Origin: Thalassobius vesicularis
Lineage (GTDB): Bacteria > Pseudomonadota > Alphaproteobacteria > Rhodobacterales > Rhodobacteraceae
NCBI RefSeq assembly: GCF_004799325.1
Contig: NZ_SSMD01000002.1
Coordinates: forward strand, 186,001 to 250,000
Length of the DNA: 64,000 nt
Reading direction: 5' to 3'
How positions within the stretch are numbered: the first letter of the stretch is position 1; each line of letters starts with the position of its first letter. The translations under genes were made by a program, and so were the position numbers. The notes under the pieces are model-generated. The model was given only the letters and a program-made list of their open reading frames with translations. It had not been told where the DNA came from and searched no databases. Positions 1 to 64,000 of this stretch are shown piece after piece.

Positions 1-119
1 ACGAGATACTGCACCCGGATTTCGCGCGGGTATACTCGATCGTGAAACGCTCGGAATACGAGGAATTCCTGCAGGTGATCAGCCCGTGGGAGCGTGAGCA
101 CCTGTTGCTGAACGTATAA
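1..119 (+). CDS. Glutamine synthetase family protein, C-terminal end (partial)
   Basis: Only the last 38 codons are in the window, in the frame starting at base 3 and ending in TAA. The residues read as the typical tail of glutamine synthetase and gamma-glutamylputrescine synthetase proteins: an F-x-x-VYSIVKRSEYEEF stretch followed by a serine-proline-tryptophan-glutamate helix and a terminal LLLNV. These enzymes ligate ammonia or an amine to glutamate using ATP. The next gene encodes a FAD amine oxidoreductase of the PuuB type, which is the usual partner in gamma-glutamylated amine degradation, so a PuuA-like role is likely. The catalytic part lies outside the window, so substrate cannot be judged. 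Confidence 0.75.
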   Translation, partial: EILHPDFARVYSIVKRSEYEEFLQVISPWEREHLLLNV

Positions 120-125
120 GGCGGT

Positions 126-160
126 GCCGTCCGGACAAGCCGGACGGCGCAGGTTTTGCG
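126..160 (+). terminator. Hairpin terminator after glutamine synthetase gene
   Basis: A perfect 9-bp stem (GCCGTCCGG, loop ACAAG, CCGGACGGC) starts 7 bases after the stop codon and is followed by GCAGGTTTTGC. It fits an intrinsic terminator with a short U run. Confidence 0.6.
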
Positions 161-181
161 CGCCGTAGGCGCGCGGGGTCA

Positions 182-249
182 GGGGCTGTCTGCCCCTCTT
201 GGCCTATGGCCAATTCACCCCGAGGATATTTGGAAAAAGAAGAAGGGGG
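182..249 (+). repeat. Rhodobacterales intergenic repeat, copy 1 (hairpin plus CCCCGAGGATATTTGG motif)
   Basis: The element has a GGGGCTGTCTGCCCC hairpin followed by CCCCGAGGATATTTGG and an A/G-rich tail ending in GGGG. The same two parts occur inverted at 61636-61692, where about 31 bases match exactly. From memory, this motif is scattered between genes in many Rhodobacterales genomes; a database count would confirm that. Here its purine-rich end lies just ahead of a GTG codon and probably supplies the Shine-Dalgarno sequence of the next gene. Confidence 0.75.
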
Positions 250-253
250 CACT

Positions 254-1558
254 GTGGACCTGCTCTATTCCAATGACGTGCGGGGGGAATACCCCGAAAG
301 CTGGTATGCGGCGACGGCGGATTTTCTGGCGCCGTTTCCGATACTTAAAGGGGCGGAGCGGGCAGATGTCTGCGTGGTGGGCGCCGGCTATACCGGGCTG
401 TCGGCGGCGCTGCACCTGGCGGAGGCCGGGTTCGACGTGGTGTTGCTGGAGGCGCATCGCGTGGGCTTTGGCGCCTCGGGGCGCAATGGCGGGCAGTTGG
501 GCAGCGGCCAGAGGCAGGATCAGGAGAGCCTGGAGAAGATCGTTGGGCTTGATCATGCGCGGCGGCTGTGGGATCTGGGCGAAGAGGCGAAGGATCTGGT
601 CAAGGGGTTGATTTCAAAGCATGAAATTAACTGCCACTTGCGGCCGGGTATTGCCTGGACCGGGTTCAGCGCGGGCGAGGTACGCGATCTGCACGGCTAT
701 GTCGAGCATATGCAGCGCGACTACGGTTATGACCATCTGAGCGCGCTGAGTGAGGAAGAGTGCGCGGAGATTTGCCCCTCGCCGGCCTATAAGGGCGGGC
801 TGCTGGATATGGGCGCGGCGCACCTGCATCCGCTGAACCTGGCGCTGGGTCTGGCGCGGGCCGCACAGAAAGCGGGCGTGCGGATTTTTGAAAATACCCA
901 TGTGCATCAAGTGGTTGAGGGTGCCCCCAACACGGTGCGGACGGATCAGGGCCATGTGCAGGCCAACCATGTGATCCTGGCGTGCAACGGCTATATGGGC
1001 GGGCTGAACGGCAAGGTCGCGGCGCGGGTGATGCCGATCAACAACTTCGTTGTGGCGACGGAACCCCTTGGAGACAAAGCGAAAACCGTTCTGGCGCGGG
1101 ACATTGCCGTGGCGGATACAAAATTCGTCGTGAATTACTTCAAATTGTCGCATGACGGACGGCTGCTGTTTGGCGGAGGCGAGAGCTATGGCTATCGTTT
1201 CCCCAACGATATTGCCGCCAAGGTGCGCAAGCCGATGTTGGAAATTTTCCCGCATCTTCAGGATGTTAGGATCGATTACGCCTGGGGCGGAACGCTGGGA
1301 ATAACGATGAAACGGCTGCCGTTGCTGGCGCGGGTGGGCAAGACGGTGATGTCGGCCTCGGGCTATTCAGGGCATGGGGTCGGCACCGCCACCCATGCCG
1401 GGATGCTGATGGCCAAGGCCATTCAAGGCGACGCCGAAGGCTTTGATATCATGGAGAAAATGCCAACGCCGGCCTTTCCGGGCGGGGCCGCGCTGCGCAG
1501 CCCTCTGCTGGTGCTGGCGATGACATGGTTCAGCTTGCGCGACCGTTTGGGCATCTGA
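254..1558 (+). CDS. FAD-dependent amine oxidoreductase, PuuB/DAO family
   Basis: The 434-residue protein has an N-terminal ADP-binding fold near residues 35-65 (VCVVGAGYTGLSAALHLAE, then a GASGRNGGQ box), typical of the glycine/D-amino-acid oxidase family and of gamma-glutamylputrescine oxidase. It ends with the family GYSGHGV stretch that contacts FAD. The expected reaction is oxidative deamination of a gamma-glutamylated amine or a secondary amine, giving an aldehyde, ammonia and H2O2 in the cytoplasm. The upstream neighbour is a glutamine synthetase-like gene, which supports a PuuA-PuuB type pathway. I chose GTG at 254 because GAAGGGGG lies directly upstream. The longer frame from ATG 206 would translate the intergenic repeat (SPRGYLEKEEG) and is probably an artefact. 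The substrate is inferred, not shown. Confidence 0.85.
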   Translation: MDLLYSNDVRGEYPESWYAATADFLAPFPILKGAERADVCVVGAGYTGLSAALHLAEAGFDVVLLEAHRVGFGASGRNGGQLGSGQRQDQESLEKIVGLDHARRLWDLGEEAKDLVKGLISKHEINCHLRPGIAWTGFSAGEVRDLHGYVEHMQRDYGYDHLSALSEEECAEICPSPAYKGGLLDMGAAHLHPLNLALGLARAAQKAGVRIFENTHVHQVVEGAPNTVRTDQGHVQANHVILACNGYMGGLNGKVAARVMPINNFVVATEPLGDKAKTVLARDIAVADTKFVVNYFKLSHDGRLLFGGGESYGYRFPNDIAAKVRKPMLEIFPHLQDVRIDYAWGGTLGITMKRLPLLARVGKTVMSASGYSGHGVGTATHAGMLMAKAIQGDAEGFDIMEKMPTPAFPGGAALRSPLLVLAMTWFSLRDRLGI

Positions 1559-1582
1559 AAAACGCCCCGTTTACATCCAGTT

Positions 1583-1616
1583 AACCCCGGGAATCGTAAG
1601 GTTTCCGGGGTTTTTC
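1583..1616 (+). terminator. Intrinsic terminator after the amine oxidoreductase
   Basis: A stem AACCCCGGGAA / TTTCCGGGGTT (one mismatch) followed by TTTTTCG lies 25 bases after the stop codon. It is a standard rho-independent terminator and separates this gene from the aminotransferase downstream. Confidence 0.7.
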
Positions 1617-1700
1617 GTACGCTGATGTCATCGGAAATTCATTTGGCCCGCCCCGGATTTTCCTTTAACAAAACCGAAAAGACTATTCAGGAAATCCGAA

Positions 1701-2915
1701 ATGACTTTGCCCCCCAATGTCTACGATGCCGAACCGATCCCCGAAGCCGCCCGCGCCGAGATCGAGCGCCTGCTGCAGACCGGCGACCTGTTCCGCTATA
1801 CCGCGCCCGAAAACGCGCCGGTGACATTGCTGGAGAAGGAATTCGCGCAGTTCATGGGCGTGAAATATGCGCTGGCGGTGTCGTCGTGCTCGGCCGCGCT
1901 GTTCCTGTCGCTGAAGGCGCTGGGGCTGCCGCGCGGCGCGCGGGTGCTGATCCCGGCGTTCACCTTTGCGGCGGTGCCGTCCTCGATCGTGCATGCGGAT
2001 TGCGAGCCGGTTCTGGCAGAGGTCGCCGACAATTATCGCCTGGATATTAACGATTTTGAAACCCGGCTGGACGATAGAATCGACGCGGTGATCATCAGCC
2101 ACATGCGCGGCCATACCTCGGATATGGACGCGATCATGCGGCTGTGCGACGCCCGCGGCATTCCTGTGATCGAGGATGCGGCGCATTCTTTGGGAACCAC
2201 CTGGCACGGAAGGAAAATCGGAACGCTTGGCAAGGTCGGCTGCTTCTCGTTCCAAAGCTACAAGCTGCTGAACTCGGGCGAGGGCGGCATCCTGATCACC
2301 GACGACGCGGATATCGTGGCGCGGGCGGTCATCATGTCGGGCGCATATGAGCATAACTGGAAGAAGCACCACGCCCAGACGGACGCGGATGCGCAGGCGC
2401 TGGCCGAGGCGTTTGCGCGCTGGCAAAACCAGTTGCCGCTGTACAACCTGCGTCTGAACAACCTGTCCGCCGCGCTGGTGCGCCCGCAGATCGCAGAGGT
2501 CGCGCGCCGGGTCCGCGACGGGCGGCGCAACCATGATTACGTCGCGGCCAAGCTGAACGGCTCGCCGTGGATCAACGTGCCCGAAAAGCTGGGGCCCGAA
2601 GAACGGGCGCCGGACTCGATCCAGTTCAACCTGGTGGGCATGAACGACGACGAGGTGCGCGCGTTCGAGGGGGCGGCGGCCAAGCGCGGGGTCAAGGTGC
2701 AGATCTTTGGCATCAGCACCGACAACGCGCGGGCGTTCTGGAACTGGCAGTTCATGGAGGCGATCCCCGACCTGCCGCAGACCCGCGCGATGCTGATGAA
2801 GGCCTGCGACGCCCGCCTGCCCGCGCGCCTGCAACTGCCCGAGTTGGACCTGATCGCCGAGGCGCTGATCCGCGCGGCGCAGGACGTGATGGGGAACCTG
2901 CGGGCCTACGCCTGA
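1701..2915 (+). CDS. DegT/DnrJ/EryC1/StrS-family PLP aminotransferase
   Basis: The 404-residue protein is a sugar/amine aminotransferase-fold enzyme. The internal aldimine lysine is Lys188 in the FSFQSYKLLNSGEGG block, and the PLP-contacting EDAAHS motif has Asp159. Family members transfer an amino group from glutamate or glutamine to a keto-sugar or, in some groups, another carbonyl compound in the cytoplasm. GGAAATCC precedes the ATG. No nucleotide-sugar or polysaccharide genes are nearby. The next gene, 57 bases on, is a class IV aminotransferase, so the two may act in one small-molecule transamination route rather than in surface-sugar synthesis. The family is clear, the substrate is unknown. 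Confidence 0.85.
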   Translation: MTLPPNVYDAEPIPEAARAEIERLLQTGDLFRYTAPENAPVTLLEKEFAQFMGVKYALAVSSCSAALFLSLKALGLPRGARVLIPAFTFAAVPSSIVHADCEPVLAEVADNYRLDINDFETRLDDRIDAVIISHMRGHTSDMDAIMRLCDARGIPVIEDAAHSLGTTWHGRKIGTLGKVGCFSFQSYKLLNSGEGGILITDDADIVARAVIMSGAYEHNWKKHHAQTDADAQALAEAFARWQNQLPLYNLRLNNLSAALVRPQIAEVARRVRDGRRNHDYVAAKLNGSPWINVPEKLGPEERAPDSIQFNLVGMNDDEVRAFEGAAAKRGVKVQIFGISTDNARAFWNWQFMEAIPDLPQTRAMLMKACDARLPARLQLPELDLIAEALIRAAQDVMGNLRAYA

Positions 2916-2972
2916 GCTTTACTTCGGGCGGAGGTCGCCGCAGGGTTGCTCTCAACAACAGGGAGCAAGGCG

Positions 2973-3878
2973 ATGACGGATTTCAGTGCGGGCGCGGCCT
3001 GGGTCAAGGGGCGCGTGGTGCCGATCGGCGAGGCCAGCATCGGGGTGCTGGACTGGGGCCTGACCCATAGCGACGCGACCTATGACGTGGTGCCGGTCTG
3101 GCGCGGCGGGTTTTTCCGGCTGGACGACTACCTGGACCGGTTCATGGCCTCGATGGCGGCAGTTCGGCTGGACGTGGGTCTGGATCGCGGCCAGATCCGC
3201 GCCGCGCTGATCGAGATGGTGGCGGCCTCGGGGCTGCGGGATGCCTATGTGGCAATGGTGGCGCTGCGGGGCTCGCCGCTAATCCCGGGGACGCGCGACC
3301 CGCGCTATTGCGCCAACCATTTCATCGGCTGGTGCGTGCCCTATGTGAACATCATCCCGCCCGCGCGGATCGCCGAGGGCGTGCGCGTCTACATCCCCGA
3401 CGACATCCACCGCATCCCCGAGGATTGCGTGAACCCGCGGGCCAAGAACTATCACTGGGGGGATTTCACGCAGGGGCTGTTCGCGGCCAAGGATCGCGAC
3501 TGCGATACGACGCTGCTGACCGACCATGCGGGCAACGTGACCGAGGGGCCGGGCTTTAACGTGTTCGCGATTTTCGGCAACCGGGTGGTGACACCGGATC
3601 GCGGCGTGCTGGAGGGGCTGACCCGGCGCACGGTGTTGGAGATTTGCGCGGACAAGGGATACCAGATCGAGGTGCGCGCCCTGCCCTTGCACGAGCTGCT
3701 GGAGGCGGACGAGGTGTTCCTGAGCACGTCCTCGGGCGGGGTGGTGCCGGTGGCGCAGGTCAACGACACGCGCTATGGCAATGCCGCGCCGGGGCCCAAG
3801 GGGATGGCCATCCGCGAGAGCTATTTCGACTGGATGCTGCGCCCGGATCTGCGGCTGGAGGTGGTTTACGCCAACTGA
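2973..3878 (+). CDS. Class IV (BCAT/DAAT/ADCL fold) PLP aminotransferase
   Basis: The 301-residue protein shows the class IV fold marks: an early DWGLTHSDATYDVVPVW stretch, the catalytic lysine at Lys158 within NPRAKNYHWGDF, and a phosphate-binding TEGPGFNVF region with threonine and glycine residues. The family includes branched-chain aminotransferase, D-amino acid aminotransferase, aminodeoxychorismate lyase and R-selective amine transaminases. I cannot pick one of these by eye. The ATG at 2973 has GGGAGCAAGG ahead of it, and an earlier in-frame start at 2946 lacks such a site. It probably forms an operon with the DegT-type gene upstream. Its 3' end overlaps the convergent LysR gene by 13 bases. 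Confidence 0.85.
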   Translation: MTDFSAGAAWVKGRVVPIGEASIGVLDWGLTHSDATYDVVPVWRGGFFRLDDYLDRFMASMAAVRLDVGLDRGQIRAALIEMVAASGLRDAYVAMVALRGSPLIPGTRDPRYCANHFIGWCVPYVNIIPPARIAEGVRVYIPDDIHRIPEDCVNPRAKNYHWGDFTQGLFAAKDRDCDTTLLTDHAGNVTEGPGFNVFAIFGNRVVTPDRGVLEGLTRRTVLEICADKGYQIEVRALPLHELLEADEVFLSTSSGGVVPVAQVNDTRYGNAAPGPKGMAIRESYFDWMLRPDLRLEVVYAN

Positions 3879-4831
3879 AGCACGTCGCGCATGAACGGAT
3901 AGGCGGCGACGGCGGGGTCCAGGATGACCTCGGCCACGATGGGTTTCAGCTGGGCGGCGAGCTGTTCGGGCATGTCCTGCAGGATGTCACGCCGGGCGGT
4001 GACGGCGATGGTGCGGGTCAGCGGCGCAAAGGGCAGCTGCACCACGTCCAGCGCCCCGGCAAAGCGGCGGCCCCGCATCAGCGCCAGCGGCGGCAGGATC
4101 GACCAACCCACCCCCTGCGCGACAAGGGCGAGGATGGCGTGATAGCTGTCCAGCTCGAACCGGTGGGGCAGATGCAGGCCCTGACGGGCCAGATGCGCGG
4201 CCAAAAGGCGGCCCATGTAATGGCGGGTGGTGACCTGCACCAGCGGTAGCGTCTGCAACTGCGCCATCAGGTCGGCGCCGGGGTCGACGCGGCCCTTGGG
4301 CAGAACGGCGACGAAGCCCTCGGTCAGGATCGGGTGCACCTCGGCCCAGTCGGCGGGGGGGCCCATTTCGGCGGCGATGATGACGTCCAGCGCGCGAGCG
4401 TCAAGCTGGTCATGCAGGTGATGGCTGGCCCCGGTTTCCAGCAGGAACTGGCTGCCCTTCAGCCGCTCGGCCAGACCGATCAGCAGGCGGGGGGTGACGT
4501 CGGCCTCGAAATCCTCGATCGCGCCAAGGCGAAAGCGGGTCAGCGCGGTCATGTCGGCCATCGCCAGCTCGGCCCGGGCCTGCGCGGCCTCGTTCAGAAT
4601 GGCCGAGGCCCGGCGGCGGAACAACTCTCCGGCCGGGGTCAGCGCCATCGGGCGCGCGTTGCGATGCAGCAAGGTGGCGCCCATCGCGGTTTCGAGATTG
4701 GTCAGCTGCTGGGAAATGGCCGACGGGCTGGCGCCCAGACGCCGCGCCGCCGCCGAGATGCTGCCCTCTTCGGCGGTGGCCACGAACACTTCGACCCCCC
4801 AGAGCGTGATACGCCCCGGGCTGTCAACCAT
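3866..4831 (-). CDS. LysR-family transcriptional regulator
   Basis: The 321-residue protein has an N-terminal winged helix-turn-helix (about residues 10-70, with EEGSISAAARRLGASPSAIS and the following recognition helix) and a C-terminal periplasmic-binding-like effector domain. It is convergent with the class IV aminotransferase gene and starts only 5 bases after the phaR stop on the same strand, so it is probably transcribed from the phaR promoter as well. LysR proteins often control a neighbouring divergent gene, but here the only candidates are the two convergent aminotransferase genes. Its target and inducer are not evident. Confidence 0.85.
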   Translation of the reverse strand: MVDSPGRITLWGVEVFVATAEEGSISAAARRLGASPSAISQQLTNLETAMGATLLHRNARPMALTPAGELFRRRASAILNEAAQARAELAMADMTALTRFRLGAIEDFEADVTPRLLIGLAERLKGSQFLLETGASHHLHDQLDARALDVIIAAEMGPPADWAEVHPILTEGFVAVLPKGRVDPGADLMAQLQTLPLVQVTTRHYMGRLLAAHLARQGLHLPHRFELDSYHAILALVAQGVGWSILPPLALMRGRRFAGALDVVQLPFAPLTRTIAVTARRDILQDMPEQLAAQLKPIVAEVILDPAVAAYPFMRDVLQLA

Positions 4832-4836
4832 TCAGC

Positions 4837-5388
4837 TTATTTGCCCATCTTGGACAGTTTGGACTGCAGATCGGCCAGTTGCTTCTTGATGGCGTCCAGG
4901 TTGTCCTCGCCCTCGGCCTCTTTCGCGGGACCAGAGCTGCCCCACTGCTTGCCCAGACCGCTGGTCATCGCCTTCAGGAACGCCTCTTGCTGGGCTTGCA
5001 TGGCTTCGAACCCGGGCATCTTGGCCATCGGGTTTGCCTTGCTCATGCTTTCCATCATCTTTTCCTGACCATCGCGCATCATGTCGAAATAGCTTTGCAG
5101 GAATTGCGGCACCATCGAACCGGCCGAGTTGGTGTAGGTGCGCACCAGGTCGGTCAGGATGTTCACGGGCAGGATGTTTTCGCCGCGGCTTTCGTGCTCG
5201 GCGATGATCTGAAGCAGGTACTGACGGGTCAGGTCATCGCCGGATTTCAGGTCAACGATCTGGACTTCGCGCCCTTCGCGGATGAAGCCGGCGATGTCCT
5301 CGAGCGTGACATAATCGCTGGTTTCAGTGTTGTACAAACGACGGCTGGCGTAGCGTTTGATCAGAAGCGGCTTTGTGTCCTCGGCCAT
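4837..5388 (-). CDS. phaR: Polyhydroxyalkanoate synthesis repressor PhaR
   Basis: The 183-residue protein begins with the PHB/PHA accumulation regulator DNA-binding domain (residues about 8-70: IKRYASRRLYNTETSDYVTLEDIA), followed by a second conserved helical region and a charged C-terminal helix. PhaR binds both PHB granules and DNA and represses phasin and its own gene until polymer is present. The start at 5388 has GGGAGGAC upstream. Two direct GCAG half-sites (5406-5409 and 5414-5417) sit just ahead of the ribosome-binding site, which hints at autoregulation. It lies downstream of phaP and phaC on the same strand but behind a terminator, so a promoter of its own is likely. Confidence 0.93.
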   Translation of the reverse strand: MAEDTKPLLIKRYASRRLYNTETSDYVTLEDIAGFIREGREVQIVDLKSGDDLTRQYLLQIIAEHESRGENILPVNILTDLVRTYTNSAGSMVPQFLQSYFDMMRDGQEKMMESMSKANPMAKMPGFEAMQAQQEAFLKAMTSGLGKQWGSSGPAKEAEGEDNLDAIKKQLADLQSKLSKMGK

Positions 5389-5433
5389 GGGCGTCCTCCC
5401 GTGATGCAGCGTTGCAGCAAAAGCGTACGACAC

Positions 5434-5473
5434 AAAAAAACAAAAAGAAAGGGCGGGCTTAATAAGCCCGCCC
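5434..5473 (-). terminator. Strong intrinsic terminator after phaP
   Basis: On the minus strand a perfect 10-bp stem (GGGCGGGCTT, loop ATT, AAGCCCGCCC) is followed by TTTCTTTTTGTTTTTTT. This isolates abundant phaP mRNA from phaR. Confidence 0.85.
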
Positions 5474-5521
5474 CACGCTACGCATCTGTTTTGGGAGGAG
5501 GTCGATGCGGCGATTGCGAAA

Positions 5522-5968
5522 TTACTTCGCTGCGACTTTCTTGGCCGCGACGGTTGCTTCTTTTGCAGCTTTCTGCACAGCAGCCGAGGCTTCTTCGGTG
5601 ATGTCTTTGCCAGCAGCCATCAGCAGCTCGACGGTTTCCATCTGAACTTTCTTCGCGATTTCTGCGAAGGCGGCCATGTTCTCGGCAGCAACTTCAGCCG
5701 ATGCCGATGCGAAATCGGTCAGGGCTTTGGCGTAGTCAGCGGGCTCGGCTTTGGCTTTGGCCATGTCTGCCAGCTTGGACAGGGTGTCTTTGGTCCACTT
5801 GGCCGAGATGTCCGACGACTTTTCAGCAGCCGACAGAGCAACGCCAGCCAGCTTTTCGTTCAGGGTTGCCTGGGTTTTGAACGCGTCTTCGAAAGCTTTG
5901 GTGTCAACGGGGAACGAACCCAGGACGTCTTTCATGATCGCGGTGAAGTCTTGTGCAGCTTTTGCCAT
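5522..5968 (-). CDS. phaP: Phasin, PHB granule-associated protein
   Basis: The 148-residue protein is alanine- and lysine-rich, has no cysteine, and is predicted to be almost entirely amphipathic helix, ending in a KKVAAK tail. That is the make-up of the phasin_2 family, which coats PHB granules and controls their size. It lies between phaC and phaR, the usual order in Rhodobacterales. The start at 5968 has AAAGGAATTT upstream; an in-frame start 24 bases earlier has none. The upstream region carries two PhaR-type operators inside an 18-bp inverted repeat, and a strong terminator follows, so it is probably a monocistronic, highly expressed and PhaR-controlled gene. Confidence 0.9.
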   Translation of the reverse strand: MAKAAQDFTAIMKDVLGSFPVDTKAFEDAFKTQATLNEKLAGVALSAAEKSSDISAKWTKDTLSKLADMAKAKAEPADYAKALTDFASASAEVAAENMAAFAEIAKKVQMETVELLMAAGKDITEEASAAVQKAAKEATVAAKKVAAK

Positions 5969-6034
5969 GTTCAAATTCCTTTTGGTGCGCATCCCGGGCC
6001 CACCCCGGTTTCTGTGCGTCTGAAAGGAATATGA

Positions 6035-6080
6035 ATGCTGCGGCGCAGAAAATCAAGATTATTTTTCTGCGCCGCAGCAT
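6035..6080. promoter_or_regulatory. Double PhaR operator in a perfect 18-bp inverted repeat (phaC-phaP intergenic)
   Basis: The arms 6035-6052 and 6063-6080 are exact inverted copies, and each holds CTGC-N3-GCAG (6038-6048 and 6067-6077). CTGC-N3/4-GCAG is the published operator of PhaR in Paracoccus and Rhodobacter. The element lies upstream of phaP and 22 bases after the phaC stop, so as RNA it would also fold into a stem at the end of phaC mRNA. Confidence 0.75.
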
Positions 6081-6101
6081 ATTTTCAATTATGGAGGGAA
6101 A

Positions 6102-7892
6102 TCAGCGAGTTGACCTAGGGAGAACATAGGTTCCCGGCGCTGCGCACAGCACCGGATGGCTCGAATCGCCGGGTTCGCGGGCCGGAACCATCTTGCCGGA
6201 CCGCTTGGCCAGCCAGGATTCCCAGCGCGGCCACCACGAGCCTTCGTGGAACTTGGCGCCCTTCATCCATTCGTCAGGCGTGCCGGACATATCGGTGTTC
6301 GTGTAATGGCCATACTTCTTTTTCGACGGCGGATTCACGATGCCCGCAATGTGGCCGGATTCCGAGACGAGGAAGGTCTTGTTCGACGATCCCATCTTTT
6401 GCGCCCCGCGGTAGCTGTCTTTCCACGCCGCGATGTGGTCGGTCTCGCAGGCGATGAAGAAGACCGGGATGTCCACGTCGGCGATTTGCAGACGGTCGTC
6501 CATCAGCTCGATCCCGCCCTCGGCGAACTCGTTGGCCTGGCACAGCTTGCGCAGATACTGCTTGGTCATCTTGCCCGGCAGGTTGGTGCTGTCGCCGTTC
6601 CAGAACAGCAGATCAAAGGCAGGCGGTGCCTCGCCCAGCATGTAGCTGCGGATCGCCGGACCGTAGACCAGATCGTTCGAGCGCAGGAACGAGAAGGTGC
6701 GCGACATGATGAACGAGCGCAGAACGCCGTGTTCGTCGACCTCTTTCTCGATCCCGTCGATGAAGTCATCCTGCAGGAACGGGGTAAATTCGCCCTGATC
6801 CGAGAAATCCGTCAGCGCGGTAAAGAAGGTGGCCGATTTGACGGAGTTGTCGCCCTGGTGCTTCATCCATGCCAGCGTCATCGACAGCGTGGTGCCGGCG
6901 ATGCAGTAGCCGATCACGTTGACCTGATCCTGGCCGGTGATCGCCTTCACCTCGCGGATGGCGGTCAGGTAGCCGTCCTGAATGTAATCCTCGAGCCCGG
7001 TATCGGCATAGGATTCATCCGGGTTCACCCAGGACACGACATAGAGGGTATAGCCCTGATCGGTGATCCACTTGATCAGGCTGTTCTCTTGCTTCAGGTC
7101 CATGATGTAGAACTTGTTGATCCACGGCGGGAAGATGATCAGCGGGGTCGCGTGCACCTCTTCGGTGGTCGGCTTGTACTGGATCAGCTCCATCATGCGG
7201 TTGCGGTAGATCACGCTGCCGGGGGTGGCCCCGATGTTTTCACCGACCTTGAAGGCGTTGACGTCGGACAGGCGCACCAAAAGCTCGCCGCCCGAGGCCT
7301 CGATGTCGGCGACAAGGTTTTCCAGGCCCTTCACCAGGGATTCGCCGTCGGTCTTGATCGCCTTTTCCAGCGCGTCGGGGTTGGTGCCCAGGAAATTGGT
7401 GGGCGACATCAGGTCGACGATCTGCTGCGTGAAATAGGTCAGGCGGCGGCGCTCGGTCTTGTCCAGATCGGGCATGTTGTCGACGGCGTTCTTCAACGCC
7501 TCGGAGTTCAGCATGTATTGCTGCTTGATGTAATTGAAATAGGGGTTGGTCTTCCACAGGGGGTTCGAGAAGCGCCGGTCGGTCGGGGTGGAATCTTCGG
7601 GCGCCTCCATGCCTTGGGCCATCGCTTGCTGGGCCTCGAGGAAGTGGCGGACAGACTTGCCCCAATACTCCATCTGGGTCTCGAACAGGCGCGCGGGGTT
7701 CTTTGCCATCTCCTGCCAATAGGAGGTGGCCGCGTTCATGAACATCTCCTGATCGGGGCCGTTCAACGTAGGGTTTGCGGCCTTCCGGCTGGACATCGCC
7801 GCAATCAATCGCTTCGAGAGTTCCTCTACCTTGGCGAGATTCGCGTTCAGGCGTTCCAAATTTTCGCCTGCGACATCCTCTTTTGTTGTCAT
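6102..7892 (-). CDS. phaC: Class I poly(3-hydroxyalkanoate) synthase
   Basis: The 596-residue enzyme polymerises (R)-3-hydroxyacyl-CoA into PHB on the granule surface. It has the PhaC N-terminal domain (about residues 80-250, with the PPWINKFYIMDL block) and the alpha/beta hydrolase core. The nucleophile is Cys330 in VIGYCIAGTT, where alanine replaces the first of the two usual glycines, as I recall for Rhodobacterales synthases. Later ETDHIAAW and ESGHIAG blocks supply the catalytic Asp and His. The gene is divergent from phaZ and followed by phaP and phaR. The length is normal for class I. A PhaR-type site lies in the 126-base divergent promoter region. Confidence 0.95.
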   Translation of the reverse strand: MTTKEDVAGENLERLNANLAKVEELSKRLIAAMSSRKAANPTLNGPDQEMFMNAATSYWQEMAKNPARLFETQMEYWGKSVRHFLEAQQAMAQGMEAPEDSTPTDRRFSNPLWKTNPYFNYIKQQYMLNSEALKNAVDNMPDLDKTERRRLTYFTQQIVDLMSPTNFLGTNPDALEKAIKTDGESLVKGLENLVADIEASGGELLVRLSDVNAFKVGENIGATPGSVIYRNRMMELIQYKPTTEEVHATPLIIFPPWINKFYIMDLKQENSLIKWITDQGYTLYVVSWVNPDESYADTGLEDYIQDGYLTAIREVKAITGQDQVNVIGYCIAGTTLSMTLAWMKHQGDNSVKSATFFTALTDFSDQGEFTPFLQDDFIDGIEKEVDEHGVLRSFIMSRTFSFLRSNDLVYGPAIRSYMLGEAPPAFDLLFWNGDSTNLPGKMTKQYLRKLCQANEFAEGGIELMDDRLQIADVDIPVFFIACETDHIAAWKDSYRGAQKMGSSNKTFLVSESGHIAGIVNPPSKKKYGHYTNTDMSGTPDEWMKGAKFHEGSWWPRWESWLAKRSGKMVPAREPGDSSHPVLCAAPGTYVLPRSTR

Positions 7893-7916
7893 ATTAATGA
7901 TTCCCCACTAGTATCG

Positions 7917-7927
7917 CTGCCACGCAG
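7917..7927. promoter_or_regulatory. Putative PhaR operator between phaC and phaZ
   Basis: CTGCCACGCAG matches CTGC-N3-GCAG and lies 25 bases upstream of the phaC start and 92 bases upstream of phaZ. A single site here could control both divergent genes. Confidence 0.6.
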
Positions 7928-8018
7928 CATTATTTTCGGTGAACAGGTAAACCTGTCGTTCTTTTGCAGGGCAGCGCGACGGAAAGCCCCGGTGAACACC
8001 GGCAACATGGAGACCTAA

Positions 8019-9323
8019 ATGCGCTATATGGCGACATACGACCTTATGGAAACTTTCCGTAACACGAACCAATGGTTGGGTGCCTCCGCCCTGTCCTTTG
8101 CATCCTATCCGGTTTTTTCGTGGGTGCCAAACCCTGCTTTGCAGTGGATGTCGGCTTGGGGACAGGTCACGGAACGCACCTTTGAGCGCATGGTCGCCAA
8201 GCCCGACTGGGGCATTCGCACCTTCACGTGCGAAGACGGCAAGGACCACCTGGTCAACATCGACACCGTGGTGGAACGCGCCTTCGGCAACCTGGTTCAC
8301 TTCAACGTTTCGGGCCGCGAAGAACAGCCGCGCAAGATCCTGCTGGTCGCCCCGATGTCGGGCCACTACGCGACCCTGCTGCGCTCGACCGTGAAGTCGC
8401 TGCTGGTCAACTGTGAGGTGTACATCACCGACTGGCATAACGCGCGCGACATTCCCGTGTCCGAAGGCAAGTTCGACGTCGAAGACTACACGCTGTATCT
8501 TGTCGATTTCATGAAGCACCTGGGTCCGGACACCCATGTGATCGCCGTCTGCCAGCCCGCACCGCTGACGCTGGCCGCCACCGCCTACCTGGCCGAGGAA
8601 GAGCCCGCCGCGCAGCCCCGCTCGCTGACGCTGATCGGTGGTCCGATCGACCCCGACGCAACCCCCACCGACGTGACCGATTTCGGCAACCGCGTCACCA
8701 TGGGCCAGCTGGAAGAGCTGATGATCCAGCGCGTTGGCTTTAAATATAAGGGCGTTGGCCGCCTGGTCTATCCGGGCCTGCTGCAGCTGTCCTCGTTCAT
8801 GTCGATGAATGCCGACCGTCACTCCAAGGCGTTCTCGGACCAGATCATGCGCGTGGTGCGCGGCGAGGCGTCGGATCACGACGCGCACAACCGCTTCTAC
8901 GACGAATACCTTGCCGTCATGGACATGACCGCCGAATTCTACCTGTCCACCGTCGAGCGTATCTTCAAGAACTGTGAAATCGCCAAGAACGAATTCACCG
9001 TGAAGGGCAAGAAAGTGGATATCGGCAAGATCACGACCGTCGCGGTGAAAACCGTCGAAGGCGCGAATGACGATATCTCGGCCCCCGGTCAGTGCATCGC
9101 CGCGCTGCGCCTGTGCACCGGCCTGCCGGACAGCAAGAAAGCCAGCCACCTGGAGCCGGGCGCCGGCCACTACGGCATCTTCGCTGGCAAAAGCTGGCGC
9201 GACAACATCCGCCCGCTGGTGCTGGATTTCATCGACGCCAACTCGGGCGATCCGGTCAAATCGGCGAAATCGGCCAAGCCGAAAGTCGTGGCAGACAACA
9301 CCAAGACCACGGCCGCGTCGTAA
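8019..9323 (+). CDS. phaZ: Intracellular PHB depolymerase
   Basis: The 434-residue protein matches the intracellular polyhydroxybutyrate depolymerase family, which hydrolyses or thiolyses native PHB granules so stored carbon can be reused. It has the PHB depolymerase N-terminal region (DLMETFRNTNQW and following) and a hydrolase core in which a cysteine nucleophile is expected in the AVCQPAPLTLAA stretch near residue 180; this replaces the serine lipase box. A late EPGAGHYGIFAGKSWRD segment holds the catalytic histidine. It has no signal peptide, consistent with a cytoplasmic enzyme. It is divergent from phaC, the standard Rhodobacterales order. Confidence 0.93.
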   Translation: MRYMATYDLMETFRNTNQWLGASALSFASYPVFSWVPNPALQWMSAWGQVTERTFERMVAKPDWGIRTFTCEDGKDHLVNIDTVVERAFGNLVHFNVSGREEQPRKILLVAPMSGHYATLLRSTVKSLLVNCEVYITDWHNARDIPVSEGKFDVEDYTLYLVDFMKHLGPDTHVIAVCQPAPLTLAATAYLAEEEPAAQPRSLTLIGGPIDPDATPTDVTDFGNRVTMGQLEELMIQRVGFKYKGVGRLVYPGLLQLSSFMSMNADRHSKAFSDQIMRVVRGEASDHDAHNRFYDEYLAVMDMTAEFYLSTVERIFKNCEIAKNEFTVKGKKVDIGKITTVAVKTVEGANDDISAPGQCIAALRLCTGLPDSKKASHLEPGAGHYGIFAGKSWRDNIRPLVLDFIDANSGDPVKSAKSAKPKVVADNTKTTAAS

Positions 9324-9348
9324 TCCGATCCGGTTGCTAAAGAATGAC

Positions 9349-9378
9349 GGGCGCGAGGGGAAACCTTCGCGCCCTTTT
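9349..9378 (+). terminator. Terminator after phaZ
   Basis: A GGGCGCGAGG stem pairs with CCTTCGCGCCC (one bulge) and is followed by TTTTCATTT. It ends at the stop codon of the convergent small membrane protein gene. Confidence 0.65.
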
Positions 9379-9611
9379 CATTTGCCGCGCCCGGTGATCC
9401 AGCGCCACAGCGGCACCACGTCCAGCGCGGCAACGGCCAGCCCGAGGGGAATCATCCAGAACCCCAGCACCGGCAGGAATCCGAACACCCCGCCCAGAAT
9501 CAGCAACAAACCGGCCAGAAGGCGCAGACCGGGGGGCAGATGGGTGCGGGTCCACAGCTGCACGCGGGCCACAAGGCGGCGCAGGCTGCCCTTTTCCCCG
9601 GCCGGTTTCAC
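9378..9611 (-). CDS. Small PGPGW-like two-helix membrane protein
   Basis: The 77-residue protein has a basic N-terminus, then two close hydrophobic helices (about residues 28-45 and 48-66) separated by a short turn, GFLPVLGFWMIPLGL. The layout resembles the PGPGW/transmembrane protein family of unknown function. Its start overlaps the stop of the upstream hydrolase by 4 bases (ATGA), so it is the last gene of the coupled hydrolase run. No function can be assigned. Confidence 0.65.
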   Translation of the reverse strand: MKPAGEKGSLRRLVARVQLWTRTHLPPGLRLLAGLLLILGGVFGFLPVLGFWMIPLGLAVAALDVVPLWRWITGRGK

Positions 9612-10321
9612 GTGCGCAGCACCAGCGGCATCCGCAGCCAGTCGCGCAGGGCGGCGTTGGTCGCGGCGGGGTTTTCCAGCGTCGGCAGGTGGCCCGCCTC
9701 GGGGATCACGGCAAGATGGGCGTAGGGAATCAGCTCGGCCATGAAGGTGTGGCGTTTGAGCGGGGTCAGCCCGTCATGTTCGCCGCACAGCACCAGCGCG
9801 GGGCATTTGCATTTGCGCAAGGTCGCCTGCTGATCGCGGCGGCGTTGCAGGGCGCGGACCTGACGGACAAAGACCTCGGGGCCCAGATCGCGGGCCATCT
9901 GCTGAAAGGCGGCCAGCACCTCGGGGCGGTGGGGACCGGGGGCCAGGAAATCGGGGCGCATCAGGTCGCGCATCACCTGATCCAGCTTGCCGGACTTGGC
10001 GCCGATGATCATCGGTTCATAGGCGGCGGCGCTGGCGGGGGTTTCGGCCAGCGCGTTGGTGTCCATCAGGGCGATACGGGTGACACGTTCGGGCGCGCGG
10101 CGCAGGATTTCCATCGCCACGATGCCGCCCATCGACAGCCCGGCCAGCGCAAATCGCTGCGGCAACAGCGGCAGGATGGACGAGGCGATCTCCTCAACCC
10201 GGTCACCTTGGGTGATGGGGGCGACGGTGACCACCTGATCGCGCGAGAGATCGGTCAGTTGCGGCCCGAACAGGCGCGCGTCGCACATCATTCCCGGAAG
10301 CAGAACCAGCGGTTCGTTCAT
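9608..10321 (-). CDS. Alpha/beta hydrolase
   Basis: The 237-residue protein is a compact alpha/beta hydrolase. Near the start it has LVLLPGMMCDARLF, the oxyanion-hole region; then GLSMGG with the nucleophile serine; then a CGEHDGLTP acid loop and a PEAGHLPTLENP catalytic-histidine loop. This pattern is common in esterases and C-C bond hydrolases, and the substrate cannot be told. I chose ATG 10321, which has AGGAG about 8 bases upstream, over a GTG three codons earlier that would sit almost on the ribosome-binding site. It follows the VOC gene after 57 bases and overlaps the next gene by 4 bases. Confidence 0.8.
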   Translation of the reverse strand: MNEPLVLLPGMMCDARLFGPQLTDLSRDQVVTVAPITQGDRVEEIASSILPLLPQRFALAGLSMGGIVAMEILRRAPERVTRIALMDTNALAETPASAAAYEPMIIGAKSGKLDQVMRDLMRPDFLAPGPHRPEVLAAFQQMARDLGPEVFVRQVRALQRRRDQQATLRKCKCPALVLCGEHDGLTPLKRHTFMAELIPYAHLAVIPEAGHLPTLENPAATNAALRDWLRMPLVLRT

Positions 10322-10378
10322 CTCACCCACTCCTGATCACCAAACATGGCGGCACTTTTCGGCGCGGCCCCGGCATTG

Positions 10379-10819
10379 TCAACCGGCCCCGGGATAGCCC
10401 GCCCAACGAAACGCGCCGTCCTGCCGCAAGGGGGCGTGAGGGTTCCAGGCCAGTTCCCAGATATGGCCGTCGGGATCGGCGACATAGGCGATATGACCGC
10501 CCCAGAACACGTCATGCGGCGGTTTCAGAACGCGCGCCCCGGCCGAAACGGCGGCGTCGAACAGGGTCTGGACCTGATCGCGGCTGCGGGTGTTGCAGGC
10601 CAGCGTCATCGCGCCGGTGCCCAACTCGTCGGGAGACAGGCCCATGTCGCGGGCCAGATCGGCGCGCGGGTACAGGCCCAGTGACTGGCCCAGCAGGTCG
10701 AACACGACGATGCCGGGGGGCGTTTCGGCGCGGGTCCAGCCCATCGCGGTGTAGAAGGCCGCGGCGCGGTCCAGATCATCGACCGCGAGGGTGATGAGGC
10801 TGACGCGTTGCTCCATCAT
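10379..10819 (-). CDS. VOC (glyoxalase/bleomycin resistance) superfamily protein
   Basis: The 146-residue protein has the paired beta-alpha-beta-beta-beta units of the vicinal oxygen chelate fold: an N-terminal SLITLAVDDLDRAAAFYTAMGW block and a C-terminal HIAYVADPDGHIWELAWNP block with a putative metal-binding glutamate. Family members include glyoxalases, dioxygenases and antibiotic-binding proteins. The start ATGA overlaps the stop of the membrane-anchored hydrolase, so the two are translationally coupled. The role within this hydrolase run is unknown. Confidence 0.8.
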   Translation of the reverse strand: MMEQRVSLITLAVDDLDRAAAFYTAMGWTRAETPPGIVVFDLLGQSLGLYPRADLARDMGLSPDELGTGAMTLACNTRSRDQVQTLFDAAVSAGARVLKPPHDVFWGGHIAYVADPDGHIWELAWNPHAPLRQDGAFRWAGYPGAG

Positions 10820-11808
10820 TTCAGGCCCTTGATCCAGTCCAGCACGGCGCGCGTGGCGTCGGGCGTGTTGCCCGGAGACAGCACGCGGCCGGCCAGAACG
10901 TGGTGATGTTCGTCATCGCCGGGGGGCAGTTCGGTGATGCGGTGGACGGTGACGGGGCCACCCCAGCGCAGCAGGAAATCCTCGGTCCGGGTGGCGTCGA
11001 CGACCTGATCCAGAGGCGAGAAGTAGAACAGCGCGGGCAGATCGACCTGCGTGTAATCCGCCTCTCGCGCGGCCTTGACCACGGCGGCAAGGGGCATGAC
11101 GGCCTCGGACGGGTAGTCGGTGGTCCAGTAGAGGCCCTGCTCGGGCGTGCGCGGGGTCCAGCTGCGGCGGGTGCCCAGCAGTTTTGGCAGGATCTGGCGC
11201 GCGGCGGGCATGGTCAGCAGCGGCGCGGCGGGGTTGTTGATGCCGAAATTCGGGGACAGAAAAGCCACCCCGGCCACGTTTTCGCGCAGATCGCGTTGTG
11301 TCAGGGACAGCGCGGCAAGGGTGCCGCCAGTCGAGTTGGACAGCACGATGACACGCTCGCCGATGCGGCGGCCGATCTCCAGCGCCTCGGCGGCGTCGCG
11401 CAGCCAGCGGTCGGCGGTGCCTTCGTTCAACGCGTCGGGATCGCTGCGGCCGTGGCCGGTGAGGCGGGTGTAGAACAGGTTCGCGCCAAGGGCGGCGGCC
11501 ACGTCATCGGGCAGCGGGCGCAGCTCCTCGGCGCTGGCGGAAAAGCCGTGCAGGAAGATCACCGACAGCGGGGTTTTCTGGCCGGGTTCGCCCGCCCAGA
11601 CGATACGCTTGCGCGCATGGGGCAACAGGTCGGCATAGGGCGCCTCGGACGCGGCCAGAAAGGCGGCGGGATCGTCGCCGATGCGGGCGGTGTTGAAACC
11701 GGTTTCGGGATTGACGGGCTCGTAGGGGCCATAGGCCCACATCACCGCGGCCAGCGACAACACGCCCAGCAGAAATACCCACGCAATCTGCCGGAGCGTC
11801 CGTTTCAT
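10816..11808 (-). CDS. Alpha/beta hydrolase with N-terminal membrane anchor
   Basis: The 330-residue protein begins with a basic stretch and one hydrophobic helix (about residues 8-25), so it is either anchored in the inner membrane facing the periplasm or exported. The hydrolase core has HGFSASAEEL for the oxyanion hole, a serine nucleophile in VLSNSTGGTL, an acid loop near FSPLDQVVDA and a late histidine-rich DDEHHHVLAG segment. It overlaps both neighbours by 4 bases (ATGA), in line with one operon with the ABHD10-like gene upstream and the VOC gene downstream. The substrate is unknown; a lipid or ester is plausible. Confidence 0.8.
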   Translation of the reverse strand: MKRTLRQIAWVFLLGVLSLAAVMWAYGPYEPVNPETGFNTARIGDDPAAFLAASEAPYADLLPHARKRIVWAGEPGQKTPLSVIFLHGFSASAEELRPLPDDVAAALGANLFYTRLTGHGRSDPDALNEGTADRWLRDAAEALEIGRRIGERVIVLSNSTGGTLAALSLTQRDLRENVAGVAFLSPNFGINNPAAPLLTMPAARQILPKLLGTRRSWTPRTPEQGLYWTTDYPSEAVMPLAAVVKAAREADYTQVDLPALFYFSPLDQVVDATRTEDFLLRWGGPVTVHRITELPPGDDEHHHVLAGRVLSPGNTPDATRAVLDWIKGLK

Positions 11809-12560
11809 GGCGCGATCTTTGTCAGGATTTCTTCGATGGCGGCGGTGATCAGGCCCAGCTCCTCGGGGTCCGAGAAGCGGTGATCCGCGCCCTTGACCAG
11901 CGTCAGGCGCATGTCCGGGCCGGTGGCGTGATCCAGCAGGCGCAGGGCCACGGACATATCGACATCGGCGTCATCCGTGCCTTGCAGAAAGCGCACCGGA
12001 AAGGGCAGCGGCAGCGGGCTGCGCAGAACCAGCTGGTTGCGGCCGTCCTCGATCATGCGGCGGGTGATCGGATAGGGATCACCGTATTCCGAGGGCAGCA
12101 GGGTCACGCCCTGCTCCATCACCTCGGCGCGCTGGGTGTCGGTGAAGCTGTCCCACATGCTGTCTTCGGTGAAATCGGGGGCGGCGGCGATGGTGACAAG
12201 GCCCGCCACGCGCGCGGTGATGCGCTGGGTCATCAGCAGTGAAATCCACCCGCCCATCGACGAGCCGACCAGAATCTGCGGCCCCTCGGTCAGTTCGGAG
12301 ATGGCGCAGGCGGCGTCCTCGGCCCAGTGACCGATGCAGCCGTCCTCGAATTTTTCAGAGGAGTCGCCGTGTCCGGAATAGTCAAAGCGCAGGTAAGCGC
12401 GGCCGGTGCGTTCGGCCCAATCCTGAAGATAGGTCGCCTTTGTGCCGCCCATGTCCGAGTTGAAACCGCCGAGAAATACCACTCCGGGGCCGGTTCCCGC
12501 GCTTTGGTGATACGCAATACGGCGGCCATGCGGGGTGTGCAGATAATCGGGCAAGGACAT
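11805..12560 (-). CDS. Alpha/beta hydrolase, ABHD10-like
   Basis: The 251-residue cytoplasmic protein resembles ABHD10-type acyl-protein thioesterases/carboxylesterases. The marks are a conserved RFDYSGHGDSSEKFEDG segment, the nucleophile in GSSMGGW, and a C-terminal GADHRFSDPEEL histidine loop. It heads the five-gene minus-strand run, with a 212-base divergent region towards thrS that must hold the operon promoter. Enzyme class is clear; the physiological substrate is not. Confidence 0.82.
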   Translation of the reverse strand: MSLPDYLHTPHGRRIAYHQSAGTGPGVVFLGGFNSDMGGTKATYLQDWAERTGRAYLRFDYSGHGDSSEKFEDGCIGHWAEDAACAISELTEGPQILVGSSMGGWISLLMTQRITARVAGLVTIAAAPDFTEDSMWDSFTDTQRAEVMEQGVTLLPSEYGDPYPITRRMIEDGRNQLVLRSPLPLPFPVRFLQGTDDADVDMSVALRLLDHATGPDMRLTLVKGADHRFSDPEELGLITAAIEEILTKIAP

Positions 12561-12682
12561 GTGATCTCTGTTTACAAAATATTAACCGGACTGTGGACCA
12601 TTCCGCGCGGTCGGGGCAAGGGGGCAATCGTGGCAAATCCGCTGCGTCCGCGTTTTGGCCCCTCTGCGGCGGGCGGGTGTCC

Positions 12683-12711
12683 TTGACTTGCGCGCAGACG
12701 CGATTCAAAAG
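12683..12711 (+). promoter_or_regulatory. Possible thrS promoter
   Basis: TTGACT at 12683-12688 is a good -35 hexamer. The sequence 17 bases on is only a weak -10 (CAAAAG). The position, 60-90 bases ahead of thrS, is reasonable, but the call is tentative. The rest of the 12561-12772 divergent region shows no other clear signal. Confidence 0.3.
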
Positions 12712-12772
12712 GAGGCACACATAACCCGCAACCGGGCGTTCCGTGGGCGCCAAACTGACGAGGAGGCCGCAT

Positions 12773-14719
12773 ATGGCAGACGTCACCCTTACCTTCCCCG
12801 ATGGCAATTCGCGCGTGTTCCCCGCCGGGATCACCCCGGCCGAGGTGGCCGAGGGCATCTCGAAATCGCTGGGCAAGAAAGCCATCAGCGCCAGCGTGAA
12901 CGGCGCGCATTGGGATCTGCAGTGGCCGATCAATGCCGATGCGAAAATCGCCATCCACACCATGCAGGACGATGACGAGGCGCTGGAGCTGATCCGCCAC
13001 GACCTGGCGCACATCATGGCGCGCGCCGTGCAGGAAATCTGGCCGGACGTGAAGGTCACGATCGGGCCGGTCCGCGATCAGGGCTGGTTCTATGACTTCG
13101 ACCGCGAAGAACCGTTTACCCCCGAAGATCTGGGCCAGATCGAAGCGCGAATGAAAGAGATCATCAACGCGCGCGAGGCCGTGAAAACCGAGGTCTGGGA
13201 CCGCGCCCGCGCGATCAAGCACTATGAGGACGCCGGCGAGCCCTTCAAGGTCGAGCTGATCGCCCGCATCCCCGAAGGCGAGGATCTGCGGATGTACTGG
13301 CACGGCGACTGGCAGGATCTGTGCCGCGGCCCGCACTTGCAACATACCGGCCAGGTGCCGGCGGATGCGTTCAAGCTGACCCATGTTGCGGGCGCCTACT
13401 GGCTGGGCGACAGCACCCGCCCGATGCTGCAACGCATCTACGGCGTGGCCTTCAAGAACCGCCAGGACCTGAAGGCCTGGGAAACCATGATGGAAGAAGC
13501 CGCCAAGCGCGACCACCGCAAGCTGGGCCGCGAAATGCAGCTGTTCCACATGCAAGAGGAAGCGCCGGGCCAGATCTTCTGGCACCCAAACGGCTGGCGC
13601 ATCTACACCACGCTGCAGGACTACATGCGCCGCCAGCAGCAGCGCGACGGCTATGTCGAGGTGAACACCCCGCAGGTGGTGAACCGCAAGCTGTGGGAGG
13701 CCTCGGGCCACTGGGACAACTACCAGGAAAACATGTTCATCGTCGAAGTGGACGAGGATCATGCCCGCGAAAAGACCGTCAACGCGCTGAAGCCGATGAA
13801 CTGCCCTTGCCACGTGCAGGTGTTCAATCAGGGCCTGAAATCCTATCGCGACCTGCCGCTGCGCATGGCCGAGTTTGGCTCGTGCAACCGGTATGAGCCC
13901 TCGGGCGCGCTGCACGGGATCATGCGGGTGCGCGGGTTCACGCAGGACGACGCGCATATCTTCTGCACCGATGCGCAGATTGAATCGGAAACCAAGAAGT
14001 TCATCCAGTTCCTGGCCATGATCTATGCCGATCTGGGATTCCACGACTGGACGATCAAACTGTCCACCCGCCCCGAAAAGCGGATCGGGTCCGAGGAAAG
14101 CTGGGACCGGGTCGAAAAGGCCCTGGGCGACGCGTGCAACGCGGCTGGCTACGAGTACGAGATCCAGGAAGGCGAAGGCGCGTTCTACGGGCCCAAGCTG
14201 GAATTCACCCTGACCGACGCCATCGGCCGTCAGTGGCAATGCGGCACGCTGCAGGTTGACCCCAACCTGCCGGACCGTCTGGACGCGAACTTCATCGGTC
14301 AGGACGGCGCAAAACACCGCCCCGTCATGCTGCACCGCGCAGTTCTGGGCAGTTTCGAGCGTTTCATCGGCATCCTGATCGAAAGCCACGCCGGCAAGCT
14401 GCCGTTCTGGCTGGCCCCGCGTCAGGTGGTCGTTGCCTCGATCGTGTCGGAAGCGGACGCATACGTGCACGAGGTGGTCGCCAAGCTGCAAGCCGCAGGC
14501 ATCCGCGCCGAGGCCGACACCCGCAACGAGAAGATCAACTACAAGGTCCGCGAACACTCGCTGGGTAAGGTGCCGGTCATTCTGGCCATCGGCGCCCGCG
14601 AAGTGGAAGAGCGCACCGTGTCGATGCGGCGTCTGGGCGAAAACCGCACCAGCACCGTGGCACTGGACGAGGTGGCCGTCACGCTGGCCGCTGAATCGAC
14701 CCCGCCCGATCTTCGCTAA
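12773..14719 (+). CDS. thrS: Threonyl-tRNA synthetase
   Basis: The 648-residue class II synthetase charges tRNA-Thr. It has the TGS domain at the start ([18 protein letters not shown]), the second additional/editing domain with an [12 protein letters not shown] histidine block (about residues 85-240), the catalytic core with [33 protein letters not shown] and [13 protein letters not shown], and a C-terminal anticodon-binding domain. The length is normal. AGGAGG lies 6 bases ahead of ATG 12773. The frame extends 10 codons further upstream, but those lack a ribosome-binding site. Its end overlaps the convergent membrane protein gene by 41 bases. Confidence 0.97.
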
Positions 14720-15827
14720 GCTTTGGGCGACGCGGCGCTGCGATCATGGCAGCGACCGCGTCGCGCACCGGGGCATAGCCGCGCCGCCAAAGCGCGGGCA
14801 AGCCCAGCCCCAGCCGGTTGCGCGCCTCGCGCCCGGCCACGGCCAGAACCAGCAGCCCCCCCAGAAACAACGCCGCCACCGGGATACCCAGCCAATGCGG
14901 GAGCGCCTGGTAGGGCAGCAGGTTCAGCACCAGATTTCCGGCCCCGTAGATGAACAGCGTCTGGACACCGACGCGACCCAGCCAGCGCCGGACGCCACGC
15001 AGCGCCCCTGCCCGTTTCAGCACCGCCAGCCAGGCCAGCATGCCGCAGGCCGCCACGGTGCCCACGGCGAAATAACCGGGGTGATTGGTCCAGCGATGCG
15101 CCAGGAACCGGCGACCGGCCTCTAGAATGCCGTGCTGCAACTCCAGCCCGACGACGACCAGCGCCAGCCCGACCAACAGCGCCGGCAGGATGGCGCTGCG
15201 ACGGCCCGTCAAAGCCTCGCCCAGGGCCATACCGAAGCCCAGAAAGGTCAGGCCGGGCAGGATGGCCGGGCCGTAGCCCTGACCAATGCCCAACAGGAAG
15301 CCCACGATATAGGGCGGTGCCTCGACCACCGGGGTGAGCACCCACCACATCCCCCAGCCGAGCGCCGCGCCGATCAGCACCAGCGTCGAGCCGTGCCGCA
15401 GCACCCCGCGCCAGAACAGCAGGATCAGGGCAAACAGCGCCGCGTAGGTCAGGAAAATCTCGCTGAACCGCCCCTGCACCAGGCATAGTGCCGCGCGCAG
15501 CCCCGTCAGGGGATCAAGGTTGCCCGATACGACCGCCCCGCCGGTCAGCAGCAGGAACAGCAGGGCCACCGTCACCAATCGCTGCGCCATGCGCCAGCGC
15601 AATGTCTGGGCCGAGCCGCCGTCGCGGGCAGAGGAGAGATAGGCGATCTCGATCATCGCGCCGAAGATGATGATGAAGGTGGGCGTCGCCAGCCGCGTGA
15701 GCGGCACCAGCACATGGACATCGGTGACGAATTGCACCTTCACATGGTCCAGCATCGCCAGAATGATGGCGACCCCGCGCAACTCATCGAGCGCGTCAAA
15801 GCGGCGTTTGGCTCCGGTTTTAGACAT
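14679..15827 (-). CDS. Multi-pass membrane acyltransferase-like protein (DUF1624/OpgC type)
   Basis: The 382-residue protein has about ten hydrophobic helices. Its opening [25 protein letters not shown] has the R-x-x-x-x-D-x-x-RG-x-A-x-x-x-x-x-x-x-H pattern of DUF1624 (heparan-alpha-glucosaminide acetyltransferase-like) and OpgC-like membrane acyltransferases. These move acyl groups onto sugars at the membrane. I chose ATG 15827 (MSKTGAKRR), because the open frame upstream of it has a poor, arginine-rich composition. It converges on thrS with an unusual 41-base coding overlap. No sugar or cell-wall genes are nearby, so its acceptor is unknown. Confidence 0.65.
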
Positions 15828-16207
15828 CCTCAAGTGCCTTTCATCCTGCGGTATGTCTAGCAGACCCGACGCCTCGCCGGGCAACGGAGACGGGTAGAAC
15901 ACCGTCACGGACGGATACACCGCCCCCCCGAAATGGCTGACACATCTGTCACGAAACGCTTGGCCCGCCCGCTTTGCTGCCTGACCCGCTGTAACAATCG
16001 GCGAAGACAGAGACGCCGCGCGACGGAAACCCCGCTTTGGGCCGTAACATTTCGGCGAAAACCCGCGCATCGGCTCACGCCGGTCACACGCCTGCTGACG
16101 CGGGCGTGATGCACGGGCCTGTGAGTGGCTCGTTATGCGGACTGACCCTAGCCTTTTGGATACCGGCAACGACCGGACCGAGTTTCAAAAAGGAAAGGGA
16201 AACACAC
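15828..16207. other. 380-base divergent intergenic region upstream of the bufferin cluster
   Basis: No gene is convincing here. It must hold the promoters of the membrane acyltransferase-like gene and of bufA. A small inverted repeat, TGACA-CATC-TGTCA (15938-15951), could be an operator, and a good Shine-Dalgarno (AAAGGAAAGGGAAA) sits before bufA. Bufferin operons are often under ECF sigma or metal-responsive control, but I could not identify a convincing -35/-10 pair. Confidence 0.5.
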
Positions 16208-16519
16208 ATGTCTAACGCACTGAAAACCGCCGCTGTCGCTGGCGCTCTGGCCGCCGCTCTGACCGCTCAATTCGCCCCCGCCGCCAACGCGGCCGGTCAG
16301 GAAAAATGCTATGGCGTCTCGATGGCGGGCAAGAACGATTGCGCCGCTGGCCCCGGAACCACCTGCGCCGGCACCTCGACCGTGGACTACCAGGGCAACG
16401 CGTTCAAACTGGTCGACGCAGGCACCTGCATGTCGATCGAACTGCCCGCCATGATGGACGGCACCATGCGCAAAGGCAGCCTGACCGCACTGGAACGCGA
16501 CCTGCCGATGAAGGGCTAA
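16208..16519 (+). CDS. bufA1: Bufferin precursor, BufA1/DUF2282 family periplasmic metallophore
   Basis: The 103-residue protein has an alanine-rich signal peptide (cleavage likely after about residue 28, AANA-A) and a short mature part with exactly four cysteines at 34, 45, 53 and 74. These lie in the blocks [19 protein letters not shown] and KLVDAGTC, the pattern of DUF2282/BufA1 precursors. In this recently described RiPP class the partner MNIO enzyme modifies cysteines, and the exported product binds excess copper or another metal. The downstream DUF692, DUF2063 and DoxX genes complete the known cluster. The start at 16208 has AAAGGAAAGGG upstream. Confidence 0.9.
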
Positions 16520-16528
16520 CCCACTGAC

Positions 16529-16556
16529 GGGGCGGGGTTTTCCCGCCCCATCCTTT
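16529..16556 (+). terminator. Hairpin between bufA1 and bufB (terminator or attenuator)
   Basis: A perfect 8-bp stem GGGGCGGG / CCCGCCCC with loop GTTTT lies 9 bases after the bufA1 stop, followed by ATCCTTTGCC. The T-run is weak, so partial read-through is likely, which would give more precursor mRNA than enzyme mRNA. Confidence 0.6.
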
Positions 16557-16572
16557 GCCTGATAGGTGCCCC

Positions 16573-17412
16573 ATGTTCGACCACCCCACCCACCTGCCTG
16601 CCGGTCCCGGCGTCGGTTTCAAGCCACAGCACTACGCGGATATCCTGGCCCATCCCGGCCCGGTCCAATGGCTGGAAATCCACGCCGAGAACTACATGGG
16701 CGACGGCGGCCGCCCGCTGGCGATGCTGCGCCACCTGGCGGAGCGCTTTGCCATTTCGGTGCACGGCGTCGGCCTGTCCATCGGCGGCGAAGGCCCGCTG
16801 GACCCCGCCCACCTGGCCCGTCTGAAACACCTGTGCGACTGGCTGCACCCGGCCAGTTTTTCCGAACATCTGGCCTGGTCCACGCACGGGGCCGAGTTCC
16901 TGAACGACCTGCTGCCCCTGCCCTACACCGCCGCCACGCTGGCCCGCGTCTGCGATCACATCGATCAGGTGCAAGAGGTGCTGGGCCGGCGGATGCTGCT
17001 GGAAAACCCCTCCTCGTACCTGCGCTTCGCCGCCTCGACCTGGGAGGAGCCGGAGTTCCTGTCCGAGATCGCGCGCCGCACCGGCTGTGGGCTGCTTTTG
17101 GATGTGAACAACGTCTTCGTCTCGGCCACCAATCTGGGCACCAACCCGCGCGCCTATATCGACGCCTATCGCACGGATCTGGTGGGCGAAATCCATCTGG
17201 GTGGGTTCGACGAGGATGCCGATGACGTGGGCGCCCCCCTGCTGATCGACAGCCACGGGCGTCCAGTGGCCGATCCGGTCTGGACCCTGCTGGAATACGC
17301 GCTGGCGCAGACCGGGCCGAAACCGATCCTGATCGAGTGGGACAATGACGTGCCCGACTGGCCCGTTCTGGCCGCCGAGGCCGCCCGCGCCGCCGAAAGG
17401 ATGCCCGCATGA
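16573..17412 (+). CDS. bufB: Bufferin maturation enzyme BufB, MNIO (DUF692) family
   Basis: The 279-residue protein is a TIM-barrel multinuclear non-heme iron oxidase. Likely metal ligands are visible: Glu/His in [10 protein letters not shown] (His37, Glu39), His64 in SVHGVGLS, His99 in SEHLAWS, Glu144-Asn145 in LLENPSSY, Asp177 in LLLDVNNV, His208 in EIHLGGF, Asp226 and His228 in LIDSHGR, and Glu255 in LIEWDND. MNIO enzymes use iron and O2 to modify cysteines in a peptide precursor; here the precursor is BufA1 upstream. ATG 16573 follows AGGTGCCCC. It overlaps bufC by 4 bases (ATGA). Confidence 0.9.
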
Positions 17413-18134
17413 CCCGCCAAACCACATTCCACGACGCGTTGCGTGACGCGGGCCGGCCGGTGCCTCCGGGGTTGCTGGACCGCTGGGGCAACAGCGCGGG
17501 CAAGCGGTTCGACGTCTATCGCAACAACGTCACCCTGTCGCTGATCGAGGCGCTGCGCGACGGCTTCCCGGCCACCGCCGCCCTGCTGGGCGAGGCGAAT
17601 TTCTGGGCGATCGCGCGGGGCTTTGTGGCTGATCACGCGCCCAAATCGCCGCTGATGTTTTTGTATGGTGACGCGTTTTCCGCGTACCTGACCCGGGTCC
17701 GGCCGCTGGCGCATCTGGGCTATCTGCCCGATGTGGCGGCGCTGGAATGGCAGATGCGGCTGGCCTATCACGCCGCCGATGCCTCCCCGGTCACGGCGGA
17801 CCGCCTGACGCCCGAAACCCTGCTGAGCGCCCGCTTCGGCTTCGCGCCTGCGGTGCGGCTGATGCGCTCGGACTGGCCGGTCGCGGCAATCCGGGCCTAT
17901 GCGCTGGGGGATGGCCCCGCACCCACGGGCGGGGCGCAATCGGTGCTGATCACCCGGCCCGAGTATGACCCGGTGCTGACCGTGCTGGCCGAACCGCAAG
18001 CCGCGTTGATGGAGGCGCTGATGACTGGCCAGACCCTGACCGATGCACTGCAACCCGACGCCGACCTGCCCGCGTTCTTGACGCTGATCCTGCAACAGAA
18101 CGCCTTGATTTCATTGATATCGGAGGACGAATGA
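17409..18134 (+). CDS. bufC: BufC, DUF2063 partner of the MNIO enzyme
   Basis: The 241-residue protein has the DUF2063 N-terminal helical domain (about residues 5-95), with the characteristic [29 protein letters not shown] and a following [26 protein letters not shown]. In bufferin clusters this protein is thought to bind the precursor leader and deliver it to BufB. The old database label 'putative DNA-binding domain' should not be taken literally. It is translationally coupled to bufB and to the DoxX gene by ATGA overlaps, which suggests fixed stoichiometry. Confidence 0.88.
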
Positions 18135-18709
18135 TGACCCGCGCCCTGACCCTCTATCACGATCTGACCGCCCGGCTGGAGGCCGTCGACTGGCTACTGC
18201 CGACGCTGGCGCGGTTCCTGTTCGGCGCGGTGCTGGCGGGGTATTTCTGGGCCTCGGGCCTGACCAAGCTGGGCGACGGGCCGCTGGGGCTGTTCATGCC
18301 CTCGACCGGGGCCTATGCACAGATCTGGCCGCGCGTGTTTGAATCCGTGGGCTACGATTCCGACCAGCTGGGCCTGCACCACTGGGCCGTTGTGGTCGCC
18401 GGAACGGTGGCCGAGTTCGCCCTGCCCGCGCTGATCCTGCTGGGGCTGATGACCCGTCTGGCGGCGCTGGGGATGATCGGGTTCATCACCGTGCAATCGC
18501 TGACCGACCTCTACGGCCATGGCGGGATCGAGCACGCGGCAACCCTGGGTGCCTGGTTCGACCGCCTGCCCGACGGCGCGATCCTGGACCAGCGCGCGTT
18601 CTGGATGCTGGCGCTGGTCACGCTGGTGGTGAAGGGCGCGGGGCCTGTCTCGGTGGATGCGGTTCTTAGAAATGGGCCTTTGGCTCGTCCGGTTTCCCGG
18701 CCGCAATAG
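18131..18709 (+). CDS. DoxX-family membrane protein of the bufferin cluster
   Basis: The 192-residue protein has four hydrophobic helices and the DoxX pattern: ARFLFGAVLAGYFWASGLTKLG in helix 1, then AEFALPALILLGLMTRLAALG. DoxX proteins are often the fourth member of bufA-bufB-bufC clusters and may serve redox or quinone-linked roles in the inner membrane; the exact function is not known. Two adjacent ATG codons (18131 and 18134) could start it. The first overlaps the bufC stop. The 3' end overlaps the convergent 122-residue membrane protein gene by 44 bases. Confidence 0.83.
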   Translation: MMTRALTLYHDLTARLEAVDWLLPTLARFLFGAVLAGYFWASGLTKLGDGPLGLFMPSTGAYAQIWPRVFESVGYDSDQLGLHHWAVVVAGTVAEFALPALILLGLMTRLAALGMIGFITVQSLTDLYGHGGIEHAATLGAWFDRLPDGAILDQRAFWMLALVTLVVKGAGPVSVDAVLRNGPLARPVSRPQ

Positions 18710-19034
18710 CCAGCAAGCCGCCCAACGCGCAGAAGCCAATCGGAAACATGGTGAAGACGTTGAAGTGGAATGCGTGGTACATCCCCGCCGCCGACAGCAG
18801 CATCAGCACCCCGCCCCACAGTGCGCGCGATTTCGCCATCGCGCCGCCCGCCAGAGCCAGAAGCGGCGCAAAGAAGCTGGCCGTCCGGATCAGCTGCACG
18901 TCATCCACCTGCGCGAACATGCCGTCCACCTCGCCCCAACGCTCGATCACCTCGGTGTAGCCGTAGCTGAAAAAGCCGACCAACATGCCGATCAGACCGC
19001 CGATCAGGCCAAGAACAAGGGCTGCGTTACGCAT
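18666..19034 (-). CDS. Four-helix membrane protein of unknown function
   Basis: The 122-residue protein starts ALVLGLIGGLIGMLVGFFSYG and shows four hydrophobic helices (about residues 4-24, 50-66, 70-88 and 94-113), with one polar loop (EVIERWGEVDGMFAQVDD) after the first. The last 15 codons overlap the DoxX gene on the opposite strand. I do not recognise the family with confidence. The glycine-rich helix starts and absence of catalytic residues suggest a structural or stress-related membrane protein. Confidence 0.65.
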   Translation of the reverse strand: MRNAALVLGLIGGLIGMLVGFFSYGYTEVIERWGEVDGMFAQVDDVQLIRTASFFAPLLALAGGAMAKSRALWGGVLMLLSAAGMYHAFHFNVFTMFPIGFCALGGLLAIAAGKPDEPKAHF

Positions 19035-19078
19035 GGGCGTCTCCTGTGTGTTGTAGGGATCAGGTAGGGACGGCGCAG

Positions 19079-19396
19079 TCAGATGCCAAGGGTTTTGCGG
19101 GTGTCAGGGGTCCAACCCAGCAATAATTCCCCCCCGGCGGTCTGAATCAGCGGCCGTTTCATCAGCGCAGGATGGGCGCGCAACAGATCGCGCGGGGGGT
19201 GCGCGCGCTCCTCGGGGCTCAGGCCGCGCCAAGTGGTGGAGCGTGTGTTGACCAGATTTTCGGCAAATTGTCCCAGGGCCAGATCCAGCAGCGCGTCGTC
19301 CAGCGGGGTTTCCCGGATGTCCACCAGCTGCGCACCGTCCAGTGATTTCAAGGCCTTACGGCAGGTGTCGCAGTTCTTCAGCCCGTAAATCTTCAT
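19079..19396 (-). CDS. ArsC/Spx-family thioredoxin-fold protein (YffB-like)
   Basis: The 105-residue protein has the ArsC/Spx fold: a start of MKIYGLKNCDTCRKALKSL with a C-x-x-C pair at residues 9 and 12, and a later ALMKRPLIQ strand with the conserved arginine-proline. YffB-like members are glutathione-dependent thiol reductases; classical arsenate reductases have a single reactive cysteine in this place. No arsenic-resistance genes are nearby, so a general thiol role is more likely than arsenate reduction. Confidence 0.82.
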   Translation of the reverse strand: MKIYGLKNCDTCRKALKSLDGAQLVDIRETPLDDALLDLALGQFAENLVNTRSTTWRGLSPEERAHPPRDLLRAHPALMKRPLIQTAGGELLLGWTPDTRKTLGI

Positions 19397-19605
19397 CCCG
19401 TCCCCCTTGGTGTTTGTGCCTGATTATCAACCAACCCAACGCGGCGCACGTCCGTTTTGCTTGATTTTTACATTCTCGTCCGAATGATCGGGGCTGTGAC
19501 ATTGGTTTTTTCGGGATTTCACGGGGCCCGCGCCCTGCCCATTGATCCGGCGGCACATGGCCCTGCATTTTCAGGGATACGACACGAAAGAAGGAGACAC
19601 GGAAC

Positions 19606-19812
19606 ATGCCCAACGGCACCGTGAAATGGTTCAACACCACCAAAGGCTACGGCTTCATCGCGCCCGAAGGCGGCGGCAAGGACGTTTTCGTCCACATCTC
19701 GGCTGTCGAGCGTTCGGGCCTGACCGGCCTGGCCGACAACCAGAAAGTCAGCTTTGATCTGATGGAAGGGCGCGACGGCCGCCAGATGGCCAGCAACATC
19801 AAGGCGCTCTGA
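19606..19812 (+). CDS. Cold-shock protein, CspA family
   Basis: The 68-residue single cold-shock domain carries RNP1 (KGYGFIAPE) and RNP2 (DVFVHISAV). It binds single-stranded RNA and DNA and acts as an RNA chaperone. GAAGGAGACACGGAAC lies ahead of the start. The long 5' region (19397-19605) would give a leader of the kind that controls csp mRNAs, though I did not identify a defined structure. A terminator follows 31 bases after the stop. Confidence 0.93.
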   Translation: MPNGTVKWFNTTKGYGFIAPEGGGKDVFVHISAVERSGLTGLADNQKVSFDLMEGRDGRQMASNIKAL

Positions 19813-19842
19813 CCCCCTGCCCGGCACCGATTGACACGAGTT

Positions 19843-19875
19843 AGGCAGCGGCCACCGGGCCGCCGCCTGTTTTGC
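19843..19875 (+). terminator. Terminator after the cold-shock gene
   Basis: The stem AGGCAGCGGCC / GGCCGCCGCCT has one mismatch and loop ACCG, and is followed by GTTTTGCGTT. Confidence 0.7.
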
Positions 19876-19877
19876 GT

Positions 19878-20189
19878 TCAGTGATGGGCCAGCTTGCCGA
19901 ATTCGGCCTCAAGCCGCTGGCGCAGCTTTTTCGCGGCGGCCTTCACCGCGTGCGGGATGTCGGTCGCGTCGGCATGGGCCGCATAGGGGCGCAGACCCTC
20001 GGGGCGCGCCTCGACGGTGGCGCGGATATCCTCGCCGCCCTTGGGTCCGCGCTCGTCCTTCAGGTGAACCTCGACCCGGGTCAGACGCTTGGCGATGGGG
20101 GCCATGGTCTCCGCAACGATCTGCTCGCAGACCTCGGCCAGACGTTCGTCGCCCTGGATGTTGTGATCGGTGAAGATGTGGATTTGCAT
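19878..20189 (-). CDS. HPF/RaiA-family ribosome-associated protein
   Basis: The 103-residue protein has the beta-alpha-beta-beta-beta-alpha outline of ribosome hibernation factors. It begins MQIHIFTDHNIQGDERLAE, has the VEVHLKDERGPKGGEDIRATVEARPEG strand pair, and ends in a basic KAAAKKLRQRLE helix. It is shorter than the long alphaproteobacterial HPF and lacks its C-terminal dimerisation domain, so it may be an accessory ribosome-binding stress protein. It is convergent with the cold-shock gene. Confidence 0.75.
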   Translation of the reverse strand: MQIHIFTDHNIQGDERLAEVCEQIVAETMAPIAKRLTRVEVHLKDERGPKGGEDIRATVEARPEGLRPYAAHADATDIPHAVKAAAKKLRQRLEAEFGKLAHH

Positions 20190-20297
20190 CTGTGTGCCTC
20201 CTTGTTTTTCTTCAGGCTATACACAGACAGCTAAGCGCAGATTGATCTGGCGCAAGCGGGCGAAGAATTTTTGTCAGGAATATTTTGGCCGATCAGA

Positions 20298-20360
20298 GGG
20301 CCGCGGCCGACCTCGGGAGGAAGCGAAGCGCCCTCCCATGGAGGAGGTCGGGCGCGGCCC
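20298..20360. repeat. Long GC-rich stem-loop beside the AT-rich gene
   Basis: Arms 20298-20314 and 20344-20360 are 17 bases each with one mismatch (GGGCCGCG... and ...CGCGGCCC), and an inner GGGAGG / CCTCCC pair extends the stem. It lies 28 bases beyond the stop of the AT-rich minus-strand gene and may end its transcript. The rest of 20190-20388 holds no gene. Confidence 0.65.
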
Positions 20361-20388
20361 GTGCCGTAGAGAGGACCAATCAGCGGGA

Positions 20389-21180
20389 TTAGTACATATT
20401 TTTGGACTGAGATGGCGAGTCTAATATTTCGAATTCAAACCGTTTACCAAAATGAGTTTCGAGGGCTTCCGTATATCTACGATGCGCTTCACGAACCTCG
20501 TGCTGCGTCTTAAAGAGAAAAGACTTAAACTGTTCAGAAGCATCCTCCAAACCAATCAAATCAAGAGGATGAACCTTTGCATCAGAGGAAACATTTCTCC
20601 CCTCTATTTCCAGTTTTCCGGTCTCAAATGTAGATTTTTGAAAATCGAAATAACGCCTTCCATACTCTTCCCTCAAGAAATGAAACGTCTCCGAAATTGC
20701 ATCTAAATTATTCAAATCATTAAAAATTACAATTGACTTCAACTTTAATCCCACACTTTTCTCGTCAGTTGTGAACCGAATTTTTTCACTTTTCCCTTGC
20801 AATGGTTTTGCCAAAGATTTCTTCTCACTCCCTTTGGAATAGTGCAGACGGAGACTAGATGTGGAGTCAAAATGATGACGATACTGTTTAGTAATGTCGT
20901 CAAGAATATCAGTAACCTTGGAATAAGCTGAAAATGCTTCCGCCTCCAAACTCAAGTAGCGCTCTTGCTCAGCACGATTGTTGTCAAAATATGTTCCGAT
21001 TGTTACTGCAAATAGCGTGACCAACCCGGACAGCACTCCGCCGACGATAGCTCCAACAATTGTTTCGTTGCTGGAGATAATATGGAGATGTTCAACCAAT
21101 AGAACCGACACCAAGGTCACCGAAAACCCGATGACTACTCCTAGTGCCAGATATCCTCGATCAAGTAGGCTTGCTTTCAC
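20389..21180 (-). CDS. AT-rich two-TM protein of unknown function, coupled to thyX
   Basis: The 263-residue protein has two hydrophobic helices (about residues 8-30 and 40-62: [20 protein letters not shown] and [16 protein letters not shown]) and then a long polar, mostly helical cytoplasmic part. That part begins with [28 protein letters not shown], a coiled-coil-like stretch. I do not recognise a family. The base composition is about 40% GC in the line I counted, far below its neighbours, so it looks horizontally acquired. I place the start at GTG 21180, which overlaps the thyX stop (GTGA) and has AAGAGG upstream; a start further upstream would lie inside thyX. The two-helix anchor plus soluble domain is seen in some phage-defence effectors, but that is only a suggestion. 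Confidence 0.7.
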
Positions 21181-22082
21181 CCCAATACCTCTTGCAACTC
21201 CCGCCACTCACGGGCGCTCATGCCCGAGTTCTCCTGCGTGACGGTTTCACCTTTCAGCATTCGGCGGACGCAATCAAGGGCTGCGGCGCTCAGGGTTTCG
21301 CCACCCATGCGATAATCTTCGAAGGCGCGGTAGGCGAAGGGCACCCAGTCGGCGACGATCTTGCAGATTTCCTCGGCGTAGACGCGGATTTCGTACTGGG
21401 CGTGGCTGTCGGCGCGCAGGCGCAGGAAGTGGAACAGGTTGTGCAGGTCCACCTTCCAGTACCATTGGGTGTAGATGTTGGCGGGCAGGTTCATGCGGGC
21501 CAGTTCACGCGCAAGGCCCTGCTGGCCGTCTTCCGAGATCATGGATTCGTAGTGGTCATAGGCGCGGTTGGCGTCGGATTTGAGGATGTCCAGCACGCGG
21601 GCGGCCTCGTCCCCGGTCAGGGCTTCGCCGCGGCCCTGGTTGTTGACGACCGATTGCGCGGCCAGGTGTTCGGGGGCCGGGATGTAGAATTCGCGGTCCA
21701 GGATCGAGTAGCGGGCGCTGTATTCGTTGACGTTGGCGGTGCGGTGGCGGATCCACTGGCGGGCGACGAAGACGGGCAGTTTGACGTGGAGCTTGATCTC
21801 GCACATCTCGAACGGGGTCGAGTGCCAGTGGCGCATCAGGTAGCGGATCAGCCCTTCGTCGTTCTGCACGGATTTGGTGCCCTTGCCATAGCTGACGCGG
21901 GCGGCCTGACAGATCGCGGCGTCGTCGCCCATGTAGTCGATCACGCGGACAAAACCGTGGTCCAGCACGGGATAGGCGGTGTAAAGATGGCTCTCCATCC
22001 CCTCGGACACGGCCCGCAGGGTCTGGCGAGGCGCGCTGCGCAGGGCGTCGATTTCGGCCTGTTGTTCGGGCGTCACGGGCAT
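21177..22082 (-). CDS. thyX: FAD-dependent thymidylate synthase ThyX
   Basis: The 301-residue enzyme makes dTMP from dUMP using FAD, NADPH and methylene-tetrahydrofolate. The signature RHR-x7-S is exact: Arg112, His113, Arg114 and Ser122 in [11 protein letters not shown]. The start at 22082 has AGAAGGACC ahead of it; the frame continues 13 codons upstream without a ribosome-binding site. The stop codon overlaps the GTG of the AT-rich gene downstream, so that gene shares the thyX message. Confidence 0.95.
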
Positions 22083-22291
22083 GGGGCTGGTCCTTCTGAT
22101 GATCTGTGAGTCGCCGGACACTATATCTGGGGTCCGCCTTCGGAAAAACTGCTATATGCGGGCAGGTTTTTCCATGCAACACCCCAAGGGTTTTTCCCTA
22201 TCGAAAGGGCATCTTTCGTTGACTTTTGAAGGTAGGGGCCTGATCCTTTGCCCCAATAAGTCGAGCAAAATAACCGACAAGGACCACAGGC

Positions 22292-23200
22292 ATGTTTCGC
22301 ACCACAGCTTCATTGCTGTGCATCTTGGCATTTGCAGGATGCACGGATGGCACCGGCGGCGGCTCGATCGGATCGGGCGGCAATCTTGATCACATTCCCG
22401 ACGCGCTGAAGATGAACGTCGAGGGCGTCTCGTACAACGCCAGTTCGGACACGCTGGTGTTGCGGCTGAACGGCGTGGATGGCGGCCCGCAGGACCTGAC
22501 CTATCGCCGGAACGCGGCGCTGGACGTGGCGCATTACCACGCCTTCACCTATCAGGACGACCCGCTGGACCGGCACTTTACCGCGCTCGTCGCCCAAAGC
22601 ACCGATGGCTCGGTGATGGCCGGGGCCGTGGCCGATGGCGGCCAGTTCAACCGTTATTACGGCGGCGGCTTTTTCCAGCGTAGCGGCGGGTTCGACGCGC
22701 CGCCGACGGCCAGCGGACAGGTGTCCTATGCCGGCGATTACGCAGGCGTGACCAATATCGCTGGCGCTGGCGGCAACCTGTTGCCCGTCCCGGCTGGCAC
22801 CGACCCGGCAATCGCGCCGGGGCAATCCTCGCGGGTTGAGGGCGACATCTTCATCAACGTCAACTTCGGCGACAACGTGGTGAACGGCTCTGTCTACAAC
22901 CGCCGCCTGGTCGAGACCCCGGCCGTGACCCTGCCCGACGTGGTGCTGGTGCCCAGCACGATTTCCAGTGACGGCATCTTTACCGGCGTGGTCGAGTTCG
23001 ACGGCACGGTCGGCAACTCGGTCGGCAGCTATGGCGGGATTTTCGGCGGCACCAACGCGCATTCGGTGGCCGGAACGCTGACGCTGAACGACGTCGACAA
23101 CAACATCTACAACTGGACCGGAGACGAGGAAATCGGCGTGTTCGTGCTGACCCAATGCGGCCAGGCTGGCGATGACCCGATTTGTGACACGCTCAACTAA
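22292..23200 (+). CDS. Transferrin-binding-protein-like surface lipoprotein, probable Slam substrate
   Basis: The 302-residue protein has a lipoprotein signal peptide with lipobox LAFAGC (lipidated Cys17), then a glycine-rich linker and a C-terminal beta-rich domain (about residues 170-302). That domain ends with repeated strand-turn units such as GIFTGVVEFDGTVGN and HSVAGTLTLNDVD, the look of the small C-lobe beta-barrel in TbpB-like and other Slam-exported lipoproteins. The next gene, overlapping by 29 bases, encodes a Slam-like exporter, which is the known partner. Two cysteines near the C-terminus (CGQAGDDPIC) may form a disulfide. The ligand is unknown; iron or haem carriers are the known precedents. 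Confidence 0.75.
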   Translation: MFRTTASLLCILAFAGCTDGTGGGSIGSGGNLDHIPDALKMNVEGVSYNASSDTLVLRLNGVDGGPQDLTYRRNAALDVAHYHAFTYQDDPLDRHFTALVAQSTDGSVMAGAVADGGQFNRYYGGGFFQRSGGFDAPPTASGQVSYAGDYAGVTNIAGAGGNLLPVPAGTDPAIAPGQSSRVEGDIFINVNFGDNVVNGSVYNRRLVETPAVTLPDVVLVPSTISSDGIFTGVVEFDGTVGNSVGSYGGIFGGTNAHSVAGTLTLNDVDNNIYNWTGDEEIGVFVLTQCGQAGDDPICDTLN

Positions 23201-24557
23201 GGTACTGGCGGCGGCCGCGCTGGCGCTGGGGCTGACCCAGGCGCCGGTGAAGGCCGACGTCTCGATGGGGATCGCCGAGGCCCGCCAGATCGCGGCGGCC
23301 TCGCTTGCCCAAGGGCAGCCGCAACTGGCCGCCCAGATCGCCACCGGATTGCTGCAGCGCGACCCGTCGGACGCCTACGCGCATTTCGTTCTGGCCCGCG
23401 CCTTTCAGCAGATGCGGCAACCCAAGCTGGCCCGCCGTCAGGCCGCGCTGGCCTATCGCTACGCCGATACCGGGCTGGGGCGTTATCAGGCGTCGCAGCT
23501 GGCGGCCACTTTGGCGGTGGAATCGGCCCAGCCGGGGATGGCGCAGATCTGGTTGCGCCGCTCGTGGAACCACGCCCCCGACGACCGCGCCCGCGAGGTT
23601 CTGAAACGCGACTACCGCGTGCTGCGCGCGCTGAACCCGTGGAACGTGCAGCTGCGCCTGTCGATGGCCCCCTCGGACAACGTCAACAATGGCGCCGAGG
23701 ATCCCTATGCCGTGATCGCGGGCGTGCCGTGGGTCGGCGTGCTCAGCGGCGACGCGATGGCCCTGTCGGGGCTGAAAATGACGGGCGATCTGTCGCTGGG
23801 CTACCGGTTCACGCAGACCGACCGCAGCCAGACCCGCGTCAAGGGGCGGCTGTATCTGTCGCGCGTCGCCCTGTCCGCCGATGCCCGCGCCCAGGCCCCC
23901 GCCGCCGAAAACAGCGATTTCGCCTATACCAAGGCCGAGTTGGGGCTGGAGCATCGCCGCTCGCTGGGCAAGGAAGCCGGCCTGCTGAGCGCCGAGTTGA
24001 CGCTGTCGCGGCAATGGTATGGCGGCCAGCCGCTGCAAAACTCCCTGCGGATTGAGGGTGCCCGCGTCGTCCCGCTGGCCCCCGGCAAACAGGTCCAGCT
24101 GTCGCTTGCGGCCGAACGTTCCCAGCCCGAGCGCGGCGCCCCCGTCACCGAGATGGACCTGCGCGCCAGCGTCTCGGCCAAGCTGTCAGGTGGCGGCACG
24201 TTCAGCTATGGCGCCTCGCTTCAGATGGCCGACAGCCTGTACGTCAACGCCCGCCGCCAGCGCGCGACGGGCTTTGTCGCCTGGGGTCTGCCGCGTCCGA
24301 TCGGGCCGGCCAAGGTCTCGCTCAGCCTGGGCGGCACGGTGGCGGATTACCCCGATTATCGCGTCGGCCCCTTCGTGGTGCCGGGTGGGCGTCAAGATCA
24401 CATGCTGTTCGGCAGCGCCGATTTCGTGTTCGAAAACCTTGACTACGCCGGGTTCGTGCCGTCTTTGAAGGTGCAGGCGCAAAAGACGCGCTCGAATGTC
24501 AGCCGGTTCGAAACCAACGAGTTTTCGGTCTCGCTTGGGATCGTGTCCAGGTTCTGA
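23172..24557 (+). CDS. Slam-type surface lipoprotein assembly modifier (TPR plus outer-membrane barrel)
   Basis: The 461-residue protein has a signal peptide (VLAAAALALGLTQAPVKA), a helical N-terminal region of TPR-like repeats (about residues 30-150, for example AYAHFVLARAFQQMRQPKLARRQAALAY) and a C-terminal beta-barrel of about 300 residues with alternating strands that ends in phenylalanine (VSRF), an outer-membrane protein mark. This is the Slam (DUF560) layout: such proteins move lipoproteins to the cell surface. The start lies inside the end of the lipoprotein gene, so the pair is translationally coupled. Family membership rests on architecture and context and should be confirmed by a profile search. 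Confidence 0.78.
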   Translation: MTRFVTRSTKVLAAAALALGLTQAPVKADVSMGIAEARQIAAASLAQGQPQLAAQIATGLLQRDPSDAYAHFVLARAFQQMRQPKLARRQAALAYRYADTGLGRYQASQLAATLAVESAQPGMAQIWLRRSWNHAPDDRAREVLKRDYRVLRALNPWNVQLRLSMAPSDNVNNGAEDPYAVIAGVPWVGVLSGDAMALSGLKMTGDLSLGYRFTQTDRSQTRVKGRLYLSRVALSADARAQAPAAENSDFAYTKAELGLEHRRSLGKEAGLLSAELTLSRQWYGGQPLQNSLRIEGARVVPLAPGKQVQLSLAAERSQPERGAPVTEMDLRASVSAKLSGGGTFSYGASLQMADSLYVNARRQRATGFVAWGLPRPIGPAKVSLSLGGTVADYPDYRVGPFVVPGGRQDHMLFGSADFVFENLDYAGFVPSLKVQAQKTRSNVSRFETNEFSVSLGIVSRF

Positions 24558-24581
24558 CCCCGCGCGGCCACAGGAGGCACA

Positions 24582-25010
24582 ATGAAAATCCGCTATCTGC
24601 ACACGATGGTCCGCGTGAAGGACCTGGAAAAAAGCATGGCCTTTTACGCCCTGCTGGGCCTGAAGGAAACACGCCGGATCGAAAGCGAGGCCGGACGGTT
24701 CACGCTGATCTTCATGGCCCCCGAAGGGCAAGAGGACTGCCCGGTCGAGCTGACCTATAACTGGGATGGCGACGATGGCCTGCCCTCGGACAGCCGACAT
24801 TTCGGGCACCTGGCCTACGCGGTCGAGGATATCTACGCGATGTGCCAGCACCTGCAGGACAATGGCGTGGTGATCAACCGCCCGCCGCGCGACGGGCGCA
24901 TGGCATTCGTGCGCTCGCCGGATAACGTGTCGGTCGAACTGCTGCAGATGGGCGATCCGCTGCCCAAGGCCGAACCCTGGGCCAGCATGGAAAACACCGG
25001 GCACTGGTAA
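24582..25010 (+). CDS. gloA: Lactoylglutathione lyase (glyoxalase I)
   Basis: The 142-residue VOC-fold enzyme converts the methylglyoxal-glutathione hemithioacetal into lactoylglutathione. All four metal ligands are visible: His7, Glu56, His76 and Glu119, in the blocks YLHTMVRVKDLEKS, VELTYNW, HFGHLAYAV and VSVELLQ. An AGGAGG motif precedes the ATG. It follows the Slam gene by 24 bases and may share its transcript. A double hairpin follows. Confidence 0.92.
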   Translation: MKIRYLHTMVRVKDLEKSMAFYALLGLKETRRIESEAGRFTLIFMAPEGQEDCPVELTYNWDGDDGLPSDSRHFGHLAYAVEDIYAMCQHLQDNGVVINRPPRDGRMAFVRSPDNVSVELLQMGDPLPKAEPWASMENTGHW

Positions 25011-25029
25011 CCCCGATCCGCCACCGGCG

Positions 25030-25076
25030 CCGCTTTCTTGCAAAGAAAGCGGTCCGAAATCTTTCAAAGATTTCGG
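25030..25076. repeat. Double-hairpin repeat, copy A (diverged)
   Basis: Two adjacent stems, CCGCTTTCTT / AAGAAAGCGG and CCGAAATCTT / AAGATTTCGG, both perfect, sit between convergent gloA and the MarR gene. They probably act as a two-way terminator. Copies B-D share the arrangement. Confidence 0.8.
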
Positions 25077-25083
25077 CACCCCC

Positions 25084-25581
25084 TCAGTAGATATAGCGGA
25101 TCTGATCGGTCCAGTAGCGCTCCACCCGGCGCAGGGCGGTGGTGATTTCGGCGATACCGTCCGGGCCCAGCACGCCCTTGGCCTCCAGACCGTCGGCATG
25201 GCGCAGGAACAGGTCCGAGATCAGGTCGCGAATCTCGCGCCCTTTCTGGGTCAGCCGCACGCGCACCGACCGGCGGTCGATCTCGCAGCGCTGGTGGTGC
25301 ATGTACCCCATCTCGACCAGCTTCTTCAGATTGTAGCTGACGTTGCTGCCCTGGTAATAGCCGCGGGTCTTCAGCTCGCCCGCCGTCACCTCGTTGTCGC
25401 CGATATTGAACAGCAGCAGCGCCTGGACCGAGTTGATCTCCAGCACGCCGACGCGTTCGAATTCATCCTTGATCACGTCCAGCAGCAGACGGTGCAGCCG
25501 TTCGACCAGTGCCAGCGCCTCCAGATAGGCGCCCATGAAGGCGGCGCGGTCGCCCGTGCTGATGGGGTTATGTATGCTCAT
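25084..25581 (-). CDS. ldtR: MarR-family regulator, LdtR type
   Basis: The 165-residue winged-helix protein matches the alphaproteobacterial LdtR group. Marks are an opening helix with ALVERLHRLLLDVIKDEFER, the NSVQALLLFNIGDNEVTAGELKTRGYYQGSNVSYNLKKLVEMGY winged helix and an RRSVRVRLTQKG wing. In Liberibacter and Sinorhizobium, LdtR controls an L,D-transpeptidase and osmotic-stress genes. No transpeptidase is nearby, so the targets here must be elsewhere. It is a single gene, bounded by a hairpin repeat at its end. Confidence 0.8.
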   Translation of the reverse strand: MSIHNPISTGDRAAFMGAYLEALALVERLHRLLLDVIKDEFERVGVLEINSVQALLLFNIGDNEVTAGELKTRGYYQGSNVSYNLKKLVEMGYMHHQRCEIDRRSVRVRLTQKGREIRDLISDLFLRHADGLEAKGVLGPDGIAEITTALRRVERYWTDQIRYIY

Positions 25582-25671
25582 CCTGATCTCCGTCCGGGTA
25601 ATTCACCGGCGAAACTGGACAACAAACCCCAATAATCGGTTAAACGACGCGGGTTTTCGGTAAAATCCGAA

Positions 25672-25931
25672 TTATTCCGCGCCGATCATCTGACGAATAT
25701 CCGCAACCAGCCCGGCAAACCGCGCATCCGGCGCCACCTGGCCTGAGACCCACTGGTACAGATCCTGGTCATTCTCAGACAGCAGCGCGTCGTACTCGGT
25801 CAGTTCGGCATCGCTCATGCCCGCCAGCTTGGCATCGGCATAGCGCATCAGGATGATGTCCATCTCCTTGATGCCGCGCCGCATCGAGCGCATGGCCAGC
25901 CGCTTCAGCCGATGTTCGTGCAGTTCCTCGC

Positions 25932-25935
<4 letters not shown>
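25672..25935 (-). CDS. sdhE: Succinate dehydrogenase assembly factor SdhE
   Basis: The 87-residue helical protein contains the RG-x-x-E motif (Arg20, Gly21, Glu24 in RRGIKEMDIIL) that promotes covalent flavinylation of SdhA. It ends with the family DQDLYQWVSG segment. It overlaps the upstream helix-turn-helix gene by 4 bases (ATGA), so the two are co-translated. Confidence 0.9.
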
Positions 25936-28033
<2,098 letters not shown>

Positions 28034-28047
28034 CCTCGGACCGGGGG

Positions 28048-28092
28048 CAAAATTCTTTCAAAGAATTTTGTCCGGAATTTTCAAAAATTCCG
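28048..28092. repeat. Double-hairpin repeat, copy B
   Basis: The first stem CAAAATTCTT / AAGAATTTTG (loop TCA) is perfect, and the second is CGGAATTTT / AAAATTCCG. The copy sits between convergent genes and matches copy D almost base for base. Confidence 0.85.
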
Positions 28093-28114
28093 ACCCCCAC
28101 CCCCGAACGCGCGC

Positions 28115-29476
28115 TTAGCCCTGCGGCACCTTGCGGACCGAGTGCAACCAGAACCGGCCCATCAGGAACGACCCGGCCAGGAACAGGCCGACGGTCAAGC
28201 CGATCCAGACCCCCGGCCCCTGCCAGTCCAGCCCGAAGCCCAGCCCATAGCTGACCGGCACCCCGATCACCCAATAGCTGATCGCCGCGATCACCATCGG
28301 CACGCGGGTATCCTGCACCCCTCGCAACAGCCCCAGCGCCATCACCTGGCTGGCATCGGCCAGTTGGAACACCGCCGCCGCTGCCAACAGCGGCACTCCC
28401 AGCGCGATAACCGCATCCCGCTGCGGCTCGTCCGGCGACAGGAACAGGCCCATCAACAGCTCGGGGACGGACAGAAAGGTCACAACCGTCAGCAGCGCCA
28501 TCCCCAACGACAGCGCCAGCACGACCTGCGCGCCCCGCACCAATTCAGCCCGGTTGACACGGCCCAGCGCACGCCCGGCGCGGATCGTGGCAGCATTGGA
28601 CAGGCCCAGATGCACCATGAAGGTCAAGGAGGCGATTTGCAGCGCGATCCCATGCGCTGCCAGCGGGATCGTCCCCAGCCAGCCCATCATGGTCGAGGCC
28701 GCCGCGAACAATCCGACCTCGGCCAGGTTGGTGATGCCGATCGGCCAGCCCAGGCGGAACACCTTGCCGAACGCCTCCCAATCCGGGCGCCAGAACCGCA
28801 CGAACAGTTCATGCTCGGCCGTCGCCACGGCCGCATACAACGCCATCAGCACGCCCGAAACCACCTGCACCGCGACCGAGGCCACGGCCGCGCCGACGAT
28901 CCCCATTTCAGGCGCGCCCCAATGGCCGAAAATCAGCACGTAATTGACCAGCGCGTTGACGGCGACCGCACTCAGCGTCACCCACAAAACGACGCGTGTC
29001 CGCTCCAACGCCGCCAGATAGGATTTGAGCACCATCACCAGCAGCGCCGGAAAGATCCCCCAACCTGCGACGCGCAGGTAATCGGCCCCCAGCGCCACCA
29101 CCTCGGGAGACTGGCCCAGGGCGTACAGGACCGCCTCGGCCCAGATCATCACGGGCAGAACCAGCAAGCCAAACAGCATCGAAATCCACATCGCCATGCG
29201 CGTGTAGCGGCGCACCTGCGTGGTATCACCCGCCGCCTCGGCCTCGGCCACCATCGGCATCACCGCCCAGGCAAAGCCCGACCCCATAATGAACAGCACG
29301 AAAAACACCATGCCCGCGATCACTTGTGCAGCCAGCGCCTGCACGTCGTACCAGCCCAGCATGACCGCATCGATCAGCCAGATGGCAAACTGGGCGACAT
29401 GGCTGCCGATCAACGGCAGGCCAAGCACCAGAATGGCGCGCAAATGCTGCGTATGGGTCATCTGAGGGGTCATCAT
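28115..29476 (-). CDS. MATE-family multidrug efflux transporter
   Basis: The 453-residue protein has twelve hydrophobic helices in two similar halves and typical MATE segments: an opening LRAILVLGLPLIGSHVAQFAIWLIDAVMLGWY and a mid-protein GWPIGITNLAEVGLFAAASTMMGWLG. MATE pumps export cationic drugs or metabolites with sodium or proton exchange. Two adjacent ATG codons lie at the start; the second (29473) gives better spacing from GGCAGG. It is monocistronic, flanked by two copies of the double-hairpin repeat. Confidence 0.92.
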   Translation of the reverse strand: MMTPQMTHTQHLRAILVLGLPLIGSHVAQFAIWLIDAVMLGWYDVQALAAQVIAGMVFFVLFIMGSGFAWAVMPMVAEAEAAGDTTQVRRYTRMAMWISMLFGLLVLPVMIWAEAVLYALGQSPEVVALGADYLRVAGWGIFPALLVMVLKSYLAALERTRVVLWVTLSAVAVNALVNYVLIFGHWGAPEMGIVGAAVASVAVQVVSGVLMALYAAVATAEHELFVRFWRPDWEAFGKVFRLGWPIGITNLAEVGLFAAASTMMGWLGTIPLAAHGIALQIASLTFMVHLGLSNAATIRAGRALGRVNRAELVRGAQVVLALSLGMALLTVVTFLSVPELLMGLFLSPDEPQRDAVIALGVPLLAAAAVFQLADASQVMALGLLRGVQDTRVPMVIAAISYWVIGVPVSYGLGFGLDWQGPGVWIGLTVGLFLAGSFLMGRFWLHSVRKVPQG

Positions 29477-29554
29477 CCTGCCCTATCGCTGGACCGTGAG
29501 ACAGACAAGCCTCTGCCCGCTGGGCACCGGATTACTACGGTGCCACCGGCGCTG

Positions 29555-29600
29555 CGGAATTTTTGAAAAATTCCGGACAAATTTCTTTGAAAGAAATTTG
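29555..29600. repeat. Double-hairpin repeat, copy C (inverted orientation)
   Basis: Read on the minus strand it has CAAATTTCTT / AAGAAATTTG, then CGGAATTTTT / AAAAATTCCG, the same order as copies B and D. It lies between two minus-strand genes, just after the nitronate monooxygenase stop, where it can serve as a terminator. Confidence 0.85.
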
Positions 29601-29611
29601 CGCGCCCTGGT

Positions 29612-30667
29612 TCAGGCGTTGCGCAACTCGTCCTGCAGCAGCGACAGCAGCCGTCCCGCCGCCATCGGGCGGGCCATCGGTGCGCCCTGTCCGGCCCATT
29701 GCGCGCCCCAGCCCGGCGTGCCTGCCGCGCGGGCGGCACTGGCCAGCGCTTTGGCGGCGTCATAGGCGATGGGGTAGTCGGGCAGCTGGTCGCGCGGCGC
29801 GTCTTCGGACCACGCGATATAGGCGTTGCGCAGGCAGCGCGCCGGCCGGCCCGAGACCGCCGGGGTCAGCTGCGTTGCCCAGCCGCCGGGCCCGGTCAGC
29901 GCCTGGCGATAGTCGGCATCCGCAGCACTTTCATCGCAGCCGACAAAGGCCGTGCCCAGTTGCGCTGCGGCCGCCCCCAGCGATAGCGCCGCCTTGATCC
30001 CTGCCCCGTCCATGATGCCGCCCGCCGCGATCACCGGCAGATCGACGTGGCGCGTCAGCAGCCGCACCAGCGCCAGGGTGCCCAGCCGCGCATCCGGCGC
30101 CTCGGGGTCGAACATGCCGCGATGACCGCCCGCCTCGATCCCCTGCGCGACGATCCCGTCCAGACCCGCCGCCTGGATCGCTTGCGCCTCCTCCAGACTG
30201 GTGGCCGTGGCCAGCAGCACCGCGCCCGTCGCCTTCAGCGCGGCCAGACGCTCGGCATCGGGCAGGCCGAAATGCAGGCTGATGACGGCGGGGCGTTCCT
30301 GCACCAGCACTTGCAGCATCGCGTCATCGGTCAGGAACGACTGGTAAATCTCGGACAAAGCAGAAGGAGGCACCGCCCCGAACAATGCGAACTGGGGGGC
30401 CATATGCGCCAGCCAGGCGGCCTCTTTCGCCGCATCCGCCACGGCCGGGCGGTGGCAGAACAGGTTGACGTTGAAGGGCCGCACAGTCAGCGCCTTCGTC
30501 TCTTGGATCATCCGCTGCGCCGTTGCCGCATCCGAGGCCCCCAGCCCCAGCGCGCCCAGCGCCCCGCCATTGCTGACCGCCGCCGCCAGAGCAGGCGTCG
30601 CCACGCCCGCCATCGGGGCCTGAAAGATCGGGCAATCCAGCCCCAGTCGCTGCAGCAGATCGGTCAT
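29612..30667 (-). CDS. Nitronate monooxygenase family FMN protein
   Basis: The 351-residue TIM-barrel flavoprotein matches the nitronate monooxygenase/enoyl reductase II family. Marks are CPIFQAPMAGVATPALAAAVSNGGALG at the start, a central AQGIEAGGHRG with the catalytic histidine, and an FMN phosphate-binding PVIAAGGIMDG plus AAQLGTAFVGC. Such enzymes oxidise toxic nitronates such as propionate-3-nitronate with O2. ATG 30667 lies 8 bases after AGGAGG; a GTG directly before it is in frame but closer. The gene is flanked by a repeat downstream and the ppk2 terminator upstream, so it is probably monocistronic. Confidence 0.87.
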   Translation of the reverse strand: MTDLLQRLGLDCPIFQAPMAGVATPALAAAVSNGGALGALGLGASDAATAQRMIQETKALTVRPFNVNLFCHRPAVADAAKEAAWLAHMAPQFALFGAVPPSALSEIYQSFLTDDAMLQVLVQERPAVISLHFGLPDAERLAALKATGAVLLATATSLEEAQAIQAAGLDGIVAQGIEAGGHRGMFDPEAPDARLGTLALVRLLTRHVDLPVIAAGGIMDGAGIKAALSLGAAAAQLGTAFVGCDESAADADYRQALTGPGGWATQLTPAVSGRPARCLRNAYIAWSEDAPRDQLPDYPIAYDAAKALASAARAAGTPGWGAQWAGQGAPMARPMAAGRLLSLLQDELRNA

Positions 30668-30725
30668 CACGGGGTCCTCCTGACGCGCAACCTAGCCGCG
30701 CGCCCATCCCCCGGACAAGACGAAA

Positions 30726-30749
30726 CCGCCGACCCTTTCGGATCGGCGG
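30726..30749 (-). terminator. Terminator after ppk2
   Basis: On the minus strand CCGCCGATCC / GGGTCGGCGG with a GAAA tetraloop forms a 10-bp stem, followed by TTTCGTCTT. Confidence 0.65.
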
Positions 30750-30771
30750 CCTTGGCAATCGTCGGGTCAGA

Positions 30772-31791
30772 TCACGCCTGAGGCTCGCGCGCCTTGCGCA
30801 TGTCCGGGTGCAGCGCGCTGCCCAGGATGTGGTCCGAGCGGTGGATCACGTGGTTCGCCCCGCCCACGATCAGCGGATCGGGCGCATGGGCGATGTGCAG
30901 ATCCTTGCCCGGGTAATCCAGCGAGTTCAGGAAATGCAGCATGCAGTTCAGGCGCGCGCGTTTCTTGTCGTTGGATTTGACCACGATCCACGGCGCATCG
31001 GCGGTGTCGGTGTAAAAGAACATCGCCTCTTTCGCCTCGGTGTAGTCTTCCCACTTGTCCAGGCTGGCCTTGTCGATCGGAGACAGCTTCCACTGCTTCA
31101 GCGGGTCGGTCTCGCGCGATTTGAAACGCGCCTGCTGTTCCGCCTGCGTGACCGAGAACCAGTACTTGTACAAACGGATCCCCGAGCGCACCAGCATCCG
31201 CTCCAGCTCGGGCGTCTGGCGCATGAATTCCAGGTATTCGTTCGGCTCGCAGAAACCCATCACCCGTTCCACACCCGCGCGGTTGTACCAGCTGCGGTCA
31301 TACAGCACGATTTCGCCCGCGGTCGGCAGGTGGTTGATGTAGCGTTGGAAATACCACTGGCCGCGCTCTTCGTCGGTGGGCTTGTTCAGCGCCACGACAC
31401 GGGCCGAGCGCGGGTTCAGGTGTTCGGTGAACCGCTTGATGGTGCCGCCCTTGCCGGCGGCGTCGCGGCCTTCGAACAGCAGCACGAATTTCTGGCCGGT
31501 TTCCTGCGCCCACAGCTGCACCTTCAGCAGCTCGGCCTGAATCTTGGCCTTCTGCGCCTCATAGGTGCGGCGGGACAGCTTGGTGGTGTAGGGGTATTCG
31601 CCCGACTCGAACGCATGGCGCACCTGATCCGGCGTCGGCTTCACGTGCTTGATGCGGACAGGCTTGGCGGGCTTGGCAGCCTGTGCATTCTCCACTGCCG
31701 AGGCGGCATCCGCACTCACCCCGTTTGCAGCGGTTTCGATGGCTTTCACTTCAACGGTTTCTGCCTTCGCGGCGGGGGGCGTCACGGTCAT
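30772..31791 (-). CDS. ppk2: Polyphosphate kinase 2
   Basis: The 339-residue protein has the PPK2 P-loop kinase core: Walker A FEGRDAAGKGGTIKRF (near residues 107-121), Walker B-lid LYDRSWYNRAGVERVMGF (about 163-180) and a C-terminal DKASLDKWEDYTEAKEAMF lid. A long alanine-rich N-terminal extension of about 60 residues precedes it. PPK2 moves phosphate between polyphosphate and nucleotides, usually making GTP or ATP. A strong AAAGGAGTGATGA precedes the ATG. PPK1 and PPX are also encoded in this window, so the cell has both branches of polyphosphate metabolism. Confidence 0.93.
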   Translation of the reverse strand: MTVTPPAAKAETVEVKAIETAANGVSADAASAVENAQAAKPAKPVRIKHVKPTPDQVRHAFESGEYPYTTKLSRRTYEAQKAKIQAELLKVQLWAQETGQKFVLLFEGRDAAGKGGTIKRFTEHLNPRSARVVALNKPTDEERGQWYFQRYINHLPTAGEIVLYDRSWYNRAGVERVMGFCEPNEYLEFMRQTPELERMLVRSGIRLYKYWFSVTQAEQQARFKSRETDPLKQWKLSPIDKASLDKWEDYTEAKEAMFFYTDTADAPWIVVKSNDKKRARLNCMLHFLNSLDYPGKDLHIAHAPDPLIVGGANHVIHRSDHILGSALHPDMRKAREPQA

Positions 31792-32158
31792 TCATCACTC
31801 CTTTTTGAACATGGCCCGAGTCTACCAGACCCCCGCCCCAAGCGCCTTGATGCGCATCAATAACTTGTTACGGTTTTGTCATTTTCACGCGGAAAACGGC
31901 GCCAGCCAAAAGGCGATTCGAAAATAAATCATTTGCATCTTCAAAAAATTAACCAGTGGGACCATTTTCCACATTCATTAATTAATGGTCCGGCTCATTT
32001 CGCAGTGCGGAATGTGATCAAATTATTCACCCCGATTCTCATCCGAACGGATAGCCCCCCATCCGTCCGAAGCCCCCCGACAGCACGAATGGGATCGTTT
32101 TTTCCGCATGCGTTTTCGGCGACAAGCAAACCAGCAGCAAACAGTCCCGAGCAACATC
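31792..32158. other. 367-base divergent region with an AT-rich core
   Basis: No gene is supported. It separates ppk2 from the pseudo-receiver gene and must hold both promoters. The segment from about 31905 to 32035 is AT-rich (for example TTCAAAAAATTAACC). It includes a perfect inverted repeat, GGACCATT with a 17-base spacer and AATGGTCC, and a CGGAT / ATCCG hairpin further on. These could be operator or terminator structures. Confidence 0.5.
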
Positions 32159-32743
32159 ATGAAACACTCCGGTGCAATTGAAATCTACCGTCTCAGTATC
32201 GCAGACAAGACCAAGGTCGTCGAAGACCCGAAACCCGGCCTGCTAGAGCGCGTGCGCTCTGCCACGGCTGACCTGTCAGAGCGCGTGCTTAGCACCCTGG
32301 TCACCTCCGAAAAGGATGACGAGGTGATCCAGGCCGCATTGGTACATCGCCGTATCATGTACCTCGGGGCCGAAACCCCCGATGTCACCACGACCCGTGG
32401 CTGGCTGAAAACCCAGTTCAGCGTCGACATGATCGACGAAAACAACCCCGACTGCTTTACCGATCTGGTCCGCGACTACGGCGCGCATGTCGATGCGGTG
32501 ATCATCGACCGCGACCAGTTTCCGGGCGACACGCTTGATTTCACCCGCCTTCTGCTGTTGCTGCGCCGGACTGAACCGACGCTGCCCGTCATCGTGCTGG
32601 GCACGTTTGAAACCCAGTCAAGCTGGCCGCTGGAACAGCGCACCATCGGCGACGTGATGCTGCGCCGCCCGATGACCTCGACCGATCTGTGGTTCGGCCT
32701 GCGAGAGGCCTTTCTGCGCGCCAACGCCCGCAGCCAGATCTGA
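32159..32743 (+). CDS. Stand-alone degenerate receiver-like (pseudo-REC) protein
   Basis: The 194-residue protein has a polar N-terminal region (1-62) and then a fold outline like a response-regulator receiver: strands RRIMYLG, VDAVIIDRDQ, PVIVLGT and DVMLRRPM in the expected order. Compared with a true receiver, the acidic pair after strand 1 is missing and the conserved lysine is arginine (VMLRRPM). An aspartate (117 or 119) is kept at the phosphorylation site. No output domain follows. It may be an anti-sigma partner, adaptor or phosphate-independent switch. The fold call is inference. The ribosome-binding site is weak. Confidence 0.6.
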   Translation: MKHSGAIEIYRLSIADKTKVVEDPKPGLLERVRSATADLSERVLSTLVTSEKDDEVIQAALVHRRIMYLGAETPDVTTTRGWLKTQFSVDMIDENNPDCFTDLVRDYGAHVDAVIIDRDQFPGDTLDFTRLLLLLRRTEPTLPVIVLGTFETQSSWPLEQRTIGDVMLRRPMTSTDLWFGLREAFLRANARSQI

Positions 32744-32849
32744 GCGTGTGCGCCACGGGTGACGCAGCGAACCGCTTTGCGTCCCCGCAACCTGTGCTAG
32801 GCTCTTGGTAGGAGGAGGCCAAGGGCCTGGCACAGGGAGAATACCGGCA

Positions 32850-33734
32850 ATGCTCAGCCACCATATCCAGATCGACGGGCACCCATTCCACTATCTGGGC
32901 TGGGGGAAAGCAGGCGCTCCGGTGCTGCTGTTCCTGCACGGCTTTCCCGAATATGCCGGCGCATGGGCCGAACTGGCTGACCGCCTGAGCGACACCTATC
33001 ACTGCATCGCCCCCGACCAGCGCGGCTATGGCCAAAGCTGGGCGCCCGCAGACGTGACCGCCTATCGCACCTCGGATCTGGTGGGGGACATGGCCGCGCT
33101 GATCGCGCATCTGGGGGCCGGTCCAGTGACGGTGATCGGGCATGACTGGGGCTCGGCCGTGGCCTATGGGCTGGCGATGTTCCGGCCCGACCTGGTGGAC
33201 CGGCTGATCGTGATGAACGGCGTCCACCCCGGCCCGTTCCAGCGCGCGATGGCGGCGGGCGGCGGGCAGACGCTGGCCTCGCAATACATCCATACGCTGA
33301 AACGTGACGGCGCCGAGGATTGGCTGTCAGCCGACAACTACGCCAACCTGACCCGCGCCTTTTCGGCAAAGATGGACATGAGCTGGCTGACCCCCGAAAA
33401 ACGCACCACCTATGCCGCCGAATGGGCGCGGCCGGGGCGGCTGACCGGGATGCTGAACTGGTACCGCGCCTCTCCGCTGAAACTCGGCGGCCCCGGCGAG
33501 GCAGTCGAGGCCCCCGACTTCCCCGTCGCGAAGTTCCGCGTGCCGATGCCCCACCTGCTGATCTGGGGCCTGGACGACACCGCACTGCTGCCCGAAGCCA
33601 CCGAAGGGCTGGAGGCCTATTGCGACGCCCTGACCCGGGTCGAGATCCCCGGCGCCGACCATTGGCTGGCCCACCAGAAACCCGACGAGGTGGCACGGAT
33701 CATCCGCGACTGGCTGGCGCAGCAAACGGCCTGA
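32850..33734 (+). CDS. Alpha/beta hydrolase, epoxide hydrolase/haloalkane dehalogenase group
   Basis: The 294-residue protein has the HGFP oxyanion motif (residues 30-33), a DQRGYGQS block and an aspartate nucleophile at Asp99 in VIGHDWGSAVAYG. Aspartate rather than serine there is the mark of epoxide hydrolases and haloacid/haloalkane dehalogenases. The catalytic histidine is in the late IPGADHWLAHQKP loop. The cap region holds tyrosines suited to epoxide activation, so an epoxide hydrolase is the more likely reading. ATG 32850 was chosen from the conserved start MLSHHIQIDG. It stands alone between the pseudo-receiver gene and a repeat. Confidence 0.82.
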   Translation: MLSHHIQIDGHPFHYLGWGKAGAPVLLFLHGFPEYAGAWAELADRLSDTYHCIAPDQRGYGQSWAPADVTAYRTSDLVGDMAALIAHLGAGPVTVIGHDWGSAVAYGLAMFRPDLVDRLIVMNGVHPGPFQRAMAAGGGQTLASQYIHTLKRDGAEDWLSADNYANLTRAFSAKMDMSWLTPEKRTTYAAEWARPGRLTGMLNWYRASPLKLGGPGEAVEAPDFPVAKFRVPMPHLLIWGLDDTALLPEATEGLEAYCDALTRVEIPGADHWLAHQKPDEVARIIRDWLAQQTA

Positions 33735-33757
33735 CGTGATCCCCCAGCCCAAGGGCG

Positions 33758-33804
33758 CAAAATTCTTTCAAAGAATTTTGTCCGGAATTTTTCAAAAATT
33801 CCGG
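33758..33804. repeat. Double-hairpin repeat, copy D
   Basis: The stems CAAAATTCTT / AAGAATTTTG and CCGGAATTTT / AAAATTCCGG are both perfect. The copy sits between the convergent hydrolase and dddL genes, as expected of a two-way terminator. Confidence 0.85.
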
Positions 33805-33826
33805 CCCCCAGCCCCGATCGCCTCGC

Positions 33827-34498
33827 CTATTTCGGGCGCGGCACGCCCAGCACCATCTTGTTGCCAGCCAACACTTCGGGTTCGGCGATCCAGGCATAGG
33901 CCAGCAGCGCCGGCTCCAGGTCTGACACGGTGATCCGGTGCGTGTGTCCCGGCGGGTTGTAGATCGACGATCCGGGCGCATAGACGCCATAGTCATTCTC
34001 GGACACCGACCCCGACAGGCAGATATAGCTTTCGTGGATGCCCTGATGCGCGTGGGCCGGATAGGTGCAGCCCGGCGCGAACAGAACCAGGCCCAGGATC
34101 ACCTCGGTGCTGGGGATCGGCCCGTTCGGCCCGGCGATCTCGGCATAGCCATAGGCCCGCGCCAGCCCCTTGGGCACCTTGTCATAGCCGTATTCCCAGT
34201 GCAGCGCGTGGTCCACCGCGTCCAGCGTCCGCGCCACCGGCGCCAGCACGCCCGAGCGCCCCTCGTCCAGCGCGCGCCGCAGATGCGCCGTCACCGGCAG
34301 TTGCGCGGGCGGGACCGAGCGCATCACCGGGTCGGTCCGCATCAGCCGCGCGATCGCTTCGCGCACCACCCGCTGGTGGGCGCGGATCGTCTTGCTGCCA
34401 CCTGCGGGCAGAAACCGGTACATTTCGTAGAATTCACGCAGCAGATACAGCCAGTCCGGCCGGTCGCTGACCCGCGGTTGCGGGGCCTGGTCCTCCAT
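33827..34498 (-). CDS. dddL: DMSP lyase, DddL-type cupin
   Basis: The 223-residue protein matches DddL, which cleaves dimethylsulfoniopropionate to acrylate and dimethyl sulfide. It has the N-terminal PDWLYLLREFYEMYRFL and GGSKTIRAHQ blocks, a WEYGYDKVPKGLARAYGYAE linker, and the C-terminal cupin LGLVLFAPGCTYPAHAHQGIHESYI. The metal ligands are predicted as His149, His151, Glu156 and His187 (GHTHRITV), with Tyr158 near the site. AGGAGG lies 7 bases ahead of the ATG. It follows the peroxiredoxin gene by 67 bases on the same strand and may be co-transcribed with it. No dmdA or acrylate genes are in the window. Confidence 0.85.
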   Translation of the reverse strand: MEDQAPQPRVSDRPDWLYLLREFYEMYRFLPAGGSKTIRAHQRVVREAIARLMRTDPVMRSVPPAQLPVTAHLRRALDEGRSGVLAPVARTLDAVDHALHWEYGYDKVPKGLARAYGYAEIAGPNGPIPSTEVILGLVLFAPGCTYPAHAHQGIHESYICLSGSVSENDYGVYAPGSSIYNPPGHTHRITVSDLEPALLAYAWIAEPEVLAGNKMVLGVPRPK

Positions 34499-34565
34499 CG
34501 GCGCCTCCTCTTTCCCGAGGCAGCTTGCGAGGACGAAACCGCCCTGTCCCGCCCAAAAGCGACAT

Positions 34566-35252
34566 CTAACCCTTTACATGAGCCACCATCAGGTAATCGC
34601 TGACCTTGCTCCAGTCGTCTCCGAACACGCTTTGCATCTGCTCGGCATCCACGCCCTTGGGGGCGACCAGATCATCGCCCGGCATCCAGTCGGCCGGGGT
34701 CGCCAGCCCGGAATAATCCACGTCCTTCATCGCCTCGAAACAACGCAGCACCTCGGGGACGGATCGCCCCATTCGCGCCGGATAGGTCGCATGCATCCGC
34801 AGCTTGCCCGCCGGGTCTAGGAACAGGCTGGGGCGGCTGGCCAGCCCGCCCTCGGCCGGCATCAGGCCCAGCTGGCGCAGGGTCGCGCCGCCCTCGTCCG
34901 CGACGATGGGGAAATGGATGTCCAGCCCGAACAGCTTTTCCAGGTCCAGCACCCAGTCCAGCGTGGGTTTCATGGCCGCCGGGGTGATCCCCATCAGCCG
35001 CACGCCCAGCGCCTCGAACGCCTGACGCCGTGCCGCCAGCGCCACCAGTTCCGTCGTGCAGACCGAGGAAAACGTTGACGGAAAAGCGAACAGATACAGC
35101 CAGTTGCCCGCGCCCCACTTGCGCAGTTCCAGCCGCCCGCGCGTGGTTTCGGCTGCAAAATCGGGCACCTCGGTCCCCACTGTCGGCGTCCAGCGCGCGC
35201 GTCTGCGCCGGGGTGTCACCGGCTTGGGCGGATCGTTCTGCAAATCGGTCAT
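34566..35252 (-). CDS. 1-Cys peroxiredoxin (AhpC/TSA, Prx6-like)
   Basis: The 228-residue protein has the peroxidatic cysteine at Cys65 in FPSTFSSVCTTEL, the P-x-x-x-S/T-x-x-C motif with serine in place of the usual threonine. The spacing and the C-terminal extension (WMPGDDLVAPKG) fit the Prx6 subgroup, which reduces H2O2 and lipid peroxides. An arginine/lysine-rich N-terminus of about 25 residues is not typical and may be a flexible tail. It lies directly upstream of dddL. Confidence 0.85.
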   Translation of the reverse strand: MTDLQNDPPKPVTPRRRRARWTPTVGTEVPDFAAETTRGRLELRKWGAGNWLYLFAFPSTFSSVCTTELVALAARRQAFEALGVRLMGITPAAMKPTLDWVLDLEKLFGLDIHFPIVADEGGATLRQLGLMPAEGGLASRPSLFLDPAGKLRMHATYPARMGRSVPEVLRCFEAMKDVDYSGLATPADWMPGDDLVAPKGVDAEQMQSVFGDDWSKVSDYLMVAHVKG

Positions 35253-35478
35253 CGCGAAACCCTTCTGGGCGAGTAGTTAAAGTCATGCTCCCCAATAACG
35301 TGCATCATGCCTGAAAGTTCCGACGAAATTGAGGCATTCCTCACCTTACGCGCGAATCCGGCGGGGCCTTGCCGATGGGGGCCGTTCCCCGGACATCCGC
35401 GACAGGCAGGAATTGGCTTTCCCAGCCCCGCCCGCTTGACTATGATCCAAGACCAACAAACACGAAGTCGAGCAGCCG

Positions 35479-37434
<1,956 letters not shown>

Positions 37435-37465
37435 GTGATTAGTCTATAAAGGACAATTCAATAGT

Positions 37466-38401
37466 ATGAAAAATGAATTTTACATCGGAAACACAGACCA
37501 CGACTGGTTCAATTTCTGCCGCAACCACATGCCGCGAAGTGAGATAAATTTTTGGCAACCTTCAAAGCAACATTTCCGAGTGTTAGATGAAGGTGGAGTT
37601 TTCTTTTTTCGCCGAAAATCACCTATTAACCTCATCGGAGGGTTTGGTGTTTTTGTGTCCGCCGGTACGGTCACCATCGGAACGGCATGGCGAGATTTGG
37701 GAATATCGAATGGGGTCGAGAGCCTCGAAAGTTTCATTGAAATTGTTAGAAAATACAAAAGAACAGAATTTGTAGATCAGAATACTCTAATTGGCTTTAA
37801 ATTGCTAACCGAGCCAGTTTTCTTGAACGAAAACGACTATTTTGAACTGCCTTTAGACTGGTCCCCCAACATTGTGTCTGGCAAAGGATATTCAAGCGTT
37901 AGTGATGCAGGAAGAATTCTGCACACCAAGTATTTAGCACTCAGAGAGAAGTATAATATAAGCGTCAAGGCAGTTACGCCTACCGGTTTGTCGGAACCGC
38001 CTTCGTCAGGCTATACATACTCCGAGCAAAAAGTAAGAATTGGTCAAAGTGCTTTCAGGCTTGCGATCCTTGGTGCTTATGAAGGTCGCTGCGCAGTGAC
38101 TGGCACTGCAGTTGAAAATACATTGGAAGCTGCTCATCTTTTAGACTACGCCAAGTTTCCCGATCACTCTATTGAAAACGGGATTTTGCTGAGAAAGGAT
38201 ATACATTCTTTATTCGACGCCGGTTTCCTTCTAATAGACCAAAACTACCGGATTAGGTTTTCAAATCAATTTAAAGATTCTCACTCAGAAGCTACTGAAT
38301 ATTTGGCACTAGAAGGTAAGAAAATCTCCCTCCCTCGAAACTCAAAAAATTGGCCGAGCATTAACAAACTCTTCATTTCAGGACATTTATTTCAAATTTA
38401 A
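37466..38401 (+). CDS. HNH endonuclease, predicted modification-dependent restriction enzyme (COG3440-like)
   Basis: The 311-residue protein joins two parts. The N-terminal region (1-145: DHDWFNFCRNHMPRSEINFWQPS, then FFFRRKSPINLIGGFGVF and LDWSPNIVSGKGY) looks like the PUA/EVE-like reader domain of COG3440-type predicted restriction enzymes. The C-terminal HNH domain (about 195-260) has Cys209, His224, Asn238 and His247 in CAVTGTAVENTLEAAHL, ENGILL and DIHSLFDAG. The gene is clearly AT-rich (25% GC in one line, 53% in another), unlike the chromosome. AAAGGA precedes the ATG. It stands alone directly behind parE. A role in cutting modified foreign DNA is inferred. Confidence 0.8.
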   Translation: MKNEFYIGNTDHDWFNFCRNHMPRSEINFWQPSKQHFRVLDEGGVFFFRRKSPINLIGGFGVFVSAGTVTIGTAWRDLGISNGVESLESFIEIVRKYKRTEFVDQNTLIGFKLLTEPVFLNENDYFELPLDWSPNIVSGKGYSSVSDAGRILHTKYLALREKYNISVKAVTPTGLSEPPSSGYTYSEQKVRIGQSAFRLAILGAYEGRCAVTGTAVENTLEAAHLLDYAKFPDHSIENGILLRKDIHSLFDAGFLLIDQNYRIRFSNQFKDSHSEATEYLALEGKKISLPRNSKNWPSINKLFISGHLFQI

Positions 38402-38866
38402 AGATTTAAGAAGTTCACTATAAACAAAGTACGATTGGGCCTCACAAACGCCCTGTGAACGCCTCGGGCGCGGCGGAATGCTGTGCATTCCGCATTGGTC
38501 TGCATAGGCACCCCCTCCCATTCCTTACAGGTCAGGAATCCCGGACTGCCGCTCCCCTCTCCGAACGTCTACCCTGCTCTCATTACCACCTTTCGTTTCA
38601 ATGAGTTCAGACATGCGTTTTACAACCCTCATCGTGGGCTGGGCCCTGGCGGTCACGGCGATTTCCGCGATTGCCTCGGTCTCGGACAGCCCGTCGCGCC
38701 CGCTAGCGGCGCCCGGCATCATCCGGCACTGATCCCTGATTTCAGCACTGATCGGGGCGGGGTCTGACCTCGCCCCGTTTGCGTTTCTGCCCGGCGATAT
38801 TGACAACGCGCCCCCCGATGCCGGAAACCTGACCGGACCCGTCATGCCCCCCGCAGGAGCCCCGGA
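38402..38866. other. 465-base region between the HNH gene and exbB
   Basis: The first 60 bases keep the AT-rich character of the HNH gene and then GC rises sharply. A perfect stem-loop, GCGGAATGC-TGT-GCATTCCGC, lies near 38473-38493 and may be a terminator or the scar of a mobile insertion. One small open frame (see next entry) is possible. No other gene is supported. Confidence 0.5.
38613..38732 (+). CDS. Possible small exported peptide
   Basis: A 39-codon frame starts at ATG 38613 (a second ATG lies at 38601). It would encode MRFTTLIVGWALAVTAISAI and a polar tail ending in IIRH. The start looks like a signal peptide or single transmembrane helix. No strong ribosome-binding site is visible and it matches no family I know, so this is a weak call. 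Confidence 0.3.
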   Translation: MRFTTLIVGWALAVTAISAIASVSDSPSRPLAAPGIIRH

Positions 38867-39577
38867 ATGGACGCCACCGCCGCACCGGCCCAGATCGACC
38901 TGAGCCAAGGCCTTGAAACCGCGCTGGAAATTCTGGCGACGGGCGGTCCGGCCATGTGGGTGATCGGCGCGCTGTCGGTGATTACGGCCGCACTGATTCT
39001 GTGGAAAACCTGGGATTTGTCGCGTCTGGGCGCGTGGAATGGCGGCGGGCACGTGCAATGTGCCGTCGCGCAATGGAGCGACGGGCAGGAAACCGCCGCG
39101 CAGGAAATTCTGGCCAACCGGCGCACCTGTCGCGCGATCCTGGCCCATGCGGCGATGCAGGCGCGGCTGGATCCGGGCCTCTCCGATGACGCCGCTCGCG
39201 CCGAAACCACCCGTGTCGCCGCCCGTGTGCTGGCCCATGCCCAACGCGGCCAGCGCCCGCTGGAGCTGATCTCGACCATCGCGCCCCTGCTGGGGCTGCT
39301 GGGCACCGTTCTGGGCATGATCTCGGCGTTTCAGGCGCTGCAACAGGCCGGCGCGCAGGCCGATCCCGCCACCCTCGCCGGCGGGATATGGGAGGCACTG
39401 CTGACCACCGCCGCCGGCATGGCCGTGGCGATCCCCGCCTCGATGGCGCTCAGCTGGTTCGAAAGCGTCGAGGACCGCCTGCGGCTGGAGATGGAGGACG
39501 CCGCCACCCGCATCTTCCTGCGCCCCCTCTCGCGCCCCGAAACGCGCCAGAACAAGGCGCTGAAGGCCGCCGAGTGA
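38867..39577 (+). CDS. exbB: ExbB-type proton channel subunit (MotA/TolQ/ExbB family)
   Basis: The 236-residue protein has three transmembrane helices: one after the N-terminal LATGGPAMWVIGALSVITAALIL, and a pair around LISTIAPLLGLLGTVLGMISAFQAL and LLTTAAGMAVAIPASMALSWF. These last two are the classic MotA/TolQ/ExbB pore helices. With ExbD it feeds proton-motive force to TonB. AGGAGCCCCGGA precedes the ATG. The stop overlaps the exbD start by 1 base (TGATG). It begins a four-gene operon ending in tonB. Confidence 0.9.
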   Translation: MDATAAPAQIDLSQGLETALEILATGGPAMWVIGALSVITAALILWKTWDLSRLGAWNGGGHVQCAVAQWSDGQETAAQEILANRRTCRAILAHAAMQARLDPGLSDDAARAETTRVAARVLAHAQRGQRPLELISTIAPLLGLLGTVLGMISAFQALQQAGAQADPATLAGGIWEALLTTAAGMAVAIPASMALSWFESVEDRLRLEMEDAATRIFLRPLSRPETRQNKALKAAE

Positions 39578-39951
39578 TGCAGTTCGGGCAGCCCCGCCCC
39601 CGGCGCAGGCCCAGCCTGACGCCGATGATCGACGTGGTGTTCCTGCTGCTGGTGTTCTTCATGCTGGCCGCGCGCTTTGGCCACGACACGCAGATCCTGC
39701 TGCGCCCCGCTGGCATGGGCGCTGAATGGTCCGGCCCGCCGCGTCTGGTGCAGATCGGCACGGACAGCCTGATGCTGAACGGCATCGCCACGACGCTCGA
39801 CACCCTGCCCGCCGCGCTGGATCCGCTGATGGCCACGCCCGACGACCCGATCGTGCTGCGCGCAGGTACGGACGTGCCGCTGCAGCGCGTGGTCACCGTC
39901 ATGGACGCGCTGACCGCCGCCGGCAAACCCGCCCTGATGCTGGTGGAGTAG
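39577..39951 (+). CDS. exbD: ExbD-type biopolymer transport protein, first copy
   Basis: The 124-residue protein has a basic N-terminus, one transmembrane helix (SLTPMIDVVFLLLVFFMLAA) and a periplasmic domain. Asp19 in MIDVV is the conserved membrane aspartate that takes part in proton flow. It is coupled to exbB by TGATG and followed 3 bases later by a second exbD-like gene. Confidence 0.9.
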   Translation: MQFGQPRPRRRPSLTPMIDVVFLLLVFFMLAARFGHDTQILLRPAGMGAEWSGPPRLVQIGTDSLMLNGIATTLDTLPAALDPLMATPDDPIVLRAGTDVPLQRVVTVMDALTAAGKPALMLVE

Positions 39952-39954
39952 CCG

Positions 39955-40338
39955 ATGCAGTTCGCCCGCCCGCCCCGCAAGCCGCGCTCGGAAAGCATCG
40001 TGCCGATGATCAACGTGGTGTTCCTGCTGCTGATCTTCTTTCTGATGACCGCGCAGATCGCCCCGCCCGAGCCGTTCGCCGTCACCCCGCCCGAGACCAG
40101 CTCGGCCGATCCGGCGGATGGCGGGCTGACACTCTATATCTCTGACCAGGGGCAACTGGCGTTTCGGGACGCGCGCGATCAGGCGGCACTGACCGCCCTG
40201 TCCGCCGCGCTGACCCCGGATGCGCCCGTGCAGGTCCGCGCCGATGCCCGCGCCCCCGCCACCGCGCTGGCCCGCCTGCTGCCGCAACTGGCGGCGCTTG
40301 GGCTGACGCAGGTGCAGCTGATCACGGTGACGCCATGA
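39955..40338 (+). CDS. ExbD-like protein, second copy, lacking the membrane aspartate
   Basis: The 127-residue protein keeps the ExbD layout: a basic N-terminus (PPRKPRSES), one helix (IVPMINVVFLLLIFFLM) and a periplasmic domain rich in alanine. The position of the conserved proton-relay aspartate is asparagine (Asn20 in MINVV). The two ExbD proteins may therefore form a mixed stator in which only one subunit type conducts, or this copy may be structural. It overlaps tonB by 4 bases. Confidence 0.85.
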   Translation: MQFARPPRKPRSESIVPMINVVFLLLIFFLMTAQIAPPEPFAVTPPETSSADPADGGLTLYISDQGQLAFRDARDQAALTALSAALTPDAPVQVRADARAPATALARLLPQLAALGLTQVQLITVTP

Positions 40339-41147
40339 AGGCGCTGCTCGAAGGCTCCCTGTTCCTGACCGCCGCCGCCGGTCTGCACCTGCTGGCGTTT
40401 ACCGCGCTACAATCGCCCACCGGGGCCGCTGGGGCTGCGGGGGATGCTGGCAAGGCGCTGGTGACGCTGGCCGCCGCCCCCGCCCGTCTGGCCGCGCTGG
40501 TCGAACAGTGGGAGGCACCGCCCGCCACCGCCCCCACCCCCGACGCCCCGCAGATGCCGCAGCCCGAGGCCGCCGCCCAGCCCGTTCAACTGCCGCAACC
40601 GCTGGTCCAGCCCACGGCCCCCGGCCCGTCCCTGCCGCCACCCGACAGCGCCGCCGCCCCGGTGCTGGACACCGCCCCGGCAACGCCGCAACCCAAGCCC
40701 GAGCCGAAACCAGAGCCGAAACCCGAACCCAAGCCACAGCCCAAACCCAAACCGGCCAAACCCAGCGCCCCCAGCACCGCCCAAAAGGCGGCGGGCAGCG
40801 GCAATAGCGGTGCGGCGGGCAAGGCCAAATCGACCGCGCCCAGCCTGTCTGCCGCCCAGACCCGCAGCCTGACCGCCGACTGGGCCGCCCAAATCCTGTC
40901 CCGAATCGAGCGGCGCAAGGCCTACCCCTTGGCCGCCAGAGGGCGTGACGGCGCGGTTGGCCTGCGCCTCGGCGTGTCCTCGGATGGCAAGCTGCAATCG
41001 GTCAGCGTCACCAAATCCGCCGGGCATCCCGCGCTGGACCGCGCCGCCGTGCAGGCCGTGAAACGCGCCGGGCGCTTCCCGCCCGCTCCGCAGGCCCTGC
41101 AGGGGCGCAGTTTCGCCTTCAACCTGACGATCCGCTTTGACGGCTAG
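40335..41147 (+). CDS. tonB: TonB energy-transducing protein
   Basis: The 270-residue protein has an N-terminal membrane anchor (about residues 5-25), a long proline-rich spacer with repeated KPEPKPEPKP units (about 117-140) to span the periplasm, and a C-terminal TonB domain (about 190-270: AQILSRIERRKAYPLAARGRDGAVGLRLGVSSDGKLQSVSV, then ALDRAAVQAVKRAGRFPPAP). It couples the ExbB/ExbD motor to outer-membrane receptors. No TonB-dependent receptor is in the window, so its client is elsewhere. Confidence 0.92.
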   Translation: MKALLEGSLFLTAAAGLHLLAFTALQSPTGAAGAAGDAGKALVTLAAAPARLAALVEQWEAPPATAPTPDAPQMPQPEAAAQPVQLPQPLVQPTAPGPSLPPPDSAAAPVLDTAPATPQPKPEPKPEPKPEPKPQPKPKPAKPSAPSTAQKAAGSGNSGAAGKAKSTAPSLSAAQTRSLTADWAAQILSRIERRKAYPLAARGRDGAVGLRLGVSSDGKLQSVSVTKSAGHPALDRAAVQAVKRAGRFPPAPQALQGRSFAFNLTIRFDG

Positions 41148-41333
41148 GCCTGCGTCACCCTTTCGCGCCTAATCGACCACTCCAGAATTGATCTTTTGCG
41201 CCCCGTGATCTATGGGAAACGCGGAACAACCTGCCCGCGACCGTGCCTCGGCCTGCTTCGGGTGATTTCAGGACTGCCGCATCGCGGCCCCGCCGACACA
41301 TTCTCTGCTACCAAAAGAAAGAAGGGTAGAAAA

Positions 41334-43556
<2,223 letters not shown>

Positions 43557-43578
43557 GGCACATTGCCAAACCCTCGGA

Positions 43579-43612
43579 AAACGCCCGCGCAAGTCGCGGG
43601 CGTTTTTCTTTG
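43579..43612 (+). terminator. Terminator after icd
   Basis: A perfect 11-bp stem AAACGCCCGCG / CGCGGGCGTTT with loop CAAGT is followed by TTTCTTTG. It is a textbook intrinsic terminator. Confidence 0.85.
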
Positions 43613-43770
43613 CACCCACGCGCGGAACAAAGGCCGCAGGCCGCCGCGCATCGCCCAAAATCCAGCGTACAGTTTTCCCCCAAAACCTTACGATTCCCCG
43701 GATTAGCAAGACGTAAACGAAACGCGATTTCCCCTTGCCAGACCGGCCGAATCCGGGCCCTAATCCGGGC

Positions 43771-44451
43771 ATGTGGCGGTTTTTCATCCTGATTTTGTTG
43801 ATTTTTCCGGCCTGCGGACGGCCCCTGACGCAGAACGAAATCGCCTTCTCGGACACGATTTTCGGCAATGAAATCAAGCCTGAACGCGTCCGCTTCGTCC
43901 GCGGCCACATGGCTGAAAGCTATGTCACCCGTTACAAGGCCCGCCCGCGCGTGACCTGCTCAGAGCGGATTTACCCGCCACCCAAGCAGGAATATTTCGT
44001 CACCTCACCGGGGGCTATCACCTTGTTCAACAAGGTTTTTTTCCGCAAGGACATGTTCACGCCGGATTACGGATACGCGGTGCAGGGCAAGGGTAACCTC
44101 TACGCGCTGATGCTTTACGCTCATGAAATGACGCATGTCTGGCAATGGCAGAATCGCGCGAAAACCGGCTATCACCCGCTCAAGGCCGCGACCGAGCACA
44201 GCCCCGGACACGACCCCTATCTGTTTGATATCTCTACGAAACCCGCCTTCATGTCCTACCCCTACGAGCAGCAAGCCGCGATCGTCGAGGAGTATGTCTG
44301 CTGTCGAGCCCTGGCGCCTCAGGCCCCCCGCACGCAGCGCCTGCACGACATGTTGAAACAGGCCATGCCGGTGGCAGACCTGTCCAGTATCGTGCAACAC
44401 CACGCCTTCGTGCCGTGGAAAGGCGCGAACACGCAGGGAATTTGCAGCTAA
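43771..44451 (+). CDS. Predicted lipoprotein with HEXXH metallopeptidase motif
   Basis: The 226-residue protein has a lipoprotein signal peptide (FFILILLIFPACG, lipidated Cys15). Residues 118-122 read HEMTH within MLYAHEMTHVWQWQ, a zincin-type HEXXH. Later GHDPYLFD and YEQQAAIVEEYVCCR contain the glutamate and acidic residues that could be the third ligand. That layout resembles DUF4157-like surface or periplasmic zinc peptidases. The active function and substrate are unknown. ATG 43771 was chosen because the signal peptide begins there. It is convergent with the cytochrome genes. Confidence 0.65.
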   Translation: MWRFFILILLIFPACGRPLTQNEIAFSDTIFGNEIKPERVRFVRGHMAESYVTRYKARPRVTCSERIYPPPKQEYFVTSPGAITLFNKVFFRKDMFTPDYGYAVQGKGNLYALMLYAHEMTHVWQWQNRAKTGYHPLKAATEHSPGHDPYLFDISTKPAFMSYPYEQQAAIVEEYVCCRALAPQAPRTQRLHDMLKQAMPVADLSSIVQHHAFVPWKGANTQGICS

Positions 44452-44458
44452 ACCTTTG

Positions 44459-44863
44459 TTACTGCTGGATACTTTCCAGATATGCCAGCAGCGCGGCCAG
44501 CGGTCTGGGCACGGGCGACATCTGGCCATCCGCCAGCTGCACCGGCACCGTCTCCCCTTCCAGCAGCGATCCGTATTCCGGCATGACCTGATCGCGCTTC
44601 TTCATCCGGGTGTACCCGTCGATCTGCGACAGCACCTTTGCCGTCGGGAAAGCCCCGCCAGCGTTCCGGCTGATCTGAGTCAGGTCGGTGGGCTTGCGAT
44701 CCAGATCGGCCACCAGATCCCCGTCGCCCCGCCCGGTCGGGCCATGACAGACCGCGCAATTGTCGGCGTACAGCCGCGCCCCTTCCGAGGGTTGCGGCAT
44801 CAGCCCGGACTGGCACGCCGCCAGAAACCCCGCCCCGGCAATCAGGATAATCGTTTTACGCAT
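44459..44863 (-). CDS. Lipoprotein-anchored small cytochrome c
   Basis: The 134-residue protein has a lipobox (GFLAAC, Cys17) and one haem-binding CAVCH at residues 36-40. The distal methionine is probably in DQVMPEYGS, where a class I cytochrome would have it. The lipid anchor holds it to the periplasmic membrane face. GGGGAGAGCA lies ahead of the start. It lies downstream of a similar soluble cytochrome on the same strand, separated by 25 bases, and both could carry electrons for a periplasmic redox enzyme that is not in the window. Confidence 0.85.
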   Translation of the reverse strand: MRKTIILIAGAGFLAACQSGLMPQPSEGARLYADNCAVCHGPTGRGDGDLVADLDRKPTDLTQISRNAGGAFPTAKVLSQIDGYTRMKKRDQVMPEYGSLLEGETVPVQLADGQMSPVPRPLAALLAYLESIQQ

Positions 44864-44888
44864 TGCTCTCCCCTTTGGGCATAAGCCC

Positions 44889-45287
44889 TTATTTTTGAAT
44901 GGCTTGCAGGAACGCGACCAGATCGGCCACCGCCCGCCCCATCAGCACGGGCTGGCCGCTGGCGGTTTTCATCGCGGTGTCGTCGCCCTCGAAAAACTCG
45001 CCGTAGACCGGCATGGCGCTGCCGTGGCTGACCAGCGGGTCGCGCCCGTCGATGCGGCGCACCACGCGCAGCAGCGGGAATTCCCCGCCGTTCTCGGCAC
45101 TGAGCGAGGTCAGATTCTTGGGCTGCACCACCAAGGCGGGGCCCATCGGGCCGGTCCCATCGGCGGCGGTGCCATGACAGGTGGCGCAGTGTTTGTGAAA
45201 CAGCGCCTGCCCGGTTCCAGCGTCCTGCGCCACGGCCATCGGACCGGCGCACAGGGCAAATACAACAGCCAAGTACATGGTTTTCAT
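44889..45287 (-). CDS. Soluble periplasmic cytochrome c
   Basis: The 132-residue protein has a cleavable signal peptide (MKTMYLAVVFALCAGPMAVA) and one CATCH at residues 34-38, with the likely distal methionine in HGSAMPVYGE. It shares its second half (RRIDG, VMPEYG/AMPVYGE, AVADLVAFLQAIQ) with the lipoprotein cytochrome downstream, so the two look like duplicates. GAGCGGAGAGAAACG lies ahead of the start. It heads the two-gene operon and is divergent from the thioesterase gene. Confidence 0.87.
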   Translation of the reverse strand: MKTMYLAVVFALCAGPMAVAQDAGTGQALFHKHCATCHGTAADGTGPMGPALVVQPKNLTSLSAENGGEFPLLRVVRRIDGRDPLVSHGSAMPVYGEFFEGDDTAMKTASGQPVLMGRAVADLVAFLQAIQK

Positions 45288-45438
45288 CGTTTCTCTCCGC
45301 TCTTGGCCCCACCGTCACAGGATCGCACAGGCCGCACCGCGCGGCCTTGATCCGGATCATAGCGTAACGCCTGCAGCGGGCGCGTGACAATCGCCCATCG
45401 CTTCGCCATTCTGCCCCTGAGTAGGGAGGAGAGGTTAC

Positions 45439-45849
45439 ATGACGCTTACGACAGCGGACGCACAAGCATTTCTGGAACAGGGCTTTGCACCCTGGGTCAA
45501 GGCCCTGGATCTGACCGTCGAGGAGGTCGGCCCCGAGCTGACGGTGCTGTCGATGCCGATCACGGATCAGCTGGCCCGGATGGGCGGCATCATCTCGGGT
45601 CAGGCGCTGGCGGCGATGGCGGATACCTCGATGGCGATCGGCTGTCTGGCCCATTTCGGAGAGATGCGCCCCATCGCAACGACCAACCTGGACACGCAAT
45701 TCCTGCGCCCCGGCACCGGCGATCGCATCCGCTGCGAGGCGCGGATCGTGCGCGCGGGCAAGCAGCTGGTGTTCTGCAACGCCACCATGATCGCGCTGCC
45801 CCTGGACAAGCCCGTCGCCACCGCGACCGCCACGTTCTTCTGCCCGTAA
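45439..45849 (+). CDS. PaaI-family hotdog thioesterase
   Basis: The 136-residue protein has the hotdog outline with a conserved GGIISGQALAAMADTSMAIG helix, the site of the catalytic acidic residue in PaaI-type thioesterases. It probably hydrolyses an acyl- or aryl-CoA in the cytoplasm. GGGAGGAGAGG precedes the ATG, and the next gene follows after 9 bases, so the two form an operon. Confidence 0.85.
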   Translation: MTLTTADAQAFLEQGFAPWVKALDLTVEEVGPELTVLSMPITDQLARMGGIISGQALAAMADTSMAIGCLAHFGEMRPIATTNLDTQFLRPGTGDRIRCEARIVRAGKQLVFCNATMIALPLDKPVATATATFFCP

Positions 45850-45858
45850 GGAGCCCCC

Positions 45859-46302
45859 ATGCCCCCCACCACCGCCTATGCCCTGACCATGATGGCCGCA
45901 GGGGTCGGGATCCCGATCCTGGCAGCGCTGAATGCCCAGTTGGGGGTGCGGATCGGCTCTCCGGTTGCGGCGGCCGCGATCCTGTTCTGCGTGGCCTTCA
46001 CTGCCGCCAGCATCACCGTTCTGCTGCATGGCCCGGCGCCGTTGGCCAAGGCCATCCACGCGCCCAAGTACTTGTTTCTGGCCGGACTTCTGGTGCTGTT
46101 CTACGTGCTGTCGGTGACCTTCGTCGCGCCGAAATTCGGCATCGGCAACGCAATCTTCTTTGTGCTGCTGGGCCAGTTGATCAGCGCCGCGGTCATCGAC
46201 CATTTCGGCCTATTCGGCGCGCGTCTGAACCCGCTCAGCCTGAACCGCACCATCGGAATCGCGCTGATGTCCGCCGGGGTCTACATGGCGCAAAAGGCCT
46301 AG
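45859..46302 (+). CDS. DMT-superfamily small membrane transporter (DUF606-like)
   Basis: The 147-residue protein has five hydrophobic helices and the DUF606/DMT pattern ([31 protein letters not shown] and the C-terminal [30 protein letters not shown]). DUF606 proteins usually act as pairs or dimers to move small molecules. The C-terminal end overlaps the convergent lolD gene by 4 bases. The substrate is unknown. Confidence 0.82.
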
Positions 46303-46982
46303 GCCGGGGTCAGCACGCCCTTGTCCATGCGCAGCACGCGGTCCATGCGGGCCGCCAGCTCCATGTTGTGGGTGGCGATCACGGCGGCCAGACCGGTGTC
46401 GCGCACCAGCCCCATCAGCGTCGCAAACACCTGGGCCGAGGTTTCGGGGTCCAGGTTCCCCGTGGGTTCATCAGCCAGCAACAGGCGCGGCTCGTTCGCC
46501 AGCGCGCGGCACAGCGCAACGCGCTGCTGTTCGCCGCCCGACAGGGCCGCGGGGCGGTGCTCGGACCGGGCTTCGACACCGACGCGGCACAGCAGGTCGG
46601 CGGCGCGGGTCTGCGCCTCGGCGCGCGGGACACCGTTGGCAAGTTGCGGCAGCATCACGTTTTCCAGCGCCGTGAATTCCGGCAGCAGGTGGTGGAACTG
46701 GTAGACAAAACCGACATCCGAGCGGCGCACGCCCGTGCGTTTGCGGTCGCTCTCGCCCACCATCTCGGCCCCGCAGATGCGGACGCTGCCAGCGTCGGGC
46801 GTGTCCAGCAGGCCGGCGATGTGCAGCAGCGTTGACTTGCCCGCCCCCGAGGGCGCGACCAGGGCCACGATCTCGCCCGGCTGCACAGTCAGATCAATGG
46901 CTTGCAGCACCTGAACGGCATTCGGCAAACCCTTGTTATAGGTCTTGGCGACCCCCGTCAGTTGCAGGACCGGATCACTCAT
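46299..46982 (-). CDS. lolD: Lipoprotein-releasing ABC transporter ATP-binding protein LolD
   Basis: The 227-residue ABC ATPase has Walker [10 protein letters not shown], signature [15 protein letters not shown] and Walker [13 protein letters not shown]. It is fused in order to the permease gene upstream, overlapping by 8 bases. The pair releases outer-membrane lipoproteins from the inner membrane to LolA. MacB-type exporters share the ATPase, but the permease upstream has the LolC/E layout, so Lol is the better call. Confidence 0.9.
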
Positions 46983-48264
46983 AGCGCAGGGCCTCCACCG
47001 GGTTCATGCGGGCCGCGCGGCGGGCCGGAAAGATCGTGACCACAAAGCTAAGCGACAGCGACAGCGCGATGGCCGACAGCACGTCGTTCAGGCGCAGCTG
47101 GGCGGGCAAGTTGTAGATCCCGCGCACTGCCGGATCCCAGACGCCACCGCCTGCCACGTAGTTCACAAAGCTGAAAATCGGGTCGATATACAGCGCGAAC
47201 AGGCAGCCCAGCACCACGCCCATCGCCGTGCCAATCACCCCCGTGAACGCGCCGCAGATGAAGAACACGCGCAGCACCGCGCCCTCGGTCAGGCCCATCG
47301 TGCGCAGGATGCCGATGTCACGACCCTTGTTTTTCACCAGCATGATCAGCCCAGACACGATGTTCATCGAGGCGATCAGCACAAGGATCGACAGGATGAC
47401 GAACATCACGTTGTCCTCGATATCCAGTGCGCGCAGGAACCCGCCCGAGGCGTCGCGCCACGTCCAGATCTGCCCGCGATCGCCGCTCAGGCGCAGCAGG
47501 TCCAGCGCCAGATCGTCCACCTTTTCGGGCTCGGCGACCATGACCTCCAGCTCGTCCGCCACGCCCTCGCGGTTGAAGAAGCTTTGCGCCGTGGCGAAGG
47601 GCATGTAGACGCGCGTGCGGTCGATGTCATAGCGCCCGGCGGTGAAGACATAGACAACCTCATACGCGGCGACACGGGGGCTGGTGCCAAAAGCGGTTTT
47701 CACCCCGTTGGGCGAGATCAGCTTGACCTTGTCGCCGATGCTGACGCCCAGCTCGCGCGCGACGCCCGATCCGATGGCGATGCCCTGATCGAAATAGTCC
47801 AGCGTGCCGGCGTATTCCTCGGGGTGGGCGACGCGTGGGATGGTCAGCAGATTATCGCGCGAAATGCCGAACACCTCGACCCCCGAGTTGCGGTTGCGGG
47901 CGTTGGCCATCACCTGCCCTTTGACCAGCGGCGCCACGCGGGTGACACCCTCTAGCCCGCGCATCCGGTCGGCGATGGCGGCGTAGTCGGGCATGGTCCG
48001 GTCGATCTGGCCGGTCACGGGATCGACGGCTCCGATGTTGTAGACGGTGACATGGGCATTCGCGCCCAGAATGGTATCGACAAACTCGGCCCGAAAGCCC
48101 GAGCGCACGGCCAGCGTGGCGATCAGCGCGAACACCGCCAGGGTGATGCCGATCAGGCTGATCCAGGTCATGACGCTGACGCCGCCCTCGGCCCGGCGGG
48201 CCCGCAGGTAGCGCCAGGCGATCATCCATTCAAATCGCGCGAAGGGCGCGGTCGTGTTCGTCAT
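46975..48264 (-). CDS. lolC: Lipoprotein-releasing ABC transporter permease, LolC/LolE type
   Basis: The 429-residue protein has one N-terminal transmembrane helix, a large periplasmic domain (about residues 50-270) and three C-terminal helices, the FtsX/LolCE layout. It opens with [30 protein letters not shown] and ends with the typical [18 protein letters not shown]. In alphaproteobacteria a single such permease often forms a homodimer with LolD, and I see only one here. The gene symbol is therefore nominal. AAGGGG precedes the start. Confidence 0.87.
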
Positions 48265-48316
48265 GGGTGGCCCCTTGATCTGTCTTGTGTCGTGATGGGC
48301 GAGCGAAGGGCCAACG

Positions 48317-48826
48317 TCAACCCACCCGCGCGGGTTCCGGCAGGCGACGGCGGAATGGCAGGCGAAGGACCGCCAGCAGCAGCGACATGGCGATCAGCCC
48401 GGCAATCAGGCCAGACCCGCCGAACACGGCCCCGGCAAAGGTGACGGGCAGCGCGGGCTGATACGCCTCCCACGCGCGGACGGCGATTTGCGGGTCGTTC
48501 AGGTGCCCGGCGTAATAGGCCCGCATGAACGGCCCCGCCGCTTGCAGCGCGGCCAGATCGGCTGACAGGCGTGCATGACGAGCGAACGTCCGCTCCATAT
48601 CCGCGCGGCGATGGGTCAGAAAGTCCGAGCCAGTCATCTGCGCCAGCGCCTGTTCGCGGGTCAGACCGGCGGCCTGGGCCGAGGCGTCGAAATCGGCCAC
48701 GACCACGGACAGTGCATCCACCGCACCGCCCAGCCGTTGGGTATATTGTTGGGAAAACTCGGGAAATTGCGAGGCCGCCCCCGCCCCCAGCAACCCGCCC
48801 GCCAATGTCAAAGCTCGTAGGATCAT
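48317..48826 (-). CDS. DUF2937-family membrane protein
   Basis: The 169-residue protein opens with a hydrophobic helix and the FPEFSQQYTQRLGGAVD block typical of DUF2937. It has a helical middle (about residues 45-115), and ends with a second hydrophobic helix and a basic tail (LPFRRRLPEPARVG). The function is unknown. It stands between the Lol permease and proS on the same strand. Confidence 0.7.
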   Translation of the reverse strand: MILRALTLAGGLLGAGAASQFPEFSQQYTQRLGGAVDALSVVVADFDASAQAAGLTREQALAQMTGSDFLTHRRADMERTFARHARLSADLAALQAAGPFMRAYYAGHLNDPQIAVRAWEAYQPALPVTFAGAVFGGSGLIAGLIAMSLLLAVLRLPFRRRLPEPARVG

Positions 48827-48919
48827 GCCCTGCCCCCTTTGCGGGAAAGCCTAGCATGAAACGCGACCGCCCCCAACGCTGGGCGCAGGGGGCGGCACAG
48901 GATCACTTGGCAAAATGGC

Positions 48920-50272
48920 TCAGAGGCCGCGCACCATGTGGGTGGCGTAGAGCTTGGCCATCTTCTCGACCGCCTGTTCGGGCGGCAGTTCTTCCGAGGT
49001 GCCGGTGCGGCGGCAGGTCAGCTCGACCACGCCGTTCTTCAGCCCGCGCGGGCCGACCGTGATGCGCCACGGCAGGCCGATCAGGTCCATCGTGGCGAAC
49101 TTGCCGCCGGCGCGTTCGTTGCGGTCGTCATAAAGCGGTTCCAGACCCAGCGCGGTGAAGCTGTTATACAGCGCCTCGCAGGCGGCATCGGCCTCGGCGT
49201 CGCCCTGTTTCAGGTTGACGATGCCGACATGGAACGGGGTCACGCCCTCGGGCCAGATGATGCCGTTCTCGTCGTGGCTGGCCTCGATGATGGCGCCGAT
49301 CAGGCGGCTAACGCCGATGCCGTGGCTGCCCATGTGGACCGGAACGGGCTTGCCGTCGGGGCCTTGCACGGTGGCGCCCATCGGTTCGGAATACTTGGTG
49401 CCGAAATAGAAGATCTGGCCGACCTCGATCCCGCGGGCCGAGCGGCGGCGCTCTTCGGGGATGGCGTTGAAGGTGGCCTCGTCATGGGTTTCGTCCGTGC
49501 GGGCGTAAAGCGCGGTGAACTCCTCCATGATGGCCTGGCACTGGGCCTTGTCGTCATAGTTGATGTCCCGCTCGCCCAGGCGGATGTCGGTGACGGCGCT
49601 GTCATAGAACACCTCGGACTCGCCGGTATCGGCCAGCACCAGGAATTCGTGAGTGTCGTCGCCACCAATCGGGCCCGAGTCGGCGCGCATCGGGATCGCC
49701 TGCAGGCCCATGCGTTCGTAAGTGCGCAGGTAGCTGACCAAGTGGCGGTTATAGGCGTGCAGCGCGTCCTCTTTGGTCAGGTCGAAGTTGTAGCCGTCCT
49801 TCATCAGGAATTCGCGGCCACGCATGACGCCGAAACGGGGGCGGACCTCGTCGCGGAATTTCCACTGGATGTGATAGAGGGTCATCGGCAGGTCTTTGTA
49901 GCTGCCAACATGGCTGCGGAAGATGTCGGTGATCATCTCTTCGTTGGTCGGGCCGAACAGCATGTCGCGGCCGTGGCGATCACGGATGCGCAGCATTTCC
50001 TCGCCGTAGTCGTCATAACGGCCGGATTCGCGCCAAAGATCGGCCGATTGCAGGGTCGGCATCAGCATCGGGATGTGACCTGCGCGAACCTGTTCCTCGT
50101 GCACGATGTTTTCCAGCTTGCGCAGCACCTTGAAGCCCAGCGGCAGCCAGGAATAGATCCCGGCGGCCTGTTGCTTGATCATGCCCGCGCGCAGCATCAG
50201 GCGGTGGCTGACGATCTGCGCCTCGGAGGGGTTTTCTTTCAGGACAGGCAGGAAATAGCGCGACAGACGCAT
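48920..50272 (-). CDS. proS: Prolyl-tRNA synthetase (short alphaproteobacterial form)
   Basis: The 450-residue class II synthetase charges tRNA-Pro. It lacks the editing insert and is about 450 residues, the short form common in alphaproteobacteria. Class II marks are visible: [29 protein letters not shown], the motif 2 region [23 protein letters not shown] and motif 3 [19 protein letters not shown] 50272 has AAAGGGGCC upstream. The frame is open further upstream, but not with a convincing start. Confidence 0.95.
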
Positions 50273-50401
50273 GGGATGGCCCCTTTGGGATGAATGGCGG
50301 TTTGTACGGGGGTTTAGTGAAGGATCGCGTGTCAGACAAGACGCGCGTGCGCGTTTGACAGCGAATGGTACGGGCGAGGCCTGACCGCCCCGCCCGTCCG
50401 T

Positions 50402-50434
50402 AGGGAAAAGGCGGCCCTTTGGGGATGGGCCGCC
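50402..50434 (-). terminator. Terminator after the LuxR-type gene
   Basis: On the minus strand GGCGGCCC / GGGCCGCC is an 8-bp stem followed by TTTTCCC. It lies about 115 bases beyond the luxR-type stop codon. The 50273-50548 stretch holds no gene. Confidence 0.6.
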
Positions 50435-50548
50435 GTTCCTCCGCCCCGGGGTTTGCCGAACCCAAGGCGGTGCACTCACGGAACATGTCCTGTATTTCGG
50501 GAAATCGTCCGCCGCGACAGTGCGGAAACCCGCACCTGGCCCCTGCCC

Positions 50549-51337
50549 CTAAACCGAGGAGGCGTGGATATACAGCTGGTTCAGGAACGCCACCTTGGCC
50601 ACGGCCTGTACGGTGGTCTCGACCCCCAGCTCGTCGCGGGCGCGGCGCAGGTATTTCTCGACCGCCGACAGGGACAGCCCGGTCAGCACGCAGACATCCT
50701 GCAGCGTCTTGCCGTCGGCGATCCAGCCCAGGATCTCGTGCTGGCGTTCGCTCAGGTCCAGCCCCGGCACCGGCAGCGGCAGTTGCGACAGCTTGAAATG
50801 CGCCATCGTGGCGATGGCGGTGATCCGCTCGCCGCAGGTGGCCCAATGCGCGTCCAGCTGCTCTTGTGTGACCCCGCGTGCGCAGCCCATCCCCATCGCG
50901 CCTTTTGAGCGCGGCGCCCCATCGGGAAAGCTGATCGAGTATCCCGCCCGCTGCCGCGCCGCGCCCAGCGCATCCATCGCCTCGCATTCCTCGGCCGACA
51001 GCCGTCCCGCGGCGCGTTCCTTGCGGGTCCAGTCCCAGGGGCAGGCCCCGACGTTTTCGCGCACCCACCGATAGTCGGCCGAACGCATGTACAGCCCGCT
51101 TGTGTGAAACGCCTTCACCTGATCCAGCGAATGGGTGGACAGAAAAAACGCATCGTCCGGATGCCCGATCGAGCGGCCCAGCCGGTAGCGAGTATAGCCA
51201 TAATTCACGCGCTCGAACCCGAACCGGGCCAGCGCCTCGACAGTCAGGGTCCAAGCGCATTCGACGCTCGGGGCAGCCGCGATGCGGTTTAGAACGACGA
51301 TCGCCTCGGCATCGTCGATCTGTGTCAACAGGGTCAT
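50549..51337 (-). CDS. LuxR-family regulator with autoinducer-binding domain (LuxR solo)
   Basis: The 262-residue protein has an N-terminal autoinducer-binding-like domain (about residues 15-160, with a tryptophan and aspartate in the ACPWDWTRKE block) and a C-terminal LuxR helix-turn-helix (about 190-255: LSERQHEILGWIADGKTLQDV, then GLSLSAVEKYLRRARDELGV). No luxI-type synthase is near, so it is an orphan regulator that could sense a foreign or own signal. ATG 51337 is the first methionine of the conserved part; no strong ribosome-binding site is visible. Confidence 0.85.
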   Translation of the reverse strand: MTLLTQIDDAEAIVVLNRIAAAPSVECAWTLTVEALARFGFERVNYGYTRYRLGRSIGHPDDAFFLSTHSLDQVKAFHTSGLYMRSADYRWVRENVGACPWDWTRKERAAGRLSAEECEAMDALGAARQRAGYSISFPDGAPRSKGAMGMGCARGVTQEQLDAHWATCGERITAIATMAHFKLSQLPLPVPGLDLSERQHEILGWIADGKTLQDVCVLTGLSLSAVEKYLRRARDELGVETTVQAVAKVAFLNQLYIHASSV

Positions 51338-51475
51338 CTTTACATTCCGGGTACTCGTTCCAGCCAAGATATCTAGACGCTGTCATGACCCTTGTCGATT
51401 ATGCGTTCGCAGAAACAGGCTTGCGCTTGCCCCCCCGAGTGACGACATAATGGCAATCAGCGAACAGGAGGCGAC

Positions 51476-52543
51476 ATGGCCCTGCCCGTCCGGGAACAAG
51501 CGAAATATTGGGGGGCCGCGACAGCGGTCTTTTTGATCGTGCTTTGGTATCTGGGCGACGTGATCCTGCCCTTCGTGCTGGGCGGTGCCATCGCCTATTT
51601 TCTGGACCCCGTTGCCGACCGGCTAGAGAAGTTGGGCGCCTCGCGCGCGATGGCGACGGCCATCATCACCATCGGCGCGCTGCTGGTGGCGATCGTGGCG
51701 ATGCTGCTGGTCGTGCCCTCGCTGATCGAGCAGTCGATCGCCCTGTTCAACATCATCCCCAAGGTGTTCGAGGATCTGCGCACCTTCCTGACCACACGCT
51801 TCCCCGAGCTGCTGGACAACACCTCGACCCTGCACCAGTCGCTGAAAACCGTCGGCGAAACCATCCAGTCCAAGGGCGGAGAACTGCTGAAAGCGGTCTT
51901 CAGCTCGGCCATGTCGATCATCAACGTGGTGATGCTGCTGGTAATCGTGCCCGTGGTGGCCTTCTACCTGCTGTATGATTGGGACAACATGGTCGCCAAG
52001 ATCGACGACATGCTGCCGCGCGATCATGCCCCCGTGGTGCGCCGTCTGGCCGCCGAGATCGACCAGACCCTCGCCGCCTTCATCCGCGGGATGGGTACGG
52101 TCTGCCTGGCTCTGGGCACCTACTATGCCGTGGCGCTGATGCTGGTGGGGCTGCAATTCGGGCTGGTCGTCGGCTTTATCGCGGGCGGTCTGACCTTCAT
52201 TCCGTATGTCGGTGCCTTCGTCGGCGGCGCGCTGGCCATCGGGCTGGGCCTGTTCCAGTTCTGGGGCGACTGGCTGTCGCTCGGCCTCGTCGCGGGCGTC
52301 TTCGTGCTGGGCCAGGTGATCGAGGGCAACGTGCTGACCCCGAAACTGGTCGGCAGCTCGGTCGGGCTGCACCCGGTCTGGCTGATCTTCGCGCTGTCGG
52401 TGTTCGGCACGCTGTTCGGCTTTGTCGGGATGCTGGTCGCCGTGCCGGTTGCCGCAGCCCTGGGCGTGGTCGCCCGCTTCCTGATTTCCAACTACAAGGA
52501 CAGCCGCCTGTATCAAGGCCAGTCCGGAAAGCCCGAAGAGTAA
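51476..52543 (+). CDS. AI-2E (PerM/YdiK) family membrane protein
   Basis: The 355-residue protein has about eight hydrophobic helices, with the characteristic VILPFVLGGAIAYFLDPVADRLEKLG near the start and a FIRGMGTVCLALGTYYAVALMLVGLQFGLVVGFIAGGLTFIPYVG segment. The family includes sodium/proton and autoinducer-2 export candidates and proteins of unknown function. The stop TAATG overlaps the start of hdaA by 1 base, so they are co-translated. Confidence 0.85.
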   Translation: MALPVREQAKYWGAATAVFLIVLWYLGDVILPFVLGGAIAYFLDPVADRLEKLGASRAMATAIITIGALLVAIVAMLLVVPSLIEQSIALFNIIPKVFEDLRTFLTTRFPELLDNTSTLHQSLKTVGETIQSKGGELLKAVFSSAMSIINVVMLLVIVPVVAFYLLYDWDNMVAKIDDMLPRDHAPVVRRLAAEIDQTLAAFIRGMGTVCLALGTYYAVALMLVGLQFGLVVGFIAGGLTFIPYVGAFVGGALAIGLGLFQFWGDWLSLGLVAGVFVLGQVIEGNVLTPKLVGSSVGLHPVWLIFALSVFGTLFGFVGMLVAVPVAAALGVVARFLISNYKDSRLYQGQSGKPEE

Positions 52544-53244
52544 TGATCGGACAACTCAGCTTTGACCTGCCCGTGCGTCCCGCATTGGGACGCGAGGCGT
52601 TCTTTGTCTCGCCCGCCAACGCAATGGCCGTCGTGATGATCGAGAATTGGGACCAGTGGGCCGGGCGCAAGCTGGCGCTGATCGGCCCGTCCGGTGCGGG
52701 CAAGACCCACCTGGCGCATGTCTGGGCCGCTGCCTCGGGGGCGCGCATCGTTTCCGCCCGCGATCTTCCCGATGCCGACATCCCCGATCTGGCGCGCGGC
52801 CCCATCGCGGTCGAGGACATCCCCGACATCGCCGGCGACCGCACCGCCGAAGAGGCGCTGTTCCACCTGCACAACCTGGTCCTGGCCGAAGGGCACCACC
52901 TGCTGGTCACCGCCGACCGCCCCGTCCTGACCTGGGGCCTGACCCTGCCCGACCTGCTCAGCCGGATGCAGGGCACCCAGTCCGTGACCCTGCAACAGCC
53001 CGACGACCAGCTGCTGACCGCCGTCGTCGCCAAGATGTTCGGCGACCGCCAATTGCTGCCCTCGCCGGAAACCATCGCCTACATGGTCACCCACATGGAC
53101 CGCAGCTTCGACGTGGCCCGCGCGCTGGTCGCCGACATCGACCGCGCCGCGCTGGAACTGAAGCGCCCCGTCACCCGCACCCTTGCGGTCGAAGTGCTCA
53201 AGGGGAATGCGCCCTTGGGTCGTCTGGACATTCCAGACACTTAA
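52543..53244 (+). CDS. hdaA: DnaA regulatory inactivator HdaA
   Basis: The 233-residue protein is a DnaA-like AAA+ ATPase without a DNA-binding domain. It has Walker A GPSGAGKTHLAHVWAA, a Walker B-like IAVEDIPD and a sensor region near LTWGLTLPDLLSRM. HdaA works with the sliding clamp to trigger hydrolysis of DnaA-ATP and stop re-initiation. The location before ppk1-ppx is the usual order in Rhodobacterales as I know it. Confidence 0.88.
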   Translation: MIGQLSFDLPVRPALGREAFFVSPANAMAVVMIENWDQWAGRKLALIGPSGAGKTHLAHVWAAASGARIVSARDLPDADIPDLARGPIAVEDIPDIAGDRTAEEALFHLHNLVLAEGHHLLVTADRPVLTWGLTLPDLLSRMQGTQSVTLQQPDDQLLTAVVAKMFGDRQLLPSPETIAYMVTHMDRSFDVARALVADIDRAALELKRPVTRTLAVEVLKGNAPLGRLDIPDT

Positions 53245-53295
53245 GCGCAAAATCGGCGTCATTCCCGCGTCACAAGAGCAGTCCATAAACCGCGC

Positions 53296-55470
53296 ATGAC
53301 CCAAGCAGATTTTCTCAAGGCTCCTTTTGCCGAACCCGTCGACATCCCCGGTCTGGACATCTCCGGCCCGGCCCGCTTCTACAACCGTGAACTCAGCTGG
53401 CTGGGCTTCAACTGGCGCGTTCTGGAAGAGGCCGAGAATAAACGCGTACCGCTGCTGGAACGCGTGCGCTTCGTGTCGATTTCGGCGACCAACCTGGACG
53501 AATTCTATACCGTCCGCGTCGCTGGCCTGCGGGAACTGGCCCGCGCGGGCAATATGACCCCGGCGCAGGACGGGTTGTCGCCCACCGAGCAGCTGGTGCT
53601 GATCAACGAGAACGCCCGCCGCCTGATGGACAGCCAGCAGCGCGTCTTCGAGGAGTTGCGCCGCGAAATGGCCTCCGAGAAGATCGAGATCCTGACCCGC
53701 GAGGACGTCCCCGAAGAGGAAAAACCCTTCCTGCTGGACATCTTCCTGAACCAAGTTTTCCCGGTGCTGTCGCCGCTGGCGGTGGACCCGGCGCACCCCT
53801 TTCCGTTCATCCCGAACACCGGCTTCAGCCTTGCGCTGCAACTGGAACGCCGCCGCGACAAGCGGATGCTGATGGCGCTGCTGCCGATCCCGCAGCAGAT
53901 CGCGCGCTTTGTGGAACTGCCCGAAAACGACGGCTCGCACCGCTTTGTCCCGCTCGAGGAACTGCTGCTGTTGTTCATCGACAAGATGTTCCCCAGCTAC
54001 AAGATGATGGGCCATTGCGCCTTCCGCGTGCTGCGCGACAGCGACCTTGAAGTCGAAGAAGAATCCGAAGACCTGGTGCGCGAATTCGAAGTCGCCCTGA
54101 AGCGCCGCCGCCGGGGCGAGGTCGTCCGCATGAAAATCTCGGCCGGCGCACCCGAGGCGCTGAAATCCGTCATCATGCGCGAATTGCACGTCACCCCGTC
54201 CGAGATCGTCGAGATCGACGGCATGATCGGCATCGCCGACGTCAAGGAACTGGTGCTGGACAGCCGCCCCGATCTGCTGTGGCCCAACTTCACCCCGCGC
54301 GTTCCCGAACGGGTGCAGGACCATGATGGCGACATGTTCGCCGCCATCAAGCAGAAAGACATGCTGCTGCACCACCCGTACGAGACCTTTGACATGGTCA
54401 TCCGGTTCCTGCAGCAGGCCGCGCGCGATCCCGATGTGGTGGCGATCAAGCAGACGCTGTACCGGACCTCCAAGAACTCGCCCATCGTCGAGGCACTGTG
54501 CGAGGCCGCCGAGGACGGCAAATCCGTCACCGCGCTGGTCGAGCTGAAAGCCCGTTTCGACGAGGCCGCCAACATCCGCCAGTCGCGTCGCCTGGAACGC
54601 TCGGGCGCGCATGTGGTGTATGGCTTCGTGGACTGGAAAACCCACGCCAAGATTTCCACCGTGGTCCGGCGCGAGGGCGACAAGCTGGTCACCTACACCC
54701 ATTACGGCACCGGCAACTACCACCCGATTACGGCGCGCATCTACACCGACCTGTCGTTCTTTACCTGCGACGCCGCCCTTGGGCGCGATGCCACCAAGGT
54801 GTTCAACTACCTGTCCGGCTACATCGAACCCGAGGGGCTGGAAAACCTTGCGATCTCGCCCAGCGGGTTGAAACAGCGCCTGCTGGAGGGCTTCGAGAAA
54901 GAGGCCGAGCACGCCCGCGCGGGCCGTCCGGCCTCGATCTGGGCCAAGATGAACTCACTCATCGACCCGGAAATCATCGACGGGCTGTATGCGGCAAGCC
55001 AGGCCGGGGTGAAAATCAGCCTGGTCATCCGTGGCATCTGCGGCGTGCGTCCCGGCATCAAGGGCCTGTCGGACAACATCCGCGTCAAATCCATCGTCGG
55101 CCGTTTCCTGGAACACTCGCGCATCGTGTGTTTCGGCAACGGGCATGACCTGCCCTCGAAAAAGGCCAAGGTCTACATCTCGTCCGCCGACTGGATGGGC
55201 CGCAACCTGAACCGCCGGATCGAAACCCTGATCGAGATCGAGAACCCCACCGTGAAGGCGCAGATCGTCAGCCAGATCATGGCCGCCAACATGGCCGATG
55301 TCGCCCAAAGCTGGGTCATGCGTCCCGACGGCCAATTCGACCGCGCCACCTGGCCCGAGGGCGAGTTCGCCTTCAACTGCCACCGCTTCTTCATGGAATA
55401 CCCGTCGCTGTCCGGGCGTGGCTCGGCCGGGGCGAAAGATGTTCCGCAATTGACCCATACGGATGATTGA
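53296..55470 (+). CDS. ppk1: Polyphosphate kinase 1
   Basis: The 724-residue enzyme makes polyphosphate from ATP. It has the N-terminal region (RFYNRELSWLGFNWRVLEEA), the head domain and two phospholipase D-like catalytic halves. The phosphorylated histidine lies in THYGTGNYHPITARIYTDLSFFT. A later YISSADWMGRNLNRRIE block closes the active site. It is followed by ppx after 52 bases, a standard pair that sets polyphosphate level. Confidence 0.94.
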   Translation: MTQADFLKAPFAEPVDIPGLDISGPARFYNRELSWLGFNWRVLEEAENKRVPLLERVRFVSISATNLDEFYTVRVAGLRELARAGNMTPAQDGLSPTEQLVLINENARRLMDSQQRVFEELRREMASEKIEILTREDVPEEEKPFLLDIFLNQVFPVLSPLAVDPAHPFPFIPNTGFSLALQLERRRDKRMLMALLPIPQQIARFVELPENDGSHRFVPLEELLLLFIDKMFPSYKMMGHCAFRVLRDSDLEVEEESEDLVREFEVALKRRRRGEVVRMKISAGAPEALKSVIMRELHVTPSEIVEIDGMIGIADVKELVLDSRPDLLWPNFTPRVPERVQDHDGDMFAAIKQKDMLLHHPYETFDMVIRFLQQAARDPDVVAIKQTLYRTSKNSPIVEALCEAAEDGKSVTALVELKARFDEAANIRQSRRLERSGAHVVYGFVDWKTHAKISTVVRREGDKLVTYTHYGTGNYHPITARIYTDLSFFTCDAALGRDATKVFNYLSGYIEPEGLENLAISPSGLKQRLLEGFEKEAEHARAGRPASIWAKMNSLIDPEIIDGLYAASQAGVKISLVIRGICGVRPGIKGLSDNIRVKSIVGRFLEHSRIVCFGNGHDLPSKKAKVYISSADWMGRNLNRRIETLIEIENPTVKAQIVSQIMAANMADVAQSWVMRPDGQFDRATWPEGEFAFNCHRFFMEYPSLSGRGSAGAKDVPQLTHTDD

Positions 55471-55522
55471 CCTAACTGCGGGCCCTGAAGCATCCTAGGG
55501 CCAGAAGCACAGGAACGAATTG

Positions 55523-57067
55523 ATGGACGACACGCCCCTTCCGGCCTCGACAGATTGGGGCCCGTTTGGCCGCCCGCTATTCAACGACCCCTCGTCTCAG
55601 GCCCTCTCGCGCGTGGGCGTGGTGGATGTTGGGTCGAACTCGGTCCGGTTGGTGGTGTTTGACGGCGCCGCGCGCAGCCCGGCCTATTTCTACAACGAAA
55701 AGATCATGTGCGCCCTCGGCGAAGGCCTGTCCGAAACCGGCCACCTGAACCCCGAGGGCCGCCGCCGCGCCCTGTCCGCCCTGCGCCGGTTCCAGAAACT
55801 GGCCGAGGGGCTGGGCATCCTGCCGCTGACCACCGTCGCCACCGCCGCCGTGCGCGATGCCGCCGACGGCGCGGATTTCGTGGCCGAGGTGCTGCGCGAA
55901 ACCGGGATGCAGATCCACATCATCGACGGCGAGGAAGAGGCCCGCCTTTCTGCCCAGGGCGTGCTGCTGGGCTGGCCGGGGTCTTACGGTCTGGTCTGCG
56001 ACATCGGCGGCTCGTCGATGGAACTGGCCGAGATCGGCGCGGGCCAAGTCAGCCGCCGCGTCACCAGCGCGCTGGGACCGCTGAAGCTGCGCCACATGCC
56101 CGGCGGCAAGAAGGCCCGCAAGGAATACATCCAGCAAACCGTCGCCCGCCTGGCCGCGGAAATGGGCCCGCAGCGCAATCGCCTGTTCCTTGTTGGCGGC
56201 TCGTGGCGTGCGATCGCCCGCATTGATATGGAGCGGCGCAAATATCCGCTGCACGTGCTGCACGAATACCGGATGAACTCGAAATCCATCGACGCCACCA
56301 TCCGCTACATCGCCGAAAACGACCCGTCTGAACTGCGCGCACGCTGTGGCGTGTCCGGCTCGCGCATGGCGCTGGTGCCCTATGCCGCCGAAGTGCTGCG
56401 CGAGGTCGTGCGCACCTTTCACCCGCATGACATCGCCGTGTCCTCTTACGGGATCCGCGAGGGGATGCTGTATGAACAGATGCCCCAGCAGCTGCGCGAC
56501 CGCGATCCGCTGATCGAATCGTGCTACTTCGCCGAGGCAAAAGACGCCCGCATCCCCGGCTTCGGCAAGGCGCTCTATGACTTCATCCTGCCGCTGTTTT
56601 CGGGGGCCACGCTGGAGCGCAAACGCCTGATCAAGGCCGCCTGCCTGCTGCACGATGTCAGCTGGCGCGCCCACCCCGATTACCGCGCCGAGGTCTGTTT
56701 CGACAACGCCACCCGCGCCAATCTGGGCGGGCTGAAGCATTCCGAACGGGTGTTCCTGGGCCTGGCCCTGCTGCACCGCTACAAGAACTCGCGCGCCGGC
56801 ACCTCGTTCGAGCCGATCTTTCACCTGATCGACGAAAAGGCCCAGAAACAGGCCGAGATTCTGGGCAAGGCGATGCGCTTTGGCGCGATGCTGTGGCTTC
56901 AGGCGGAAAAACCGCTGGGCAAGCTGGAATGGCACCCCAAGCTCAAGCATCTGACGCTGATCCTGACCTCCGACGCCGCCCCCCTGTTCGGAGAGGTCGC
57001 CGCCGCGCGCTTCCAGTCGCTGGCCAACGCATTGGGCGCGCAGTCCGAGGTACGGATCAAGGGGTGA
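55523..57067 (+). CDS. ppx: Exopolyphosphatase, Ppx/GppA family with C-terminal HD-like domain
   Basis: The 514-residue protein has the ASKHA phosphatase fold: VGVVDVGSNSVRLVVFDG near residue 30 and LVCDIGGSSMELAEIG near 155. The C-terminal part has a histidine-aspartate pair in AACLLHDVSWRAHPDY, an HD-like domain. It cuts terminal phosphate from polyphosphate, or converts pppGpp to ppGpp. ATG 55523 was preferred to the TTG just before it. The stop is adjacent to the stop of the convergent small exported protein. Confidence 0.9.
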   Translation: MDDTPLPASTDWGPFGRPLFNDPSSQALSRVGVVDVGSNSVRLVVFDGAARSPAYFYNEKIMCALGEGLSETGHLNPEGRRRALSALRRFQKLAEGLGILPLTTVATAAVRDAADGADFVAEVLRETGMQIHIIDGEEEARLSAQGVLLGWPGSYGLVCDIGGSSMELAEIGAGQVSRRVTSALGPLKLRHMPGGKKARKEYIQQTVARLAAEMGPQRNRLFLVGGSWRAIARIDMERRKYPLHVLHEYRMNSKSIDATIRYIAENDPSELRARCGVSGSRMALVPYAAEVLREVVRTFHPHDIAVSSYGIREGMLYEQMPQQLRDRDPLIESCYFAEAKDARIPGFGKALYDFILPLFSGATLERKRLIKAACLLHDVSWRAHPDYRAEVCFDNATRANLGGLKHSERVFLGLALLHRYKNSRAGTSFEPIFHLIDEKAQKQAEILGKAMRFGAMLWLQAEKPLGKLEWHPKLKHLTLILTSDAAPLFGEVAAARFQSLANALGAQSEVRIKG

Positions 57068-57430
57068 TTACAGATCAACCTCGCCCTGCGGGGCGGGCTC
57101 GCTTGGCACCTGGTCCGGCTGGGGTTGCTTGCGGCGCATGATGATGTCGCCGTTCGGCAGCATCTCGGGGGCGTGGTACATCGACAGGTCGTCGACCTTG
57201 CGCAGCACTTCGGCCAGCGCCGGGCCCATTTCCCGCACAAACTGACGCATCGCCGGCTCCATCGTGTCGGCCAGCGCCTGCAGGTCGTCCATCGCGGGTT
57301 CCATCTCTTGCAGGATGCCCTTGAAGAACAGCTTGGCGCCCTCCTCCATCAGCGAAAACCCCTTCTCCTCTTCGGCCAGAACCGGAGAGGCGGCGACACA
57401 GATCACAAGGGGCAGAACAAGGCGTTTCAT
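57068..57430 (-). CDS. Small exported helical protein
   Basis: The 120-residue protein has a signal peptide (MKRLVLPLVICVAASPVLA, cut before EEEKG). The mature part is mainly amphipathic helix (MEEGAKLFFKGILQEMEPAMDDLQALADTMEPAMRQFVREMGPALAEVLRKVDDL) and a proline-rich tail. A repeat of EMEPAM/TMEPAM/EMGPAL is visible. The function is unknown; a periplasmic structural or chaperone-like part is possible. ATG 57430 was chosen because the signal peptide starts there. Confidence 0.72.
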   Translation of the reverse strand: MKRLVLPLVICVAASPVLAEEEKGFSLMEEGAKLFFKGILQEMEPAMDDLQALADTMEPAMRQFVREMGPALAEVLRKVDDLSMYHAPEMLPNGDIIMRRKQPQPDQVPSEPAPQGEVDL

Positions 57431-57494
57431 ACCCTCAATATAGCGCAAAACCGCCCCGGTTTTAGAGGGCATCCCGCCACGCGCGCGATTTCGC

Positions 57495-58523
57495 CTAGTC
57501 CAGATCAATGTCCAGCGTCACCGGAAAATGGTCCGACGCGGTGATCAGGGCGTCGCGCAATTCCGGCACGCATTGGCAGCGGTCGTCGTCATAGGGGTGC
57601 CAGATGCGCCATTCACCGCCCTTTGCGGCGATCTCGGGTGAAACCATGATGTAATCCAGCAGCGCCTGAAGATACCGCTTGCCCTTGGGCATGTGGAACC
57701 GCGCCGTGCTGGGCAGCGCCCCGATGCGTTGATGCAGGGCCATTTCGGCGTGGGGGTCGTACAGCTTCACCCCGTCGCTTTCCCCCAGCACGATTTCCAC
57801 GGACGAACGCCCGAACAGGTGCTCATACTCGTCCAGACCCGGGCCGTCGTTCAGATCGCCCAGCACGATCAGCGGCTCTCCGACTTCCAGGTGCTCCTCG
57901 ATCCGGCGGCGCAGCCAGATCGCCTGCGCCAACTGCTTGCGCCGGTTGGCGATGGCCAGCCGCATCACCGCCTCGCGTCCATGCGCGCCATGCGGGGCCT
58001 TGGATTTCAGGTGCACGCCGATCATCCGAAACCGGAACCCGCCCTTGGTCTTCAGCCCTACCTCCAGCGGCGGCTTGGAAAAACGGATCAGGTCCTCGGT
58101 ATCATCCACGTCCAGATCAATGCGGAACACCCCGTCAAAGCGCGGGCTGCGGTCCGAGCCCTTCTTGCCGGTCGGATCGCCCAGCGGATCGTGCCACGCG
58201 CTCAGCACGTCGGGGTCGTACATCAGCGCGATTTCCTGCTGGGTGTCGTTGGCAAACCCCATCAGTGCCTTGCGCGCCCGCAGCCCAAAGGTCTTGGCGA
58301 AATTCTCCAGCGCGGACACGGTGGTGCGGCGGCCATTCTGGTCGGGCGCCTCGATCACCATGACGACATCGGCATCCAGCGCGGTGAACACGATCCCCAG
58401 CGATTCCGTCTGCTGCAACCGCGTCACATCCAGCCGCCCGGACCAACCGTTATCCGCCAGCAGGCCACCCTTGTCGTCGAACAAGTTGTTGAACCATTCG
58501 ACATTGTAGGTGGCGATCCGCAT
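57495..58523 (-). CDS. Endonuclease/exonuclease/phosphatase family protein
   Basis: The 342-residue protein has the EEP fold with MRIATYNVEWFNNLFDD at the start, IEAPDQNG with the metal-binding glutamate neighbourhood, a central LIVLGDLNDGPGLDEYE block and a late ASDHFPVTLDID histidine motif. Family members cut DNA, RNA or phosphodiesters, or dephosphorylate lipids. No signal peptide is present, so it is cytoplasmic. It overlaps the TerB/DnaJ gene by 1 base (TGATG), so they are co-translated. Confidence 0.87.
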   Translation of the reverse strand: MRIATYNVEWFNNLFDDKGGLLADNGWSGRLDVTRLQQTESLGIVFTALDADVVMVIEAPDQNGRRTTVSALENFAKTFGLRARKALMGFANDTQQEIALMYDPDVLSAWHDPLGDPTGKKGSDRSPRFDGVFRIDLDVDDTEDLIRFSKPPLEVGLKTKGGFRFRMIGVHLKSKAPHGAHGREAVMRLAIANRRKQLAQAIWLRRRIEEHLEVGEPLIVLGDLNDGPGLDEYEHLFGRSSVEIVLGESDGVKLYDPHAEMALHQRIGALPSTARFHMPKGKRYLQALLDYIMVSPEIAAKGGEWRIWHPYDDDRCQCVPELRDALITASDHFPVTLDIDLD

Positions 58524-59203
58524 CAGCCCTGCCTTTCCTGGATTTCTTCCCAGGCGCGGTTGATGTCGATCATGCGCTTTTCGGCCAGTTTCACCGCCTC
58601 GGGCGGCACGCCCCGCGCGATCATCGCGTCGGGATGCGAGTCACGGATCAGCCGTTTCCACGCGGCGCGGATGTCCTCTGGCGGGGCATCGGGGCTGACC
58701 CCCAGCACCGAGTACGGGTCCGGCACCGCGTCAGGCACGAACCGCGCCCGCAGGCCGCGGAACTCGATCTCGGGCAGGCCGAAAATCTCGGCCACGCGTT
58801 GCAGGAACGCATCCTCGGCCGGATGATAGGTGCCGTCCGCCATCGCGATGTGGAACAGCCCCTCCATCAGGTCGCAAAAGCAATTTTCGCCCTCGCCGAA
58901 CATCGCCTTGATCTTGCGGGCGTAATCCTCGAACCCGGCCACGTCCTGCCGCGCCAGGTTGAACACGCGGGCGGCGCCGGCCTCGTCCTCTTGCGCGATC
59001 TGGAACACCTCGCGAAAGGCGGTCACCTCGTCGCGCGTGACCAGCCCGTCGGCCTTGGCCATCTTGGCGGACAGGGCGATGACGGCAATGGTAAAGGCCA
59101 CGCTGCGTTCGGGCGGCGTGCGCAGTTTTTCGAAGACCGAGGTCAGGCTTTCGCCCTTGGCCAGGGCCGAGATCGCGTCGGTAATGCGGGTCCAGATCGA
59201 CAT
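58523..59203 (-). CDS. djlA: TerB/DnaJ-domain protein (DjlA-like)
   Basis: The 226-residue protein has an N-terminal TerB-like helical domain (about residues 20-150, with EDEAGAARVFNLARQDVAGFEDYARKI) and a C-terminal J domain (about 165-226) with the key HPD in RDSHPDAM. DjlA-like proteins stimulate DnaK. The E. coli DjlA has an N-terminal membrane helix, and this one does not, so it is more like the soluble group. It is coupled to the phosphatase-like gene. Confidence 0.87.
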   Translation of the reverse strand: MSIWTRITDAISALAKGESLTSVFEKLRTPPERSVAFTIAVIALSAKMAKADGLVTRDEVTAFREVFQIAQEDEAGAARVFNLARQDVAGFEDYARKIKAMFGEGENCFCDLMEGLFHIAMADGTYHPAEDAFLQRVAEIFGLPEIEFRGLRARFVPDAVPDPYSVLGVSPDAPPEDIRAAWKRLIRDSHPDAMIARGVPPEAVKLAEKRMIDINRAWEEIQERQG

Positions 59204-59255
59204 GCGCGCACCCTATCCCGCCCCGTCGCCGCTGTCATTGCGCGATTGCGCGCAA

Positions 59256-59744
59256 TCACAGCATCTTTTGCAGCAGCACCAGATCCATCCAGCGCCCGAA
59301 CTTGTAACCGACCTGCGGCAGCCGGGCCATCTCGACGTAACCAACCGCCTTGTGGAACGCGACGGCGGCAGGGTTTTCAGCACTGACCCCCGCGAACATG
59401 GAATGCACGCCCGTCACGCGGGCCTGATCCTCGATCGCGGTCATCAGCGCGCGCCCCACGCCCCGGCCATGCGCACGGTCGTGCAGGATCACCGTGTGCT
59501 CCATCGTACGGGCATAGCCGACGCCGCCCCGGAACTGGCCATAGGTGGCGAACCCCGCGACTGATCCGTCGACCTCAGCCACGAAAAAACCCTTTCCATC
59601 CAGCGCCTTGGACTCGATATCATCGGCAAGCCCGCGCACGGTCTTTTCCACGCTGTTAAAGGTGATCGCGCTGTCACGGATGAACGGATTCCAGATCGCG
59701 GCGATCGCCTCGGCATCATCCGGGGTGGCGGCGCGAATGCTCAT
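59256..59744 (-). CDS. GNAT-family N-acetyltransferase
   Basis: The 162-residue protein has the GNAT fold with SIRAATPDDAEAIAAIWNPFIRDS at the start and the acetyl-CoA-binding HDRAHGRGVGRALMTAIEDQA (R-x-x-G-x-G/A). The sequence is close to phosphinothricin/methionine sulfoximine acetyltransferases of the Pat type. An overlap of 4 bases with the VOC gene upstream (ATGA) makes them one unit. The natural substrate is unknown. Confidence 0.87.
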   Translation of the reverse strand: MSIRAATPDDAEAIAAIWNPFIRDSAITFNSVEKTVRGLADDIESKALDGKGFFVAEVDGSVAGFATYGQFRGGVGYARTMEHTVILHDRAHGRGVGRALMTAIEDQARVTGVHSMFAGVSAENPAAVAFHKAVGYVEMARLPQVGYKFGRWMDLVLLQKML

Positions 59745-60352
59745 AGGGTGCGGACCTCTCCGTTCACGTCAAACTCGGCGCGCAGGGCGGGTTCGTCCGC
59801 CACCTCGAACACCACGCGCGGGTCGTCCAGCACCGGGGCCAGCCGCGCCTTCAGCGCAACCGCCTCGGGGTGCTGTACCCGCAGCCGCAGCAACCGCGCC
59901 CCCGATTGCTTCAACGAGGCCGCCGGGTGCCGCCCCTGCCACCGGATCACCGCCGGGCACATCTCGTCATAGGGCAGCCGCCCATCCTCGGGCACCGCCA
60001 TCTGCCAGCGCAGATCGCCCCGCGTCAACGCCACCGGCTGTCCCGCCCCCTCGGGCAGCGCCGCCAGATCGCCCGCCAAATCCTCGGTCCGGCAAATCCA
60101 GTTGTGCAGGCACGGCTCGCCCTCGAACTCGTCCAACCGGAACCAGCGCGGATCGGGCGGCAAATCGGCCTGCGGATCGACCGAGATCACCTCCAGGTAC
60201 AACCCGTCCTCCAACCCGATCAACAGGTTATGCGTGCCATAGCGCGGGTGCTGCCCACCCTTTTGCAGCTCGATCCCCAGCGCCTCTTCGACAAAGGCGC
60301 GTCCCTCTTTCAGCGTCGCAGCTGCCACCGCCAGATGATCCAGCGCCAACAT
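59741..60352 (-). CDS. VOC superfamily protein (glyoxalase-like domain)
   Basis: The 203-residue protein starts with a LALDHLAVAAATLKEGRAFVEEALGIEL half containing the first metal-binding histidine and continues with GTHNLLIGLEDGLYLEVISVD, a glyoxalase-like domain. The second half is less conserved. No pathway is suggested by context. The start is ATG 60352; the frame runs far upstream into the divergent nhaA region, but only this methionine starts the conserved fold. Confidence 0.8.
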   Translation of the reverse strand: MLALDHLAVAAATLKEGRAFVEEALGIELQKGGQHPRYGTHNLLIGLEDGLYLEVISVDPQADLPPDPRWFRLDEFEGEPCLHNWICRTEDLAGDLAALPEGAGQPVALTRGDLRWQMAVPEDGRLPYDEMCPAVIRWQGRHPAASLKQSGARLLRLRVQHPEAVALKARLAPVLDDPRVVFEVADEPALRAEFDVNGEVRTL

Positions 60353-60443
60353 TTCGGCCTCGCCTCCCCAGAATACGGTATTGATACGTGGGCAAAACAC
60401 CCCACCTTTCCCAAAAGTTATGCAACAGGGACAAGGAAAAGCA

Positions 60444-61607
60444 ATGCTGCTACGCGCGTTCGACAAGTTTTTCAAACACGAGGCCTCGGGGGGCATCCTT
60501 CTGATGATCGCCGCCGCGGCGGCCATGATGGTGGCCAACTCGTCACTGAACGGGGCCTATGATGGCGCGCTGAACAGCGTGCTGCGGGTCACCCTGAACG
60601 GCGAGGGCCTGGAAAAACCGCTGATCCTGTGGATCAACGACGGGCTGATGGCGGTGTTCTTCTTCCTCATCGGGCTCGAGCTGAAGCGCGAAATGCTCGA
60701 AGGCAAGCTCAAGAACCCCGCCGACGTGATGCTGCCCGGCATGGCGGCCGTGGGCGGCATGATCCTGCCTGCGGTGATCTTTGCCGCCTTCAACTGGGGC
60801 CAGCCCACAATCGCTGGCTGGGCCATTCCGGCCGCCACCGACATCGCCTTTGCCCTGGGCATCCTGGCGCTGGTCGGCACCCGCGCGCCCGCCTCGCTCA
60901 AGGTCTTCCTGCTGACGCTGGCCATCCTCGACGACCTCGGCGCCATCGTCATCATCGCGCTGTTCTACACGGCGGATCTGAAGCTCGACTACCTCTACCT
61001 CGCCCTGCTGCCGTTGGGCGGCCTGATCTGGCTGAACATGAAAGGCGCACACCGCATCGCCCCGGCCCTGCTGCTGGGCACGATCATGTGGTTCTTCGTG
61101 CTGAAATCGGGCGTCCACGCCACGCTGGCCGGGGTCATCACCGCCTTCTGCATCCCGCTCAAGGATAAGTGGGGCAAATCCCCCCTCCACGCGCTGGAAC
61201 ACGGCCTGACGCCCTACGTGCTCTACCTGATCGTGCCGATCTTCGCCTTCGCCAATGCGGGCGTCGTACTGGGCGGCCTGACCGCAGACCAGATGCTGGC
61301 CCCGCTGCCCATCGGCATCGCGCTTGGCCTGATCGCGGGCAAACAGCTGGGCGTGTTCGGCGTCACCTTCCTGATGGTGAAATCCGGCCTCGCCCGGATG
61401 CCCACAGGCGCCAACTGGCTACACATCTACGGCATCAGCTGCCTTGCGGGCATCGGCTTCACCATGTCGCTCTTCATCGGCGGGCTCAGCTTCACCGACG
61501 CCACCCTGATGAACGAGGTCCGCCTCGGCGTCCTTGCCGGCTCGGTCGTCTCGGCCATCCTCGGCTTTGCCACGCTGAAACTGGCCATCGCCCGTCAGCC
61601 CGCCTGA
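60444..61607 (+). CDS. nhaA: Na+/H+ antiporter NhaA
   Basis: The 387-residue antiporter exchanges sodium for protons. The transport aspartates lie where expected from E. coli NhaA: Asp133 in PAATDIAFALGI and the pair Asp163-Asp164 in LAILDDLGAI. The start at 60444 has AAGGAAAAGC upstream; the frame extends 21 codons further without a ribosome-binding site. In a marine bacterium it supports salt and alkaline tolerance. It is divergent from the VOC gene and followed by a two-way terminator. Confidence 0.94.
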   Translation: MLLRAFDKFFKHEASGGILLMIAAAAAMMVANSSLNGAYDGALNSVLRVTLNGEGLEKPLILWINDGLMAVFFFLIGLELKREMLEGKLKNPADVMLPGMAAVGGMILPAVIFAAFNWGQPTIAGWAIPAATDIAFALGILALVGTRAPASLKVFLLTLAILDDLGAIVIIALFYTADLKLDYLYLALLPLGGLIWLNMKGAHRIAPALLLGTIMWFFVLKSGVHATLAGVITAFCIPLKDKWGKSPLHALEHGLTPYVLYLIVPIFAFANAGVVLGGLTADQMLAPLPIGIALGLIAGKQLGVFGVTFLMVKSGLARMPTGANWLHIYGISCLAGIGFTMSLFIGGLSFTDATLMNEVRLGVLAGSVVSAILGFATLKLAIARQPA

Positions 61608-61610
61608 CTA

Positions 61611-61648
61611 AAAAAAGGGGCCCGCACACCGCAGGCCCCTTCTTCTTT
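61611..61648. terminator. Two-way terminator between nhaA and methylmalonyl-CoA mutase gene
   Basis: The stem AAGGGGCC / GGCCCCTT (61615-61622 and 61634-61641) has CTTCTTTTT on the plus-strand side and a T-run (AAAAAAA read in reverse) on the minus side. It can end both convergent transcripts. It overlaps the start of the repeat copy 2. Confidence 0.7.
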
Positions 61649-61692
61649 TTCCAAATATCCTCGGGGGGTCCGGGGGGCAGACAGCCCCCCGG
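61636..61692 (-). repeat. Rhodobacterales intergenic repeat, copy 2 (inverted)
   Basis: Read on the minus strand it has the GGGGGGCTGTCTGCCCCCC hairpin, then CCCCGAGGATATTTGG and the A/G tail. It matches the copy at 182-249 (about 31 bases exact). Here it lies between convergent genes. Confidence 0.75.
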
Positions 61693-61697
61693 CGTCC

Positions 61698-63824
<2,127 letters not shown>

Positions 63825-63980
63825 GGTCTGGTCCTCTTGTCTTATCCGCCCGTCCGGACGGCAATTCTGGATTTTGTCTGGGGGCGGACGCCGCACCGCA
63901 TGTGCGACGCGCTGCCCCAATCGTTTTTCACAGTCGCAATCGCCGCCGGGCTTCCTATATGTTCACCGATAGGAGGCCCC

Positions 63981-64000
63981 ATGATCGCGCGACTACTACT
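63981..64000 (+). CDS. Start of an unidentified gene (partial)
   Basis: ATG 63981 is preceded by AGGAGG (63971-63976) and reads MIARLL before the window ends. It is divergent from the mutase gene. Too little is visible to name it. Confidence 0.5.

Follow-up and report, generated by a model that had tools for sequence, protein, structure and literature searches.

The 64,000-nt stretch of DNA analysed here (the window) carries at 16208-18709 four genes, bufABCD, which by family models and gene order are a complete, canonical Buf1 bufferin operon of a marine bacterium. These genes, two putative upstream elements and a hairpin lying between the first two genes are as follows.

16096..16128, forward strand: conserved putative operator TSACR-N4-YGTGA-NN-CACG-N4-YGTGA-NTGG, here TGACGCGGGCGTGATGCACGGGCCTGTGAGTGG, recognized by upstream alignment
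16149..16154, forward strand: putative -10 element TAGCCT (TAnnnT), its function predicted from its conserved distance from the operator
16208..16519, forward strand: bufA, Buf1 bufferin precursor (DUF2282), 103 aa; PF10048, 84.7 bits (cut-off 22.4)
16529..16549, forward strand: intercistronic hairpin of 8 G-C pairs with a 5-nt loop (GTTTT) and a U-poor tail, from folding and sequence
16573..17412, forward strand: bufB, MNIO bufferin maturase, 279 aa; PF05114 (MbnB_TglH_ChrH), 344 bits
17409..18134, forward strand: bufC, DUF2063 partner protein, 241 aa; PF09836, 78.2 bits (cut-off 27.2)
18131..18709, forward strand: bufD, DoxX family protein, 192 aa; PF07681, 33.4 bits (cut-off 23.6)

Gene content and surroundings of the operon

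In the profile search, the Pfam cut-offs were exceeded by bufA, bufB, bufC and bufD alike. BufB also matched the NCBIfam equivalog NF050167 (MNIO_BufB, 'MNIO family bufferin maturase') with 375 bits for a cut-off of 310, and BufC and BufD matched the NCBIfam HvfC and HvfX models, but below the cut-offs of those models. The genome of the window holds a single match for MNIO and a single match for DUF2282. The four cysteines of BufA (residues 34, 45, 53 and 74) are invariant across 12 aligned BufA, and its N-terminus is alanine-rich and hydrophobic as read by alignment, no signal-peptide predictor being involved. In BufB, H, E and D residues fall within blocks aligned with chains of solved MNIO structures, and we take these residues to be ligands. 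The Buf1 characters found at the locus are thereby a four-cysteine DUF2282 precursor, an MNIO maturase and adjacent DUF2063 and DoxX genes; Buf1 is further defined by a Sec signal peptide and by central cysteines that are converted to thiooxazole and bind copper. The same core of precursor, MNIO, DUF2063 and DoxX is given for bufferin clusters in the available part of PMC12452194, and the Caulobacter bufferin 1 operon (CC3254-CC3257) is described with these four gene families in an identical order in the available parts of PMC3511200, PMC8224329 and PMC12452194. The cluster itself is ordinary, bufferin being a predicted copper-binding peptide.

The original prediction, i.e. a complete bufferin cluster with a four-cysteine precursor, a DUF692 MNIO enzyme, DUF2063 and DoxX, was borne out by these matches and by gene order. 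Its claim that all genes are coupled by ATGA overlaps held for bufB/bufC (at 17409) and bufC/bufD (at 18131) but not for bufA/bufB, where the bufA stop and the bufB ATG (16573) are separated by a 53-nt gap, with no overlap and with the hairpin inside it.

For comparison, 140 loci (L003-L142) were gathered, 70 from the 77 places listed and 70 from the 152 positive genomes, and both bufA and bufB were located in 137 of them. The loci left out were L068 and L071 (no bufA upstream), L127 (no bufB, short contig end), L035 and L135 (misplaced bufB starts; a hairpin was seen by eye in both gaps) and the duplicates L092 and L100. This left 116 loci that belong to the same family as the window and 17 outside loci, taken from other families of the class. 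In addition, 80 named loci were used, of which 79 were scored for the hairpin, L209 having no bufA in the fetched DNA.

At the downstream end of the operon, an open reading frame on the other strand (18666-19034) shares 44 nt with the 3' end of bufD; neither Pfam nor NCBIfam gave a match for it. Its counterpart is convergent with bufD in 66 of the 80 named loci, and an ArsC/Spx gene, also on the other strand, is present in 77 of the 80. It had been proposed that these two genes may add to metal or thiol stress; the proposal found no support, and they are better described as other-strand neighbours of widely conserved position. Upstream, 75 of the 114 family loci for which such a gene was called have a same-strand gene of the threonyl-tRNA synthetase (thrS) group, and the thrS of the window has threonyl-tRNA synthetase domains. 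Together with the conserved downstream neighbours, this fits a vertically inherited chromosomal block.

Putative upstream operator and promoter types

The putative operator was assessed with a seed derived from the same loci, shuffles and outside families serving as controls. At 11 or more of 12 bases, the seed was found in 66/116 family loci, 0/17 outside loci and 2/580 shuffles, and in the genome of the window the seed is matched exactly by the bufA operator and nowhere else. A weight matrix matched 85/116 loci, a figure that is partly circular because some of these loci had served to build the matrix. The candidate -10 element appeared as a column enrichment of TAnnnT at about +44 to +49 when 78 upstream regions were aligned. 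A 24-nt operator pattern with at most one mismatch occurred in 45 of 149 family genomes (once in 34, twice in 11) against 7 control hits, the places being partly classified; by eye, one recurrent extra sequence with this pattern resembles conserved coding DNA. The idea of a wider operator regulon was rejected: with one mismatch, a 19-nt seed gave 20 places in the window's own genome versus 5 for the control, and only that of bufA was exact. In the outside families, the palindrome TCACG-N4-CGTGA was found at 9 or more of 10 positions in 2/17 loci, above the shuffle rate, and it may thus not be limited to the window's family.

In Caulobacter, the corresponding operon is controlled by the ECF factor SigF, with NrsF as the negative regulator of SigF, according to the available parts of PMC3511200 and PMC8224329; the window has a palindromic putative operator, and its genome gave no NrsF match. 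Within the family, 13 loci have a divergent ECF-like sigma factor gene upstream of bufA, with sigma-70 regions 2 and 4 in the one gene tested. The motif GTAAC-N15-18-CGWM precedes bufA in all 13 of these loci versus 11 of the 103 others, and NrsF was present in all 13 genomes, its coordinates placing it no more than a few kilobases from buf. No NrsF match was found in the window's own genome, nor in any of the 13 other chosen family genomes, among which it was counted. A SigF-type promoter was therefore rejected for the window, where the 400 nt before bufA also hold no GTAAC-N15-18-CGWM. The best GTAACC-N16-CGAA site before bufA has two mismatches, and such sites are about as frequent in the window as expected by chance (376 found versus 354 expected with at most three mismatches).

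The two promoter types share a feature: in 12 of the 13 sigma-factor loci, a TCACG-N4-CGTGA-like palindrome lies 4-6 nt upstream of GTAAC, three tandem loci having been re-measured from their first precursor. One regulator may consequently act with both promoter types. In a BufB tree of 77 rows, with operator-type loci thinned to about one third and the bootstrap not settled, the family rows grouped together except for two long-branch outside rows, and the family split into mostly SigF-type and mostly operator-type groups.

Recurrence and conservation of the hairpin

The predicted 8-bp GC stem with a weak T tail between the precursor and enzyme genes is indeed present (16529-16549). Its tail, ATCCTTTG, has T in 4 of 8 positions, and the hairpin was absent from the output of a terminator scan with a threshold of at least 5 T of 8. 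The whole fold of the 71-nt stretch had a z of -1.48, with 17/200 shuffles equally stable, and the best single stem-loop of the window had a p of 0.03 against 100 shuffles. Taken alone, this hairpin is unremarkable and constitutes weak evidence; its significance comes from the relatives and not from its own fold. Two other origins were discarded, i.e. a known RNA family (sole Rfam hit at 18.3 bits for a gathering score of 82) and a dispersed repeat (8 places with at most two mismatches versus 28 for a reversed control).

A hairpin was called when a stem-loop of -12 kcal/mol or lower lay within the first 100 nt of the bufA-bufB gap. Such a stem-loop was found just after bufA in 111/116 family loci versus 1/17 loci of other families of the class. 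Against shuffles, 106 of the 116 family loci reached p<=0.05 and 83 reached p<=0.01; the lone outside case, L061, had a p of 0.07. Outside gaps are shorter (median 28 nt versus 70.5 nt in the family) and for that reason alone offer less space for a hairpin. Five family loci were missed: L020 and L043 have long bulged stems, L049 has none, and L106 and L113 have tandem precursors with the hairpin after the first one, as read by eye. L027, also with tandem precursors, differs in having its hairpin after the second one, and none was seen by eye between the two. All 13 SigF-type loci carry the hairpin, which hence spans the SigF-type and operator-type groups. Among the named genomes, it was found in 78/79, i.e. 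69/70 when considering loci not counted before, the one weak case (L231) having a long bulged stem. The stem starts at a median of 11 nt past the bufA stop, and 105 of the 111 stems have 9-14 pairs.

Background gaps came from the window and from 20 stretches, each of 20 kb, of family genomes, with genes called by a custom script that recovered the buf-region genes. A stem of -15 kcal/mol or lower was found in 95 of the 98 bufA-bufB gaps of 50-130 nt, versus 17/62 background same-strand gaps of the same length, 21/56 same-strand gaps of 130-400 nt and 20/34 convergent gaps of 50-130 nt, each of the latter read on both strands.

Stem conservation across relatives is clear from sequence comparison. 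In 14 close locus pairs, each locus being used once, substitutions affected 13/324 stem positions versus 94/823 positions in the rest of the gap, while from genus to genus the stem sequence varies widely. Support from covariation appears weak. Among the close locus pairs, pairing is retained in 7 of the 10 stem pairs with a change, in two of them by double change, versus 26/53 in four pooled slid controls. Among 506 looser pairs, whose alignments are unreliable and whose outcome is equivocal, pairing was kept in 0.60 of double changes versus 0.42-0.49 in slid controls, and in 0.19 of single changes versus about 0.40.

Possible roles of the hairpin

Hairpins downstream of thrS, presumed to be true terminators, provided a matched control from the same loci; they were found in 72 of the 75 loci with a same-strand thrS-group gene upstream. 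Both kinds have similar energies (median -21.6 kcal/mol after bufA versus -20.8 kcal/mol after thrS) and differ in their tails. Per position, thrS tails have 0.45 T and 0.18 C and bufA tails 0.27 T and 0.43 C, and TTTT occurs within 10 nt in 23/72 thrS versus 9/72 bufA cases. In 70 paired tails, those of bufA have 1.34 fewer T (p=1.7e-4) and 2.0 more C (p=2.5e-9) per 8 nt. Tail weakness is a matter of degree, since TTTT is present in 15 of the 111 bufA hairpin tails and in just 23 of the 72 thrS tails.

The hairpin is consistent with an element of fixed stoichiometry; a puf-type barrier to mRNA decay is its most likely form, ahead of a weak terminator, and precursor excess would follow from both. 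One precedent comes from Rhodobacter capsulatus, which we take to belong to the same order of bacteria as the host of the window. Its puf hairpin is described as an intercistronic decay terminator (PMC5927463, PMC6238624, available parts), and the buf hairpin is likewise intercistronic; according to the available part of PMC6238624, the balance between light-harvesting and reaction-centre complexes in Rhodobacter is set in part by the segmental stability of puf mRNA. The two cases concern different genes, and buf is known here from sequence alone. Protective hairpins of the E. coli malEFG type are also stable and lie directly after the upstream segment, as in buf; they have no uridine tract, and the same holds at the 3' ends of stabilized operon segments (PMC5927463, available part). 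This absence is partly by design because, as stated there, pairs of genes containing such motifs of termination had been removed before the analysis. The E. coli hairpins were mapped by Term-seq and decay data, the buf hairpin by its sequence. The latter is stable and intercistronic, has a U-poor tail and lies just 3' of the gene that would be favoured. At L106 and L113, the second precursor sits downstream of the hairpin with the enzyme genes, an observation that counts against the decay-barrier reading.

As a weak intrinsic terminator, or loose attenuator, the hairpin would stop most transcripts and let a minority read into bufBCD. We hold this to be possible, as the lesser of the two candidates. 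It draws on a G+C-rich stem equal in energy to the thrS hairpins of the same loci, on the prevalence of stems of 9-14 pairs, on the minority of tails with TTTT and on a mean composition with C over G from the stop to +140, which could permit Rho-assisted termination; against it stand the significantly fewer T than in thrS tails and the weak tail of the window, which fell below the threshold of the terminator scan. The attenuator of the original prediction is retained as an option, a decay barrier being favoured at least equally by the U-poor tail and by the precedent of puf.

A copper switch would give the hairpin a regulatory role. At cutF-cutO of R. capsulatus, a small exported cysteine protein, a stem-loop and a copper-related gene form a similar layout, in which the Shine-Dalgarno sequence of cutO is covered by the stem-loop and a proline-rich motif of CutF is required (PMC9973294, available part), while CruR is described as working through Rho (PMC9426467, available part). 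By analogy, a stall at the BufA C-terminus would open the hairpin or block Rho, placing the enzyme genes under copper control. The cysteine-rich protein followed by a hairpin agrees with such a switch, as does a C-terminal RD[LI]P in 91/116 family BufA and 0/17 outside. However, unlike at cutF, the Shine-Dalgarno-like sequence of bufB, recognized in 103 of 111 loci and not in the other 8, lies within the stem-loop in 0/103, and in 109/111 the end of the stem is separated from the bufB start by 15 nt or more. The BufA of the window ends in RDLPMKG, with neither PP nor RAPP, and at L106 and L113 the second precursor has a terminal RDLP and is followed by no hairpin. All 25 family BufA without RD[LI]P (11 with a near variant such as RDVP, RDM or NLP, 14 without) keep a hairpin of -17 kcal/mol or lower, and RDLP was rejected as a required stall motif. 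A CutF-type switch thus fits the buf hairpin badly, and we consider it very unlikely. Quite unlikely, too, is a dedicated regulator bound at the tandem TSACR-N4-YGTGA sites and combined with a regulated hairpin, which would respond to copper or unmodified precursor and match enzyme supply to demand. That the hairpin has no function, arising by chance folding of GC-rich intergenic DNA or as a relic, seems extremely improbable: the shuffles of the window's stretch and the weak covariation would allow it, but it is opposed by the recurrence in 111 of the 116 loci, the lower substitution rate of stems and the lower frequency of such stem-loops in background gaps and outside the family.

Returning to the decay barrier, a single bufABCD mRNA would start from one promoter near the operator (16096-16128), and its bufBCD part would be cut or ended early. 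The hairpin after the bufA stop would shield the upstream segment from 3'-to-5' exonucleases, so that a stable bufA-only mRNA may build up, as reported for the puf operon of Rhodobacter. The metal-binding precursor, needed stoichiometrically, would then be made in excess over the catalytic enzyme. We infer a greater abundance of bufA mRNA, with decay protection as the probable route; that the hairpin fixes the precursor/enzyme ratio in this operon by protecting bufA mRNA is a reading to which we give about an even chance. As for the earlier claim that the hairpin sets an excess of precursor, recurrence, background contrast and stem conservation point to a selected element, and the excess itself is a deduction. 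Recurrence at the same place in nearly all related genomes analysed suggests that the hairpin serves these bacteria to make more peptide than modifying enzyme.

The words 'hairpin', 'attenuat' and 'terminator' have no occurrence in the available part of PMC12452194, nor has 'terminator' in those of the bufferin-related PMC5413113 and PMC13097082. No title on the buf hairpin came up in the literature searched, which mostly excluded subscription papers, and the hairpin may still have been published.

The mechanism by which a RiPP precursor is made in excess over its catalytic enzyme is rarely traceable by comparative genomics. Here, a large family has retained one hairpin position in one RiPP operon despite changes in the hairpin sequence, which makes the idea testable in many culturable marine species. 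Finally, the operator offers a handle on the possible induction of bufferin where SigF/NrsF is missing.

Genes flanking the buf operon
Two genes adjoin the bufferin operon (bufA to bufD) in the window:
14679-15827, minus strand: weakly OpgC-like gene (match under the Pfam cut-off)
18666-19034, minus strand: conserved protein gene, with a 44-nt overlap with the bufD 3' end
The OpgC-like gene separates thrS from bufA, in contrast to the 75 family (Rhodobacteraceae) loci in which thrS is the nearest upstream gene. The product of the downstream ORF had no match in Pfam or NCBIfam, and this ORF and bufD were convergent in 66 of the 80 loci of named genomes.

Upstream region of bufA
The following element, upstream of bufA, is common to many family loci:
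16096-16154: putative tandem palindromic operator and -10-like element
In 13 relatives (loci L029, L039, L047, L050, L052, L053, L073-L077, L119 and L136), a divergent SigF-type ECF gene adjoins bufA, with NrsF close by and a SigF-type promoter; a palindrome was retained immediately 5' of the -35 in 12 of them.

Precursor C-terminus and bufA-bufB gap
A C-terminal motif was found in 91/116 family BufA precursors versus 0/17 from other families of the class:
16496-16507: RD[LI]P motif of BufA
The bufA-bufB gap was longer (195-251 nt) in four congeners (L006, L008, L013 and L016), where it carries several hairpins and a common stretch, TTAAGAGT; these gaps possibly contain an internal promoter or an inserted element. 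Two other loci have two bufA copies in tandem with the hairpin in between, the stretch separating the copies being (bufB oriented on the plus strand):
L106, ~1110-1304
L113, ~1110-1248
The second precursor lies tightly 5' of bufB, the maturase gene, in both loci, a placement as if it would be expressed at the level of the enzyme.
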